Origin: an uncultured Pelagibacteraceae bacterium
Lineage (GTDB): Bacteria > Pseudomonadota > Alphaproteobacteria > Pelagibacterales > Pelagibacteraceae
DNA: 64,000 bases
NCBI GenBank assembly: GCA_902587145.1
Contig: CACIKD010000002.1
Location: forward strand, 80,072 to 144,071
Direction of reading: 5' to 3'
Shown: positions 1 to 64,000 of the stretch, one piece after another
Layout of the letters: every line of letters starts with the position of its first letter
Position numbering within the stretch: position 1 is the first letter of the stretch
Notes under the pieces: generated by a model
Seen by the model: only the letters and a program-made list of their open reading frames with translations
Told to the model about the DNA's origin: nothing
Database searches by the model: none
Made by a program: the position numbers and the translations under genes

Positions 1-31
1 GCTTTATTTCTTTTGGTACTCCGATGATCAT

Positions 32-1372
32 TTATGATTTGGTATAATTTGTAATACCCGTTCTTAATTTTTCGATTATCTCGTCGATATGTTTTTTTTC
101 ACAAATAAATTGAGGTGCTATAATTAAACTGTCTCCAGTGTTCTTAAAATTCACACCGGCGTCGTAACAATGTTTAAATGTTTGAAATCCAGCTTTTCCT
201 GGTTTGTCTACCATTTTCATTTCTATGCCACCCATCATTCCATATCCTCTTATACTTACAACCTCTTTTAAATCTTTTAATGAGTGTAAACCGTCTTGAA
301 AATAAGGTGACATTTCTTTAGCTCTATTAAAAATATCTTCTTTATCAAAAATATCTTGAACGGCTAAAGCTGCTGCAACAGCAACTGGAATTCCAGAGTA
401 AGTATAACCGTGAAATAATTCGGGAGTTCCTTCTGGATTTTTTGATGCATCTAACACTGTATCATACATCTCCTCTTTTACAGCCACTACTCCCATTGGT
501 ACAACTCCATTAGTTGTTGCTTTTGCCATTGTCATAATATCGGGCGTAACTTTCCACTCTTGAGCTGCAAATGCTGAGCCTGTCCTTCCCCAACCCGTGA
601 TCACTTCATCAAAGATTAAAAGTATTCCGTGTTTGTCACATATTTCTCTAAGTCTTTTTAAATAACCTTTTGGAGGAACCAAGGTTCCTGTTGATCCAGC
701 TATAGGTTCGACAATACACGCAGCGATATTTTCACCTCCAAAATTCATTGCAATTCTCTCTAGATCTTCTGCTAACTCAACACCTGTTTCAGGTTGTCCT
801 TTTACAAATTTATGTTCAGGTAAGTGGGTGTGCCTCATGTGTTGTACGCCTGGCATAAGAACACTGGCAAAAGTTTTTACGTTATTAATCATTCCACCAA
901 CTGTGGTAGCTCCAATGTTCATGCCGTGATATCCTCTTTCTCTGCCGACAAATCTAAATCTTTTTGAGTCTCCTTTTGCTCTGTGATAAGCGATTGCAAT
1001 TTTTATAGCAGTCTCTACTGCAGTAGATCCACATATAGTATAAAAAATTCTATTTATTCCCTCTGGAGTTTTTTTTGCAATTCTTGTTGCTAATTCAAAA
1101 GATCCTCCAAATCCTTGATTGAAAGGTTGACAGTAATCCAACTTGTCTAACTGCTTAGAAACTGCTTCGGTTATTTCTTTTCTTCCATGTCCAAGAGGAT
1201 TACAAAATAAACCTGAGCTGGCATCAATCATTTTTTTTCCTAAATGATTTGTTAAATAGACCCCTTTTGCATCAGTTATAAGTCGAGGATTTTTTTTAAA
1301 TGATTTGTTGTCTGAAAATGGCATCCAATGCTCGTTTAAGGAGTTTGGGATGTTTGTTCTTTGTGAACTCAT
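32..1372 (-). CDS. tpa: Class III PLP aminotransferase, omega-amino acid/taurine:pyruvate aminotransferase-like
   Basis: 446 aa; FDEVITGWGRTG and class III fold motifs; neighbourhood of tauABC, xsc and pta supports a taurine role. Confidence 0.75.
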   Translation of the reverse strand: MSSQRTNIPNSLNEHWMPFSDNKSFKKNPRLITDAKGVYLTNHLGKKMIDASSGLFCNPLGHGRKEITEAVSKQLDKLDYCQPFNQGFGGSFELATRIAKKTPEGINRIFYTICGSTAVETAIKIAIAYHRAKGDSKRFRFVGRERGYHGMNIGATTVGGMINNVKTFASVLMPGVQHMRHTHLPEHKFVKGQPETGVELAEDLERIAMNFGGENIAACIVEPIAGSTGTLVPPKGYLKRLREICDKHGILLIFDEVITGWGRTGSAFAAQEWKVTPDIMTMAKATTNGVVPMGVVAVKEEMYDTVLDASKNPEGTPELFHGYTYSGIPVAVAAALAVQDIFDKEDIFNRAKEMSPYFQDGLHSLKDLKEVVSIRGYGMMGGIEMKMVDKPGKAGFQTFKHCYDAGVNFKNTGDSLIIAPQFICEKKHIDEIIEKLRTGITNYTKS

Positions 1373-1470
1373 AATAATAAAATCTTTAGACTATTGCTTA
1401 CCTAAAACAACTAAATTATATACAACTAATAGTGGTATTTAATTTTAAAATATATATCGTATAAAAAATA

Positions 1471-1995
1471 ATGCAAATTAAAAAAACTAAGTTAAAAGGT
1501 CTCAAGATTGTCACTAATAAAGTCTACAAGGATTCAAGAGGTTATTTTAAGGAAGATTTTAAACAAACATTATTTAAAGGTTTTAAATTTATTTTTTCAT
1601 GTACATCTAGGTCAAAGAAGAACGTCTTAAGGGGTCTGCATATGCAAACCAAAAAAAAACAGGGTAAGTTTGTTTCTGTTTTAAAAGGAGCAATTTTGGA
1701 TGTAGCAGTAGATTTGAGAAAAAACTCAAAGACATTTGGTAAGCATTTTAAAATCGAACTTACTGAAAAAAATGGAAAATCAATTTTTATTCCTCCTGGA
1801 TTTGCCCATGGATTTTTAGCTAGAGAAAAGGAAAATATAGTTCATTATTACAATACAAATTTTAGATCTTCTAAACATGAAATCGGGATAATTTGGAACG
1901 ATCCTTCGCTTAAAATTAAATGGCCTATTAAAAATCCAATACTCTCAAAAAAAGATAAAAGAAATTTAACTTTTAAACAATTTCAAAAAAAATAA
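1471..1995 (+). CDS. dTDP-4-dehydrorhamnose 3,5-epimerase-like (RmlC/RfbC family)
   Basis: 174 aa; LRGLHMQ, KFVSVLKGAILDVAVDLR, FIPPGFAHGFL motifs. Confidence 0.85.
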   Translation: MQIKKTKLKGLKIVTNKVYKDSRGYFKEDFKQTLFKGFKFIFSCTSRSKKNVLRGLHMQTKKKQGKFVSVLKGAILDVAVDLRKNSKTFGKHFKIELTEKNGKSIFIPPGFAHGFLAREKENIVHYYNTNFRSSKHEIGIIWNDPSLKIKWPIKNPILSKKDKRNLTFKQFQKK

Positions 1996-1996
1996 A

Positions 1997-3196
1997 ATGA
2001 AATGTAAGATAACTGGAGATAAGCTAAGTCCTTTCATGTCTTTTGGCAAAATGCCGTCTGCCAACGGTTTTTTAGATGAAAATAATTTTGATAATGAGTT
2101 TTTTTACGAAATGGAAGTAGGATTTTCAAGTAAAGTATCTTTGCTACAATTAAATGAGTTTTCAAATCCTGTAAAAGTACATAATGATAGATATCCTTTT
2201 TATACTAGCAGCTCACTAAATATGAAAAAACATTTTAACCAATTTGCTCATTGGTTAAAAGAAAAGCATCTTCACCATGGATCAAAACTTATTGAAGTGG
2301 GTTCTAATGATGGAACTTTGCTTGAAAATTTTAAGAATTCTAATATTGAAGCAGTAGGATTTGAACCTTCTATAACTATTGCTGAACTTGCAAATAAAAA
2401 AAATATCAAAACATTGAGTAAGTTTTTTAATACTCAAAACTTAGATGAGATAAAGAATTTCCATTCTTCGGTTGATGTTATATGTTCTGCAAATGTTATA
2501 GCTCATATTCCAGATCTTAAAGACGTTATTAAATGTGTAGATAAATTATTATCATCTAAAGGTTTGCTTATATTTGAGGAGCCTTATCTTGGATCTATGT
2601 TTTCAAAAATTTCTTACGATCAAATATACGATGAACACATATTTATGTTTTCTGTCAATTCAATAAAGAAAATTTTTGATTTGTTTGATTTTGAACTTAT
2701 AGATGTTCTGCCTCAGGTAACTCACGGAGGGTCAATGAGATATGTAATTGGAAGAAAGAATAAACACAAAAAAAGTGAAATAGTTTCTAAATTTCTTGAT
2801 GAAGAACAAAGTAAAAAATTAGACACAATTGAGTCATGTTTAGAGTTTAAAAAAGCTTGTGAATTATCAAAAAAAATGACTGTAGAAAAATTGAATAAAT
2901 TTAAGTCTAGCAATAAAAAAATCTGCGGTTATGCAGCTACAGCTAAAAGTACTACAGTTTTAAATTATTGTAACATTGGAACCGATTTAATTGATTATAT
3001 TTGTGATACTACAACTGAAAAAATTGGAAAGTTTTCGCCAGGCAAACATATACCAGTTGTTCCCATGAGTCATTTTAAAGAAAATATTCCGGATATAGCT
3101 TTCTTATTTGCTTGGAACCACAAAGAGGAAATTTTTTTAAAAGAAAAAGAATTTAAAAAAAATGGAGGTGCTTGGTTTTCCCATGTTGCTTTATAG
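1997..3196 (+). CDS. Sugar C-methyltransferase-like SAM-dependent methyltransferase
   Basis: 399 aa; N-terminal putative zinc-binding region, LIEVGSNDGTLL SAM motif, C-terminal GYAATAKSTTVLNYC typical of the C-methyltransferase C-terminal domain. Confidence 0.75.
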   Translation: MKCKITGDKLSPFMSFGKMPSANGFLDENNFDNEFFYEMEVGFSSKVSLLQLNEFSNPVKVHNDRYPFYTSSSLNMKKHFNQFAHWLKEKHLHHGSKLIEVGSNDGTLLENFKNSNIEAVGFEPSITIAELANKKNIKTLSKFFNTQNLDEIKNFHSSVDVICSANVIAHIPDLKDVIKCVDKLLSSKGLLIFEEPYLGSMFSKISYDQIYDEHIFMFSVNSIKKIFDLFDFELIDVLPQVTHGGSMRYVIGRKNKHKKSEIVSKFLDEEQSKKLDTIESCLEFKKACELSKKMTVEKLNKFKSSNKKICGYAATAKSTTVLNYCNIGTDLIDYICDTTTEKIGKFSPGKHIPVVPMSHFKENIPDIAFLFAWNHKEEIFLKEKEFKKNGGAWFSHVAL

Positions 3197-3896
3197 TAAT
3201 CGAATAGTAGTAACAGGTGGCACTGGCAGATTTGCTTCATCTCTTAAAAAGGTGAAATCGAAATACTCGGTATTCTTCCCTTCAAAGTCAAATTTAAATA
3301 TACTTAAAGAAAACTCAATTCTTAAATACTTAAAAAAGAAAAAACCAAAATATCTTATTCATTTAGCAGGTTTATCTAGACCAATGTCAGTGCATAACAA
3401 TGATATTAAAAAGAGCATTGACTTAAATATTATTGGGACAGCAAATATTGTTAAAATTTGTGAAAAGCTGAATATTAAACTTATCTATTTTTCATCAAGT
3501 TACGTATATCCAGGGAAAAAAGGTGGCTATAAAGAAAATGATCCTGTTTTGCCAATAAATAATTATGCATGGTCAAAATTAGGAGGCGAATGTTCTGTAA
3601 AACTGTATAAAAATTCTTTAATTGTTAGAGCCTCTATGACAGAAAAACCATTTGTACATAAAGCAGCTTTTAGTGATTTTTATACAAATTTTATATTTCA
3701 TGAAGATATTGCTCCGAAAGTTTTTAAAATTTTAAAACTAAAAGGAATAATAAATTTTGGAGGAAAAGCTCAAAGCGTATTTAAATTTGTAAAAAAATAT
3801 AATCCTAAAATAAAAAAGATTTCTTATAAGAAAGTGTTTGGCAAAACTTATCCGTCGAACACCTCTATGAATTTAAAAAAATTCAAAAGAATTTAA
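3183..3896 (+). CDS. NAD-dependent epimerase/dehydratase (RmlD-like reductase)
   Basis: VVTGGTGRF Rossmann motif; ggaggtg 13 nt upstream favours ATG at 3183 over 3162. Confidence 0.75.
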   Translation: MLLYSNRIVVTGGTGRFASSLKKVKSKYSVFFPSKSNLNILKENSILKYLKKKKPKYLIHLAGLSRPMSVHNNDIKKSIDLNIIGTANIVKICEKLNIKLIYFSSSYVYPGKKGGYKENDPVLPINNYAWSKLGGECSVKLYKNSLIVRASMTEKPFVHKAAFSDFYTNFIFHEDIAPKVFKILKLKGIINFGGKAQSVFKFVKKYNPKIKKISYKKVFGKTYPSNTSMNLKKFKRI

Positions 3897-4038
3897 AAAA
3901 ATTAGTATTAATTTCAATTGCAACCTATAATTGATTATTTGTCTAAACATCGCCTATTATTGAACACTCTAGGTATTTACTTACGATTAAAATTCATTTT
4001 AAATCTTCATTAATTAACAAACTATATATAGGAGAACT

Positions 4039-4977
4039 ATGAAAAAAATAATAAGCACAGTTCTTGGAATGGTTTTGGCTTTTTCTCTTTATTCTTCAGT
4101 TGCAAATTCTGCTGCTAAAGAAGTTAGAGTTGCGTACTTTTTAGAGTGGCCATCTCCTAATCTAGAGGACATGAATAAAAAAGCATATTCAAAAGCACTA
4201 GGTGTGCCAGTGAAGTGGACTAATTTTACGAATGGTGTGGCGATGACAGATGCAATGTTAGCAGGAGATATTGATATCTCTTACTCACAAGGTTTAATGC
4301 CTTACATTAACGCTGTTAAAGCTAAAGCGCCTATCAGTTTAGTTGACGTTGCTATGGAATACGGTATGGGAGGAACAACATGTGTTACCTCTAATAAATC
4401 TGGTATTACAAAAGCGAATGCTTCAGAGCTAGAAGGTAAAAAAGTTGCAGTTCCATTAGGAACTATGGCTGAGTATGTTTTTACTGAAAGTATGAAAATA
4501 GTTGGAGCTGATAGAAAAAAAATGAATATTATTGCTATGGATCCTGAAGAAGGTGCAGCTGCACTAGTAAGTGGTGATGTAGTAATGGCATGTTTATTTG
4601 GTGGTAATTCTATAAAGTCTGCAACATCAGTTGGAAAAAGACTTCTAACAGTAGATGAAGCACGAGCTGGTGGAATTATGGGTATTGATATCGTTTCTGT
4701 TACTAACAAATTCATGAAAGAAAACCCAGGAATGTTAAAGTCATTCGTTGAGTTAACTCATGAAGCTAACGAAAGATATAGAAAAGGTGGAAGTGATATG
4801 AAAGCTATGTCAAAAGAGTCAGAAATGAAAGTTGCTGACATGAAAGACACTTTAAGTGGCTTTAAATTCTTAACACCAAGAGAAACAAAAAAATCTATGA
4901 AGAGTGGAAACCTTGCTAAGTTTTTAAAAGGATTTGACACTCCAAGAGGTACGGTAACTACTAAGTTTTTACCGTAG
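4039..4977 (+). CDS. tauA: ABC transporter substrate-binding protein, TauA-like
   Basis: 312 aa with signal peptide, NMT1/TauA-like fold, followed by cognate ATPase and permease. Confidence 0.75.
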   Translation: MKKIISTVLGMVLAFSLYSSVANSAAKEVRVAYFLEWPSPNLEDMNKKAYSKALGVPVKWTNFTNGVAMTDAMLAGDIDISYSQGLMPYINAVKAKAPISLVDVAMEYGMGGTTCVTSNKSGITKANASELEGKKVAVPLGTMAEYVFTESMKIVGADRKKMNIIAMDPEEGAAALVSGDVVMACLFGGNSIKSATSVGKRLLTVDEARAGGIMGIDIVSVTNKFMKENPGMLKSFVELTHEANERYRKGGSDMKAMSKESEMKVADMKDTLSGFKFLTPRETKKSMKSGNLAKFLKGFDTPRGTVTTKFLP

Positions 4978-4993
4978 TTTAAGAAATAAAATT

Positions 4994-5031
4994 AATAGGC
5001 GCCAATTTATTTAATTGGTGCCTATTTTTTT
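4994..5031 (+). terminator. Intrinsic terminator/attenuator between tauA and tauB
   Basis: AATAGGCGCCAATT/AATTGGTGCCTATT stem (one wobble) followed by TTTTTTT. Confidence 0.75.
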
Positions 5032-5057
5032 AACTAAATATCTAATATAATTATTTT

Positions 5058-5855
5058 ATGAGCGACTTGATTTCACAAAACTTAAATATGATTTTTAAAA
5101 CTCCGAAAGGAGAGACTGTCCATGCTCTCAAAGATTTAAATTTCACAATTAAAAAAGGGGAATTACTAACCGTCCTTGGTCCCTCAGGATGCGGAAAAAC
5201 AACTTTATTAAATATAACAGCAGGATTTATTAGACCAACTTCAGGAAAAATTACTCTTAATAATAAAGAAATCAATGGACCAGGTGTTGATAGAGGAATG
5301 GTTTTTCAGCAAGGTGCATTATTTGAATGGTTAACTGTTGCTGAGAATGTAAATTTTGGTTTGAGAATGAAAGAAGAAGACGTTGTTCAAACACAAAAGA
5401 AAGTTGACGAATGGTTGGATATAGTTGGTTTAAAAGGTTTTGGTAATACTCCTACTTACCAATTATCAGGGGGTATGCAGCAAAGAGTAGCTTTAGCTAG
5501 ATGCTTAATAAATGATCCTGATTTAATTTTAATGGATGAACCTCTAGGAGCTTTAGATGCATTAACGAGAGAAAAAATGCAGTCGCTAGTTCTTAAAATT
5601 TGGAAAGAAACAGGAAAAACAATTATTTTAATAACTCACTCTGTTGAAGAGGCGCTATTGCTTGGAGAAAAAGTTTACGTTATGGCCCCAAGACCTGGAA
5701 GAATTCATAAAGAATATAAGTTACCCTTTGCATCAATGGGTCTTAACGGTGATTTAAGGGAAATCAAAAACAATAAAGAATTCGTTTCAAAAAGAGAAGA
5801 AATTCTCTCTATGATTTGGGACATGGAAGAAGAAATAATGGGTAAAGATAATTAA
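5058..5855 (+). CDS. tauB: ABC transporter ATP-binding protein, TauB/SsuB-like
   Basis: GPSGCGKTT Walker A, LSGGMQQR signature, ILMDEPLGALDA Walker B. Confidence 0.9.
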   Translation: MSDLISQNLNMIFKTPKGETVHALKDLNFTIKKGELLTVLGPSGCGKTTLLNITAGFIRPTSGKITLNNKEINGPGVDRGMVFQQGALFEWLTVAENVNFGLRMKEEDVVQTQKKVDEWLDIVGLKGFGNTPTYQLSGGMQQRVALARCLINDPDLILMDEPLGALDALTREKMQSLVLKIWKETGKTIILITHSVEEALLLGEKVYVMAPRPGRIHKEYKLPFASMGLNGDLREIKNNKEFVSKREEILSMIWDMEEEIMGKDN

Positions 5856-7765
5856 TGATCACAGCTTTTTTAACTTTTGTATTTTTCTTTGCTATCGTCG
5901 GATGTGTTTTATACGGTAGGAAATTAATTAAAACAGAAAAAGTAGATGCTGTTTTTGGAAATCCAGAGAGGGCTCAAGGTGGAATTCATTGGGTAATTGT
6001 TGGTAGCAGTTTCTTATTATTAGTTTGGCTTTATTATTCATGGGATATTGCAAAATCTTTTTTTCCTAGATCAGCTAATGAACTTTGTCAAGTCGGAAAG
6101 GTAAATGAGTCACTTCTTTCTCTTAAGTATCTTTTTCCAATTGAAGAGCGTCAACTTAAAAGTACTTCTGTAATTGAAACTGAGACAGAAAATTTAAATA
6201 AAATAATTGTTGAAATTGAAAAATCAGAAGAAGTAAAAAGTCAAGATAGAAGCAAATTATTAAATTTTGTTTCACAAACTAAAAATACAATTCCTTTACT
6301 GACTAATGAAAAACTTTTAAATAGTGAGACAAAAGAACAAATTAAAATAATTAATAACAAAATTATAAATTTAACTGAAAATTTTAGAAAAAAAGATTAT
6401 CCAAATGAGAGTGCTGAACAAGAAATAGAAAGAATTGAAGCTGCTAAAGAGGAAGGTAGTTGGAAAGCTTCAAGCACATCAATTGAAAACACTATTGAAA
6501 TACCCTCGATACCAAAAACAAAACGAGGTTTAAAATTTCAAGCAGCCGCTAAGGAACTTAATTTGATTAGTGACGAGTTCTTTGAACTCCGAAACCACAA
6601 TAGCCAATATACTTCAGCATTGGAAAAGCTAAAAAAAGAGATTAAAGATTTCAGGACTAATCTTGGCTCTTCAGAAGAGATTTCTTCCTCGTTCGCAAAA
6701 GATATTTTAAAAATTGCACGAAGAATTGAATACGCAAGTATTTTTCCACCAAATACTTTGAAAGACATGCAGCTTTCAATAATTAATTTTGATAAAGCAC
6801 AGAAAAAAGAACAAGGCACTTTAAGATGGGTCGATATATTTTTGTTTCCATCTGGCACCATTATTTCTAGCGGGCCAAGTTGTTCAGAGCAAGGATCAGG
6901 AAGGTGGCTACCGAAACCTTCAGATACAATTAATAAATTTACATTAATGCTTAACCCTAATGTTGGTTACAAACAAATTCCATTAATTTGGTATGAAATG
7001 ATGGACGTGAGTAAGATTATTGGATTCTTAATTCCTGATTGGTTTGCGGATGTTTTACCTGGTGAGTACCCGGTTCATAATGAAAAGGGTGAAGTTAAAC
7101 CTAACTTTAAAAGCAAAGTATTAAGTTTTGTAACAGGAGATTTCAATTTATTTAAAATTCCAATACCAACAGGTCATATATGGGATTCATTTTTGAGAGT
7201 TTTCCTTGGACTTGTAGCAGGAATTATTGTGGGAGTACCGTTAGGGCTTTTCATGGGATTAAATAGATTTGCAAAAGGATTTTTTGATCCTTTAATTGAA
7301 CTTTACAGACCTGTGCCACCATTAGCTTGGGCACCTTTAGTTATTTCAGTTTTAGGTATTGATAACCTTGGCAAAGTGTTCTTGTTATTTATGGTCTCGC
7401 TATCAATAATGATTATTTCGGCTAGAGCTGGGGCTTCAGGAACTCAATTATCCAAAATTCACGCCGCACATTCTCTTGGCGCATCTAAATGGCAAATATT
7501 AAGACATGTTATTTTCCCAAATTCTTTACCAGAAATTCTTACTGGCATAAGAGTGGCAACAGGAATGTGTTGGGGAACTTTAGTAGCTGCAGAATTTTTA
7601 GCCGGGACTACAGGAGTTGGGTTCGTAGAAAATGTCGCTAAAAAATATTTCCAATATGAAGTAATATGGATAACTATATTTATTATGGGAATGTTAGGTT
7701 TGTTATTTGATATTACAATTAGAAAAATTATTGATAAAACTATTCCTTGGCGAGGAAAAGGTTAG
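5855..7765 (+). CDS. tauC: ABC transporter permease, TauC-like, with large N-terminal membrane plus soluble extension
   Basis: C-terminal ~200 aa is a BPD-type permease (AHSLGASKWQILRHVIFPNSLPEI EAA loop); first ~430 aa are atypical. Confidence 0.8.
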   Translation: MITAFLTFVFFFAIVGCVLYGRKLIKTEKVDAVFGNPERAQGGIHWVIVGSSFLLLVWLYYSWDIAKSFFPRSANELCQVGKVNESLLSLKYLFPIEERQLKSTSVIETETENLNKIIVEIEKSEEVKSQDRSKLLNFVSQTKNTIPLLTNEKLLNSETKEQIKIINNKIINLTENFRKKDYPNESAEQEIERIEAAKEEGSWKASSTSIENTIEIPSIPKTKRGLKFQAAAKELNLISDEFFELRNHNSQYTSALEKLKKEIKDFRTNLGSSEEISSSFAKDILKIARRIEYASIFPPNTLKDMQLSIINFDKAQKKEQGTLRWVDIFLFPSGTIISSGPSCSEQGSGRWLPKPSDTINKFTLMLNPNVGYKQIPLIWYEMMDVSKIIGFLIPDWFADVLPGEYPVHNEKGEVKPNFKSKVLSFVTGDFNLFKIPIPTGHIWDSFLRVFLGLVAGIIVGVPLGLFMGLNRFAKGFFDPLIELYRPVPPLAWAPLVISVLGIDNLGKVFLLFMVSLSIMIISARAGASGTQLSKIHAAHSLGASKWQILRHVIFPNSLPEILTGIRVATGMCWGTLVAAEFLAGTTGVGFVENVAKKYFQYEVIWITIFIMGMLGLLFDITIRKIIDKTIPWRGKG

Positions 7766-7771
7766 TCATTA

Positions 7772-8209
7772 ATGAAAAGGCTTTTTACCATAATAATTGT
7801 TTTTCTTCTTCCTGGAACTATTTTAGCTGACGAAAAAGCAAAAGAAAAAAAAGTAGCTAAATATATCATGGAAAACATTCAAAAAGATTATTTAGATTGT
7901 TATAGTTTTTATAAGGTTGCAGCAGAGAGCTTTAAAAAAGCTGGGAAAGATCAGGGAATTATAAAAAATTTAGAAAATAGTGCAGATGTTTCATTGAAGT
8001 ATAACTATGATTTAGGGGAAATTATGGGGTTAAATCCTGAAGTTATGGCTGAGATGACTAAGACAAAAATAGATACGTTTGTGAAAATGGCAAACAAAGA
8101 TTTTTCATCTTTAGCTAAAAAATACGGTCTCATGTGTAAGAGTTTGGTTGAGAATCCAGAACAAAGAACAAATTACTGGGAACAAAAAGGTTCTAAAATA
8201 ATTAAGTGA
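7772..8209 (+). CDS. Hypothetical exported protein
   Basis: 145 aa with signal peptide (MKRLFTIIIVFLLPGTILADE), cotranscribed with tauC. Confidence 0.6.
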   Translation: MKRLFTIIIVFLLPGTILADEKAKEKKVAKYIMENIQKDYLDCYSFYKVAAESFKKAGKDQGIIKNLENSADVSLKYNYDLGEIMGLNPEVMAEMTKTKIDTFVKMANKDFSSLAKKYGLMCKSLVENPEQRTNYWEQKGSKIIK

Positions 8210-9216
8210 AAAAAAAAGTAATACTTTCAAAACTTCAGAGAATTTTTAAAAAACATAATCTTTCAAACAGTCACTCCAGGATTTGTGCTGATTATTTACT
8301 TAAAGCTGAACTTATAAATGCACAGTCACATGGTTTAGCAAGATTAAAGATGTATTGTGATCGATTGAAAAAAGGTCTTATAAACTCAAAACCAAAAATA
8401 AAAATAAAAAAAATAAGTTCATCTATCTCCCATATTAATGCGGACAACAGTATTGGTTTTGTTGCTGCAGATATAGGTATTAAGGTAGCTATTAAAAATG
8501 CAAAAAAAACTGGAATTGGTCTTGTAGCTATTAAAAAAAGTGGTCATTACGGATTATCTAGTTTTTATGCCGAGCAAGCTGTAAAGAAAAATTTAATAGT
8601 ATTTTGTTTTACTAATGCCCCTCCTGCATTAGCGCCGCATGGAGCAAAAAAATCTTTGTTTGGAACTAATCCTATTTGCTTTGGAGCGCCAACAGGTAAT
8701 ACGCCTTTTATATTTGATTCTTCAGCCTCAATGATTAATCGAGGTAAAATACGAAGAGCAGAAAAGTTGGGTTTAAAAATTCCTTTCGGCGTTGCTCTTA
8801 ATAAAAAAGGAAAAATAACGACAGATGCTAAACTAGCCTTGCAAGGTACGCAATTACCTATAGCAGGATTTAAAGGTTCGGGTTTAGCTTGGATGGTTGA
8901 TATACTAAGCGGTGTTTTGACTGGAAGCAGCCATGGTGGAAAAACAAAAGATCCTTTTGATGACTTTACAGGACCACAAAACGTAGGACATCTATTTATT
9001 ACGATTAATCCTAATGTGTTTTCGGGAAATAGTTTTTTAAAAGAGATGAAAAATAATATCAAATTAGTTAAAAAACTTCCTAAAGCAAAAGGATTTAGCT
9101 CAATTATGTATCCTGGAGAAAGAAAAAATAAGATATATAAAAAAAATATAAATAAAGATATATCTATACCTTCAAAAATACTGAAAGAAATGGAAGACCT
9201 TGATGCTAACGAATAA
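8206..9216 (+). CDS. Malate/L-lactate dehydrogenase (Ldh_2) family oxidoreductase, ComC-like sulfolactate dehydrogenase candidate
   Basis: 336 aa; GTG start overlapping the upstream stop; SGHYGLSSFYAEQA and FGTNPICFGAPT family motifs; genomic context. Confidence 0.75.
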   Translation: MKKKVILSKLQRIFKKHNLSNSHSRICADYLLKAELINAQSHGLARLKMYCDRLKKGLINSKPKIKIKKISSSISHINADNSIGFVAADIGIKVAIKNAKKTGIGLVAIKKSGHYGLSSFYAEQAVKKNLIVFCFTNAPPALAPHGAKKSLFGTNPICFGAPTGNTPFIFDSSASMINRGKIRRAEKLGLKIPFGVALNKKGKITTDAKLALQGTQLPIAGFKGSGLAWMVDILSGVLTGSSHGGKTKDPFDDFTGPQNVGHLFITINPNVFSGNSFLKEMKNNIKLVKKLPKAKGFSSIMYPGERKNKIYKKNINKDISIPSKILKEMEDLDANE

Positions 9217-10111
9217 AAACATAGTTTGTCCTGAAAATCTTTTAAACATTGCAAAAGTCAAAGGTCCAGTAAAAGCTGTAATAGTAAATGCTGTAAAAAA
9301 AGTTGCAATAGAGTCGGCTAAGCAAGCAGTGGAGGCAAATTTAATAACACCATTGTTTGTTGGAGATAAGTCAATAATCGAAAAAATTTCAAAAGAAATT
9401 AATTGGGATATTTCAAAATATGAAATTGTTCATGAGCCTGATGAAAATAGTACTGCTCCGATCGCTGCTAAATTAGCTAGTGAAGGTAAAGTAAAAATAA
9501 TAGTTAAAGGTCATATTCACACAGATGTTTTAATGAAAGCAGTACTAAAAAGAGATTTAAATCTAATAGGTAAAAAAAGATTGAGCCATGTATGGCATAT
9601 GACATTAGAAAAAAATGATAAGCCATTCATCATTACTGATGGTGCGTTAAACGTGTTACCTAAATTAGAAACTAAAATGCATATTCTAAAAAACTCTGTA
9701 GATTTTGCAAATAGGATAGGTATTGAAAAACCTAAAGTTTCAATTTTATCTGCTACAGAAGAAGTTTTAGAGAGTGTTCCAAGTTCTGTTGAAGCAAAAG
9801 AATTAACAAAAAGAGCTAAAGAGGAAGGTATTAAAGCTGATGTTTTTGGTCCTATGGCATTTGATAACTCGGTGTCTGAAAAAGCTGCTCAAATAAAAGG
9901 AATAAAAAATGCTGTTGCAGGAAAAACAGATATTCTATTGGTGCCTAATGTGGAAGCGGGTAATGGATTAGTTAAAATGATGATATTTTTTATGGGCGCT
10001 TGTGCTGCGGGAGTAGTTGTGGGCGGTAAAGTGCCAGTTGTTATCACAAGTAGAGCCGATGATATTCAAGCAAGACTTGCCTCGATGGCTGCTGCTGTCG
10101 TGGCACTCTAA
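9200..10111 (+). CDS. pta: Phosphate acetyl/butyryltransferase
   Basis: 303 aa; PTA_PTB fold motifs (KGHIHTDVLMKAVL, GPMAFDNSVS, LLVPNVEAGN). Confidence 0.85.
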   Translation: MMLTNKNIVCPENLLNIAKVKGPVKAVIVNAVKKVAIESAKQAVEANLITPLFVGDKSIIEKISKEINWDISKYEIVHEPDENSTAPIAAKLASEGKVKIIVKGHIHTDVLMKAVLKRDLNLIGKKRLSHVWHMTLEKNDKPFIITDGALNVLPKLETKMHILKNSVDFANRIGIEKPKVSILSATEEVLESVPSSVEAKELTKRAKEEGIKADVFGPMAFDNSVSEKAAQIKGIKNAVAGKTDILLVPNVEAGNGLVKMMIFFMGACAAGVVVGGKVPVVITSRADDIQARLASMAAAVVAL

Positions 10112-10818
10112 TGAAGCCATTAAAAAACTGGGATAATAGGACGTGGCTTTCTTCGAAAAGATACATCAGTCAATTTCATAAATTTATAAAAAGAAAAGTT
10201 AAATTAAATAAGAATACGGAAATTTTAGATATAGGTTGTGGTAGAGCTAATATAATTAGCTTTCTTCAAAGAAAATATAAATTTAAAAAAAAAGCTATTG
10301 GTATAGATGTTTTAAAAAATAAAAACACTCGAAAAAATATATTATTTAAGAAATCAGATGCTTTAAAATATCTAAAAAAAGGGAAAAAATTTGATGTTAT
10401 AATCATTAAACAAACAATACATTTTTTCTCTAAAACAAAAATTGTTTCATTGTTAAATTTAGCAAAAAAGAATTTAAATAAAAGAGGAACGCTTTTAATT
10501 TTTTCTCTTAAAACAAAAAATAATAAAATACCTTGTTTTAAAATAATGAAAAAACAGCTTAATAATAGTCTTAAAAAAGATGAAAAATTATTTAAAATCA
10601 TCAGAAAAAATTTAAGAAGAATTAAAGAGACAAATTTCAATTTTAATGTAAAAATTTCTAAGAGAAAGTATGTATCGATGATTAAAAATAGATACATGTC
10701 TTGTCTTTTAACTTTATCAAAAAAAGATTTAGAAAAAGGTATCGATGAGATTAATTTGAATTATAAAAATCAATTAAGTTTCACCGATACCCTAAAATGT
10801 ATCAGCTTTAGAAAATAA
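10111..10818 (+). CDS. Class I SAM-dependent methyltransferase
   Basis: LDIGCGRANIISFL motif; start codon overlaps pta stop. Confidence 0.65.
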   Translation: MKPLKNWDNRTWLSSKRYISQFHKFIKRKVKLNKNTEILDIGCGRANIISFLQRKYKFKKKAIGIDVLKNKNTRKNILFKKSDALKYLKKGKKFDVIIIKQTIHFFSKTKIVSLLNLAKKNLNKRGTLLIFSLKTKNNKIPCFKIMKKQLNNSLKKDEKLFKIIRKNLRRIKETNFNFNVKISKRKYVSMIKNRYMSCLLTLSKKDLEKGIDEINLNYKNQLSFTDTLKCISFRK

Positions 10819-11142
10819 TTATTTTCCAGGCTCTTTGTAAGAGCTAGCCATCTTTTGAGCTGTTTTAGCTATTCCGTTTAAATCAACGTCTTCTAAAATA
10901 GTAAAATCTGATACTGCACCACTTGATACAGCGACCATGGCAGCTGCAGCTGCTTGTTCAAAAGTTCCTTCGATCTCTGCCATGAAATCATATTTTCCTC
11001 TCAGGCCAGCATATCGAGTAACTTTTGCTCCTACTGAGGCAGCAAGTGCAGATGTAGCAGCTTTTCTATCTGTTGACGGGTTACTTACAAACCCACCAAG
11101 ACCTTTTGCTGTGTAACATCCTAATGTATAAAATTTAGCCAT
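10819..11142 (-). CDS. GYD-domain protein
   Basis: 107 aa; Y.GLRGKYDFMAEIEG ferredoxin-like GYD pattern. Confidence 0.65.
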   Translation of the reverse strand: MAKFYTLGCYTAKGLGGFVSNPSTDRKAATSALAASVGAKVTRYAGLRGKYDFMAEIEGTFEQAAAAAMVAVSSGAVSDFTILEDVDLNGIAKTAQKMASSYKEPGK

Positions 11143-11155
11143 TGTTTCTCCTTTC

Positions 11156-11449
11156 TTATTTCTCTACCACAACTGTTCCAGAATGAGGATCCGTTACACC
11201 TAATTCGGGAGACAGTTCATCTAAAGTATGTCTTAGCGTATCCAGGAAACCAATCATCTTTGGTCTTGCTTTAGCTATATCATCTTCAGAATTCCATTCA
11301 CCAATCATAAAAAATTCGTTTGGCTTTGTTTCAACATACTTTGCGGATATCTGTCCATCAAACTTTGGCATTTCTTTAATCTTTTTTAAATATTCATCTT
11401 TATTTGAAGATTTTACTTTACATCTTACGATGTTCATGAATTTAGCCAT
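11156..11449 (-). CDS. Small dimeric alpha/beta-barrel (ABM-like) protein
   Basis: 97 aa; NIVRCKVKSSNKDEYL...MIGEWNSEDDIAKARPKMIGFLDTLR. Confidence 0.5.
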   Translation of the reverse strand: MAKFMNIVRCKVKSSNKDEYLKKIKEMPKFDGQISAKYVETKPNEFFMIGEWNSEDDIAKARPKMIGFLDTLRHTLDELSPELGVTDPHSGTVVVEK

Positions 11450-11457
11450 TCATTCTC

Positions 11458-11874
11458 CTAAACATAAATTGTGTCTGCTAAACCATAACAAAGAATAGCA
11501 CTGATAATTACTAAAACGAGTGGAGCATATATTCCATCGTTCCTTGTTTTTTTAGTTAAACCCGTCTTATCAATTTTTAAAGTATAAAAATTTGTAACTA
11601 ATATTGAAACGTTTATTATAAAAACTAAATTAAAGAATGCCCAAGTAGCCTCTAAACCACCAGATCTAATAAAAGCAACATAAATTGCCATTAAAACTAT
11701 TGCAATCATAAATGAACCCGCAAATCTTGTAATTAAAGTAGCGGTTTTATCTACTCCTCTACCTTTAAGAAATTTTTTTGTATCAAATACCAATTGGTAA
11801 GCGTAACTACCAACTATTATAAAATGAGCTAAGTAAATTATTAAATAAAATATATTTCCAAATTTATCTATCAT
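11458..11874 (-). CDS. Hypothetical integral membrane protein, about 4 TM
   Basis: Hydrophobic segments; start at MIDKFGN more likely than the ORF-track start. Confidence 0.55.
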   Translation of the reverse strand: MIDKFGNIFYLIIYLAHFIIVGSYAYQLVFDTKKFLKGRGVDKTATLITRFAGSFMIAIVLMAIYVAFIRSGGLEATWAFFNLVFIINVSILVTNFYTLKIDKTGLTKKTRNDGIYAPLVLVIISAILCYGLADTIYV

Positions 11875-11884
11875 GATTATCCCT

Positions 11885-12256
11885 TTAATATAATGTTTGA
11901 ACAACTTTTTTAACTCTTTCAGCTCCATTAGGAACCAAAGCTTCTACAAAAGAGTGACATTTTTCAGTTTTGTCTTTGTCATATTTTGAACCGTAATGCT
12001 TATCTACTGCCTTATTAACTCCTTCATCCCACTCTTTTTCTGGTATTCCTATTTCAAGAGCATAAGCTTTTAAAACCTTTACAGTTGAAATAGATTTTTC
12101 TTTCATGCCGTATTCAAATTTTTCTCCTGATGGAAGAAAGTAATTTGCCATATAAATCCCGACACAATCCAATGCTTTTGATTTGTTTTCGTCACTCATT
12201 TTTGCAACAGCCGAAGTGAAGACAAATAAAGATAGCAGTAAAATAATTTTTTTCAT
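11885..12256 (-). CDS. Hypothetical exported protein
   Basis: 123 aa with signal peptide MKKIILLLSLFVFTSAVAKM. Confidence 0.55.
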   Translation of the reverse strand: MKKIILLLSLFVFTSAVAKMSDENKSKALDCVGIYMANYFLPSGEKFEYGMKEKSISTVKVLKAYALEIGIPEKEWDEGVNKAVDKHYGSKYDKDKTEKCHSFVEALVPNGAERVKKVVQTLY

Positions 12257-12342
12257 AAAATAATTTTAGACAATTTTTAGTTAGATTATCCATGTTTAAA
12301 TGTGGTTTCAGGTATGCAATTTGTCTACAACTATAAGATGAA

Positions 12343-13347
12343 CTATGGAATAAGAATGATTTTTGGTGCTACGCAGGTCCCATTGTGTATTTCGTTGAAT
12401 GCTTCAGAACCTTTTTTAAGATCCCTATATTCTATCCAGCCTAGATCACCAAGTTTTTTTTTAGCGAGAATATCTAAAGTATTTTTAAAATCTTTGTTCG
12501 TATAGCAGTAAGTTCCAACAAGAGTAACTTCTTGAATAGTTAATTTCTTAAAATTAAAATCTCCTGTCGGTTGGGTTAATCCAATATGGATTATAGTCCC
12601 CCCGGGAGCAATTGATTTTATTGCCTGCTGACGAGTAACCTCTAAACCTACAGACTCTAATATTAAATCAAAGTTATTTTCTTTTATAGATTTATCTTCA
12701 GGAGAAACAAAACTTGCTGAAAGGTATTTTTTACATTCATTAAGTCTTTTTTTATTTGGATCAGACATAATGATACTTTTAGAATTTTTTTCTTTGTTAA
12801 GAATTAAACCACAAAGAAGACCTATTGCCCCTGCTCCTTGAATTAAAATTTTACTTTCTGATAAAGGTTTTTTAAGATTTTGTTCAGCTAATAGAACGGC
12901 ATGAAGAGCAACTGCTGTTGGTTCGGCTAGTGCAGCCTCTTTAATATTAATTTTTTCTGAAATTTGAAAAATATTCTTTTCTGGAACAGAAACTAATTCA
13001 GCTAATCCGCCCTCTCTTTTAATTGGTGTACTCATACCAATCATTGTTCTTTCAGGGCACAAATGTTCTCTATTATTTTTACAATATTCACATTTATCAC
13101 AACTTATAAGTGGATTAACGACAACATTTTTATCTTTTAATTTGCCATCTAAAGCTTTGCCACTTATTTCGTGTCCAAGAATTAATGGCGGAACTCTTCT
13201 CTCGTCTTGTCCATGGAAAGCATGCATATCAGAACCACATATGCCTGAAGCTTGCACTTTAATAATATTTTCACCAGGTTTTGGTGTTGGGTCTTTTTCT
13301 TTTCTGTAATCTATTTTTTGTGTTCCAGTGTAAACTAATGCATGCAT
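12343..13347 (-). CDS. Zinc-dependent alcohol dehydrogenase (MDR family), HpsP-like candidate
   Basis: GHEISG, CDKCEYCKNNREHLC structural-zinc motif; directly downstream of hpsN-like gene. Confidence 0.75.
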   Translation of the reverse strand: MHALVYTGTQKIDYRKEKDPTPKPGENIIKVQASGICGSDMHAFHGQDERRVPPLILGHEISGKALDGKLKDKNVVVNPLISCDKCEYCKNNREHLCPERTMIGMSTPIKREGGLAELVSVPEKNIFQISEKINIKEAALAEPTAVALHAVLLAEQNLKKPLSESKILIQGAGAIGLLCGLILNKEKNSKSIIMSDPNKKRLNECKKYLSASFVSPEDKSIKENNFDLILESVGLEVTRQQAIKSIAPGGTIIHIGLTQPTGDFNFKKLTIQEVTLVGTYCYTNKDFKNTLDILAKKKLGDLGWIEYRDLKKGSEAFNEIHNGTCVAPKIILIP

Positions 13348-14633
13348 TAATTTGAGAAACCGTATTTCCTTAATCTTATGTCAGCTGTTCGCGCGTGAGC
13401 TTCCATTCCTTCAGCTCTACCAAGTCTTGCCGCGGTTGCTCCGACAACTTTTGTTGCATCTTTTGTCATTCTTTGGAAAGTTAATGTTTTAATAAATTTT
13501 CCTACGAATAGTCCGCCAGTATATCTTCCACCACCTTTAGTTGGTAATATATGATTTGTTCCTGAACATTTATCTCCGTAAGCTACTGTAGTCTCTTCGC
13601 CTAAAAATAACGAACCATAGTTTCTTAATCTCTTTAACCACCAGTCTAATTTTTCTGCATGAACTTCTAAGTGTTCAGAAGCATATTTATCACTCACTTC
13701 TGCCATTTCCTCATTAGTATCGCAAAGAATTACTTCACCATAATCTTTCCAAGCAGCAGTAGCATTTACTTTTGCAAGTTCTGGTAATTCATTAATTAAC
13801 TCTGGTACTCTTTTCATTGTAAAGTCTGCTAACTCTTTATCCGTAGTGAATAACCATGCTGGAGAATTATATCCATGTTCCATCTGACCAACTAAATCAA
13901 CGGCTACGATTTCTTTATCAGCTGTCTTATCTGCAATTATTGCAATTTCAGTGGGTCCAGCAAATTGATCAATACCTACTTTTCCATAAACAATCCTTTT
14001 AGCTTCAGCTACATATTGATTTCCAGCTCCAACAAGAAAATCAACAGGTGGATTTTTGAAACATCCGTGTGTCATTGAACCTATTGCTGCAACACCTCCC
14101 AAATTCATAATTACATCAGCGCCACAGTGATTTGCAGCAAAAATAATTCCAGGGTTTGCTCCATCTTTATCTTTTGGCGGACTTGCACAAATTATAGTTT
14201 TAACACCAGCTACTTTAGCAGGAGTAATAGCCATTACAGCTGAAGAGATGTGCGCATACCTACCTCCAGGTATATAACAGCCAGCAGTATCAACTGGAAT
14301 TAATCTTTGTCCAGCAAACAAACCTTTTGAAAGTTCAACTTCAAAATCATTATTCATGCTTTTTAGTTGATGCTCGGCAAATTTTCTAATTCGTTCGTGA
14401 GCAAATTTAACATCATCTTTTGTCTTTTGATCAACTTTTTTGATTGCTTCTTCAATTTTTTCCTTAGAGACGATTACTTCTCCCTCGTATTTATCAAATT
14501 TTTTATTAAGCTCTTTAATTGCTGCTTCTTTACGTTTTGCAATATCATTTAGAATATCTTGCACAGCTGCCTGTGTTTTATGATCATCCGTTTCTGGAGT
14601 TTTAGAAGCTTTTTTAATATATTTAGTTGCCAT
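13347..14633 (-). CDS. hpsN: Histidinol-dehydrogenase-like sulfopropanediol 3-dehydrogenase, HpsN-like
   Basis: 428 aa HisD fold (GCYIPGGRYAHISSAVM, SEHLEVHAE); no other his genes adjacent, next to a TRAP transporter. Confidence 0.75.
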   Translation of the reverse strand: MATKYIKKASKTPETDDHKTQAAVQDILNDIAKRKEAAIKELNKKFDKYEGEVIVSKEKIEEAIKKVDQKTKDDVKFAHERIRKFAEHQLKSMNNDFEVELSKGLFAGQRLIPVDTAGCYIPGGRYAHISSAVMAITPAKVAGVKTIICASPPKDKDGANPGIIFAANHCGADVIMNLGGVAAIGSMTHGCFKNPPVDFLVGAGNQYVAEAKRIVYGKVGIDQFAGPTEIAIIADKTADKEIVAVDLVGQMEHGYNSPAWLFTTDKELADFTMKRVPELINELPELAKVNATAAWKDYGEVILCDTNEEMAEVSDKYASEHLEVHAEKLDWWLKRLRNYGSLFLGEETTVAYGDKCSGTNHILPTKGGGRYTGGLFVGKFIKTLTFQRMTKDATKVVGATAARLGRAEGMEAHARTADIRLRKYGFSN

Positions 14634-15957
14634 AAAGTAAAGTTGGTAACCACAAAGCTATTTGTGGAAATAATACTATTAATACTAATCCAATTAATTG
14701 CAAGACCATAAATTGCATCATTCCATAATAAATATCCTTTAAATCCCATTCAGGCACAACGCCTTTTAAAAAATAAGCAGAAAGTGCTACTGGCGGTGAG
14801 AGCCAACAGGTCTGGAGATTTACTGCGACTAGTATGGCGAACCAAGTTAAGTTAAAGCCAAGTGCTTCAACTAAAGGTAAAATAATTGGAATTATAATCA
14901 TAACTATTGGAACCCATTCTAAAGGCCAACCAAGTAAGAAAATCATCGCCATAATCATTGCTAAAATTAAATACTTATTCATTTCAAGACCAAGTAGAAA
15001 CTCAGTTAGCAAAGTAGGTGTACCCAATCTAGCAAATACAGCTCCGAAGAAGTTTGAGGCAGCTACAAGAACCATTATTAGAGCTGTTATTTCTAAAGTT
15101 TTCACAAGAGCCTCTTGTAATTTAGGGAGAGTTAATTTTTTATAAGCAAGTGATAATAAAAGTGCACCCATTGCACCGCAGCCTGCAGCTTCAGTTGGTG
15201 TTGCAAAACCTAATAATATACTTCCAAGCGCTGCAAAAACTAATGCTGCTGGAGGAACTAATCCTAAAAGAAATTCAATCCAAACAGTTTTCATACTGGT
15301 AGGTCTCATGTCTTCAGGTAATGGTGGACCTAGTTCAGGATTTAACATACATCTAATTGTTGTGTATGCAGCAAACAACGAAGCTAAAAGTATACCTGGT
15401 AATATTGCAGCTGCAAATAAATCTATAACTGGAATTTCCATAATTGGTCCCATCACAACAAGCATGATGCTTGGTGGTATTAAAATTCCTAAAGTACCAC
15501 CAGCCGTAATTGTTCCCGCAGCAAGCTGAACATTATAACTAGATCTATTCATAGATTTAGCAGCCATAATTCCTAAAATCGTTACTGAAGCTCCAACTAT
15601 TCCTGTCGCTGCAGCAAAAATCACAGAAACAAATAAAACAGCATAATAAAGTGATCCTCTAACTCTAGCTAACATAAGTTGGAATGATGAGAACAACCTT
15701 TCCATTAAACCAGCTTGCTCCATCATAATTCCCATGAAGACAAAGAGCGGTACGGCGGCCAGAGTTTGTTCGGTCATGACCATCGAAAATTGTAAGGTCA
15801 TCAAATAGAAAACTAGTTTACCAAATCCTAGATATCCAAATACAAAACCTAAAAAAATTAATGTAAAAGATATTGGAAATCCAACGAAGATAGCAAAAAG
15901 CATTACTCCAACTAAAATAATGCCTAATACTGCTGGATCAATTAATTCTGCTATCAT
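14623..15957 (-). CDS. TRAP transporter large permease (DctM-like)
   Basis: Multi-TM protein; FVFMGIMMEQAGLMERLF, IPPSIMLVVMGPIMEIP. Confidence 0.9.
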   Translation of the reverse strand: MIAELIDPAVLGIILVGVMLFAIFVGFPISFTLIFLGFVFGYLGFGKLVFYLMTLQFSMVMTEQTLAAVPLFVFMGIMMEQAGLMERLFSSFQLMLARVRGSLYYAVLFVSVIFAAATGIVGASVTILGIMAAKSMNRSSYNVQLAAGTITAGGTLGILIPPSIMLVVMGPIMEIPVIDLFAAAILPGILLASLFAAYTTIRCMLNPELGPPLPEDMRPTSMKTVWIEFLLGLVPPAALVFAALGSILLGFATPTEAAGCGAMGALLLSLAYKKLTLPKLQEALVKTLEITALIMVLVAASNFFGAVFARLGTPTLLTEFLLGLEMNKYLILAMIMAMIFLLGWPLEWVPIVMIIIPIILPLVEALGFNLTWFAILVAVNLQTCWLSPPVALSAYFLKGVVPEWDLKDIYYGMMQFMVLQLIGLVLIVLFPQIALWLPTLLYGN

Positions 15958-16571
15958 TTTTTTTCTTCTCCAGGCCACTCACCTTTTTTAGCAGCCCAAT
16001 AGCTTTTAAGTAATTCTGATACACCTTGAATTAAAAGAAATATTATACCTATCAATAAACATGATTTTATAGGCCACATAAATGGCATCCAAGTTGTATC
16101 CATTCCCCTTTCGCCTCTACGAATTGATTCTTCGACATATCCTATAGTCATGTAAAGAAAGACTGTTAGTCCCGGAAAATAAAATAAAATATATAACCAA
16201 AAATCTACGAGACCTTGATTTTTAGTTTTAAAATTTCTGTATAAAAAATCTGCTCTTATGTGAACTCCTTTAGAGAGAGCATACCCTGCTCCTAACATAA
16301 ATAGAGCCCCATATAAAAATCTACTCATATCGTAAGCCCAAATTGTTGGAGCTAAAAATAATTTTCTCATTATAACTTCATAAGTCATTGCTAAAATTAA
16401 AGGCACAAGGATCCAACAAACTATATTACCTACACGTTTGCTGAATTTATCTATTGAAGTTATAGTATTCGCCATCCATGCTGGCATATCGGCTGGCATT
16501 TTACCTGAACCGCCGCGCCTTTCAGCAATCATTTCATCTGAGATGTCTATTTTTGGTGGCTTGTCATTCAT
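15954..16571 (-). CDS. TRAP transporter small permease (DctQ-like)
   Basis: 4-TM protein adjacent to DctM and DctP. Confidence 0.85.
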   Translation of the reverse strand: MNDKPPKIDISDEMIAERRGGSGKMPADMPAWMANTITSIDKFSKRVGNIVCWILVPLILAMTYEVIMRKLFLAPTIWAYDMSRFLYGALFMLGAGYALSKGVHIRADFLYRNFKTKNQGLVDFWLYILFYFPGLTVFLYMTIGYVEESIRRGERGMDTTWMPFMWPIKSCLLIGIIFLLIQGVSELLKSYWAAKKGEWPGEEKK

Positions 16572-16635
16572 AGTTCATCCTAAACAATTAGAGCGGACTT
16601 TAAAAGCCCGCTCTAATACTTCTTTAATTATTTTA

Positions 16636-17730
16636 TTACTTTAATGTCGCTGCGTGAGCCATTCCTAGCTTGGCATTTGACATTTGTGCACCACTCCAGA
16701 ATGGAACAGCAATATCAGCAAATTCTTTCATTGATTTGTAAACTTTAGCAAAAAATTTATTTTCTGCTGCGTTTTTGTTCAATGTTTTCTTTGCTGCTGC
16801 CATATATTCTTTAAAGTAGTCTGTAGGAGTGTCCTCTAAAATTACTCCGTGCTTAGTAGTTAATTCTCTTAAAGCTTTTCCATTTTCATAGATTCTGTAG
16901 CTTAAAGATTTAGCTAATGAAGCGTTTGCAGCTACTTCAAGAGATTTTTTCTCATGAGCAGTCATTTTATTGTAAGTTTTTCCAGTAATATAAAAGTCAG
17001 CATTTACTACTACTTGGTGTAAGCCTTGTAGATAGTAGTGTTTTAATACTTTTTGGAAACCAAATGTTAAATCTGGTTTAGGGCAACACCACTCTGCTGC
17101 ATCGATAGTACCTGCTTGTAATGCTGGTAGAATATCTCCACCACCCATAGCTACAGATGCAATACCGATATCTTTATATGTTTGACCAGGTATTCCTGGA
17201 GGAGTTCTGAATTTATATTTTCTAAAGTCAGCCATATCTTTAATTGGTTTTGGAAACCAACCTAAAGCTTCTGGTCCAACTGGTTGAAGCATAAATCCTT
17301 TTATGTCTCTTCCCATTTCTTTCCATAATTGGTCGTACAACTCTTTTCCACCACCGTACTGAAACCATGATAAAAATGCTAAATTGTCTATACCTACTCC
17401 ACCACCTGCTACTGGCGAACCAAATAACATAGCTGCTGGATGATCACCTGACCAATAGTGTGTCCAAGCGAAACCACAATCGATTAATCCTTTATCAACT
17501 GCATCTAAAGTTTCTTTTACTCCTACAACAGCTCCTGCTGGTAAAATTTCAAATTTTAATGAACCATCAGTTAATTCTGTTACAGTGTCAGTAAAGTCCT
17601 TTAACATTTTCACTTCATCAGCTTTAGTGTTAAGAACGGTCTGACATTTTAATGTCTTAGCGTTTGCTGAAGTTATAGAAAAACCTATAAATACAGCTAA
17701 ACCTAAAACAATTGATAATAGTCTTCTCAT
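16636..17730 (-). CDS. TRAP transporter substrate-binding protein (DctP-like)
   Basis: 364 aa with signal peptide; FRTPPGIPGQTYKDIG...LQAGTIDAAEWCCP. Confidence 0.9.
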   Translation of the reverse strand: MRRLLSIVLGLAVFIGFSITSANAKTLKCQTVLNTKADEVKMLKDFTDTVTELTDGSLKFEILPAGAVVGVKETLDAVDKGLIDCGFAWTHYWSGDHPAAMLFGSPVAGGGVGIDNLAFLSWFQYGGGKELYDQLWKEMGRDIKGFMLQPVGPEALGWFPKPIKDMADFRKYKFRTPPGIPGQTYKDIGIASVAMGGGDILPALQAGTIDAAEWCCPKPDLTFGFQKVLKHYYLQGLHQVVVNADFYITGKTYNKMTAHEKKSLEVAANASLAKSLSYRIYENGKALRELTTKHGVILEDTPTDYFKEYMAAAKKTLNKNAAENKFFAKVYKSMKEFADIAVPFWSGAQMSNAKLGMAHAATLK

Positions 17731-17779
17731 TTATCCCCCGTTAGGTTTGTTTATTTTTTCGGTAGTATGTTGGATTGAA

Positions 17780-17815
17780 TTGACAGAGTCAAACACTAGT
17801 CTTTAAACCTAAGGT
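17780..17815. promoter_or_regulatory. Divergent intergenic region with two palindromes (TTGACAGAGTCAA; AACCTAAGGTT)
   Basis: Direct inspection; the first palindrome overlaps a possible minus-strand -35 (TTGACT, 17 nt, CATACT). Confidence 0.4.
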
Positions 17816-17867
17816 TGTAATAGACTTATTGGTAATATTAAAGTTTCTAATTTATAAGATAAATATC

Positions 17868-19487
17868 ATGAACGAATTCGATTATATCATTATAGGTGCA
17901 GGGTCAGCAGGATGTGTTTTAGCAAACAGGCTTACTAGTAAGGAAGGGAATAAAGTTTTGCTGCTTGAGGCTGGAGGTAAAGATAATTATCCATGGATAC
18001 ACATTCCAGTTGGATATTACAAAACAATGCATAACCCTAAAGTTGACTGGTGTTTCCATACAGAAAAAGATAAAAGCATGAATAATAGATCAATTAGGTA
18101 CCCAAGAGGTAAAACTTTAGGCGGAAGTTCTTCTATTAATGGTCTCCTTTGGATAAGAGGTCAAAGTAATGACTATGATAATTGGAGACAAATGGGAAAT
18201 AGCGGATGGGGATGGAATGATGTTCTACCTTATTTTTTAAAATCTGAAAATAATGAATTAGGTAAAAATGAATTTCATAACGATAGTGGACCAATTATGG
18301 TTTCTAATAAGAAAATTAATCTAAAAATGTTAGATGAGTTTCAAAATGCAGCTGAAGAATGTGGAATTCCAAAAACCAATGATTTTAATACTGGAGATAA
18401 TACTGGGATAGGTTTTTTTCAATTTACTACAAATCATAACAAGTCTTTACTAAAATTAAGATGTAGTGCTGCAAAAGGATATTTAAATCCAGTAAAAAAA
18501 AGAAAAAATTTAAAAATTATAACTAGCGCGCATGTTCAAAAAATTAATTTTGAAGGGAAAAAAGCAGAAAGTGTAAGTTTTTATCAAGGTAATGAAGTTG
18601 TTACAGTAAAAGCTCGAAGAGAGATTATATTATCAGCAGGTTCAATAGGATCACCTCATATACTTCAGGTTTCTGGTGTCGGAGACTCAAATCAACTTAG
18701 AAAAAACGGCATACAAACTGTTCACGAATTGAAAGGTGTTGGTAAAAATTTACAAGATCACTTAATGTTTAGACCAGTCTATAAGGTAAAAAATTTGAAA
18801 TCGTTAAATGGTAAAATAAATAGTTTATTTGGTAATTTTTTGATTGGCTTAGAATATCTATTTAAACAAAGTGGACCTATGACAATGGGAGCAAGTCAAG
18901 TTTGTGGATTTGCTAAAAGTGACCCATCAAAAGAGACACCTAATTTACAATTTCATGTTCAACCAATTAGCACAGATATTTTAGGAGCATCAAAACTTCA
19001 TGACTTTGATGGTATCACTCCAACTGTTGCAAATATTAGGCCTTCAAGCAGGGGAGAAATTTCAATAGTAAGTAATGACAGTAGAGTTAATCCCAAGATT
19101 AAAATGAATTACTTGTCTACACAAGATGATCGAATAGTTGCGGCTCAAGGATTAAAACTTGTAAGAAAAATTATGTTAGAGAGTGAAACTTTTAAAAAAT
19201 ATGAGCCAGAAGAGTATAGACCTGGTGTTCATATTACTGATGATGAAGAATTAGTAAAAGCTGGTAGCGAATTTACCCAAACTATTTTTCATCCCGTGGG
19301 TACGTGTAAAATGGGTAAAGATGATAATGCAGTTGTTAATGATAAATTATATATGCATGGACTTAAGAATTTAAGAGTGATAGATGCTTCAATAATGCCA
19401 AATATTACTTCAGGAAATACTAATGCTCCGACAATAATGATTGCAGAAAAAGGTGCAGAATTTATTTTAAATAATCAAACTCAATGA
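17868..19487 (+). CDS. GMC-family FAD oxidoreductase (choline/alcohol dehydrogenase-like)
   Basis: YIIIGAGSAGCVLANRL, RGKTLGGSSSINGLLW, HPVGTCKMG. Confidence 0.9.
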   Translation: MNEFDYIIIGAGSAGCVLANRLTSKEGNKVLLLEAGGKDNYPWIHIPVGYYKTMHNPKVDWCFHTEKDKSMNNRSIRYPRGKTLGGSSSINGLLWIRGQSNDYDNWRQMGNSGWGWNDVLPYFLKSENNELGKNEFHNDSGPIMVSNKKINLKMLDEFQNAAEECGIPKTNDFNTGDNTGIGFFQFTTNHNKSLLKLRCSAAKGYLNPVKKRKNLKIITSAHVQKINFEGKKAESVSFYQGNEVVTVKARREIILSAGSIGSPHILQVSGVGDSNQLRKNGIQTVHELKGVGKNLQDHLMFRPVYKVKNLKSLNGKINSLFGNFLIGLEYLFKQSGPMTMGASQVCGFAKSDPSKETPNLQFHVQPISTDILGASKLHDFDGITPTVANIRPSSRGEISIVSNDSRVNPKIKMNYLSTQDDRIVAAQGLKLVRKIMLESETFKKYEPEEYRPGVHITDDEELVKAGSEFTQTIFHPVGTCKMGKDDNAVVNDKLYMHGLKNLRVIDASIMPNITSGNTNAPTIMIAEKGAEFILNNQTQ

Positions 19488-20056
19488 CAGAAGAATTAAT
19501 AATTTTAATACAGATAATATTTATCGATCTAGTCTTAGCTGGAGATAATGCAATTATTATTGGTATGGTTGCGTCAAAGTTTGATCCTGACAAAAGAAAA
19601 AAAATAATTTTTTGGGGAATTAGCGCTGCCGTTATCTTAAGAATATTATTCACATTAATTACAACTTATTTATTAATGATCACCGGCCTTAGATTGATCG
19701 GGGGTATTTTACTTCTTTATATTTGTTACAAATTGTATGTCGACGTAATTAAAGGCCAAATTGAAAAGAAAGATATTAAAGTTGATAACAGTTCATTTAG
19801 TAAAGCGATTTTTACAATTATTATGGCTGACGTTACAATGAGTCTTGATAATGTATTGAGTGTTGCAGGAGCAGCTAAAGGTCATTTTATGTTGTTAATA
19901 TTTGGCTTAGCTTTATCTATTGCGTTAATGGCTTTCGCAGCTAATTTGATAGCTAGATGGATTGAAAAATATAAATGGATTGGATGGTTGGGTTTATTGG
20001 CTATACTATTCGTAGCAGTAGATTTAATATACACTGATTTAAAATTGATTTTATAA
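19484..20056 (+). CDS. TerC/YjbE-family membrane protein
   Basis: DLVLAGDNAIIIGMV and MADVTMSLDNVLSVAGAAKGH motifs. Confidence 0.85.
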   Translation: MTEELIILIQIIFIDLVLAGDNAIIIGMVASKFDPDKRKKIIFWGISAAVILRILFTLITTYLLMITGLRLIGGILLLYICYKLYVDVIKGQIEKKDIKVDNSSFSKAIFTIIMADVTMSLDNVLSVAGAAKGHFMLLIFGLALSIALMAFAANLIARWIEKYKWIGWLGLLAILFVAVDLIYTDLKLIL

Positions 20057-20058
20057 AT

Positions 20059-20826
20059 ATGTATCTAAAAAAATATAATTTAAAGGGAAAATATTCATTA
20101 GTAACTGGAGCAGGTAAAGGTCTAGGAAGAGCTTGTGCTATAGCTTTGGCTGAAGCGGGTTCAAATTTGATTTTAATTAGTAGAACACAAAAAGACTTAG
20201 ACTCGGTATCGAAAATAGCCAAAAAATACAAAGTAAAAAGTAAAACCTATGTTTGTGATTTAACAAATTACATTAAGCTTAAAAAAATAATTGAAGAACA
20301 AAAAAAAATTGATGTTTTAATAAATAACGCAGGAACAAATATTCCTGAACATTTTCTAAAAATTCGTAAACAAGATATGGAAAAGGTAGTAAAAATAAAC
20401 ACAATTGCAGCATTCAATGTTGCAAACCTAGTTGCATTGAAAATGGTGGAGACAAAAAACAGAAAAAAAATTGGTGGAGCGATAGTTAATATGTCTTCTC
20501 AGATGGGTCATGTTGGAGGTCCCATAAGAAGTGTTTATAATATGACAAAATTTGGAATTGAGGGATTAACAAAAGGGATGGCAATAGATTTAGCTAAATA
20601 TAATATAAGAGTTAATAGCATTGCTCCTACTTTTGTAGTTACTCCGATGACAAAAAAATTCTTTAAAAATAAAAATTTTAGAAAAGAAGTTTTAGGTAAT
20701 ATTCCTTTAGGAAGATACGCAGAATTATCAGAAATATCTTCTGCGGCAGTTTTTTTAGCTTCAGATGCAGCTTCTATGGTAACTGGAACTTCATTATTGG
20801 TAGATGGTGGATGGACAGCAAGATAA
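20059..20826 (+). CDS. Short-chain dehydrogenase/reductase
   Basis: TGAGKGLGRA, NNAG, YNMTKFG motifs. Confidence 0.85.
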   Translation: MYLKKYNLKGKYSLVTGAGKGLGRACAIALAEAGSNLILISRTQKDLDSVSKIAKKYKVKSKTYVCDLTNYIKLKKIIEEQKKIDVLINNAGTNIPEHFLKIRKQDMEKVVKINTIAAFNVANLVALKMVETKNRKKIGGAIVNMSSQMGHVGGPIRSVYNMTKFGIEGLTKGMAIDLAKYNIRVNSIAPTFVVTPMTKKFFKNKNFRKEVLGNIPLGRYAELSEISSAAVFLASDAASMVTGTSLLVDGGWTAR

Positions 20827-21617
20827 TAAGATTACTACTCTTCTTTTTTTTACTACCTATAAATTCTTACGCAACTGAATTTCAAGGAAGTTTTAAACAA
20901 GGTTCTTTTATCCTAGGAAAAACTAATCAAAATTCAGAAGTTTATATCGATAAAAAAAAAGTCAGAGTAACAAAAGATGGGTACTTTGCTTTTGGTATAG
21001 ATAGAGACAGAAAAAATAATGTAATAATTAAAGTAATAAATAATGGAAAGACAGAGATTATAGAAAAAAAGATATTTAAAAAAAAATATATCATTCAAAG
21101 AATTGATGGTTTACCTCCTAAACAAGTTACACCCCCCAAAGAAGTTTATGATAGAATTAAAGCAGACAATGTTTTGATTGGTAAAGCTAGATCTGTAAAT
21201 AGTGATTTAACATTCTTCAAAAATAAGTTTAAAGCTCCACTAAAAAATTCAATTGTTACCGGAGTTTATGGAAGTCAAAGAATACTTAATGGCAAACCTA
21301 GAAGACCTCATTACGGATTGGATTTTGCCTCACCAGAGGGTACCCCAATTAAAGCTATGTTAGACGGTGTAGTTACTCTTGCAGAAGATGATCTATATTT
21401 TACTGGAGGTACAATTATCTTTGATCACGGACATGGGGTCAGTACATTATATATGCACTTAAAAGATGTAGATGTAAAAATTGGGCAAAAAGTAAAGCAA
21501 GGTGAAAAAATTGGAACAGTTGGAAAAACAGGAAGATCAACCGGGCCACATTTAGATATAAGATTAAATTGGTTTAATGTAAAACTAGATCCAGCTAGTG
21601 TTTTAAAATTAAATTAA
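20811..21617 (+). CDS. M23 family metallopeptidase, exported
   Basis: Signal peptide; HYGLDFASPEGTPIKAMLDGVV...HGHGVSTLYMHL LytM motif. Confidence 0.85.
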   Translation: MDSKIIRLLLFFFLLPINSYATEFQGSFKQGSFILGKTNQNSEVYIDKKKVRVTKDGYFAFGIDRDRKNNVIIKVINNGKTEIIEKKIFKKKYIIQRIDGLPPKQVTPPKEVYDRIKADNVLIGKARSVNSDLTFFKNKFKAPLKNSIVTGVYGSQRILNGKPRRPHYGLDFASPEGTPIKAMLDGVVTLAEDDLYFTGGTIIFDHGHGVSTLYMHLKDVDVKIGQKVKQGEKIGTVGKTGRSTGPHLDIRLNWFNVKLDPASVLKLN

Positions 21618-23395
21618 TTAAGATTTTTTTGAGGTTTCATATCAGATTTTTTAATACCAGCTACCTTCACAGGTTTTTTCATAGCATCTCTTCTGAACGG
21701 CTCACCTAATTCTTGATTTAGTATAATTTCTATAAAAGTAGTTATCCCTTTTTTTTGATCCTCACACGATTGTTTAATTGCTTTAGTAGTTTCTTCCATT
21801 GACTTAACTGTTACACCTTTTAAACCACATGCATCGGCAACTTTGGCAAAGCTTAACTCTGGATCAAGCTCCGTGCCTATAAAGTTATTGTTAAACCATA
21901 ATGTCGTATTTCTTTTTTCTGCTCCCCATTGATAATTTCTAAAAATTACCATTGTTATTGCTGGCCACTCTTCTCGCGCACAAGAGCTCATTTCGTTCAT
22001 GCTGATACCAAAAGCTCCGTCCCCAGCAAATCCAATTACCGGTACATCTGGGCAGCCAATTTTTGCTCCAAGTATAGATGGAAACCCATAACCACAAGGA
22101 CCAAACAAACCTGGTGCTAAATATTTTCTTCCCTTTTCAAATGTTGGATAAGCATTTCCAATAGCACAATTGTTTCCAATGTCACTTGAAATTATTACAT
22201 CTTCTGGCATACCTGCTTGTATTGCTCTCCAAGCTTGACGAGGTGACATTCTATCTTTATCTCTTGATCTAGCCTCTTTATTCCACACAGTTCCTGGATC
22301 GTCTTCTTCATGATCTAAGCTTGATAACTTTTGAAGCCAAGCAGACTTAGTTTGATGTATTAAATCTTTTCGTTTTTGCCTATCAGTATCACCTGCTTTT
22401 TTAGAAAGTTTATTTAGTAGTTGTTGTGCTACTAATTTAGCGTCACCACAAATACCAACTGTTACTTTTTTGGTTAAACCAATTCTATCTGAATTCATGT
22501 CTACTTGAATTATTTTTGCATTTTTTGGCCAGTAATCAATTCCATATCCAGGCAAAGTAGAAAATGGATTTAATCTTGTGCCCAAAGCTAAAACTACATC
22601 TGCTTTAGATATTAATTCCATTGCTGCTTTCGATCCATTGTATCCCAAAGGTCCGACGGCTAAAGGATGGCTTCCTGGAAAACTATCATTATGTTGATAG
22701 CCTGAACAAACGGGAGAGTCTAATTTTTCAGCTAATTTTTTACAATCTTCTATAGCTCCACCTATTACGACTCCAGCTCCAGATAAAATTACTGGAAACT
22801 TAGCGTCAGATAATAATTGTGCAGCTTTATCAATTGCTTCTGCTCCACCCGCCTGCCTCTCTAATCTAACGATTGGTGGTAATTCTATATCAATGACTTG
22901 AGTCCAATAATCTCTTGGAACATTAATTTGTGCAGGGGCAGATCCTCTTATCGCTTTTTCTATTACTCTATTTAAAACCTCTGCAATTCTTGAAGGATCT
23001 CTAACTTCTTCCTGATAACAAACCATGTCTTTAAATAAATTCATCTGTTCTACTTCTTGAAAACCACCTTGTCCCATAGTTTTGTTGGCTGCTTGAGGTG
23101 TTACCAAAAGTAATGGTGTATGATTCCAGTATGCAGTTTTGATTGGAGTTACTAATCCAGTAATTCCTGGTCCATTTTGAGCAACAACCATTGACATTTT
23201 TCCAGTAGCTCGAGTGTACCCATCAGCTATTAGACCACCATTAGTTTCATGAGCGACGTCCCAGAAAGTTATTCCAGCATCTGGAAAGATATGAGAAATA
23301 GGCATAAATGCTGAACCTATAATTCCAAACGCGTGTTCAATACCGTGCATCTGTAAAACTTTTACAAAAGCTTCTTCTGTGGTCATTTTAGCCAT
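21614..23395 (-). CDS. xsc: Sulfoacetaldehyde acetyltransferase
   Basis: 593 aa ThDP enzyme; MTTEEAFVKVLQMHGIEHAFGIIGSAFMPISHIFP...FWDVAHETNGGLIADGYTRATGK Xsc-type N terminus. Confidence 0.85.
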   Translation of the reverse strand: MAKMTTEEAFVKVLQMHGIEHAFGIIGSAFMPISHIFPDAGITFWDVAHETNGGLIADGYTRATGKMSMVVAQNGPGITGLVTPIKTAYWNHTPLLLVTPQAANKTMGQGGFQEVEQMNLFKDMVCYQEEVRDPSRIAEVLNRVIEKAIRGSAPAQINVPRDYWTQVIDIELPPIVRLERQAGGAEAIDKAAQLLSDAKFPVILSGAGVVIGGAIEDCKKLAEKLDSPVCSGYQHNDSFPGSHPLAVGPLGYNGSKAAMELISKADVVLALGTRLNPFSTLPGYGIDYWPKNAKIIQVDMNSDRIGLTKKVTVGICGDAKLVAQQLLNKLSKKAGDTDRQKRKDLIHQTKSAWLQKLSSLDHEEDDPGTVWNKEARSRDKDRMSPRQAWRAIQAGMPEDVIISSDIGNNCAIGNAYPTFEKGRKYLAPGLFGPCGYGFPSILGAKIGCPDVPVIGFAGDGAFGISMNEMSSCAREEWPAITMVIFRNYQWGAEKRNTTLWFNNNFIGTELDPELSFAKVADACGLKGVTVKSMEETTKAIKQSCEDQKKGITTFIEIILNQELGEPFRRDAMKKPVKVAGIKKSDMKPQKNLN

Positions 23396-23469
23396 AAAAA
23401 TCCTCTTAAATATATAATTAATCTTTCTTCCAATATATCAAAATTTAGTCTATATCCATTAAATATTTT

Positions 23470-23757
23470 ATGTCACAGCCTGATTTAATTATACACGATG
23501 AAAAAGATAATGTTGGTGTAGTTGTAATTGAAACCACAAAAAAAGGCCAAGATTGTAGTGCCTGGATCATGGAAAATGATAAAACTGTTAAAGTTAGCTC
23601 GATGAATGAAGTTCCTTTAGGTCACAAAATTGCTCTACAAGATTTAAAAGAAGGCGATACCATACTTAAATATGGTCACGATATAGGCAAGGTAGTAAAG
23701 CCTATAAAAAAAGGTGAACATGTGCATGTTCATAATGTAAAAACAAAAAAATGGTAA
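23470..23757 (+). CDS. suyA: UxaA-family small subunit, (2R)-sulfolactate sulfo-lyase alpha-like
   Basis: 95 aa SAF-domain protein followed by the large subunit; sulfonate context. Confidence 0.7.
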
Positions 23758-23761
23758 TAAG

Positions 23762-24928
23762 ATGGAAATCCCAAAAAGTTTTTTAGGTTATAAAAGAGAG
23801 AATGGTAGAGCAGGAACAAGAAACCATGTAATTATTCTTCCAGTCGATGATATTTCAAACGCATGTGCTGAAGCTGTGGCTAATAATATTAAAGGCACAA
23901 TAGCCTTACCTCACTCATATGGCAGATTGCAGTTTGGAGCAGATTTAGAATTACATTTTAGAACAATGATTGGGACTGGAAAAAATCCAAATGTTGCAGC
24001 AGTAATTGTAATAGGAATTGAACCTAAATGGACCAAAAGAATTGTAGATGAGATAGCAAAAACAGGAAAGCCTGTTGAAGGGTTTCATATAGAGAGAACC
24101 GGAGACATAGGTACAATAATGAAGGCCTCAAAAAAAGCACAAGAATTTTCTCAATGGGCTTCAGAGAAACAAAGGGAAGAATGTCCTTTAAGTGATTTAT
24201 GGATTTCAGTTAAATGCGGAGAGTCTGATACAACATCTGGCTTAGCATCAAACCCAACAGTAGGAAATTTGATGGAAAAATTAGAGCCTTTTGGAGTTCA
24301 TCTATGCTTCGGAGAGACTTCAGAATTAACTGGTGCTGAAAAAGTTTGTGCAGCTAGAGGAGCAACTCCAGAAGCTAAAGAAAAATTTATGAAAACTTGG
24401 AGCGCTTACAACGATTTTATTTTAAAAGAGGCAACTAATGATCTTTCTGAAAGTCAACCAACAGCGGGAAATATTGCTGGAGGTTTAACAACTATAGAAG
24501 AAAAAGCCTTTGGTAACTTCCAAAAAATAGGGAATTTAAAATTTATAGATGTATTAGAGCCAGCAGAAGAACCTAAAAAAGGTAAAGGATTATATTTCAT
24601 GGATACTTCGTCAGCTGCAGCAGAGTGTGTAACTTTACAAGCTGCAGGAGGATTTAATATACACTTGTTCCCTACAGGACAAGGTAACATTATAGGTAAT
24701 CCTATTGAGCCGGTAGTAAAATTAACAGCCAATCCTCTTACAGCAAAACTTATGAAAGAGCACGTAGACTGCGATGTTTCAAAAATTTTATCTAGAGAGA
24801 TGAATTTATCTCAAGCAGGAGATGAACTCATTAAAACTATGTTAAGAGTTGCTAACGGAAGATTAACTTGTGCTGAGGCTTTAGGTCATAGGGAGTTTGT
24901 AATGACTAAGCTATACAGAAGCGCATAA
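23762..24928 (+). CDS. suyB: UxaA-family large subunit, (2R)-sulfolactate sulfo-lyase beta-like
   Basis: 388 aa; [44 protein letters not shown]. Confidence 0.72.
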
Positions 24929-24940
24929 CAATAAAGTATT

Positions 24941-26071
24941 TTATTTTTCTGGAAATTTAACTTCGTCTTCTTTTTTAACTTCTTTTTTTCTAAAGTCACT
25001 AAGCATTTTTCTAATTATTGGACTTAGAACTTTTCTCATAAATGCAATTAGTGCCCCAAGAGCTACGGCTAATAAAATAGCAAGTGTTCCGTATAAGAAA
25101 GGCGCTTCACTCGCAAAGTTTACAGTAAATTCTGCTAAAGCGTTTAAATCTGTTTTAATAATTTTTTCTCCATTAAAATTGGATTTGTCTCTAAAGAAAG
25201 AGTCGTAACCAATAGCGATAGCTACCGAAATCAGAAGCATTGCAAATAAAGATTTTAACTCTGTACTATCTAAAAACTGACCAAGCTTTTGACCAAGTTG
25301 AACACCAACTATAGAACCAAGTATGAGTGGAATAACTAAAAATAAGTCAATAGATCCATAATTGAATGCGTGTAGTATTGTTACTATTGCACTTATAAAA
25401 ATGGTAACAAATAATGAAGTTCCTGGTATCAATTTAATTGGCATTCCAACAATATAAATCATAGCTGGCACCATTAAGAATGCGCCACCAATACCCATCA
25501 TTGCTGCTACAAAACCGACTACTAAGCCTAATAAAATTGGAGTTAAAGCGCTTTCATATAATTTTGATTTAGGAAATCTCATTCTTATTGGCAATCCTTG
25601 AAGCCAATTATGTTCATGAAGTTTTTGTTTAATTGAAGTTTTTTTTCTTTGTAGAACTTTTTCTCTATAAGTTTGAATTAACATTAATGTTCCAACCATT
25701 GCAAGCAGATACATATATAATAAGGAAATTATTATACTTATTTTTCCTATATCAGAAAAAAATGTAAATGTTGTTATTCCTAGTATTGTTCCTGCTACAC
25801 CGCCAGAAACAATCATTAAGCCCATTTTATAATCTAAAGTATTTTTATACCAATGTGTTAGAGATCCGGAGACCGATGTTGCTAATATATTATTAACTTC
25901 GTTCGGCACAGCATAAACAGGGGGTATTCCCATAAATATTAAAAATGGCGTCATTAAAAAACCTCCACCTACACCAAACAAACCTGACAATACACCTACA
26001 GCTAAACTTAAGAATAATAATAAAAAGATATCTATATTGACCTGTGCAATTGGAAGATAAATTTCCAGCAT
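24941..26071 (-). CDS. TauE/SafE-family (TSUP) anion permease, candidate sulfite exporter
   Basis: GLFGVGGGFLMTPFL and MGIGGAFLMVPAMIY repeated motifs. Confidence 0.8.
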   Translation of the reverse strand: MLEIYLPIAQVNIDIFLLLFLSLAVGVLSGLFGVGGGFLMTPFLIFMGIPPVYAVPNEVNNILATSVSGSLTHWYKNTLDYKMGLMIVSGGVAGTILGITTFTFFSDIGKISIIISLLYMYLLAMVGTLMLIQTYREKVLQRKKTSIKQKLHEHNWLQGLPIRMRFPKSKLYESALTPILLGLVVGFVAAMMGIGGAFLMVPAMIYIVGMPIKLIPGTSLFVTIFISAIVTILHAFNYGSIDLFLVIPLILGSIVGVQLGQKLGQFLDSTELKSLFAMLLISVAIAIGYDSFFRDKSNFNGEKIIKTDLNALAEFTVNFASEAPFLYGTLAILLAVALGALIAFMRKVLSPIIRKMLSDFRKKEVKKEDEVKFPEK

Positions 26072-26107
26072 AAGTCTAAGTATGCTTGAAAATTGACCTT
26101 GTCAATA

Positions 26108-26458
26108 TTAATAAATTGTGGCTCCAAATACTTTTACTAAGTCGCCTTCAACTCCCAAAACTAATCTGCCCAGAAATTCCCCTTTAACGGTATCACTTTT
26201 TTGCTTATACAAAACAGTAATAAAATTATCTCTTCTTATACAGCCTAATACTTCTTGCTGCTCAGAAAGACTTGTTAGCAATTTATTGCTAGCCCATTGC
26301 TTTCCTAGCTCTACCTCATTAGCACCGTAAAGCATCTGAGATGAGAAATCCTTTGTAAAACCTCCGTAATCTTTAATATTGGAAGATTTTACTAAGTTAG
26401 ACCAAATAGGACTAGCGATCTTAATGATTTCATCATCGCTTTTCTCTAACAAGTTCAT
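26108..26458 (-). CDS. Hypothetical protein between aprA and the TauE-like gene
   Basis: About 116 aa from MNLLEKSDDE; start chosen to avoid overlap with aprA. Confidence 0.5.
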   Translation of the reverse strand: MNLLEKSDDEIIKIASPIWSNLVKSSNIKDYGGFTKDFSSQMLYGANEVELGKQWASNKLLTSLSEQQEVLGCIRRDNFITVLYKQKSDTVKGEFLGRLVLGVEGDLVKVFGATIY

Positions 26459-26468
26459 TTTGATAAAT

Positions 26469-28328
26469 TTAAGAGGCCTTCTTTTTCTTATCGTCGCCAA
26501 CTATGTGATATACAGGCATTTTTTCCAATGTAAATTTGCCAGTTTTTGGGTCTCTTCTTGATACAGTTAAACAATGCCAATTTTCGTCATCAAGCTTTAA
26601 CTTATCACCCCTGTAATAGTATCCAGGCCAACGTGTCTCTTCTCTAAAAAGAGTATGTTCAGTCACGCATTGTGAAGTTAAAGTCCTATGTTTTAATTCC
26701 CAAGCTCTCATTAATTGGTGATAATCTTCAGCACCTACATTTTCTAAATCTTCTTGTAACCAGTCTAGTAATTCTAAACCTTTTTTCAATAAATTATCAT
26801 TAGTCATATAATTAGCAGTAATCCCACCTACATACTCATCCATTATTTTCTGAAGTCTTTGCAATCCTTGAATAGGAGAAATGTAACTCGGTGAAACTGT
26901 TCCGCCTGTAATCTCGTTTCTACCGATAGTATAATTGTCTAAAGGTTTATAGATGATATCTCTCAAATTATTACATTGGTTATCACTTACATTAATATCT
27001 TCAGCTTTTTTATCTTCTATATATTTTACTGCTGCTTTTGCTGCCAATCTTCCTTCTGTGAAAGAACCGGATGAAAATTTATGAGCACTTCCTCCAACAG
27101 TATCACCTGCACCAAACAAACCTTCAACTGTGGTCATTCTGTTATAACCCCAAAAATATTCTGGCGGAGCTATGTCTTCTGGACCGCTAACCCAAGCTCC
27201 AGAGCAAGTAGCATGAGAGCCCATGACGTATGGTTCGGATGTCGTTAATTCAGGATTAGTATATTTAGGATCAATGTTTTGTGAAGCCCATACAACAGCT
27301 TGACCAACAGTCATACCTAAAAAATTTTCCCATCCAACCGTTTCTAAATGTGGATCTTGGAAAGCTTCTTTTGTAACCATGTGAATTGGTCCACCTCCGG
27401 CCATTACTTCTTGTATAAATGCATGATTTCTTAAACAAGTTGGAGTTGGGTGATGATCTATATACTCGCCTACTAACTCTTTTGTTTTATCGTACCATTT
27501 TTTCTCATAGTTCTCACCATTTGCATTTTGCGTGTAAGTTTTTAAGTGTAAAAAATAAGCGCCTACAGGACCATATCCATCTTTAAATCTACATAATACA
27601 ATTCTATTCTCCATTTGAGTCATTTTTGCTCCAGCTGCGATCGGTAAAGCATAAGCAGATCCATTACTCCAAGGAGCGTACCAAGTTCTTCCCATTCCTT
27701 CTCCAACTGCCCTAGGCTTAAATATATGTGACGCTCCACCTGCAGCTACTATTACTGTTTTAGCTTTAAACACATGATAGTCACCAGTTCTCATATTAAA
27801 ACCTACCGCTCCACCAACTCTATTCTCATTATTTTCATCCATCAGTAAGTGTGTGACCATTATTCTATTATAAATTTTATCCGCAGATTTTTTTGCAGCT
27901 TCAGCTACAATTGGTTTGTAGCTCTCTCCGTGAATCATAATTTGCCATTTGCCCTCTCTTTGGTACCTGCCAGTTTTTTTATCTTTCATCATGGGAAGAC
28001 CCCATTCATCAAACATGTGCACTGTAGAGTCAACATGACGAGCCATATCATAACCAAGGTCTTCTCTTACTAATCCCATAAGATCATTTCTTGCATATCT
28101 AACATGATCTTCAGGTTGATTTTCGTTCCATCTCATGCCCATGTAGCAGTTTATAGCGTACAAGCCTTGGGCCACTGCACCACTTCTATCTATATTAGCT
28201 TTTTCTACACAGATGATTTTTAAATCTCTTCCCCAGTGTCTGGCTTCAAATGTAGCACCTGTTCCGGCCATACCTCCACCTACTACAAGAACATCGCAAT
28301 TTTCGTGAACAGTTTTTCTTTTTGGCAT
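26469..28328 (-). CDS. aprA: Adenylylsulfate reductase alpha subunit
   Basis: 619 aa flavoprotein; CDVLVVGGGMAGTGATFEARHW, adjacent to AprB ferredoxin subunit. Confidence 0.92.
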   Translation of the reverse strand: MPKRKTVHENCDVLVVGGGMAGTGATFEARHWGRDLKIICVEKANIDRSGAVAQGLYAINCYMGMRWNENQPEDHVRYARNDLMGLVREDLGYDMARHVDSTVHMFDEWGLPMMKDKKTGRYQREGKWQIMIHGESYKPIVAEAAKKSADKIYNRIMVTHLLMDENNENRVGGAVGFNMRTGDYHVFKAKTVIVAAGGASHIFKPRAVGEGMGRTWYAPWSNGSAYALPIAAGAKMTQMENRIVLCRFKDGYGPVGAYFLHLKTYTQNANGENYEKKWYDKTKELVGEYIDHHPTPTCLRNHAFIQEVMAGGGPIHMVTKEAFQDPHLETVGWENFLGMTVGQAVVWASQNIDPKYTNPELTTSEPYVMGSHATCSGAWVSGPEDIAPPEYFWGYNRMTTVEGLFGAGDTVGGSAHKFSSGSFTEGRLAAKAAVKYIEDKKAEDINVSDNQCNNLRDIIYKPLDNYTIGRNEITGGTVSPSYISPIQGLQRLQKIMDEYVGGITANYMTNDNLLKKGLELLDWLQEDLENVGAEDYHQLMRAWELKHRTLTSQCVTEHTLFREETRWPGYYYRGDKLKLDDENWHCLTVSRRDPKTGKFTLEKMPVYHIVGDDKKKKAS

Positions 28329-28798
28329 TAATAATAAACTCCCTTTTTAAAAGAGTCTTTACTAATTGTAGGTAAATCTTTCTTAGTATCTAATCCCTCA
28401 GGCTCAGAGTAAAGAACTTGAGAATTCATTTCACCTTGTCGAGGTTTATCTCCCTCAGCTAATTTTGGAATAAATTTTCCCCAAGGTTTTGTTGTAATGG
28501 GAGAGACAAAATCTTTTTCTGTTCCATTTCTGAATTTAATTTTCCAAGAAATAGTTCCCTTTTCTTCTTCTCTTCTAACTCTTACACTGTGTCCCATGGG
28601 AGCAAAATCTGCATATCCTCTAACATCAATGGCATGATTAGGACATGCTTTAACACATGAATAACATTCCCAACAAAAATTAGGTTCAATATTTTTTGCT
28701 CTTCTGATAGTTTCATCGATATGCATAATGTCTGAAGGGCAAATATCTACGCAATGCCCGCATCCATCACATCTTGTCATATATACAAAAGTAGACAT
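28328..28798 (-). CDS. aprB: Adenylylsulfate reductase beta subunit (ferredoxin type)
   Basis: CDGCGHCVDICP and CWECYSCVKACP 4Fe-4S motifs. Confidence 0.93.
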   Translation of the reverse strand: MSTFVYMTRCDGCGHCVDICPSDIMHIDETIRRAKNIEPNFCWECYSCVKACPNHAIDVRGYADFAPMGHSVRVRREEEKGTISWKIKFRNGTEKDFVSPITTKPWGKFIPKLAEGDKPRQGEMNSQVLYSEPEGLDTKKDLPTISKDSFKKGVYY

Positions 28799-28861
28799 AA
28801 TTATTTCCTCTTAGTTTCTATAATAGCTTTAAATAATATACTAGTTTTATTAATCATGATG

Positions 28862-29653
28862 TTAATAATGTTTTGGTTGTTCTCTTTTAATACCAAGGCC
28901 AAATTGCTCTGGTGCGTCCGCTGGTGGAGGCAAATTGTCTCTAGACCCATCGGCCTCTGCTAAATTTTTTTGTATAGCAGCACCCGGTTTATAAAACATG
29001 TGGGCAAATTTAGACCAATAAACTCCACCAAATAAAGCTAAATTTGCAAAGATAAATAAAATTAAAAATAAATAACTTAATCCCGTCATTCCAGAAGATT
29101 GAAAATAAGACCAAGCTAATCCAAAAGTAGCGCATGCTAGTAAAGCTAAAACAAATAAATCAGCGGCAATAATTCTGTACCAAGGATGTGCTTCTGCGGA
29201 TACATCTACTCTTAAAAAAAACCAAAACCAATACCCACCTAAACATGTCATTATTGCTCCAACGTGCCAGATAATTGGAATATAAGATGGCGCTGCTACG
29301 CCATCAGAATATTTAAATATTAAAACTACAGATGCGATCCAAAAAAGGATTGTTCCATACATTCCAAGCACATGAGCCAGTCTTCTCTTTCCAAATCCAA
29401 GCTCTGATGTAGTTGCGATATCACTAGCAACTGTTTTTAAAATTACGGCTGTTTTTTTTCCAGCGCTTAATTCTGTTTTTGCGGATTTTTTTGCTTTTTG
29501 AGCATTTCTAAAAAAATAAACTACATTTTTTTTATGTAGCATATCTAAGCCTGTTCCAATAATAATTAAAAGTACCATAGCAATTACAAAAAATTGCAAG
29601 AAAATTGATGGTACTGTTTGTGAAAGTTCTGCAAATGGGTTAATTGAAAACAT
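28862..29653 (-). CDS. aprM: APS reductase membrane anchor, AprM-like
   Basis: 263 aa multi-TM protein directly upstream of aprBA. Confidence 0.75.
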   Translation of the reverse strand: MFSINPFAELSQTVPSIFLQFFVIAMVLLIIIGTGLDMLHKKNVVYFFRNAQKAKKSAKTELSAGKKTAVILKTVASDIATTSELGFGKRRLAHVLGMYGTILFWIASVVLIFKYSDGVAAPSYIPIIWHVGAIMTCLGGYWFWFFLRVDVSAEAHPWYRIIAADLFVLALLACATFGLAWSYFQSSGMTGLSYLFLILFIFANLALFGGVYWSKFAHMFYKPGAAIQKNLAEADGSRDNLPPPADAPEQFGLGIKREQPKHY

Positions 29654-29704
29654 AAATAATTTTAGTAGTTTGATGTATACAGGTCAAGTGAGAACAATTC
29701 GCAA

Positions 29705-30097
29705 TTATTTTAGCTTTCCATCCTTTCTCATTTGTTCCCTAATTTTAGTTGCTGAAATTTGCTGCGTCTTTTCGTCAAGAACTATTTCTTCAATTTTATA
29801 ACCAACACCTCTTCCATAACAAATGTTTGTTAGATTTGGTACTAGTGTAACTTTTATTCTACCTTGATAATCTTTTAAAGCCTCTAAAATATTTTTTTTT
29901 ACCGTCTCAAAATTAAAAGGATTGTCATCTACGCCTTGGACGTCACGTACCATAATATTAACTTGACCAGTCTTTTTTAGTATCTCTTCAAATAGTTTCT
30001 GATGACCAGCGTGCCAAGGTTGCCATCTTCCAAGCATTTGAGCAGTTGGTTTTTTGTTATCCCAGACATGACCATCATTTTTCATTTGGTCTGCCAT
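29705..30097 (-). CDS. Small HxGH nucleotidyltransferase (cytidylyl/adenylyltransferase-like)
   Basis: GRWQPWHAGHQKLFEEIL nucleotide-binding motif, C-terminal ISATKIREQMRK. Confidence 0.75.
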   Translation of the reverse strand: MADQMKNDGHVWDNKKPTAQMLGRWQPWHAGHQKLFEEILKKTGQVNIMVRDVQGVDDNPFNFETVKKNILEALKDYQGRIKVTLVPNLTNICYGRGVGYKIEEIVLDEKTQQISATKIREQMRKDGKLK

Positions 30098-30106
30098 AAA
30101 GTTTCT

Positions 30107-30772
30107 TTAAGCAGCGGCTTGTATTTTATGCTTTGTCGACATTCCGCTTAAGAAATTCCAAAGATATCTAGCTGTTAGCATTGAAGCTTTTTCAGCTTTA
30201 ACTTTTTCTTCCTCTGTTAAAGCGTCTAAAAGTTTTTCACATTCTTTTCTATGAATTACATCAGCAGCTTTATGAGCTTCGAAAAACTCTAAACCTTCTT
30301 TTGATGTAACTCCATAAAAGTTTTTAAGTCCTCTTATTTTTGTTTCAGCAATTTCAGGAATTTGCCTTTCATAAGTATATAAAGAAGCTAAACCTTCAGC
30401 ATATGATTTTCTTGCTTGATGAAAAAAGTTTTCAATCATATCGTTAGTAAACCACTCTCTTTTTACATCTTCGATTTTATCTTTGTCAGCACCCATTGCT
30501 AATGCAAAGTTTTTCCATAGCTTTGGATGGTCTGCGTTTGGATTTTCTTCATCTTGAAGATTTTCTAAAAGAATTTTTCTTTTTTCAATGTCTTCACAAA
30601 TTGAATGTGTAGCGCTTATGTATCTTGGAAACGCTTTTACGTGTTGGTAATATTGTTCTGCGTAATCCTTAATTATTTCTCTCGTTAATTTTCCTTCATT
30701 CCATGACTTATAAAACGGGTGATTTAATAAATGGTACTGGTCTAATTTTTTATTAAGTTCTTGTGAAAACAT
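30107..30772 (-). CDS. CADD/TenA-PqqC-like heme-oxygenase-fold diiron protein
   Basis: 221 aa; HPFYKSW, HVKAFPRYISATHS, DEENPNADHPKLW, YERQIPEIAETKIRGL, EAHKAADVIH. Confidence 0.75.
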   Translation of the reverse strand: MFSQELNKKLDQYHLLNHPFYKSWNEGKLTREIIKDYAEQYYQHVKAFPRYISATHSICEDIEKRKILLENLQDEENPNADHPKLWKNFALAMGADKDKIEDVKREWFTNDMIENFFHQARKSYAEGLASLYTYERQIPEIAETKIRGLKNFYGVTSKEGLEFFEAHKAADVIHRKECEKLLDALTEEEKVKAEKASMLTARYLWNFLSGMSTKHKIQAAA

Positions 30773-30917
30773 ATATCTCCTTGGTTAATTAACATTATTA
30801 AAACTGTTTCGACTTAGGAAATAGAATAATGATTTATCCACATTAAGTATACAAAAAAAAGTGCGATGTTCTCGTTTTGATTCACCTTTGATTCCAATTT
30901 AGACTCAAAATACAACC

Positions 30918-32144
30918 TTAAATTGTTGCTTCTGATCTTTGAATAGGCCTTTCATTAATAGGGTAATGAACGATTGTTGCAAATATCGACAAGGCAATGG
31001 CCATGTAAAAAGCATTATCATAAGAACCAAATTGATCATAAAAATATCCTCCTAGATACGCTCCTATGAAAGCTCCAACTTGGTGACTCAAAAAAACAAT
31101 TCCAAAAAGCGAACTTAAATATTTAGTCCCAAATATTTGCGCTACTATTCCATTGGTTGGAGGGACAGTAGATAACCATAATAATCCAAAAGAAATTCCA
31201 AAAACTATTGACATTATATTTGATGGAGGTGAAAAAATAAAAATAGCTATAGATACAGCTCGCAAGGCATAGAGAATACAAAGTAAACTTTTTTTTCTAT
31301 ATTTAGTTCCTAAATAACCCATGCCCAAAGTTCCAATAATATTAAATAATCCTATTAGTGCTAAAATAATAGTTGCTGACCAACCCCCCATACCCCTTTC
31401 TTGCATATATCCGGGTATATGCGTAGCGATCAATGTTATTTGGAACCCACAAACAAAAAAGCCTGCATTAAGTAAAAGATATCCTTTATGTGAAAAAGCT
31501 TCTTTTAGTGCTTCAAAAAAAGTTTGATCTTTTACGATAGGTTGGTTTTTATCAATTAATTTTTTTGGAGCAAATATAAATAATGAAACTATTGATCCAA
31601 GTAAAATAAAATATAAGAAATATTTTAAAGTTTCTTCCCAGCCAAATTCCCCTAAGGAATATTTTGTAAACAAAGGTGCAATAAAATATCCAACTGACGC
31701 TGCTGCAGTAACAAGACCTGATGCTATTGTTCTTTTTTCATTTGGAAAATGTTTGCTGACTTCGGAAACGGGCACACTTATTGCTGTGGCTCCTAAAGCA
31801 ATACCGATTAAAACTCCAAGACTAATTTGAAAATAAACACCTGTATTCGGTCCAGAATAAAGCATAAATATACCTGCACCAAATATCAAGAAACCTATAA
31901 AAACAGCTTTATTACCACCAAACCTATCTGCAACTAATCCAAACAAAGGTGAAAACATTCCCCAAAAAATCATTTGAATACCGATTGCTAAACCAAATTC
32001 TGTACGCGTGCATCCTAGTCCCTCTTCAAAAGCTTGAAAAAAAAGACCAAAGGTCTGTCTTAAACCCATAGAAATCATTATCACTACACAGGCGGAAATA
32101 AGTACAATAAGTGTTAATTTATTATTTATGAATTTTTCTGACAT
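30918..32144 (-). CDS. MFS transporter
   Basis: 408 aa, 12-TM-like; FGLVADRFGGNKAVFIG. Confidence 0.85.
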   Translation of the reverse strand: MSEKFINNKLTLIVLISACVVIMISMGLRQTFGLFFQAFEEGLGCTRTEFGLAIGIQMIFWGMFSPLFGLVADRFGGNKAVFIGFLIFGAGIFMLYSGPNTGVYFQISLGVLIGIALGATAISVPVSEVSKHFPNEKRTIASGLVTAAASVGYFIAPLFTKYSLGEFGWEETLKYFLYFILLGSIVSLFIFAPKKLIDKNQPIVKDQTFFEALKEAFSHKGYLLLNAGFFVCGFQITLIATHIPGYMQERGMGGWSATIILALIGLFNIIGTLGMGYLGTKYRKKSLLCILYALRAVSIAIFIFSPPSNIMSIVFGISFGLLWLSTVPPTNGIVAQIFGTKYLSSLFGIVFLSHQVGAFIGAYLGGYFYDQFGSYDNAFYMAIALSIFATIVHYPINERPIQRSEATI

Positions 32145-32145
32145 T

Positions 32146-33321
32146 TTATTTAATATACTTTATCGCATTTTTTAAATCATCAATAAGATCTTTAGGATCT
32201 TCTAAACCAATGTGGAGTCTTACAATGTGTTCATCTTTTTTTAAATTTAAATAGCTTCTGTATCCTCTTTCGACTATTTCTTGGTGTAGTGCTAAACTTT
32301 CAAATCCACCCCAACTATAGCCATACCCAAAGAGTTTGAGAGAATTTACAAATTTTTTAATAGAATTCTTATCTTTTGATTTTATTCTCAAACCCATTAG
32401 TCCTGAAGCACCTTTAAAATATTTTTTCCACATTCTAAAATTAAAAGAATCTTTTTTATAAGGATAAAGCAATGTGACTTTTTTATTTTTTGAAAGAAAT
32501 GCAGCTACTTTTTTTGCATTTGCTTGATGTTTTTCTAGTCTAATATCTAAAGTTCTTAAACCTCTTAAAATTAAGTATGCATCATCGGGACTTAGTCTTA
32601 ATCCTGTTATTTTATTAGTTTGTTCAACTAATTTGAAAGTTTTTTTGTTTACAGCTAGACTGCCACCCATTACGTCTGAATGCCCAGAATAATACTTTGT
32701 TGCTGAAACAATTGACATATCAAATCCTAATTTAATGGGTTTAAAAAAATATGGGGTTGCCCAAGTATTATCAATGGCAGTAAAAATTTTTTTTCTTTTT
32801 GCAATTTTAATTATCTTAGATAAATCTTGAAATTCAAAGGTATTGCTACCTGGACATTCTACAAAAATAAGTTTTGTTTTACTTGTTATATTTTTTGAAA
32901 TAGTTTTCAAATCATGTGGGTTATAAAATTTAGTTTTAATTTTAAAATCTTTTAAAAATGTCTCTGTAAAAAGACGAGTAGGAAAGTAAACTGGGTCTGC
33001 TACTAAAATTTCATCTCCTGGACGCACCACACTAAAAATAGCTAGAAAGACTGATCCAAAGCCGGTTGGAGTTAAAAAGGTATGATAACTTTCTTCTAAT
33101 TCTGATAAAATTTTTTGTAAAATATGTGTTGTTGAAGTTCCTTGTCTGCCATAATCAAAGTGGCCTCCTCTAGGGTCTTTCTTGTATTTTTTTTGCATCT
33201 TACGTATATCTTGTAAAGATTTAAAAATAATTGTAGATGCTCTTACAACTGGGGGATTGACTGACTGATTATGAAAATCCTTAGCAGTATGTTTTAGAAA
33301 TGTGTTTATAGACTTTTTCAT
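32146..33321 (-). CDS. metC: Cys/Met metabolism PLP enzyme, cystathionine beta-lyase-like
   Basis: 391 aa; SATKYYSGHSDVMGG PLP-lysine motif. Confidence 0.85.
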   Translation of the reverse strand: MKKSINTFLKHTAKDFHNQSVNPPVVRASTIIFKSLQDIRKMQKKYKKDPRGGHFDYGRQGTSTTHILQKILSELEESYHTFLTPTGFGSVFLAIFSVVRPGDEILVADPVYFPTRLFTETFLKDFKIKTKFYNPHDLKTISKNITSKTKLIFVECPGSNTFEFQDLSKIIKIAKRKKIFTAIDNTWATPYFFKPIKLGFDMSIVSATKYYSGHSDVMGGSLAVNKKTFKLVEQTNKITGLRLSPDDAYLILRGLRTLDIRLEKHQANAKKVAAFLSKNKKVTLLYPYKKDSFNFRMWKKYFKGASGLMGLRIKSKDKNSIKKFVNSLKLFGYGYSWGGFESLALHQEIVERGYRSYLNLKKDEHIVRLHIGLEDPKDLIDDLKNAIKYIK

Positions 33322-33386
33322 AAAAAGAGTATAAGTGAACTTTATATAAGTTTATTTAATTAAGATATAAAAAAGGAGGCGAAAAT

Positions 33387-33470
33387 ATGGGTTACCCTAA
33401 AAAACATAGAGGTAGACGTAAAATAGGATCAAAAAAAAGAAGAGCAAGAAAAAGAAATAAACGTAAATAA
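33387..33470 (+). CDS. 27-aa highly basic peptide (ribosomal-protein-like candidate)
   Basis: ATG..TAA translates to MGYPKKHRGRRKIGSKKRRARKRNKRK; preceded by aaaggaggcgaaaat. Confidence 0.7.
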   Translation: MGYPKKHRGRRKIGSKKRRARKRNKRK

Positions 33471-33480
33471 GATTTTATAA

Positions 33481-34185
33481 ATGAGAGAAATAACACAAAT
33501 CCGTAAACTAAGTTTATGGATTTTTTTCCTACCATTAATAGCCATTAACCTTTGTCTTTTTATATCTGTGAATCCCAGTCTTTTAGAGGGAACTATTTTT
33601 GCTGTTGATCAAATAGGAAGGTCAGGTTTTTCAATTCCTTATTTGGATGGAAGTCTTTCTATAAGCAGAGCCTCTAGAACTTTTCCTCAATATTTAATTT
33701 TTAAACCCTCAATGATTATTACTGGAATTCTTTTATTCTATTATTGGAATAATAATAATAATTTAATTTGTAAAATAAGAAATACAGAAAATTTTAAATA
33801 TAAATTTCGTATATTTGGGATACTGTCAGCAATATTTTTAATTATTCATTCAATTTTTTTAGGAGTTAAATTTGATATCCAAATTTATAAGTTATTTAGG
33901 AGAGTAGTTTTGCTTTTATTTATTATTTTTGAATTGATTGCTCAAGGTATGCTGGTTTATTATTTATTCAACATAAAATCAAAAATTTCTGATATCACAA
34001 ATAAAAAAATTCTAGTAATTAAAATGATATTAGTTTCAATTTTAGTTATTGTGGCCTTTGCCAGTCTTCCTATTTTAGTAACTAAAGGCAATACACATTT
34101 TAAACATGCTCTTGAATGGAACTATTTCGTTGGGGTAATAACTTTTTATTTATTGACGTTTTTTTTCTGGAGAAGAACCACGTAA
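33481..34185 (+). CDS. Hypothetical integral membrane protein
   Basis: 234 aa, multiple hydrophobic segments. Confidence 0.6.
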   Translation: MREITQIRKLSLWIFFLPLIAINLCLFISVNPSLLEGTIFAVDQIGRSGFSIPYLDGSLSISRASRTFPQYLIFKPSMIITGILLFYYWNNNNNLICKIRNTENFKYKFRIFGILSAIFLIIHSIFLGVKFDIQIYKLFRRVVLLLFIIFELIAQGMLVYYLFNIKSKISDITNKKILVIKMILVSILVIVAFASLPILVTKGNTHFKHALEWNYFVGVITFYLLTFFFWRRTT

Positions 34186-34361
34186 ATTTCTAGGCTTTCG
34201 CCCAGAAATTTAGTAGTTTTGGTTCGTCGTTGTAGGCGCTACCGCCGAACCCACCCGATCAACCATTTTAGCGCTACTCAGTTGACCTTTCTGCCCTTTA
34301 AGCTTGAACCTCTCGGTTTTTCCTTAATTGGCCAGTTAAGAGTTGCCTCTTAATTAATTCC
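34185..34361 (-). ncRNA. Candidate structured non-coding RNA, unassigned
   Basis: Reverse complement has hairpins closed by GCAA (34336-34353), GAGA (34307-34318) and GAAA (34184-34211) GNRA tetraloops plus GGUCAAC/GUUGAUC and GGUUCG/CGAACC stems; TATGAT -10-like at 34367-34372. Confidence 0.65.
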
Positions 34362-34422
34362 ATTAAATCATATTAAAAAAAAATATGTATCACTTATTAG
34401 TTGACTTAAATTTGCTTGTGAA

Positions 34423-35553
34423 TTAGGTGGATAAATTTTTATTAAATGTCTTGTCGATCCACCCCCCACCTAAAACTTTATCCCCAGCCTCATCATTTAA
34501 ATAGAATACACATGCTTGACCAGGTGAAATACCGCTTTCCCCATCTAAAATATTTACCTCAGCTTTATTAGTATTAATTTTTACTTTGGCTCTAAGTAAC
34601 TTTCCAGTAGATCTGACTTTAATTTTAATTTCTTTTTCTAACTCGTTCTTACTTCCTAGAATATTTAATTCTCTCAAAATTATTTTATTTATTTTTAATG
34701 CCTCCTTTGGGCCAACAACTATAGTATTATTGTTGTTGTCTATTTTTATTACATAAAGTGGATCTTTATCAGCAATTTTAATTCCCCTTCTTTGTCCAAT
34801 AGTGTAATTAATTATTCCGTCATGTTGCCCTATTACTTTTCCTTTAATATCTATAATTTTTCCAGGATTAAAAGACTCTGGTCTAAATTTTTTTATTACT
34901 GAGCTATAGTCACCATTGGGGACAAAACAAATGTCTTGGCTATCCGGTTTTTCAGCTACATTAAGATTGAGTTTTTTTGCTATATTTCTTGTTTCCATTT
35001 TTTCAATGTCTCCTAAAGGAAATCTTAAAAAATCAAGTTGGTCTTGGGTTGTGCTAAATAAAAAATAGCTTTGATCTCTGGAAAAATCCTTAGCTCTATA
35101 CATAGAGCTTTTTCCGTTAGTTTGAATCCTCTTAATATAATGACCTGTTATTAATGCGTCTGCTTTTAGATCTTTTGAATATTTGAATAAATCTCTAAAT
35201 TTAACTGTTTGATTGCATTGGACGCAAGGTATTGGAGTTTCTCCTGAAGAATAACTTTCTATAAAATTATCTATGACTTCTTGCTTAAATTTTTTTTGAT
35301 AATATAAAATTTCATGATTTATGTTTAATTGCTCAGAAACTCTTTTGGCGTCCAAAATGTCCTGTCCCGCACAACACTGTCTTCCCTCTTTGGATTGCTT
35401 AGCGTCGTCATATAATTTTAAAGTAATTCCTGTGACGTCATATCCCTCTTCTTTCATTAAACCTGCTACAACAGAAGAGTCTACGCCTCCAGACATAGCT
35501 ACAACCACTTTTGTTTTTTTTTTCGGCTTATTTATTCCTAGAGAATTGATCAT
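34423..35553 (-). CDS. mnmA: tRNA 2-thiouridine(34) synthase
   Basis: [20 protein letters not shown]-loop, [18 protein letters not shown]. Confidence 0.95.
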
Positions 35554-35590
35554 ATAAAGTATATATTATATATATTATTTAATTTCCATA

Positions 35591-35770
35591 ATGCAATTTG
35601 ATCTTGAGCCAGGCGATTTCGTAATAAACCCTAGGAACAAAGAGTGGGGAACAGGGCAAATACAATCGATTATAAAAAATAAGATAACAGTTAATTTTCA
35701 GAATAGTGGAAAACAGGTTATTGATGTTAATCACATAATTTTAGAAAAGGTGAATATAAATGAAAATTGA
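35591..35770 (+). CDS. Small protein, DUF3553-like
   Basis: 59 aa MQFDLEPGDFVINPRNKEWGTGQIQSIIKNKITVNFQNSGKQVIDVNHIILEKVNINEN; overlaps cysQ start. Confidence 0.7.
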   Translation: MQFDLEPGDFVINPRNKEWGTGQIQSIIKNKITVNFQNSGKQVIDVNHIILEKVNINEN

Positions 35771-36536
35771 TTATAAAAAGATTACTGAAAAACTAATTCC
35801 TATTTTTGAAGAAGCGGGCCAAGTGTCGATAGATTTGTATAACAAAGGACTAAAGATTGAAATTAAAGAGGATGGATCACCAGTTAGTAATGGAGATTTA
35901 AAAGTTAATGAGATAATTAGTAAAAGAATTGAGCAACTTACACCGGACATTCCTATTATTTCAGAAGAAACTGTTAATATAAAAGTAAAAAATAATAATT
36001 CTGTTTTTTGGTTAATTGATCCAATTGATGGAACAAAAGAATATATATCTGGAAAAGATGAATACACTTTAAATGCAGCTTTAGTAGTTAATAAAAAACC
36101 TATTATAGGCTTGGTGGGTGTTCCAAAAAAAAAACAATTATTTTATTCTTACGCTATAGGTCAAAGTTTTATAAGACAGAACGGTGATGATAAAAAAATA
36201 GATTGTAAAAAAAAAAATAATAGAAATAATATTATTGCAGTTTCTAGCATGAGCAAACCACCAGAATTAATAATGAAAAAATTAAATGAGTATAACGTTT
36301 CCTCAATTGCAAAAGTCGCTAGCTCATATAAATTTTGTCTTATTGCAGATGGTACTTTTGATATTTATGCAGCAAAAGAAAGAGCTAATGAGTGGGATTA
36401 TGCTGCAGGTCATGCTATTGCTGAAAATGCAGGAGCAATTATAACTACTTTAGATAATCAGCCTTTTTTGTATGGAAAAGAAGATTATAGAAATCCAAGT
36501 TTATTAATGCTTAGGTCAAAAAATTTAAATGACTAA
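35760..36536 (+). CDS. cysQ: 3'(2'),5'-bisphosphate nucleotidase, CysQ-like
   Basis: 258 aa; WLIDPIDGTKEY and ANEWDYAAGHAI IMPase motifs. Confidence 0.85.
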   Translation: MKIDYKKITEKLIPIFEEAGQVSIDLYNKGLKIEIKEDGSPVSNGDLKVNEIISKRIEQLTPDIPIISEETVNIKVKNNNSVFWLIDPIDGTKEYISGKDEYTLNAALVVNKKPIIGLVGVPKKKQLFYSYAIGQSFIRQNGDDKKIDCKKKNNRNNIIAVSSMSKPPELIMKKLNEYNVSSIAKVASSYKFCLIADGTFDIYAAKERANEWDYAAGHAIAENAGAIITTLDNQPFLYGKEDYRNPSLLMLRSKNLND

Positions 36537-36664
36537 AACAATTTTAATTATAGTTATATCAGTTGCTATTTTTGGTTTAATAGTTTTTGTTCTTGTAAGA
36601 AATGCTTTAAAAAGAAAAATTGATCAACTGGTCGAAGATGAAAAATCAAACAATTTTGATTAAT
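36530..36664 (+). CDS. 44-aa single-TM protein
   Basis: MTKTILIIVISVAIFGLIVFVLVRNALKRKIDQLVEDEKSNNFD; starts inside the cysQ 3' end. Confidence 0.5.
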
Positions 36665-37209
36665 TTTTGAAACTCTTCTTGCTCTAAATTTAAAACTCTT
36701 TTAGATAGGTCATAATCAAATCCTGCTCTAGCTAGAACGCCCATATCTTTTTTATAAAATAACTCCCTATTTGCATTTGGTCTTATAGCTCCAATGCGTC
36801 TTCTTTTGCATAGCTTTAGAGCAGATACAAAATCTGGCTCTATCTCTTTATTCTTAATTTTTTCTATACTTTGTTTAATAAATTTTTGATCTATCCCTTT
36901 CATCCTAAGTGATTGATTAATCTTATTTAGTGAATAGCCTCTTCTTAATAATGTTCTTGATTTTGAATCTGAATACAATTCGTCATTTAAAAATTTATTT
37001 TGTTCTAAACTAAACAAAACATTATCAATTAATTCTGAAATTTCTTTTTTTGATTTTGTGGTTTTAAATTTAATTAAAACTTTTTTCATTAAATAGACTT
37101 TTAACTGTTGTTTAGATGGACTATATTTTTCAATATATGAGTAAGCCATATCCTTTAAAGCTGTGCTGAGCTCATCAAAATCTTTTTTATTAGATGTGGG
37201 ATTCATCAT
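36646..37209 (-). CDS. recX: Regulatory protein RecX
   Basis: 187 aa helical repeats; RRGYSLNKINQSLRMKGID pattern. Confidence 0.75.
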   Translation of the reverse strand: MMNPTSNKKDFDELSTALKDMAYSYIEKYSPSKQQLKVYLMKKVLIKFKTTKSKKEISELIDNVLFSLEQNKFLNDELYSDSKSRTLLRRGYSLNKINQSLRMKGIDQKFIKQSIEKIKNKEIEPDFVSALKLCKRRRIGAIRPNANRELFYKKDMGVLARAGFDYDLSKRVLNLEQEEFQKLIKIV

Positions 37210-37232
37210 TCTAATATACTATATTATTTTAA

Positions 37233-37703
37233 ATGATAAATAACTTTGAAGAATATTTAACTTTAGAAAACATATTCCTTTTCTCTAATTGGGGTGTAAT
37301 ACCTTTTTGGTTGCTTTTACTATTTTCACCCAATAGTACACTTACACGTTTTTTAGTACATTCTATTATAATTCCTTTAATACTTGGTATTGCTTACATA
37401 TTTGTCGTTTATCAAATCTATTTAAATGATAATTTTTTAGAAGGATTTGGACTGTACTTAGGAATTGAAAATCTTTATGCAATTTTTTCTGACGAAAATT
37501 TCTTATTAATTTTTTGGTTGCATTTTCTTTCAATCAGTTTGTTTGTGGGTGCATGGATCGCGAGAGATTCGATGAGATATTCTATACCAAAGTTTTTGAC
37601 TGCATTGTCACTAATAATAACCTATTTTACTGGCCCACTTGGAATATTTGTATATTGGGTGATTAGAATTTTCTTTGCTAAAAAAGTTTCATTAAATGAA
37701 TAA
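37233..37703 (+). CDS. ABA4-like (DUF4281) membrane protein
   Basis: 156 aa; FWLHFLSISLFVGAWIARDS...GPLGIFVYWVIR. Confidence 0.65.
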   Translation: MINNFEEYLTLENIFLFSNWGVIPFWLLLLFSPNSTLTRFLVHSIIIPLILGIAYIFVVYQIYLNDNFLEGFGLYLGIENLYAIFSDENFLLIFWLHFLSISLFVGAWIARDSMRYSIPKFLTALSLIITYFTGPLGIFVYWVIRIFFAKKVSLNE

Positions 37704-38283
37704 ATCTTTTGATTTTTATTTTGATTTTATTAGTCCGTATGCGTTCATTGCTCATAATAAAATAAAAAAAATTGAAAAAGAATATATGTTTAAAATTAAC
37801 TACCAACCTATTCTATTAGGTGGGCTTCATAACTTACATGAAATTAAAGCTCCAGCTTTCATACCGTCTAAAGCTAAATTTATGATTAGAGATTGTAAGA
37901 TGGTTGCTGAAAAAAACAAAATAAATTTTAAGTTCAATTCTTATTTCCCAATAAAAAGTTTAAATCTAATGAGAGGTGTATTTGTTGCTGCAGAAGACGG
38001 TATTAAAGACTTATACATTGACAAAATATTTAACGCAGTGTGGGGTGACGGTCTTAATATGAACGATGATGTTGTAATTGAAAAAGTTTTAAAGAATATA
38101 GACATAAATCCAAAAACGTTTATTTTAAGATCACAAAGTCAAAATATTAAAGATCAATTAAGATCTAAAACTAACGATGCTTATAAAAAAGGAATTTTTG
38201 GAGCTCCGACTTTTATAGTTAAAGATAAAATTTTTTGGGGTCAAGACAGGCTCCAATACGCCATTGCCGAGGCAGTAAAATAA
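37696..38283 (+). CDS. 2-hydroxychromene-2-carboxylate isomerase/DsbA-family protein
   Basis: FYFDFISPYAFIAHNKI, GIFGAPTFIVKDKIFWGQDRL. Confidence 0.85.
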   Translation: MNKSFDFYFDFISPYAFIAHNKIKKIEKEYMFKINYQPILLGGLHNLHEIKAPAFIPSKAKFMIRDCKMVAEKNKINFKFNSYFPIKSLNLMRGVFVAAEDGIKDLYIDKIFNAVWGDGLNMNDDVVIEKVLKNIDINPKTFILRSQSQNIKDQLRSKTNDAYKKGIFGAPTFIVKDKIFWGQDRLQYAIAEAVK

Positions 38284-38682
38284 TTATTTTTTCTCTTTAT
38301 TTACTACTTCAAGACCTACATTTTTTAACGCATCAAATCCTCCAGATGCATTTGCAACATTTTTAAAACCCATCTCTTTAAGGGCTTTAGTAGCGAGTGC
38401 TGATCTAAATCCCAAAGCACAGAATAAAACAATATTTTTCATTTCACCAATTTTTTTTTCTTGAAAATAAGAACTTTGTGGATCTAACCAAAACTCTAAC
38501 ATGCCACGAGGAATATGAATTGAATTTTTGATTGTACCCTCTTTCCATAATTCTCTTATATCTCTAATATCTATTAATGTTATATCTCCTTTTTCATAAG
38601 AAGACTTGACTTCTTCAGCACTTAAAACTTTTATTTCCTTGTTTGCTTCATCAACAAGCTCTTTAGATGACTTTATATTCAT
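38284..38682 (-). CDS. Rhodanese-domain protein
   Basis: LIDIRDIRELWKEG, VLFCALGFRSA. Confidence 0.85.
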   Translation of the reverse strand: MNIKSSKELVDEANKEIKVLSAEEVKSSYEKGDITLIDIRDIRELWKEGTIKNSIHIPRGMLEFWLDPQSSYFQEKKIGEMKNIVLFCALGFRSALATKALKEMGFKNVANASGGFDALKNVGLEVVNKEKK

Positions 38683-38715
38683 GATAGTAAGATATTAGAT
38701 TAAGATTAGATTGCA

Positions 38716-39738
38716 ATGAGACAAATAGAAAAAACTTATAAAAAAGGTGTTCTGAGAAAACTCTTAATCAAAATATGTAGATTGTTGGGTTATGAGCTTA
38801 TTGATCAATCAGACATGTCATTTATTACATCATTTAATAAGGAAAATGCATCAATAGTCGGTAAAAAATCGATAACTTTACCCTTGGGAGAAATAAAGAT
38901 TAAGCGAAAAATACGTAGCCTAGATGTTATCTTGAAAACATGTACAGGAGTTAATTTGGTTTCTCAGAATAAAAAAAGAATATTTGAGCACAAAAAATCG
39001 GAATATACATTTAGAACAATTAATTCACTCCTAAAAAGTTTAAAAAAATCCCAACAGAATATAAATAATATTGATTTACAGATTACAATTATAGATTCCG
39101 GATCTTCAAAAGAAGACAAAGAATTAATGCGAGAAATCTTAGAAAAATCAAAATTTAAATTTAATTTTATAGAATTAAATTTAAGCGATTTTTTACAAAG
39201 AATAAAAGTTATAAAAAAAAATAATACTCAAATAGAAAATAATATGAAATCGACAATGGCAAGTATTATAAAGTCTTTTGAAATATCAAAAAATTTTGAT
39301 GATTTAGTTTATTTTGTTGAAGATGATTACATCCATAGTGATGATTGTATTTCTGAGATGCTATCAGTTTATGAAAAATTTTCGACTATTTTTGAAGATG
39401 AAGTTTTTATAGTACCAGTTGATTATCCGTATTTATATCAAAAAAATCAGTCTACCAATGTACTTATAGGTCAAAAATATCACTGGAGATCTGTAAAAGA
39501 GTCTCTGTTAACATTTTTAACAAGTAAAAAAATGATAAATAAATATTATAATGAACTTATAAAAATGGGTGAAATTGAACATGAGCCGTATGAAACAATA
39601 CTTCACAATATTTATGACAAGGAAAAATGTTTTTCTCCTATTCCTTCTCTGGCACTACATTGCACTAACGTAAATTCTGTATTTGGATTATCTCCAACAA
39701 TAGATTTTAAAAAGTTATGGGAAGAAAGTAAATTATAA
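38716..39738 (+). CDS. Glycosyltransferase-like protein
   Basis: 340 aa; GT-A-like VYFVEDDYIHSDDCISEML. Confidence 0.5.
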   Translation: MRQIEKTYKKGVLRKLLIKICRLLGYELIDQSDMSFITSFNKENASIVGKKSITLPLGEIKIKRKIRSLDVILKTCTGVNLVSQNKKRIFEHKKSEYTFRTINSLLKSLKKSQQNINNIDLQITIIDSGSSKEDKELMREILEKSKFKFNFIELNLSDFLQRIKVIKKNNTQIENNMKSTMASIIKSFEISKNFDDLVYFVEDDYIHSDDCISEMLSVYEKFSTIFEDEVFIVPVDYPYLYQKNQSTNVLIGQKYHWRSVKESLLTFLTSKKMINKYYNELIKMGEIEHEPYETILHNIYDKEKCFSPIPSLALHCTNVNSVFGLSPTIDFKKLWEESKL

Positions 39739-39768
39739 ATAAGGCCCGATTTCTCGAGCCTTATTTAA
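39737..39768. terminator. Bidirectional terminator-like hairpin
   Basis: AAATAAGGC...GCCTTATTT between convergent genes. Confidence 0.6.
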
Positions 39769-39788
39769 ATTACAAACTATCAGAAAAA

Positions 39789-41072
39789 TTAATCTCTAAT
39801 GGAATAAGCTGACACACCGACTTCAGCTTTATCTGTTCCTAGTCTTTCAGCAGATTTACTAATTCTTAAACCAACAGTTTCTTTAAGAATTCTAAATACT
39901 GCATAAGATAATACAAAACTAAAAACACATACTGAAATTACGCCAATAAACTGTATTGTAAAATTTGTATCATTATTACTTAATGGTACAACTAAAGTTC
40001 CAAAAATACCTGCGAACATATGTACCGGAATAGCTCCAACAACATCGTCCAAGGCTTTGCTTTCTAAGAATTTAGTTCCAAAATACATTATAACCGCACC
40101 AGTTGCTCCAATGCACATAGCAAGTATTGGACCCGGTGTTAGTGGCTCAGCTGTAATAGCAACTAATCCTGCAAGAGCACCGTTTAACATCATAACAATA
40201 TCAGTTTTGCCATTTAATAAACGAGTCAAGGCTGCACCGGCTACTGTACCAGCCGCTCCAGCTAAGTGAGTGTTAACTGCAATTTTACTAATTGCATTTA
40301 CATCATCAAAAGTTCCCATAGCTAATTGACTGAAACCATTAAATCCAAACCATCCAAACCATAATAAGAATGTTCCTAATGTTACTAGTGGAATACTAGA
40401 AGCTGCAAAAGGTTCCATAGATCTTTTTTGTCCTCTTGGACCAAATCTTCCCTCTCGCGCGCCTAATACAATTACTCCAGCTAAAGCTGCAGCGCCACCA
40501 CATGCATGGACAAGTGTAGACCCAGCAAAATCAGAAAAGCCAGCTGTGCTTAACCATCCGCCTCCCCATTGCCATCCCATTGAAATTGGATAAATTAAAC
40601 CTGCCATAAAAGCTGCAAATATGAAAAACGGCCAAATCTTTATTCGCTCCGCTACTGCACCTGAAACTATTGAAGCTGTTGCACAAACAAACATGGTTTG
40701 AAAAAACCAATCGGAATGTCCAGAATAACCAGTTCCCATTTCAGTACCATCACTCCATATTGAGAACGAACCAATATATCCGCCTTCAGGAATTCCATAT
40801 GCTAAATTATAACCAACTAAAAAAAACACTATTGAACAAATTGCAAATTTACCTATATTTTTTGCTGCTATTGTAGAAACACTTTTTGTTGTTACAAGTC
40901 CACTTTCTAACATACAAAATCCAGCTGCCATAAAAGCAACTAAAACCCCGCCAATATAAAATGCTAATGAATTAAAAATATATTGACCCTCTTCAGACAT
41001 TGTAGTTTCTGCGAAACTTGATGTCGTTAAAATTGATAAAAATATTAAAATTAAAATTAAACTTTTTCTCAT
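39789..41072 (-). CDS. amtB: Ammonium transporter (copy 1)
   Basis: Amt motifs (DFAGSTLVHACGGAAALAG); start at MRKSLILIL with RBS. Confidence 0.95.
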   Translation of the reverse strand: MRKSLILILIFLSILTTSSFAETTMSEEGQYIFNSLAFYIGGVLVAFMAAGFCMLESGLVTTKSVSTIAAKNIGKFAICSIVFFLVGYNLAYGIPEGGYIGSFSIWSDGTEMGTGYSGHSDWFFQTMFVCATASIVSGAVAERIKIWPFFIFAAFMAGLIYPISMGWQWGGGWLSTAGFSDFAGSTLVHACGGAAALAGVIVLGAREGRFGPRGQKRSMEPFAASSIPLVTLGTFLLWFGWFGFNGFSQLAMGTFDDVNAISKIAVNTHLAGAAGTVAGAALTRLLNGKTDIVMMLNGALAGLVAITAEPLTPGPILAMCIGATGAVIMYFGTKFLESKALDDVVGAIPVHMFAGIFGTLVVPLSNNDTNFTIQFIGVISVCVFSFVLSYAVFRILKETVGLRISKSAERLGTDKAEVGVSAYSIRD

Positions 41073-41164
41073 TTTTCCCCCTCGTTGACATGCGTATTTC
41101 ATTTTTAAGTAAGTTGTAAAATAGTGACTATGGCATAACACATATGTAAAATTTGCATAAAAAA

Positions 41165-41195
41165 AAGGCCCAGCGGGGGGCTGGGCCTTAAGTTT
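41165..41195 (-). terminator. Intrinsic terminator downstream of amtB copy 2
   Basis: Minus strand GGCCCAGCCCCCCGCTGGGCC followed by a T tract. Confidence 0.85.
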
Positions 41196-41234
41196 TCTCC
41201 AACTAACGAGGGAGGAGATAAGTTAGAAATTTTA

Positions 41235-42527
41235 TTAGTCTCTTATACCGTAAGCTATTACACCAACTTCTGCTTTGTCAGTTCCTAGTCTTTCAGCTTC
41301 TTTACTAATTCTTAATCCAATTGTGCTCTTTATAGCTTGGAAAACAATTAGTGAGACTACAAATACGAATACAACAACTGAAATTGTTCCTAAGAATTGA
41401 GCTCCAAAAGAAACATCTCCATTTGTTAATGGTACTGCTAATGTACCCCATACACCAGCTACTAAGTGAGCAGGTATGGCTCCAACAACATCATCGATTT
41501 TTAATTTGAACAATAATTTCGTTGAGAAATACATTAATATTCCTGCTATTGCTCCGATGAAAATTGCTGCTAATGGACTTGGTGTTAACGGTTCAGCAGT
41601 GATACCCACTAATCCTGCGATAGCTCCATTTAACATCATGACCACATCAGTTTTACCACCAATCAATCTTGACATTGTTGCAGCAGCTAATACTCCACCA
41701 CCTGCAGCTAAATTCGTATTGATATAAATTGTTGCGACTGAAGACACATCTTCAAGTGTTCCAGCGGCCAATTGCGATCCACCATTGAAACCAAACCAAC
41801 CTAACCAAAGTATAAATACTCCTAAAGTTGCTAATGGAATTGATGATGCCGCGAACGGTGCCATCGGTTTAGCTTCGCCTTTTCCTGAGAATCTACCAGT
41901 TCTAGCACCTAATATTATCGCACCTGCAAGAGCCGCAGCTCCTCCAGCAGCATGTACTAATGTTGAACCAGCAAAGTCTGAAAATCCAGCAACCGATAAC
42001 CATCCGCCACCCCACTGCCAACCCATTGAAATTGGATAAATAATTCCAGTTAAAATAGCTGCAAATAGGAAGAACGGCCAAATTTTAATTCTTTCTGCTA
42101 ACGTACCAGAAACGATAGACATTGTAGTAGCACAGAACACCATTTGGAAGAACCAATCAGAACCATCAGAATATCCTGTATCTAATGATGAATTATCACT
42201 CCATGGTGTGAATGAGCCTATATATCCGCCTTCTGGAATACCGTAAGCTAAGTTGTAACCAACCAACCAGAACATAACTCCGGCGATTGAATAAAGACCT
42301 ATATTTTTTGCACAGATTGCTGATACAGATTTTGATGTTACTAATCCTGACTCTAACATTGCGAAACCTGCGGCCATCCACATGACCAAGAAACCTGACA
42401 TTAAAAATAGTAGGGTATTAAATATATATTGTACTTCTGCTGATACAGTTGTTTCTGCGTAACCTAATCCTGCGAAACCAAAGTATAGTGCTGCTCCAGC
42501 AAAAAAGTAACCTAAGTATTTTTTCAT
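41235..42527 (-). CDS. amtB: Ammonium transporter (copy 2)
   Basis: 430 aa paralogue of copy 1 (DFAGSTLVHAAGGAAALAG). Confidence 0.95.
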   Translation of the reverse strand: MKKYLGYFFAGAALYFGFAGLGYAETTVSAEVQYIFNTLLFLMSGFLVMWMAAGFAMLESGLVTSKSVSAICAKNIGLYSIAGVMFWLVGYNLAYGIPEGGYIGSFTPWSDNSSLDTGYSDGSDWFFQMVFCATTMSIVSGTLAERIKIWPFFLFAAILTGIIYPISMGWQWGGGWLSVAGFSDFAGSTLVHAAGGAAALAGAIILGARTGRFSGKGEAKPMAPFAASSIPLATLGVFILWLGWFGFNGGSQLAAGTLEDVSSVATIYINTNLAAGGGVLAAATMSRLIGGKTDVVMMLNGAIAGLVGITAEPLTPSPLAAIFIGAIAGILMYFSTKLLFKLKIDDVVGAIPAHLVAGVWGTLAVPLTNGDVSFGAQFLGTISVVVFVFVVSLIVFQAIKSTIGLRISKEAERLGTDKAEVGVIAYGIRD

Positions 42528-42628
42528 AACACTCCCTTGTTTAATTAAAGTGTGCTTATAAAATTTTAAAAATTAAATGAGGAGTGATTTGTCTTAAAAT
42601 GAGCTATGCAGTTTTTGCAAGTAGTTTA

Positions 42629-42658
42629 GCCCTTATTTGATTTTTTCAAATAAGGGCT
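42629..42658. terminator. Terminator-like hairpin downstream of HU gene
   Basis: AGCCCTTATTTGA/TCAAATAAGGGCT perfect stem; weak U tract. Confidence 0.5.
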
Positions 42659-42669
42659 AAAAATAAGAT

Positions 42670-42945
42670 TTAACGGTTAAACATTTCTTTTAAGCTTTTA
42701 GCAGGTAAAAACTTAACTTTTTGAGAAGCTGCTATTTGAATGGACTCACCTGTTCTTGGATTTCGACCTACTCTAGCTTTTCTTTTAGCTACTTTATAAG
42801 TACCAAAACCTGCAATTTTTACAGTATCGTCATTCTTTAGCGCATCTAAAATAATAGTCGTAATTGAGTCAAAAGTTCTTTCAGCATCAGCTTTACTCTG
42901 GCCCAATGTGGACGATATTTTTGCTACTAGTTGTTTTTTATTCAT
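42670..42945 (-). CDS. hupB: HU family DNA-binding protein
   Basis: 91 aa; GFGTYKVAKRKARVGRNPRTGESIQI. Confidence 0.93.
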   Translation of the reverse strand: MNKKQLVAKISSTLGQSKADAERTFDSITTIILDALKNDDTVKIAGFGTYKVAKRKARVGRNPRTGESIQIAASQKVKFLPAKSLKEMFNR

Positions 42946-43015
42946 TTTTGCCCCTAGGTTAATTCTAATCTCAACAAAAACTGAGCAAAATCAACATTAT
43001 TTTTAGTATTAAACA

Positions 43016-43041
43016 ATTATATTAACACTAAATATAGTGTT
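43016..43041 (-). promoter_or_regulatory. HU promoter with operator-like inverted repeat
   Basis: Minus strand TATAAT at 43016-43021 preceded by AACACTA-TATT-TAGTGTT (43024-43041). Confidence 0.5.
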
Positions 43042-43087
43042 TAAAAAAGTGTTGATTTTACTTGCTTTTTTGCGAGTAAAAAGTGGC

Positions 43088-44203
43088 TTAAAATAAGCCT
43101 AAATCTTTAAGATCGTTAAATGTCGTAAAAAACATAAGAGAAAACAGCAAAAATAACCCGATTCGAAAAAAACCCTCTTGAGTTTTTTGGGAAAGTGGTT
43201 TCCCTAGTATTTTCTCAAAAGCATAAAACATTAAATGACCGCCGTCTAAAAGAGGAATTGGGAATAAATTTATTAATCCTAAACTTATCGAAATATAAGC
43301 CATGATACTTAAAAAGGCAATAAAGCCGAATTGAGCAACCTGACCTGTTATTTTTGCTATTCGTATGGGTCCGCCTAATTGTGAACTATCCCCTTTTCCT
43401 TGAAACATTGATCCTACAAATTTTAAAGTGGTTTTCGTTACAAACCATGTTTCTCCCACAGCATAATATAAGGCTTTGGTTGGCCCTAATTTTTGTTTAT
43501 CAAATTCATTATTTAGAGGAGATATTTTTATACCAATAATTTTCCTTTTTACTTTATTGCCTAAATTATCTTCGCTCATTACTTCTTTAGGTTCTATTAT
43601 GAATAACAATTCTTGCTCGTTTCTTAAAACTTTAATTTCGACATTTTCATTTGTTGTTGCATTAATATGTGTAGAAACCTCTAAAACACTACTTATTTTA
43701 TTATCATTAATTTCCGTAATAACATCATTCACTTTTAATCCTGATGAAAAGGCTGGGCTGTTTTCTTGTACTTCGGATATTTTAGCTGGAGTGAAATCTT
43801 TACCGGAAAAGATATATATAAAGGTAAAAATAATGATAGCTAAAATAAAATTTGCTAATGGACCTCCAAAAACAATTAATGATCTTTGGTAAAGAGGTTT
43901 TACTACAAAAAGTTTTTTTCTATCACTCTCATTGTATTTTTTTAAAAGCTCCGCTTGTTCAGCTTGACTAAAAACGTTTCTGTCACCGAAAAACTTAACA
44001 TACCCTCCTAAAGGTATTAAACAAAATTTCCATCTCGTTCCATTTTTGTCATTAATACCGAATAATTCTCTACCGAAACCTATTGAGAAATCAGTGACAC
44101 CTACACCGTATTTTCTAGCAAAATAATAATGGCCATATTCATGAACGAATACAACTATAGTAAGTAAAACAATAAATGGTATTATAAAATTTAAAATTTC
44201 CAT
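43088..44203 (-). CDS. rseP: RIP site-2 zinc metalloprotease
   Basis: VVFVHEYGHYYFARKYGV HExxH, PDZ, LFPIPLLDGGHLMF. Confidence 0.93.
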   Translation of the reverse strand: MEILNFIIPFIVLLTIVVFVHEYGHYYFARKYGVGVTDFSIGFGRELFGINDKNGTRWKFCLIPLGGYVKFFGDRNVFSQAEQAELLKKYNESDRKKLFVVKPLYQRSLIVFGGPLANFILAIIIFTFIYIFSGKDFTPAKISEVQENSPAFSSGLKVNDVITEINDNKISSVLEVSTHINATTNENVEIKVLRNEQELLFIIEPKEVMSEDNLGNKVKRKIIGIKISPLNNEFDKQKLGPTKALYYAVGETWFVTKTTLKFVGSMFQGKGDSSQLGGPIRIAKITGQVAQFGFIAFLSIMAYISISLGLINLFPIPLLDGGHLMFYAFEKILGKPLSQKTQEGFFRIGLFLLFSLMFFTTFNDLKDLGLF

Positions 44204-45081
44204 TCATTTACCTTACTAAAAAGAAAATTTCTGAACGCAACTAATCTAGCATTATTTTTAAGTGATTCTGGATAAACAAAATGAGTTTCTGTTGGTTTGC
44301 CAGGCTCAGTTGGTAAAACTTTTGTAATACCGTTTATATTGTGTGCTATATAGTCTGGTAATGCAGCTAAACCAACTCCACTTTGAACTGCTAATAATAG
44401 TCCGTAAACGCTATTTACTTTTAATAAAGACTTCCTTTTTTTTCCATCTTTTGTACCTACTTTTAATACCCAATCTGGATTATAAACAGGAGATGGTGCG
44501 CCTTTACCGTAAGTAATAAATTTATGTTTATCTAAATCCTTTAAAGTTTTTGGATAACCATTTTTTTCTAAATATTCATTTGACCCATAAATATGATAGT
44601 TGAAATCAACAAACTTTTTTTGAATTAGATTAAGTTGTTTTGGTCTTCTCATTCTGATGGCCACGTCAGCTTGACGAGTTGCTAAATCAAGTTCTTTATC
44701 ATCAAATATCAATTCTATTTCAATTCCAGGGTTTAAATCCATAAACTCTTTTATTCGAGGGGTTAACCATGTGGTCCCAAAGCTTACAACAGTAGTGACA
44801 ACAAGTTTGCCACTCAATTTATCTTTTTCTTCGCTTAAATTAGATTCTACATCTTTAAGTTTTGAAATTACCTCGTGCGCTGTCTTAAAAAGGTATTTGC
44901 CATTATCAGTGAGGGCTAATCCCCTAGCATGTCTCTCAAAAAGCTTTATTTTAAGGTCGCTTTCCAAAGATTGGATTTGTCTACTAATAGCTGATTGACT
45001 TAAATTTAAAATTGTTGATGCTTTAGTAAAGCTACTAGCCTCAGCAACTGTGTGAAATATCTTTAATTTATCCCAGTCCAT
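44191..45081 (-). CDS. LysR-family transcriptional regulator
   Basis: N-terminal HTH (SSFTKASTILNLSQSAISRQIQSLE). Confidence 0.93.
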   Translation of the reverse strand: MDWDKLKIFHTVAEASSFTKASTILNLSQSAISRQIQSLESDLKIKLFERHARGLALTDNGKYLFKTAHEVISKLKDVESNLSEEKDKLSGKLVVTTVVSFGTTWLTPRIKEFMDLNPGIEIELIFDDKELDLATRQADVAIRMRRPKQLNLIQKKFVDFNYHIYGSNEYLEKNGYPKTLKDLDKHKFITYGKGAPSPVYNPDWVLKVGTKDGKKRKSLLKVNSVYGLLLAVQSGVGLAALPDYIAHNINGITKVLPTEPGKPTETHFVYPESLKNNARLVAFRNFLFSKVNEWKF

Positions 45082-45097
45082 GAGAAAAGATTATAAA

Positions 45098-46099
45098 TTA
45101 TTTGTTAGGATTTACTATAGCTCTTCCAAAGAACTTGCCTTCTAAAAGCTTTGGATATGTGTCTAAAAGTTCGGAAAATGAAACAGATTTCGTGAATGAT
45201 TTTAATTTATTAAAATCTATAAGTTTAACAGCTTCATTCCACAGAAATTCTCTTCTTTTAATTGATGCACCAGAAGAGTCGATTCCCCATAGTTTAACTC
45301 CTCTTATTATAAAAGGCATAACAGTCGTATTTATTTTTATCCCCCCAGCGTTTCCACAAGATGCAACGATACCATTTGGCTTTACCTGAGCTAATATTTT
45401 TGTAAGTGATGGTCCGCCCACAGTATCAACGACACCGTCCCACGTTCCTTTCTCTAATAACTTACTTTCTCCTTCAAATTCTTTTCTATCAATAATATTT
45501 TTTGCGCCTAAATCTTTCAAATAATCATTTTTATCTTTTTTTCCTGTCACAGCATGAACATTGTAACCCATTTTTGATAAAATCATAACTGCAATGCTTC
45601 CTACTCCACCAGTAGCTCCGGTCACAAGAACGTCGTTTACTTTTTCACCTAAAAGAAGATCTTCTCTTGCTTTAATCGCAAATGAACATTGTAAAGCTGT
45701 AAACCCTGCAGTACCTAACATCATAGATTGTTCAGTATCAATATTTTTTGGATTCTTAATTAAGAAATTTGAGTCTACTTTCGCGTACTGCGAAAATCCG
45801 CCATAATACATTTCTCCAACTCTAAATCCTGTGCAAATTACGTTTTCATCTTTTTTAAATTTATCATCACCGCTCTCGACAACTTTTCCAGAAAAATCAA
45901 TACCAGGAACAAATGGAAATTTTCTAACTATTTTTCCACCATCTTTAAGAATTAAAGCATCCTTATAATTTAAACTTGAGTAATCAATTTTAATTAAAAC
46001 ATTTCCATCTTTTAAATGACTGCTGTCGATTTCTTTGATATCTCTTGTAAATTTCTCGTTTTGATTATCTATAACTACTGCTTTAAATTTTACAGTCAT
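45098..46099 (-). CDS. acuI: Acrylyl-CoA reductase AcuI/YhdH-type oxidoreductase
   Basis: 333 aa MDR without structural zinc; VLVTGATGGVGSIAVMIL, YHD-type N terminus. Confidence 0.8.
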   Translation of the reverse strand: MTVKFKAVVIDNQNEKFTRDIKEIDSSHLKDGNVLIKIDYSSLNYKDALILKDGGKIVRKFPFVPGIDFSGKVVESGDDKFKKDENVICTGFRVGEMYYGGFSQYAKVDSNFLIKNPKNIDTEQSMMLGTAGFTALQCSFAIKAREDLLLGEKVNDVLVTGATGGVGSIAVMILSKMGYNVHAVTGKKDKNDYLKDLGAKNIIDRKEFEGESKLLEKGTWDGVVDTVGGPSLTKILAQVKPNGIVASCGNAGGIKINTTVMPFIIRGVKLWGIDSSGASIKRREFLWNEAVKLIDFNKLKSFTKSVSFSELLDTYPKLLEGKFFGRAIVNPNK

Positions 46100-46707
46100 T
46101 ATTTTCCGATATGCTTTAAATATCTATTTTGAAGTGAAAGATCTTCTTTAAACGTTCCTAAAAAATAATTTGTAAGTGTCATCGCCTTTTCTTTCTTAAT
46201 ACCTCGCATAGTCATACACTGGTGGGAAGCATCTATAGTTACAGCTACACCTTTCGCTTCTAATCCACTCATTAAAGTTTTAGCTATTTGCATATTTAAT
46301 CTTTCTTGAGTTTGTAATCTCTTAGCATAAACTTCTACGGTTCTAGCTAATTTACTTAAACCAACAACTTTTTTATTTGGAATATAAGCGATATGGATTA
46401 CACCGATAATTGGAGCCATGTGATGTTCACAATGACTCTCAAAAGAAATATTTTTTTCTAAAACCATGTCATCATATCCATCAACATCTCCAAAAGTTTT
46501 ATTAAGAACTTTGTTGGCATCTTGATGGTATCCACTGAAATACTCCTTAAATGCTTTAACTACTCTTTTTGGTGTTTCTTTAAGACCTTCTCTATCTGGA
46601 TTTTCGCCTATCCACTTCAGAATAGTCTTGAAAGCATCTTCTGCTTCTTTATCAGTGACTCCGCTCTGATTTATCGATGATTTTTCTAAGTCTTTGACTA
46701 ATTTCAT
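46099..46707 (-). CDS. folE: GTP cyclohydrolase I
   Basis: FESHCEHHMAPIIG, SHQCMTMRG motifs. Confidence 0.95.
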   Translation of the reverse strand: MKLVKDLEKSSINQSGVTDKEAEDAFKTILKWIGENPDREGLKETPKRVVKAFKEYFSGYHQDANKVLNKTFGDVDGYDDMVLEKNISFESHCEHHMAPIIGVIHIAYIPNKKVVGLSKLARTVEVYAKRLQTQERLNMQIAKTLMSGLEAKGVAVTIDASHQCMTMRGIKKEKAMTLTNYFLGTFKEDLSLQNRYLKHIGK

Positions 46708-46785
46708 AATTTTTTAAACATTATTATAGGACATATGTTGTTAATGCAAATTGCTATTTTGTCTTTTTTTCACTATTTTAGCTAC

Positions 46786-47253
46786 ATGTTTAAAAAAAGA
46801 GACAGTGTTTTTGAAGTTGAAGAAGGAAAATTTTTATCTCCTAAATTTGATAGCCAAGGCCTAATTCCAGTAATCACAACGGACAGTAAAACCGGGGAAG
46901 TTTTAATGCATGGGTATATGAATTCTGAGGCTTTAAAAAAAACTATAGAAACAAAAGAAGCTCATTACTGGAGCAGGTCAAGAAAATCTATTTGGCACAA
47001 AGGAAAAACCAGTGGTTTTACTCAAAAAATAATTCAAATAAGAATAGATGATGATCAAGATTCTGTTTGGTTAAGTGTTGATATAGGAAACGGCGCTAGT
47101 TGTCATGTGGGTTATAGATCATGTTTTTATAGATCGATACCATTAGGTAAAATAAAACAGTCTGAAAAAGTTGAAATGAAATTTGAGGAAAAAGAGAAAA
47201 AATTTGATCCAGAAAAAGTTTATAAAGGACAACCTAATCCAACTAAACTTTAA
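46786..47253 (+). CDS. hisI: Phosphoribosyl-AMP cyclohydrolase
   Basis: LMHGYMNSEALKKTIETKEAHYWSRSRKSIWHKGKTSG. Confidence 0.93.
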   Translation: MFKKRDSVFEVEEGKFLSPKFDSQGLIPVITTDSKTGEVLMHGYMNSEALKKTIETKEAHYWSRSRKSIWHKGKTSGFTQKIIQIRIDDDQDSVWLSVDIGNGASCHVGYRSCFYRSIPLGKIKQSEKVEMKFEEKEKKFDPEKVYKGQPNPTKL

Positions 47254-47255
47254 AG

Positions 47256-47633
47256 ATGTCTAAAGAAACTCAGAAAAATGTTTTTGGCGAACCTCTCGAA
47301 CCTTGTTCAAACGAACCTTTAACAGGTTGGTTTAGAGATGGGTGTTGCAATACTGACGAAAATGATCGTGGAGTTCATACTGTGTGTGCAAAAGTTACTA
47401 GTGAATTTTTAGAATGGTCCAAAAAAGTAGGAAATGATTTAATCACACCACATCCCGAGTTTGGTTTTCCCGGTCTAAAAGATGGAGATTGTTGGTGTGT
47501 ATGTGCCACTTGGTACGCGAGGTCTATTGAAGAGAATAAAGCTTGTACTGTTTTTTTAAAGAAAACAAATATCAAAACACTCAAATTAATACCTTTGGAA
47601 AAGTTAAAAAAATTTGCTGCTGATTTGTCTTAG
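47256..47633 (+). CDS. DUF2237-like protein
   Basis: 125 aa; NVFGEPLEPCS..PLTGWFRDGCCNT, WCVCATWY. Confidence 0.8.
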   Translation: MSKETQKNVFGEPLEPCSNEPLTGWFRDGCCNTDENDRGVHTVCAKVTSEFLEWSKKVGNDLITPHPEFGFPGLKDGDCWCVCATWYARSIEENKACTVFLKKTNIKTLKLIPLEKLKKFAADLS

Positions 47634-48118
47634 TAAATTTTTGAACCTCGAGTTTTAATTATTAACTCAAGTTCCTGAAATTCTTTGCAGTTACAGTTTT
47701 TAAGGACTGCCAGTCTTTCTTTTGCTTTTTCAATTCTATTTGTTTGAACATAAAGTTCACCTAAATATTCATTAATTCCGTTATGCTTTGGATCTAAGCT
47801 TAAGCCTTTTAAATAAAACTTTTCTGCTTCATTAAAATTTCCAGACTTTCTTGATGTGAAACCCATATAATTTAATATGTCTGGATTGTTTTTGTCTTTT
47901 TTATTAGCTGTTTCTAATTTGTTAAAAGCTTCTTTATAAAGTTTAACTGCTTTATCTTTTTTATCTTTTTTCTCGAGCTTTCCTGCTCTTTTAATTAATT
48001 TTACAGCTTCGTCATACATTGAGACTTTTGAAGAACTTTCTCCACTATCTCCACCTGCTGCAAAAGCAAAGTTGTTTATAAAGAAAAAACTTATAATGAT
48101 AATTAAAATTTTTTTCAT
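47630..48118 (-). CDS. Exported TPR-repeat protein
   Basis: Signal peptide plus TPR (NPDILNYMGFTSRKSGNFNEAEKFYLKGLSLDP). Confidence 0.8.
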   Translation of the reverse strand: MKKILIIIISFFFINNFAFAAGGDSGESSSKVSMYDEAVKLIKRAGKLEKKDKKDKAVKLYKEAFNKLETANKKDKNNPDILNYMGFTSRKSGNFNEAEKFYLKGLSLDPKHNGINEYLGELYVQTNRIEKAKERLAVLKNCNCKEFQELELIIKTRGSKIY

Positions 48119-48149
48119 GATTAAATTTTAGTATTTTTTCTTAAATTTG

Positions 48150-48860
48150 TCATGCGACAGATGATCTTCCTCCGTCAACCCCTATAATCTGTCCTGTTAT
48201 CCAAGAACTATCTTTACTTAATAAAAAATTTACTAAAGAAGAAAAATCATCTCCTTCACCTATTCTTTTCAATGCATGCATTTTTGCAATACTTTCAGCC
48301 ATCTTTTCATTTTTTAGCATTGATCCAGCCATCTTCGATTTAGATAGGCTTGGCGCGATACAATTTACTCTTACATGTGGTGCAAACTCAGCAGCCAATG
48401 CAACCGTTAAACCTTCTACGGCTGCTTTTGCAGAACTTATAATACTATGATTTAAAAATCCCTTTCTAGCAGCAACGGTTGAAAATAAAACTATGGAACC
48501 TTTATTTTTTTTTAATTTATCATAAGTCGCTCTTATAATTTCCGTTGCAGATATAAGATTTAAATTAAAGCACTGCATGTAATCACTTTTTTTTGTAAGT
48601 TTTAAAGGCTTTAGATCTATTGACCCTACACAAAAAGCTAAACCATCAATATCTTCATTTCCCAAGTCGCTAATAATTTTGTCACTAAAATTTTCGTTTA
48701 ATACATCAGCCACAGTAAAGGAAGAGCCAAGTTCATTTGCTAAGCTTGTGATTTCTTTCTCATTCCTTCCTACTAAATGAGATTTTCCACCATTTTTTTG
48801 GATATTTCTTGAAACTGCGGATCCAATAGAACCAGTGGCGCCTATAATTAATTTTTTCAT
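48150..48860 (-). CDS. SDR-family oxidoreductase
   Basis: IIGATGSIGSAVSRN; start at MKKLIIG. Confidence 0.85.
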   Translation of the reverse strand: MKKLIIGATGSIGSAVSRNIQKNGGKSHLVGRNEKEITSLANELGSSFTVADVLNENFSDKIISDLGNEDIDGLAFCVGSIDLKPLKLTKKSDYMQCFNLNLISATEIIRATYDKLKKNKGSIVLFSTVAARKGFLNHSIISSAKAAVEGLTVALAAEFAPHVRVNCIAPSLSKSKMAGSMLKNEKMAESIAKMHALKRIGEGDDFSSLVNFLLSKDSSWITGQIIGVDGGRSSVA

Positions 48861-48945
48861 AAGGTTAAATACCATGATCTGAGAAATTGGACAGCCTAAT
48901 AATGACGCGTGTATTTTGCAATAAAAACAATATAAATTGATATTT

Positions 48946-50427
48946 ATGAAACTATTCATCATTCTAGGAAATCAGCTGTTTCACCCAAAATATTTAAGCC
49001 CATATAAAGATCATTTATTTTTCATGGCTGAAGATTATAACCTTTGTACCTTTGAAAAACATCACAAACTAAAAATACTTCTTTTTTTATCATCCATGAG
49101 ATCTTTTAAAGATGAATTAAAATCCAAAAATTTCAATGTTTTTTATAGAGACGGAAATAAAGATTTTAAACTTTCTTATGAAAAAAAACTTGAAAAAGTA
49201 ATTAAAGAAAAAAAAATAAAAGAAATATCTTTTTTTGAAATAGAAGATAAATTTTTTGAAAAAAGAATTTTGTCATTAACTAAAAAAAACTCTTTAAAAG
49301 TAAATCAAATAAAAACGCCAATGTTTTTAATTAATAGAGATGAATTTAAAAGCTATCTTACAAAAAATAAAAGGCCCTTTATGGCTAATTTTTATAAAAT
49401 AGTAAGAACTAAAATGAATTTACTAATGAATAAGAATGGTACACCAAAAGGGAATAAATGGAGTTTTGATGAAGAAAATAGAAAAAAATTACCAAATTCG
49501 ATAAAAATTCCAAAAATTTCAGAAGTAAAAGAAACTAAGGAAACTATAGTGCTTAAAAAATTTATAAGCTCTAATTTTAAAAACCATCCCGGAGATCTTG
49601 ATAAATTTTGGTTTCCAACGACTAGAAAAGGTGCAAACAAATGGCTAGATGAATTTTTAAAAGAGAGAATAAAATTATTTGGTGATTATGAGGATGCAGT
49701 AACTGATAAGTCTTATACTGTATTTCATAGTGCTCTTAGTCCATTAATTAATTTAGGATTAATAACGCCAAATGAGATTTTAGAGAAATTAAAAAAAATT
49801 GAGAATAAAGTTCCAATAAATTCTCTAGAAGGTTACATAAGGCAAATTATTGGTTGGAGAGAATTCATGAGAGGAATCTATCAAAATTTTGACCAAAGAT
49901 TAGAGAAAACAAATTTTTTTAATCATAAAAGAAAAATGAAAAATACTTGGTATAATGGAACCACTGGTTTAGATCCTCTCGATCACGCAATTAATAATGC
50001 AAAAAATTTTGGATGGTCACATCATATAGAAAGGTTAATGATATTAGCAAACATCATGAATCTCTGTGAAATTCATCCTAGGCAAGTTTACAAATGGTTT
50101 ATGGAAATGTTTGTAGATTCTTCTGACTGGGTAATGTCCCCTAACGTTTATGGTATGGGTTTATTTAGCGACGGAGGTATATTTGCTACAAAACCATATA
50201 TTTGTGGATCTAGTTATTTTTTAAAGATGATGCATTTTAAAAAAGGTCCTTGGTGTGATGTAATGGATGGATTATATTGGAAATTTATCGATAGACATAA
50301 AACTTTTTTTTTAAAAAATCCTCGCCTCGCGATGATGGTAAGAATTTCAGAAAAAATGAATAAAGAAAGAAAAACAAGAATATTTAAAGCAGCAAACAAT
50401 TTTATTAAAGAAAATACAAATGGTTAA
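48946..50427 (+). CDS. Cryptochrome/deoxyribodipyrimidine photolyase-related protein (CryPro/PhrB-like)
   Basis: About 493 aa; ILGNQLFHPKYL, GYIRQIIGWREFMRGIY, NVYGMGLFSDGG. Confidence 0.85.
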   Translation: MKLFIILGNQLFHPKYLSPYKDHLFFMAEDYNLCTFEKHHKLKILLFLSSMRSFKDELKSKNFNVFYRDGNKDFKLSYEKKLEKVIKEKKIKEISFFEIEDKFFEKRILSLTKKNSLKVNQIKTPMFLINRDEFKSYLTKNKRPFMANFYKIVRTKMNLLMNKNGTPKGNKWSFDEENRKKLPNSIKIPKISEVKETKETIVLKKFISSNFKNHPGDLDKFWFPTTRKGANKWLDEFLKERIKLFGDYEDAVTDKSYTVFHSALSPLINLGLITPNEILEKLKKIENKVPINSLEGYIRQIIGWREFMRGIYQNFDQRLEKTNFFNHKRKMKNTWYNGTTGLDPLDHAINNAKNFGWSHHIERLMILANIMNLCEIHPRQVYKWFMEMFVDSSDWVMSPNVYGMGLFSDGGIFATKPYICGSSYFLKMMHFKKGPWCDVMDGLYWKFIDRHKTFFLKNPRLAMMVRISEKMNKERKTRIFKAANNFIKENTNG

Positions 50428-50770
50428 AGTTTTTTTTAATAATTCTTGTAATATCTGTAGAACAGAAATTAATCATTATAAAAAACATAGTGATGAAAAT
50501 ATTAATTGGATTGATGTTACAGATAATCAAGAAGCACTAAATGTTACCTCAAAATCTTATAAAGAACTTTTAAGAAGAATGCATGTAATAGAAAATGGTA
50601 AAGTTATTGATGGTGCTGAGTCATTTCTAATTATATGGAAAAATATTCCAAAATATAATTTTTTATATAAAATTTTTAAAATTAAACCCTTATTTTTTTT
50701 TCTTAATATTTTTTATGAAATTGCTGCTTATTTTTTATTTCTTAAAAATAAACATCTTTTAAAAAAATGA
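50420..50770 (+). CDS. DCC-family thiol-disulfide oxidoreductase-like (DUF393)
   Basis: VFFNNSCNICRTEINHYKKH. Confidence 0.8.
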   Translation: MVKVFFNNSCNICRTEINHYKKHSDENINWIDVTDNQEALNVTSKSYKELLRRMHVIENGKVIDGAESFLIIWKNIPKYNFLYKIFKIKPLFFFLNIFYEIAAYFLFLKNKHLLKK

Positions 50771-50901
50771 AAAAAAGCCAGCTTCCAAAGAAGATTTGTC
50801 CCGTATGTAATAAATCTTTTAATTGGCGAAAAAAATGGAGACTTAATTGGGAAAAAGTAAAATATTGTTCAAAGAAATGCTCTAAATCTAGTTCAATTTA
50901 A
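50767..50901 (+). CDS. DUF2256-like small zinc protein
   Basis: 44 aa MKKSQLPKKICPVCNKSFNWRKKWRLNWEKVKYCSKKCSKSSSI; below ORF-track cutoff. Confidence 0.8.
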   Translation: MKKSQLPKKICPVCNKSFNWRKKWRLNWEKVKYCSKKCSKSSSI

Positions 50902-52030
50902 AAGTAGATAATATTATTGGTATATTTGACTTAAAATTAAAATAACCTTTATTAGAAAACTTCCAACAAAATTCATCTTCTTTTCGGGTAATAAAATTTA
51001 TAGCTAAGTCATTATTTTTTATCAATCTTTTCAAAAATGAGAAATTTTCTCCAACAGAAGGATATACAACATCAAATTTTTTGGAGTTTTTAGTTAAACT
51101 TATTAAACCATTTTCATCTAATAATTCAGCCTTAAATTGATATTCTTTAAATTGTGATTTAATAACAGATTTTTTATAGTCTAATACTTTTGAAGATAGC
51201 TTTAGAGATCTATTTTTATTATCTAATAAGACAAAGTAAATTTTTTTGTATTTTTTTTGATCAAAAAAATCAATGTGCATTTCATTTTCAAATACTATTA
51301 ATTGCTCGTTTATTTCCTCACTTTTATTAATTTGAAAAGGTGAAATTTTATATTCTCTTTTGTCAATAATCGGTAAGGCAGTCTCGTTCAACTTAACATT
51401 TTTATATTTGTTATTTGTAAATTTACTAATATTCCATGATTGAGCTAAATAATTTTTTCCTTTTGTCTGTATCCCAGCAACCCATCGCCAACTTAAAGTA
51501 TTGGAGGCTGCATCACCATCAAATAAATGTTTCATGAAAAACTCTGCTCCCTTTTGCCAAGGTAATCCTAATGTGAATATCCAAATACTAGCAAACAACA
51601 TCCGCGTGTGATTGTGAAGATAATTAAAATTTTTAAGTTCGTTTACCCAATCATTAAAACATTCAATTTCAGTTTCTCCTTTTATTGCTTTTAGATATTT
51701 TTCGTCTTCTTTTATCGTCTTAAGATCCTCTATGAAGTCAGTCCAAACTTTTGGTCTTAGTTCTAGCCATCCTTTCCAGTATACTCTCCAAAATATTTCT
51801 TGAATAAATTTATCTACTTTTTGGAACGGATATTTCTTCAGTACAAGTTTTGTAGTTTCATATTCGTTAATTAATCTATGAGTTATATATGGAGATAAAC
51901 AAGAAACATTGCTCCTATTATTTACACCAAAATCGAAATTTCTTTTTGAATTATAATTTGATATATCGGTTTCAATAAATTTATTAAGCTTATCTAAAGC
52001 TTCTGATCTCGAGGTTACAAATTGCATCAA
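50888..52030 (-). CDS. Photolyase/cryptochrome FAD-binding domain protein lacking a standard N-terminal antenna domain
   Basis: 380 aa; FIQEIFWRVYWKGWLE, DGDAASNTLSWRWVAGIQTKGKNYLA. Confidence 0.75.
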   Translation of the reverse strand: MMQFVTSRSEALDKLNKFIETDISNYNSKRNFDFGVNNRSNVSCLSPYITHRLINEYETTKLVLKKYPFQKVDKFIQEIFWRVYWKGWLELRPKVWTDFIEDLKTIKEDEKYLKAIKGETEIECFNDWVNELKNFNYLHNHTRMLFASIWIFTLGLPWQKGAEFFMKHLFDGDAASNTLSWRWVAGIQTKGKNYLAQSWNISKFTNNKYKNVKLNETALPIIDKREYKISPFQINKSEEINEQLIVFENEMHIDFFDQKKYKKIYFVLLDNKNRSLKLSSKVLDYKKSVIKSQFKEYQFKAELLDENGLISLTKNSKKFDVVYPSVGENFSFLKRLIKNNDLAINFITRKEDEFCWKFSNKGYFNFKSNIPIILSTFKLN

Positions 52031-52227
52031 TCTTCGTCATCCCTCCAGTCATCTATGTACAATTTCCAACAAGCAAATGTTACACAAATTATTCCAACAG
52101 AAAACCCTAGAAGCACTCCATTTTCTTTTCCTAAATATATAGAACCATAGTGAGCACTTAAAATTGGTGGTCCTACTAGAATCAATCCAATTATAATATA
52201 TCTATAAATGAAAGGAGGACGTTTCAA
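52027..52227 (-). CDS. Small membrane protein
   Basis: 66 aa, two TM, overlapping starts/stops with neighbours. Confidence 0.55.
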   Translation of the reverse strand: MKRPPFIYRYIIIGLILVGPPILSAHYGSIYLGKENGVLLGFSVGIICVTFACWKLYIDDWRDDED

Positions 52228-52679
52228 ATAGTGTTCCCTTGATCAAATGGTTGTGAAACAGCAGAAGTAAACCAGCAATCGCTGCAATCTTTATCGCTGC
52301 CTTTTTGTACATGCCACTCATAAAAAAATAATTTCTTATCATCGTCTAATACTTCAACACCATAAATAAAAGTATTAGGGCTATTACTAATTAAATTTAT
52401 TTTATGTGACGAATGGTTTAAAAGGAATTTATACTGCTGGCCAAGTAACATACCCTCAAATCTTTTGTATGGGCCGGTAAATTTTTTATTATCCGGGTGA
52501 GCAAAAAGCCAAGTTTGTTTTATTCCATCATTTAGCTTGTTGTTTTTTTTTAATGCTTCTAGTTGAATTTTTACTACATCGAAAGCAGATAAATCTTTCG
52601 ATGGTTTAATCATTTCTGCATTTAAAGTGTTAAATGTAAGTATAAATACTAAAGTTATAAATATTTTTTTCAATTCCAT
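52224..52679 (-). CDS. Hypothetical exported protein (possibly DUF4864-like)
   Basis: 151 aa with signal peptide; TWLFAHPDNKKFTGPYKRFEGML. Confidence 0.5.
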   Translation of the reverse strand: MELKKIFITLVFILTFNTLNAEMIKPSKDLSAFDVVKIQLEALKKNNKLNDGIKQTWLFAHPDNKKFTGPYKRFEGMLLGQQYKFLLNHSSHKINLISNSPNTFIYGVEVLDDDKKLFFYEWHVQKGSDKDCSDCWFTSAVSQPFDQGNTI

Positions 52680-53242
52680 ATCTTTTTTAATGTTTCTTCT
52701 CTTTTACAAGCGTTTTTGTACATTAGATAACTAATAAAATTTTTTTCATAATAATCTTGGTGATAATTTTCAGCAGGGTAAAAAATGTCAAATTCCCAAA
52801 CTAAAGTAACGATTTTTTTATCAAATTTTTTCTCTATTTCTTTAAATGATTGATCAATAAGTTCTTTTTGACTATTATTTTCAAAAAAAATTACAGATCT
52901 ATAACTTTTGCCTTTATCACAAAATTGACCTGAAGCATCGAAGGGGTCAATATTTTTCCAATAAACATTTAATAAATCTTTATAGCTCACCACTGAAGGG
53001 TTATATGTAACTTCTATTACTTCTACGTGACCAGTATCTTTGTAAATAACATCCTCATATTTTGGATTTTTTAAATGCCCTCCCGAGTATCCAGAAATTG
53101 ATGATAAAACTCCATCTACTTGATCGTAAGACTCTTCCATACACCAAAAGCAACCTCCTGCAAAATATGCTTTTTTAGTTTCTATTGCGAATACGCTTAG
53201 GTTTATAAAATAAATAAATAAGATTAGAGTAATTTTTTTCAT
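52670..53242 (-). CDS. msrA: Peptide-methionine (S)-S-oxide reductase
   Basis: YFAGGCFWCMEESYDQVDGV, YHQDYYEKN. Confidence 0.93.
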   Translation of the reverse strand: MKKITLILFIYFINLSVFAIETKKAYFAGGCFWCMEESYDQVDGVLSSISGYSGGHLKNPKYEDVIYKDTGHVEVIEVTYNPSVVSYKDLLNVYWKNIDPFDASGQFCDKGKSYRSVIFFENNSQKELIDQSFKEIEKKFDKKIVTLVWEFDIFYPAENYHQDYYEKNFISYLMYKNACKREETLKKIWN

Positions 53243-53266
53243 TGAAAAGATGATATATTAATTATT

Positions 53267-53431
53267 ATGAAAAACGATGATCATATTGTCATAGATGAAA
53301 ATAGTGATTTGAATAATATTATCTGTGAAGAATGTAAAAAAGAAGATGAAAGTGTCAAACAAAATTTAATTATGCATGGTTTTAAATTTTGTAATAGTTG
53401 CAAACTATCAAAAACAATTTTTCCGATCTAA
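53267..53431 (+). CDS. Small CxxC/CxxC zinc-ribbon-like protein
   Basis: 54 aa MKNDDHIVIDENSDLNNIICEECKKEDESVKQNLIMHGFKFCNSCKLSKTIFPI. Confidence 0.55.
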   Translation: MKNDDHIVIDENSDLNNIICEECKKEDESVKQNLIMHGFKFCNSCKLSKTIFPI

Positions 53432-53949
53432 AAATTTCTAAATAAAATTAAAATTGTAAATAATAAAATCGCTTGAAATAACCAGGCTACAATTACAACA
53501 CCTAAGGCTCTCCATAAAGATTTATAGTCTAAAGCAGCTCTTACCCCAACTACCATACAAGCTAACATCCAAAAAGCTGATCCAATAAAAGTTACTGCCA
53601 TAAGATCTGGTGTTACACCAAATACTCTTAATAAACCTGGAGCACTAGAAAAACCTATAGTTCTTAATAACTCACCATGATTACTCTTAGTATTTTTTTC
53701 AGGAAATAATTTTACTCCAACAAAATAAATAATATACGCCCATACGTACCAACTGATTAGAGAAAAAATTGGAGCTAATAGAAAATTAGATGCTCCTAGT
53801 TGTAAAGCTCCCACACCTGCAGCCATGCTCGAAAGTACAACGACTAAGCCAGCTTGGATCGTTGCTGACTTATCTCGCTCTACCTCTTCATAAAGCTCAA
53901 CATCAATTTTGATGGCTCTAAATATTCTATTAAATAAATTGTTAAACAT
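53428..53949 (-). CDS. Yip1-family membrane protein
   Basis: 173 aa, 5-TM-like Yip1 pattern. Confidence 0.65.
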   Translation of the reverse strand: MFNNLFNRIFRAIKIDVELYEEVERDKSATIQAGLVVVLSSMAAGVGALQLGASNFLLAPIFSLISWYVWAYIIYFVGVKLFPEKNTKSNHGELLRTIGFSSAPGLLRVFGVTPDLMAVTFIGSAFWMLACMVVGVRAALDYKSLWRALGVVIVAWLFQAILLFTILILFRNF

Positions 53950-53956
53950 TTAAATA

Positions 53957-54739
53957 TTAACTCTTTAATAGCTTTAATAATTTATAATGCAATTTTTTAT
54001 TTGAAGTTGCCAAGATATTTCCAGCTTTTTCAGCATTTTTATTATTCCATGTGGTAATAAAACCACCAGCATTTTTCACAATTGGAATAATTGCGGCAAC
54101 ATCATATACTTTTAGATTAGATTCTATTACTGCATCTAATTTACCCTCTGCAAGTAAACAATAACCAAATGCATCAAGTGTAATCCTGCTTATATTCTTA
54201 TTCAATTTATCTATTTTTTTTAAGATTTTTAAATTTATATTTTGATTATGAAAATTGCATAGAATTTTCGTTTTTTTTAAATTAATTACCGAATTTGTTT
54301 TCAACTTCTTTTTTTTATTTTTATCTAAAATGAATGAAGCGTTATTATAACTTATATAGGTTTTTTTTAATTCTGGAAAATTAGCCATTCCTATTATTGA
54401 TTTCTTTTTGTAAATCATACCAACTAAATTAGACCAAGTAGGAAGACCTGCAACAAATGCCTTGGTGCCATCTATTGGGTCAATAATCCAGTAGTTTTTG
54501 TTTTTGGTTTTTTTCTCTTTAAATTCTTCTCCAATAATCCCGTCATCGGGAAATGATTTTACAATATAAGCTCTTATCATCTTTTCAAAACTTTTATCGA
54601 AATTAGTTACTGGATTGAATATTTTTTTTCTTTTTGATTTATTGATTATAATTAATTTTTTTTTGGAATTTGATTTATAAAACTTATTAAGTTTAGAGGA
54701 TAAATTATATAAAAATTTAATAGCTTTATTCTGGTCCAT
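53957..54739 (-). CDS. Inositol monophosphatase family (HisN/SuhB-like)
   Basis: WIIDPIDGTKAFVAGLPTW, KVYDVAAIIPIVKNAGG. Confidence 0.8.
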   Translation of the reverse strand: MDQNKAIKFLYNLSSKLNKFYKSNSKKKLIIINKSKRKKIFNPVTNFDKSFEKMIRAYIVKSFPDDGIIGEEFKEKKTKNKNYWIIDPIDGTKAFVAGLPTWSNLVGMIYKKKSIIGMANFPELKKTYISYNNASFILDKNKKKKLKTNSVINLKKTKILCNFHNQNINLKILKKIDKLNKNISRITLDAFGYCLLAEGKLDAVIESNLKVYDVAAIIPIVKNAGGFITTWNNKNAEKAGNILATSNKKLHYKLLKLLKS

Positions 54740-54773
54740 ATAAGTATATAACTTAATTAAAAAGTTTTTAAAT

Positions 54774-55244
54774 ATGAAAATAAACGAAAAGTTAATCCCA
54801 ATAATTTTAGGCTTATCAGCGGCACTTATAATAGGAGTGTTGGCTTTTTTGAGTTTTGAGACTCCTTATGGATATTGGTTAGTATTTTCCTTTGGCGCCA
54901 CAACTTTTAGTGTTTTAGTATTTTATCAAGCTGATATGGCTCAACCCAAAAATGTTTTTTTTGGTCATCTTGTATCAATAACAGTAGGTATCTTATTTAA
55001 TGAAATTTTTGGAATGTCATTTATTACTTTGGGATTAGCAGTTGGATTTGCTTTAGCCTTGATGATGTATTTTAAAGTGGAGCATCCTCCAGCGGCCGCA
55101 AATCCTTTGATAGCCCTTATATCGGATGTATCATTTGAATTTATCTTCTTGCCAGTGGCAGCTGGAGCAATAATTATAATTATTTTGTCAATTTTAATAA
55201 ACAAATATTTATTAAAAAGAAATTATCCTACAAAATTTTTCTAA
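54774..55244 (+). CDS. HPP-family membrane protein
   Basis: FGATTFSVLVFYQADMAQPKNVFFGHL, HPPAAANPL motif. Confidence 0.85.
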   Translation: MKINEKLIPIILGLSAALIIGVLAFLSFETPYGYWLVFSFGATTFSVLVFYQADMAQPKNVFFGHLVSITVGILFNEIFGMSFITLGLAVGFALALMMYFKVEHPPAAANPLIALISDVSFEFIFLPVAAGAIIIIILSILINKYLLKRNYPTKFF

Positions 55245-55702
55245 TTATAAATAAAAATATAGCTATTTAAAATTAATGCGTATGAGCTCCATAAAAAATA
55301 AGGGATCATTAAATAATAGCTGATCTTGTCTATTTTAAAGTATTCTTTCAAAAGAAATGTGATGAACGCTAATATAATAATTAAATTTATTAATGCTAAA
55401 CCTATTTGGTGAAATCCAAAAAAGGCAATGCTCCATGTACTATTAAAAAAAAGATGAATAAAATAAATCTTAAGAATATATTTATTTTTTGTATTAAACC
55501 AAATTTTCCATATTGCTACTGACATCAAAATATATAACGTTGTCCAAACAGGTCCGAAAACCCATGCTGGAGGATTAAAAGGTGCTAGCGTTAATTGTGA
55601 GTACCAAGGTTCTTTAAAAGCTGAAGTAGTAAAACCGCCAATTGCAGAGGCTAAAAAAGTAATGGTTAATATTATAAATAATGATAAATATTTATTATTC
55701 AT
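55241..55702 (-). CDS. TspO/MBR-family protein
   Basis: FKEPWYSQLTLAPFNPPAWVFGPVWTTLYILM. Confidence 0.9.
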   Translation of the reverse strand: MNNKYLSLFIILTITFLASAIGGFTTSAFKEPWYSQLTLAPFNPPAWVFGPVWTTLYILMSVAIWKIWFNTKNKYILKIYFIHLFFNSTWSIAFFGFHQIGLALINLIIILAFITFLLKEYFKIDKISYYLMIPYFLWSSYALILNSYIFIYN

Positions 55703-55722
55703 TATTAAAATATAAACTTTAT

Positions 55723-56475
55723 ATGTCAGAAAAACAGAAAAAAATTTGGATAACTGGTGCAAGTAGCGGGATAGGAAAATCAGTTGCTGAAAAGTTTGCT
55801 AATGAGGGTTGGAAAGTTGCAGTGTCAGCTAGAAGAAAAGAACTTCTTGATGAATTAGCTAAAAATCCTAATATAGTATCTTTTCCTCTCGATGTTACTA
55901 ATCGAAATCAAATTAATGAAGTTTTTCAAAATATTTTAGATAATTTTGGCGACTTAGATATATGTTTATTTTCTAGTGGTACATATGAGCCAAAAGACGA
56001 ACAAAGTATCGATCCTGACAAAATAAAGAATGTAATAAATGTAAATTTTTTAGGTGTAATCGATTGTGTAAAATCTGTTGAGAAATATTTTAAAGATAAA
56101 AAATCTGGACATATTTCAATAGTTTCATCTATTGCGGGTTATAGAGGGTTACCTAACTCAAGTGGATATGGACCATCTAAAGCTGCCCTAACTAATTTTA
56201 GTGAGAGCATTTACTTTGATTTTAAAAAATTTGGAGTGAGAGTTTCAGTTGTATCACCTGGTTTTATAAAAACCCCATTGACTGATAAAAATGAATTTCC
56301 GATGCCATTTTTAAAAACTCCCGAATATGCAGCAGAGAAAATTTTTAATGGCTTAGTAAAAAGTATTGCTTTTGAAATTCATTTTCCAAAAGGATTAACC
56401 TTGACTTTGAAATTTTTAAGGATTTTGCCTTATAGGCTATATTTATTTTTAGTAGATAAATTAGTAAAACGCTAA
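55723..56475 (+). CDS. SDR-family oxidoreductase
   Basis: IWITGASSGIGKSVAEKFA, YGPSKAAL. Confidence 0.88.
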   Translation: MSEKQKKIWITGASSGIGKSVAEKFANEGWKVAVSARRKELLDELAKNPNIVSFPLDVTNRNQINEVFQNILDNFGDLDICLFSSGTYEPKDEQSIDPDKIKNVINVNFLGVIDCVKSVEKYFKDKKSGHISIVSSIAGYRGLPNSSGYGPSKAALTNFSESIYFDFKKFGVRVSVVSPGFIKTPLTDKNEFPMPFLKTPEYAAEKIFNGLVKSIAFEIHFPKGLTLTLKFLRILPYRLYLFLVDKLVKR

Positions 56476-56996
56476 TCTTTTACAAACATTACAGTTAACT
56501 CTGCAACTTTAATTCCAAACTTAGTCATCGTTGCTCTGTTTATTGCTATACGCTCATCTTGCATAAAAATCCAATCATCAAAAGTAATTTTAATATTTTT
56601 ACCTTTTACTGGTACAAGTAAAACATATTCGAATTTAAAGGCAGGGCCATATGAATAGCCTTTTGCAGTTCCAACTACGTCTGAAGCAGTTCCCTCATAA
56701 TTATGTTCATCTATTTTGTTAATTTTCCATTGTCGGGTTTGTCTTTCTCCGTCTTTCCAATTAAATACTTCATCCAAAATTAATTTCGAACCATCCCACT
56801 TTCCGTTTAAATCTGCTTTGAATTGTCTTGTAACCTTTCCAGATCTGTTTTGTAATACTCCCCAGGCTTTAACATTGCCTGATAAATAATTTTCTATGAC
56901 TAATCTTGGTTTTTGATCTTTAAAATCAGTTGGTTTCATTTTATTTGCACATCCTGTTATTAGTATTAGTAAAAAAAGTCCTATAAATTTTTTCAT
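56472..56996 (-). CDS. DUF3833-like lipoprotein
   Basis: Lipobox LITGC; GVLQNRSGKVTRQFKADLNGKW. Confidence 0.8.
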   Translation of the reverse strand: MKKFIGLFLLILITGCANKMKPTDFKDQKPRLVIENYLSGNVKAWGVLQNRSGKVTRQFKADLNGKWDGSKLILDEVFNWKDGERQTRQWKINKIDEHNYEGTASDVVGTAKGYSYGPAFKFEYVLLVPVKGKNIKITFDDWIFMQDERIAINRATMTKFGIKVAELTVMFVKD

Positions 56997-58183
56997 GAGG
57001 AATATTTATTCGACATAGAGAATTGAATCAAGTTAATGTTTCTAGACTTAAAGCCACCCTCGCAATAAGATAGATAAAATTCCCACATACGTCTAAAATA
57101 ATCGTCAAAACCGAGTGGGCTTATTTTATCCCAGACACCTAAAAAATTTTTTCTCCAAGTAGATAAAGTTCTGGCATAATCATCGGAATAAGTATTTATT
57201 TTCTCCAGTTTGAGACTATTTTTTTTTATAAGTTTTTCCATAAAATTTATTGAGGGTAAAAAACCGCCAGGAAAAATATATTTTTGAATGAAATCTTCAT
57301 TCGCTCGATACCTTTCAAATAATTCATCTTTTATAACAATACCTTGAATTGCAGCAGTACCATTATTGTTTAAAACTTTTTTTATAGTTTGAAAATATTT
57401 ATCCATATAGTTTTCACCTACAGCCTCAATCATTTCTATTGAGGCTACATGATCATATTTATCCTTTAAGTCTCTATAATCCAAAAATTTAACGTTAACT
57501 TTATTATTCAGGCCTGACTTAAATATTCTCTTTTTTGTAAAATCATATTGGTTTTTTGAAATCGTTATACAATCAATACTTACATCATATTTCTTTGCTA
57601 AAAATTCAGCAAATCCACCCCAGCCACAGCCAATTTCTAATATCTTATTTCCTTCTTTAATATTGAGTAAATTAATAAGTTCTTGAAATTTATTTTTTTG
57701 TGCTTTTTCTAGATCATCTTTTTCGTCTTTATAAACCGCACTTGAGTAAGTAAGAGTTTTATCTAACCATAATGAAAAAAAATCGTTACCTAAGTCATAA
57801 TGCTTTGAAATATGTTTTTTACTTTTAGATTTAGTATTTGACGCAAATATTTTTTTTAAAAAATTCTTTATTTTTTGTAATTTTAAACTCCCTGAAAAAG
57901 AATAAATAGTATTAATATTTCTTGCAGTAAGTTCGATTAAATTCGTTAAATTTGAGGTGTAAAAATCTCTTTTTATATGTGCTTCGCCTAATGCAGAGCT
58001 TCCACCTAGTATAACGTTTAAGAAAAAACTTGGATTATTAATTTTGATATCTGTAGATAGTTTACTTTCTAAATCCCCAAAATGAAAAACTTTCCCATCA
58101 TAATTAATTAATTTTAAATTTCCTTGTGAAATATCTTTAAGTTTATTTAAAACAAATTTTTCAGAAATTTTAGTCAAACTCAT
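56993..58183 (-). CDS. Cyclopropane-fatty-acid-synthase-type SAM methyltransferase
   Basis: KHYDLGNDFFSLWLDKTLTYSSAVY, LEIGCGWGGFAEFLA. Confidence 0.92.
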   Translation of the reverse strand: MSLTKISEKFVLNKLKDISQGNLKLINYDGKVFHFGDLESKLSTDIKINNPSFFLNVILGGSSALGEAHIKRDFYTSNLTNLIELTARNINTIYSFSGSLKLQKIKNFLKKIFASNTKSKSKKHISKHYDLGNDFFSLWLDKTLTYSSAVYKDEKDDLEKAQKNKFQELINLLNIKEGNKILEIGCGWGGFAEFLAKKYDVSIDCITISKNQYDFTKKRIFKSGLNNKVNVKFLDYRDLKDKYDHVASIEMIEAVGENYMDKYFQTIKKVLNNNGTAAIQGIVIKDELFERYRANEDFIQKYIFPGGFLPSINFMEKLIKKNSLKLEKINTYSDDYARTLSTWRKNFLGVWDKISPLGFDDYFRRMWEFYLSYCEGGFKSRNINLIQFSMSNKYSS

Positions 58184-58941
58184 TAATTTTCCTCAAAACT
58201 TAAATTATTTTTTAATTTAATTTCTCTTTTTCTATATATTGCTCCTTTTTTCCATAATAGTAATGCTTCATAATGTATCGAACTAATAATTTTTATCGTC
58301 ATTAATGGGTACTTTAAAAAATTAATTGCAAGCTGTTTAAAACTAAATTCTTTTCTATCTCCCGTTTGAGTTGCAGTTAAAATTGTTCCATCGGCATCTG
58401 TTTGTTTTATAAAAACTGATAACTTATCGTTTGGATTTAATAATTTAAAGTTGTAAAAAGTTTTCATATCCATAAATGGAGATACATAAAACTTTTTTCT
58501 ACATTTTTGAATTATTTTCTCATTGTTTTTAATTTTAAAAATATACGTGTGCTGTTCATTGAAAGTATTTTTTACCTCATAAAAAATTGCTACTAATTTA
58601 TCTTTTTCATAGCAATAAAAAATGCTCAAAGGATTAAAAACGTACCCGAGTATTCTAGGATAACAAAGCACTTTAATATTTGTTATATTTTCTTTTATTT
58701 GGAATTTTTTTAGATTTGAAATTACCCAATCCTTTAAATTACCTCCATCTCGATCTCCATGATCTTTGTCATAAAAACTAAAAATATTAAATTTGTTATA
58801 CGAAAAAATACCTATTGATTTGTCCAATAGATTAATCTCATCTAAATCAATTAAAAGTGAAAAAGTTTTATATTTTAGAAAATGCCTAACAGGCTTAAAT
58901 CTTGTATGAGTAACTTCACCATTATATATACAAGAGTTCAT
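58183..58941 (-). CDS. DUF1365-family protein
   Basis: YNGEVTHTRFKPVRHFLKYKTF, YVFNPLSIFYCY. Confidence 0.88.
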   Translation of the reverse strand: MNSCIYNGEVTHTRFKPVRHFLKYKTFSLLIDLDEINLLDKSIGIFSYNKFNIFSFYDKDHGDRDGGNLKDWVISNLKKFQIKENITNIKVLCYPRILGYVFNPLSIFYCYEKDKLVAIFYEVKNTFNEQHTYIFKIKNNEKIIQKCRKKFYVSPFMDMKTFYNFKLLNPNDKLSVFIKQTDADGTILTATQTGDRKEFSFKQLAINFLKYPLMTIKIISSIHYEALLLWKKGAIYRKREIKLKNNLSFEEN

Positions 58942-60167
58942 TAAATTTTAAATTTATTTATTAATTCAATTGATGATTTTAATCCATCTTCATGGAAACC
59001 GTAACCGAAATAACTACCACAAAACCAGGTCCTTTTTTTACCCTGAATCATATGTAAATCTTTTTGAAGTAGCGTATTCTCAGTATTTAAGTATGGATGA
59101 GTAAAATTTATTTTTTTAATAATTAGATTATCTTGAACATTATGAATAGGATTTAAAGTTAAAAAATAGTTTTTTGGTGTTTTTAAATTTTGAAGTTTGT
59201 TTAACCAATAAGTTATACATGTTCTTTTCCCATCTGAGATAGAGTTCCAGCTAGACCAGGCTCTTTTTTTTTGAGGCATTAAAGTTTCATCAGTATGTAA
59301 AATAGCTTCGTTTTTAACATACTTAAATTTTCCTAAAATATTTTTTTCCTGTGTAGTCGGTTTTTCTAACATGTCTAAGCTTTCATCAGCATGTGAAGCT
59401 AGAACTACTTGATCATAATCTATATACTCATTACCAATCATAATTCGAATATTATCATCACTTCTAATTATTTTGCTCACTTTATAATTTTTAAATATTT
59501 CGCCGCTTATTTTATCAATTACTTTTTTAACATAAGATCTGCTTCTATTTGAAACCGTATACCACTGTGGTCTATTTTTTAATTTAAATAAACCGTGGTT
59601 AATAAAAAAATTTAAAAAAAATTTTATTGGCATTTTTTTTGCTTTATCAAAAGGCATCGACCAGATAGCTGCAACCATAGGTATTATGTGATAATCTATA
59701 AAATATTCTGAAAGTTTTTTTTTATTTAAAAAATCCCCTAAAGTTTGCTCTGTTATTTTATTTTTAAGTATATTTGGTGCAGTTTTGTAAAAGGATATTA
59801 TCTCTTTTATCATTATTAAAAATTTAAAATTTAATAAATTAATTCTATTTGCAAAAATTCCACTGAGACCACTTCCACTATATTCTATGTTAGTATTTTT
59901 TATTGAAACAGAGAAAGACATATCACTTTTTTCATACGGAACATTTAGATCTTTAAAAAATTTAATTAAATTTGGGTAAGTTACTTCATTAAAAACAATA
60001 AAACCTAAATCAACTGGAACAATTTTGTCATTCTCTTTGATATCATAGGTAAAAGAGTGTCCGCCAAAGTGATCAGCTTTTTCATATAAATCAACTTTAA
60101 ATTTTTTTGACAAAAAGTATGCAGAAGATAGTCCGGATATCCCAGAGCCAATTACTGCTATTTTCAT
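58941..60167 (-). CDS. FAD-dependent amine-oxidase-type oxidoreductase
   Basis: IAVIGSGISGLSSAYFLS, FCGSYFGYGFHEDGLKSS. Confidence 0.88.
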   Translation of the reverse strand: MKIAVIGSGISGLSSAYFLSKKFKVDLYEKADHFGGHSFTYDIKENDKIVPVDLGFIVFNEVTYPNLIKFFKDLNVPYEKSDMSFSVSIKNTNIEYSGSGLSGIFANRINLLNFKFLIMIKEIISFYKTAPNILKNKITEQTLGDFLNKKKLSEYFIDYHIIPMVAAIWSMPFDKAKKMPIKFFLNFFINHGLFKLKNRPQWYTVSNRSRSYVKKVIDKISGEIFKNYKVSKIIRSDDNIRIMIGNEYIDYDQVVLASHADESLDMLEKPTTQEKNILGKFKYVKNEAILHTDETLMPQKKRAWSSWNSISDGKRTCITYWLNKLQNLKTPKNYFLTLNPIHNVQDNLIIKKINFTHPYLNTENTLLQKDLHMIQGKKRTWFCGSYFGYGFHEDGLKSSIELINKFKI

Positions 60168-60170
60168 TTA

Positions 60171-63038
60171 TTAAGCAGCTTCATCTTTATATTCATCCAT
60201 AGATGGGCAAGAACATACAAGATTTCTATCTCCATAAACATTGTCAACTCTTGCAACCGGAGGCCAATATTTATTATTTTTTACAAACTCGGTTGGAAAA
60301 GCCGCCTCTTCTCGGGTATATTTATGACTCCAGTCATTTGAAGCTAATTCAATGTAAGTGTGAGGAGCGTTTTTTAATGGATTGTCAATTTTATCAAATT
60401 TTGATGACTCCACTAGATCAATTTCTTTTTTTATTTTAATTAATGCATTACAAAACTTATCTATTTCTTCTAAATTTTCACTTTCTGTGGGCTCTATCAT
60501 TATTGTTCCTGCAACTGGCCAAGACATAGTTGGGGCGTGATATCCAAAATCGATTAATCTTTTAGCTAAATCTTCTTCTGAAATTCCTGAACTAGCTTTA
60601 ATTGGTCTAATATCTATTATGCACTCATGGGCCACGTTACCATTTTTACCAGTGTATAAAACTTTGTAGTCTTTAGATAATTTCTTCGAAATATAATTTG
60701 CGTTTAAAATTGAAATTTGTGAAGCTTTTTTTAAACCCTCAGCCCCCATCATCTTTATATACATCCAAGATATAGGTAAAATGCTTGAACTTCCCCACGG
60801 TGCAGCCGAAACAGCCCCCATTCCATTTTTTGGTCCTGCATCTTTAATTACTTCATGAGTTGGAAGAAAATCAGCTAAATGTTTTGCGCACGCAATTGGT
60901 CCCATTCCTGGTCCTCCACCTCCATGTGGTATGCAAAATGTTTTGTGCAAATTAATATGACAGACATCTGGTCCAAATTTGCCTGGTTTTGCAATACCTA
61001 CTAAAGCATTTAAATTTGCTCCATCCATATATACCTGACCACCATGTTTGTGAATTACATCGCAAATTTCAATAATTTTTTCTTCAAACACTCCATGAGT
61101 AGAAGGGTAGGTAACCATTAAAGCGGCTAAATTTTTTGAATATTTTTCTGCTTTATTTTTCAAATCGTCTAGGTCCACGTTGCCGTCTTCGTCACAGTTT
61201 ACAACAACTACTTTCATTCCGCTCATTTGAGCACTTGCTGGATTAGTTCCGTGCGCTGAGTTTGGAATTAAACATACATCTCGATCACCTTGTTTATTGC
61301 TTTCATGAAATTTTCTTATTGTCATTAACCCTGCGTATTCACCCTGAGCACCAGAATTTGGTTGTAAAGAAACTGCATCATATCCAGTTATTTCTTTTAA
61401 ATCATTTGTAAGGTCATTAAATAAAATTTTATACCCTTCCATTTGATCTGTTGGCACGAATGGATGAGGTAAAGAAAATTCCTTCCAAGTGATAGGCATT
61501 AACTCTGCTGTTGCATTAAGTTTCATAGTACAAGAACCTAGAGCAATCATAGATCGATTAAGTGCTATGTCGCAATCTTCAAGTTTTTTTAAATACCTTA
61601 GCATCTCTGTTTCTGAATGATATTTATTGAAAACAGGATGAGTTAGATATTTTGATGTTCTTAAAAGATTTTTAGGAAGGTTACTAAGCTCAACTTTTAC
61701 ATCCTGACTAATTATTTTAGAAACTCCGAATATTTTTAACAATACGTTTACATCATTTAATTTTTTTGCTTCATCAAATGCTACTGATATGTATTTATCA
61801 TCAACCTTTCTTAAATTAATATTTTCATTTAAGGCCTTTTGATAAATAGAGTTTGTCTTATCGTTTGTTTTAATTGTTACTGTGTCAAAAAAATGGTCTG
61901 ATAAAATTTGGTAACCACTTTTTTTAATCTCATCAGCAAATAATTTTGCTAATTTAGAAGTTCTATTGGCTATTTTAAGTATCCCATCAGGCCCATGATA
62001 AATAGCAAAGGCTGCAGATATTATTGCTAACAATGCTTGAGCCGTGCATATGTTACTAGTTGCTTTATCTCGTCTGATATGTTGTTCCCTTGTTTGTAAA
62101 GAAAGTCTGTATGCTTTTTTTCCATGTCTGTCTTTCGATACGCCTATAATTCTACCCGGCATTGATCTTTTAAATTCTTCTTTAGTTGCAAAAAATGCTG
62201 CATGTGGCCCACCATAACCCATAGGAATCCCAAACCTTTGAGCACTACCTACAGATATATCAGCGCCAAGTTCTGCAGGAGTTTTTAACCTGGCCAAAGA
62301 TAATAAATCACATATTAAAATTGCTTTTCCATTTTTTTTATGGATTTGACTTATGCTTTCGCTTGGATCTATTATTTCACCAAGAGTCCCAGGATAAGCT
62401 AAAACCCCGCAAATTATATCTTGATTAATTTTTGATAACTCCCTTTTTTCATCACCAATAATAAGTTCTAATCCAAAAGGCTTAGTACGAGTTTTAATAA
62501 GATCAATTGTCTGTGGGTTGCAATTACTTGAAATAAATATTGTTTTTGAGTTTGTTTTATCTAATCTTTGGGATAAGCCGACCGCTTCTGCTGTAGCAGT
62601 TGCTTCGTCAAGTAAAGAGGCGTTAGCAATATCCATTCCTGTAAGATCAATTATTGTTTGTTGAAAATTTAGAAGCATTTCAAGACGACCTTGAGCTACT
62701 TCAGGTTGGTAAGGTGTATAAGAAGTATACCAGCCTGGGTTTTCTAAGATATTTCTCAAGATTACATTTGGAGTTATAGAATTATAGTATCCCATACCAA
62801 TAAAGTTTCTAAAAATTTTATTTTTTTTAGATATAGATTTTAATTTTTTTAAAGCATCATTTTCAGACAATGGCTCATCTATATTAAGATCATCTTTTAA
62901 TAAAATTTTTTCTGGAACAGTATTTTTCATTAAATCTTCAAGCGAGCTATATCCTACATGTTGAAGCATTTTTGACTGCTCATCATATGAAGGTCCAATG
63001 TGCCTTTTTATGAATTCTTTTGAATTATCATCAATCAT
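60171..63038 (-). CDS. gcvP: Glycine dehydrogenase (decarboxylating), P-protein
   Basis: 955 aa; FIKRHIGPS N terminus, HKTFCIPHGGGGPGMGP. Confidence 0.97.
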   Translation of the reverse strand: MIDDNSKEFIKRHIGPSYDEQSKMLQHVGYSSLEDLMKNTVPEKILLKDDLNIDEPLSENDALKKLKSISKKNKIFRNFIGMGYYNSITPNVILRNILENPGWYTSYTPYQPEVAQGRLEMLLNFQQTIIDLTGMDIANASLLDEATATAEAVGLSQRLDKTNSKTIFISSNCNPQTIDLIKTRTKPFGLELIIGDEKRELSKINQDIICGVLAYPGTLGEIIDPSESISQIHKKNGKAILICDLLSLARLKTPAELGADISVGSAQRFGIPMGYGGPHAAFFATKEEFKRSMPGRIIGVSKDRHGKKAYRLSLQTREQHIRRDKATSNICTAQALLAIISAAFAIYHGPDGILKIANRTSKLAKLFADEIKKSGYQILSDHFFDTVTIKTNDKTNSIYQKALNENINLRKVDDKYISVAFDEAKKLNDVNVLLKIFGVSKIISQDVKVELSNLPKNLLRTSKYLTHPVFNKYHSETEMLRYLKKLEDCDIALNRSMIALGSCTMKLNATAELMPITWKEFSLPHPFVPTDQMEGYKILFNDLTNDLKEITGYDAVSLQPNSGAQGEYAGLMTIRKFHESNKQGDRDVCLIPNSAHGTNPASAQMSGMKVVVVNCDEDGNVDLDDLKNKAEKYSKNLAALMVTYPSTHGVFEEKIIEICDVIHKHGGQVYMDGANLNALVGIAKPGKFGPDVCHINLHKTFCIPHGGGGPGMGPIACAKHLADFLPTHEVIKDAGPKNGMGAVSAAPWGSSSILPISWMYIKMMGAEGLKKASQISILNANYISKKLSKDYKVLYTGKNGNVAHECIIDIRPIKASSGISEEDLAKRLIDFGYHAPTMSWPVAGTIMIEPTESENLEEIDKFCNALIKIKKEIDLVESSKFDKIDNPLKNAPHTYIELASNDWSHKYTREEAAFPTEFVKNNKYWPPVARVDNVYGDRNLVCSCPSMDEYKDEAA

Positions 63039-63419
63039 TTAATTTGGATTCTCCTTACAAAATTTATCGTATTCATCTTTCGACATTAATGAGTCAAGCT
63101 CACCTTTATCTTTAATTTTTAATTTAAAAAACCAACTTGCTCCCTCTGGATCTCCGTTAACACTTCCTGGGTCATCAGCTATAGCTTTATTTCCTTCTGT
63201 AACTTCTCCTGAAATTGGTGAATAAACATCACTGGCTGCCTTAGTCGATTCTACAACAGCGGCCTGTCCCTCTTTCTCTATAGATTTTCCCGCGTCAGGT
63301 ACTTCAACAAAAACTATATCTCCAAGCATTTCAGTTGCATGTTTAGTTATACCAACTGTTGCTATATCGCCTTCTAAAGAAACCCATTCATGTTTTTTTG
63401 AAAATTTTTTTTCACTCAT
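63039..63419 (-). CDS. gcvH: Glycine cleavage system H protein
   Basis: 126 aa; [18 protein letters not shown] lipoyl motif. Confidence 0.96.
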
Positions 63420-63433
63420 TTTTTCCTCCCTTT

Positions 63434-64000
63434 TTATTTAACATAACTTTTTTTATAAAATGGTAGCTCTGAAACTTTACCTCCATATTTTTTCCCTCTG
63501 ACTTCAAGCTGTATTGTAGTTCCAATTTCTGAAAATTCTGATTTAATATAGCCCATTGCTACTGGCCTGTTTACACTCGGACCGAAAGTTCCGCTTGTAA
63601 CTAAACCTATTTCTTCACCATTAGAAGAATAAATTTTTGTATTTTCCCGAGCTATAACTTTTCCTTCTGGTTTAATGCCAACTCTTATTTTTTCACTTCC
63701 ATTCGTTAACAAATTTTTTATTTTACTCCATCCATTAAAGCCACCAGTTTCTTTCCTTTTTTTTGCAATAGCCCATTTAAGATTGGCTTCTATAGGATTA
63801 ATTTTTTCGTTTAAATCATGACCGTATAAACAAAGTCCGGCTTCTAATCTTAATGTATCTCTAGCACCTAAACCTATGGGCTTAACTTCATTTTTTATCA
63901 AAAAATCAATTAAGTTTTTTACCTTTTTATTAGAAATTGAAATTTCAAAACCATCCTCACCAGTATATCCAGATCTTGTTATGTAAAGACTTTCACTATC
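63434..64000 (-). CDS. gcvT: Glycine cleavage system T protein, C-terminal part (runs off window)
   Basis: Reading frame stays open to 64000 ([23 protein letters not shown]...[19 protein letters not shown]); the 63901 start in the ORF track is internal. Confidence 0.92.

Follow-up and report, generated by a model that had tools for sequence, protein, structure and literature searches.

The IMES-2 motif reportedly belongs to the set named 'Identified in Marine Environmental Sequences' that Weinberg et al. (Nature 462:656) found in marine metagenomes in 2009, and the same report is said to have described it as highly abundant in seawater RNA. In purine riboswitches, the L2-L3 kissing loops lay helices side by side. 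The genomes of SAR11 bacteria are streamlined and contain little non-coding DNA. In one published account, they rank first in abundance among the heterotrophic bacteria of surface seawater (PMC12636525). The bacterial RNAs GOLLD, ROOL and OLE form multimers, and loop contacts between their molecules have been documented (PMC12286853). In the full-text literature, one mention of IMES-2 was found, which concerns the giant squid genome, where the motif is a likely contaminant (PMC6962438).

The stretch of DNA analysed here, 64,000 nucleotides in length and referred to as the window, encodes such an RNA. With cmscan, the sole Rfam match in the whole window is IMES-2 (RF02035), at 34360-34219 on the minus strand, with the full length of the model covered (positions 1-141 of 141) and a score of 154.6 bits (E 1.7e-40) against a gathering threshold of 54.7 bits. 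The RNA also has the four consensus hairpins with covariation and is of marine bacterial origin, and it is a member of this catalogued family. The preliminary description had called it unassigned, pending a strong Rfam match, and that label is now replaced by a family name. It could not match the RNA to SRP RNA, 6S RNA or a tRNA, and the RNA is indeed none of these: no tRNA or tmRNA (including alpha_tmRNA) was found at the locus by ARAGORN or Rfam cmscan, the SRP RNA model (RF00169) has no cmscan match there, and the 6S RNA model (RF00013) has none in the window. In family-model searches, SRP RNA sits at other loci in 17 of 20 SAR11-order genomes. The features of the locus are as follows.

34423..35553, minus strand: mnmA (tRNA 2-thiouridylase), the upstream neighbour in the window genus (Pfam PF03054, PF20259, PF20258)
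34417..34434, minus strand: tandem of TTATCCAC and AATTCACA, DnaA-box-like, overlapping the mnmA stop codon here; conserved before IMES-2 in unrelated contexts
34387..34403, minus strand: CAACTAATAAGTGATAC, conserved -35 region (sequence comparison)
34367..34372, minus strand: TATGAT, -10-like box (sequence; position conserved in relatives)
34219..34360, minus strand: IMES-2 RNA core, RF02035 model positions 1-141 (cmscan)
34336..34353, minus strand: hairpin 1 with a GCAA tetraloop (Rfam structure; pairing in 100% of cells, two-sided changes in 4 pairs)
34291..34335, minus strand: hairpin 2 with a GAGA tetraloop and a conserved internal loop, GAAAA/CAAGC in most sequences (Rfam structure; two-sided changes in 12 of 15 pairs; internal loop counts)
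34288..34294, minus strand: near-invariant GCAGAAA, spanning the last bases of hairpin 2 and the linker that leads to hairpin 3 (kept exactly by 158 of the 159 distinct sequences)
34257..34287, minus strand: hairpin 3 with a 15-nt loop (Rfam structure; two-sided changes in 8 of 8 pairs)
34269..34274, minus strand: GCGCUA, the strand that loop 3 contributes to the loop-loop helix (sequence comparison)
34221..34251, minus strand: hairpin 4, whose stem has a conserved G.A mismatch and whose loop is 13 nt long (Rfam structure, covariation)
34236..34241, minus strand: UAGCGC, the strand contributed by loop 4 (sequence comparison)
34176..34218, minus strand: 3' terminator-like hairpin of ~18 bp with a GAAA loop, then a weak pyrimidine tract (-23.9 kcal/mol, z -6.7)
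33481..34185, plus strand: convergent membrane protein gene without a Pfam match, its 3' end overlapping the terminator hairpin (ORF, Pfam search)

The 186-nt segment folds at -58.6 kcal/mol, whereas its shuffled versions average -40.4 (z -4.8) and none of the 200 does as well. For the sequence comparison, 159 distinct IMES-2 sequences were used. With the loop-loop helix included, 93.8% of the cells of the whole structure are paired and two-sided changes occur in 32 of the 45 pairs, which beats every shuffle. The covariation is strong, and the earlier reading of the segment as a structured RNA, non-coding and on the minus strand, is right. All the minus-strand elements listed earlier are indeed present, namely UUAAGAG-GCAA-CUCUUAA, AACC-GAGA-GGUU, GGUCAAC/GUUGAUC, GGUUCG...CGAACC and a 12-bp GAAA-capped hairpin with one G-U pair. 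The argument for orientation, that the GNRA loops and the G-U pair exist on the minus strand only, is correct, and the locally higher G+C content was confirmed (44-46% versus about 16-36% in the flanks). The mismatch in the stem of hairpin 4 is G.A in 155 sequences and A.G in four, a swap as expected of a real non-canonical pair. In the loop of hairpin 3, columns 91, 101 and 102 of alignment A1 carry strongly linked bases, U/A/U and C/C/A. In the covariation scan this linkage ranks above most of the stem pairs, but it is mostly one tree event; a non-canonical contact is possible. In one copy (L158, near 272-293), the second half of IMES-2 is swapped for an unrelated sequence inside the hairpin 3 loop, and this copy is either decayed or an assembly chimera.

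The loops of hairpins 3 and 4 are complementary over 6 bp (GCGCUA x UAGCGC). This pair is found in 105 of the 159 distinct sequences and UCGCUG x UAGCGC, with 5 of 6 pairs, in 33; rarer are GUACUA x UAGUAC (5), GCACUU x UAGUGC (4, five pairs), UCGCUG x UAGCGA (3) and GUGCUA x UAGCAC (1), and the remaining few combinations form four or five pairs. Across 38 diverse sequences, pairing holds in 94.3% of the loop-loop cells, versus 5-60% in slid registers. Of the 80 possible registers, GCGCUA x UAGCGC has the highest paired fraction. The loop bases vary little, and about five events carry the covariation for this helix. When all positions were scanned against each other with a tree null, the loop 3-loop 4 pairs were not singled out, as too few changes occur in the loops to be scored; a same-branch test targeted at the loop pairs was therefore used, with a tree from which the loop columns had been left out. 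It yielded five same-branch compensatory double changes where 0.98 were expected, a number reached in 2 of 20,000 simulations. In an earlier tree simulation, the fraction paired was significant (16 of 2000 as high) and the count of double-change cells was not (1183 of 2000 as high), since simulated early changes inflate that count. The evolutionary evidence, which is statistically supported, argues for loops 3 and 4 of IMES-2 pairing with each other.

In the Rfam structure line printed by cmscan, loops 3 and 4 are both unpaired, and the nested model has no loop-loop helix, which is therefore an addition beyond that model. Covariance models of the Rfam type never hold pseudoknots, so that an earlier description of the loop pairing elsewhere, in the 2009 depiction or another account, is possible. 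The preliminary description had placed an inner GUAG-CGC-CUAC hairpin in the fourth stem. This hairpin can form in the window sequence, but most relatives have GUAGCGCAUA or GUAGCGCCUAAAA instead, and according to the sequence comparison its bases pair with the loop of the preceding hairpin; as a conserved feature it was ruled out.

The RNA core is flanked by promoter-like and terminator-like elements. The TATGAT box that had been noted upstream was located at 34372-34367 on the minus strand, and across contexts a promoter-like set, consisting of the TTATCCAC/ATTCACA tandem, AAGTGATAC and a TATGAT-type box, stays with the RNA in nearly all copies. The strict tandem pattern lies upstream of 37 of 119 IMES-2 copies and occurs four other times in 1.83 Mb on both strands, and the CAAC-ATAAAGTGATAC motif, looked for in whole genomes, is nearly confined to IMES-2. 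The GTGAT anchor has no clear match before four copies (L074, L076, L025 and L030). A promoter motif common to other genes was considered and rejected, as the other matches lie mostly inside coding sequence, at control frequency, and no other RNA families were found at the matches away from IMES-2. Tandem DnaA-box-like repeats of the TTATNCAC type stand ~60-75 nt before the predicted RNA start (34434-34417 on the minus strand in the window), and they are also found upstream of IMES-2 in L031-L128 and others, despite unrelated neighbour genes. On the other side, the 12-bp GAAA hairpin described earlier is present but actually extends to ~18 bp (34218-34176), is terminator-like and lies outside the Rfam core, since the RF02035 model ends before it; the hairpin is kept in relatives with changing sequence, and a U-run then follows in most Pelagibacter copies.

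Three gene neighbourhoods have been observed: mnmA with the convergent membrane gene in three genera, among them that of the window, integrase-like and MGMT-like genes in Pelagibacter, and SelO-like and nuclease-like genes in two genera. The last four neighbours were named by sequence recognition rather than family search and are presumably what these names say. The earlier placement downstream of mnmA thus holds for the window genus and two others but not for Pelagibacter proper and two further genera. A constant downstream sense gene, as in a riboswitch or cis-regulatory leader, was not found across the three contexts, and the downstream gene in the window is convergent, so there is no cis target there. 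As the promoter and terminator are kept while the neighbour genes differ, IMES-2 is most likely its own gene, a stand-alone unit and not an mnmA 3' UTR or a riboswitch. At Pelagibacter (g6) loci, for example L257 and L089, the start codon of the MGMT-like gene lies a few bases past the IMES-2 terminator, and this gene may be leaderless or dependent on read-through.

When named genomes were scanned for a conserved IMES-2 sequence, at least 119 stretches matched, and all the carriers among the matches listed belong to Pelagibacteraceae or Pelagibacterales (SAR11). Within the order, IMES-2 occurs in 200 of 397 genomes, which belong to 6 of 13 genera, in one copy per genome, and in a class sample of 385 genomes every match lies within Pelagibacteraceae. 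A single IMG/VR pattern match proved not to be IMES-2, and viral carriage was rejected. In the window genus, 46 of 61 assemblies have the RNA; of nine IMES-2-free assemblies examined, eight are without mnmA too and in the ninth mnmA is matched only in part. The absence in those nine therefore looks like assembly gaps, and IMES-2 appears near-universal in this genus. Several complete single-contig genomes of Pelagibacter proper are truly without it, also under our broader model R1, which in RF02035-negative genomes revealed no diverged IMES-2 but two weak matches at chance level (E 0.2-0.3). The empty site is clean: in L264-L266, a small membrane protein gene directly adjoins the MGMT-like gene, and carriers hold the RNA unit between the two. 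Its absence from complete Pelagibacter genomes means that IMES-2 is dispensable there, which argues against an essential housekeeping role. As the RNA and its own promoter are kept in many streamlined genomes, it is probably useful to the SAR11 cell.

We propose, with a probability of about 0.5, that IMES-2 is a trans-acting RNP scaffold or protein-sequestering RNA of ~180 nt, single-copy and independently transcribed. Pairing of loops 3 and 4 would lay helices 3 and 4 side by side, similar to the L2-L3 contact of purine riboswitches, since the neighbouring helices of 8 and 9 positions are joined by a short linker and have paired loops. The resulting rigid platform could display the GCAGAAA linker and the internal loop of hairpin 2, both candidate protein contacts, to a putative protein partner, and the RNA would then act as an RNP scaffold or protein-sequestering regulator, not by antisense pairing of its loops. 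This protein-scaffold step we infer from conservation only.

That IMES-2 is a small RNA which pairs with mRNAs and regulates them by way of conserved single-stranded segments, for instance GCAGAAA or the loops, is unlikely, though it deserves serious consideration: the stand-alone gene with promoter and terminator is sRNA-like and unpaired segments are conserved, but the conserved loops are occupied by each other and the fold is more elaborate than that of typical antisense sRNAs. The loop 3-loop 4 pairing could also occur between molecules and lead to dimers or chains made of RNA only, comparable to the multimers of GOLLD, ROOL and OLE, for which such contacts are on record (PMC12286853). Covariation cannot separate intra- from intermolecular pairing, and loop 3 in most members also contains the perfect palindrome UAGCGCUA (duplex -10.9 kcal/mol); nevertheless, adjacent hairpins with a short linker are able to pair inside one molecule, and several lineages have lost UAGCGCUA yet retain the loop 3-loop 4 pairing. 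We consider dimers or chains of this kind rather improbable, and a UAGCGCUA self-dimer of loop 3 was dismissed as a conserved feature because the palindrome is lost where the pairing persists.

Two further explanations find very little room. The two GUAGCGC loops might be two copies of one protein-binding motif, unpaired with each other, as GUAGCGC is common to both loops in most sequences and both are GUAGUAC in two lineages; since GCGC and GUAC are palindromic, these identical-loop cases fit pairing and a protein motif alike. Complementary but non-identical loops in L063 (GUGC/GCAC), L072-L076 (GCAC/GUGC) and L071, L157 and L180 (UCGCUG/UAGCGA) speak against a repeated protein site, which was discarded on this ground. 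A cis-acting element, either the mnmA 3' UTR or an attenuator of the next gene, is just as hard to credit: the RNA lies on the same strand behind mnmA in three genera and close before the MGMT-like start codon in Pelagibacter, but it has three unrelated neighbourhoods with the promoter-like element conserved throughout, and the downstream gene in the window is convergent. More speculatively, IMES-2 could be a SAR11-specific global regulatory RNA with a previously undescribed kissing-loop core. A near-unique promoter of its own, with DnaA-box-like sites in tandem, would drive it, and it might act on transcription or growth state in bacteria where no 6S RNA is detectable; we consider this reading improbable. 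For the structure and function of IMES-2, the loop-loop helix supplies specific point mutations for testing, and the Pelagibacter carrier map with its clean empty site provides natural presence/absence pairs.

Compared with 6S RNA, IMES-2 is similar in size and is likewise a stand-alone gene, but it consists of several small hairpins whereas 6S is one long hairpin with a central bubble, and there is no model match. A 6S family search that was positive in Caulobacter and E. coli found none in 20 SAR11-order genomes; 6S may be missing from SAR11 or may have a form there that goes unrecognised. IMES-2-free SAR11 genomes are also without detectable 6S, so IMES-2 is not a simple 6S replacement. With the purine riboswitch it shares neighbouring hairpins of similar length, a short linker and paired loops; it has neither the closing helix P1 around the pair nor a cis-regulated gene, and the likeness lies in the geometry only. 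Ornate bacterial RNAs of poorly understood function also include GOLLD, ROOL and OLE, in whose structures loop-loop contacts are important (PMC12286853), but IMES-2 is several times smaller. The closest system is the RF02035 motif itself, with which the window RNA agrees in its full-length match, four hairpins and marine host. The family was already known; to its model are added here the loop 3-loop 4 helix, the flanking promoter and the terminator hairpin, and with them the host assignment, the transcription-unit anatomy and the presence/absence pairs.
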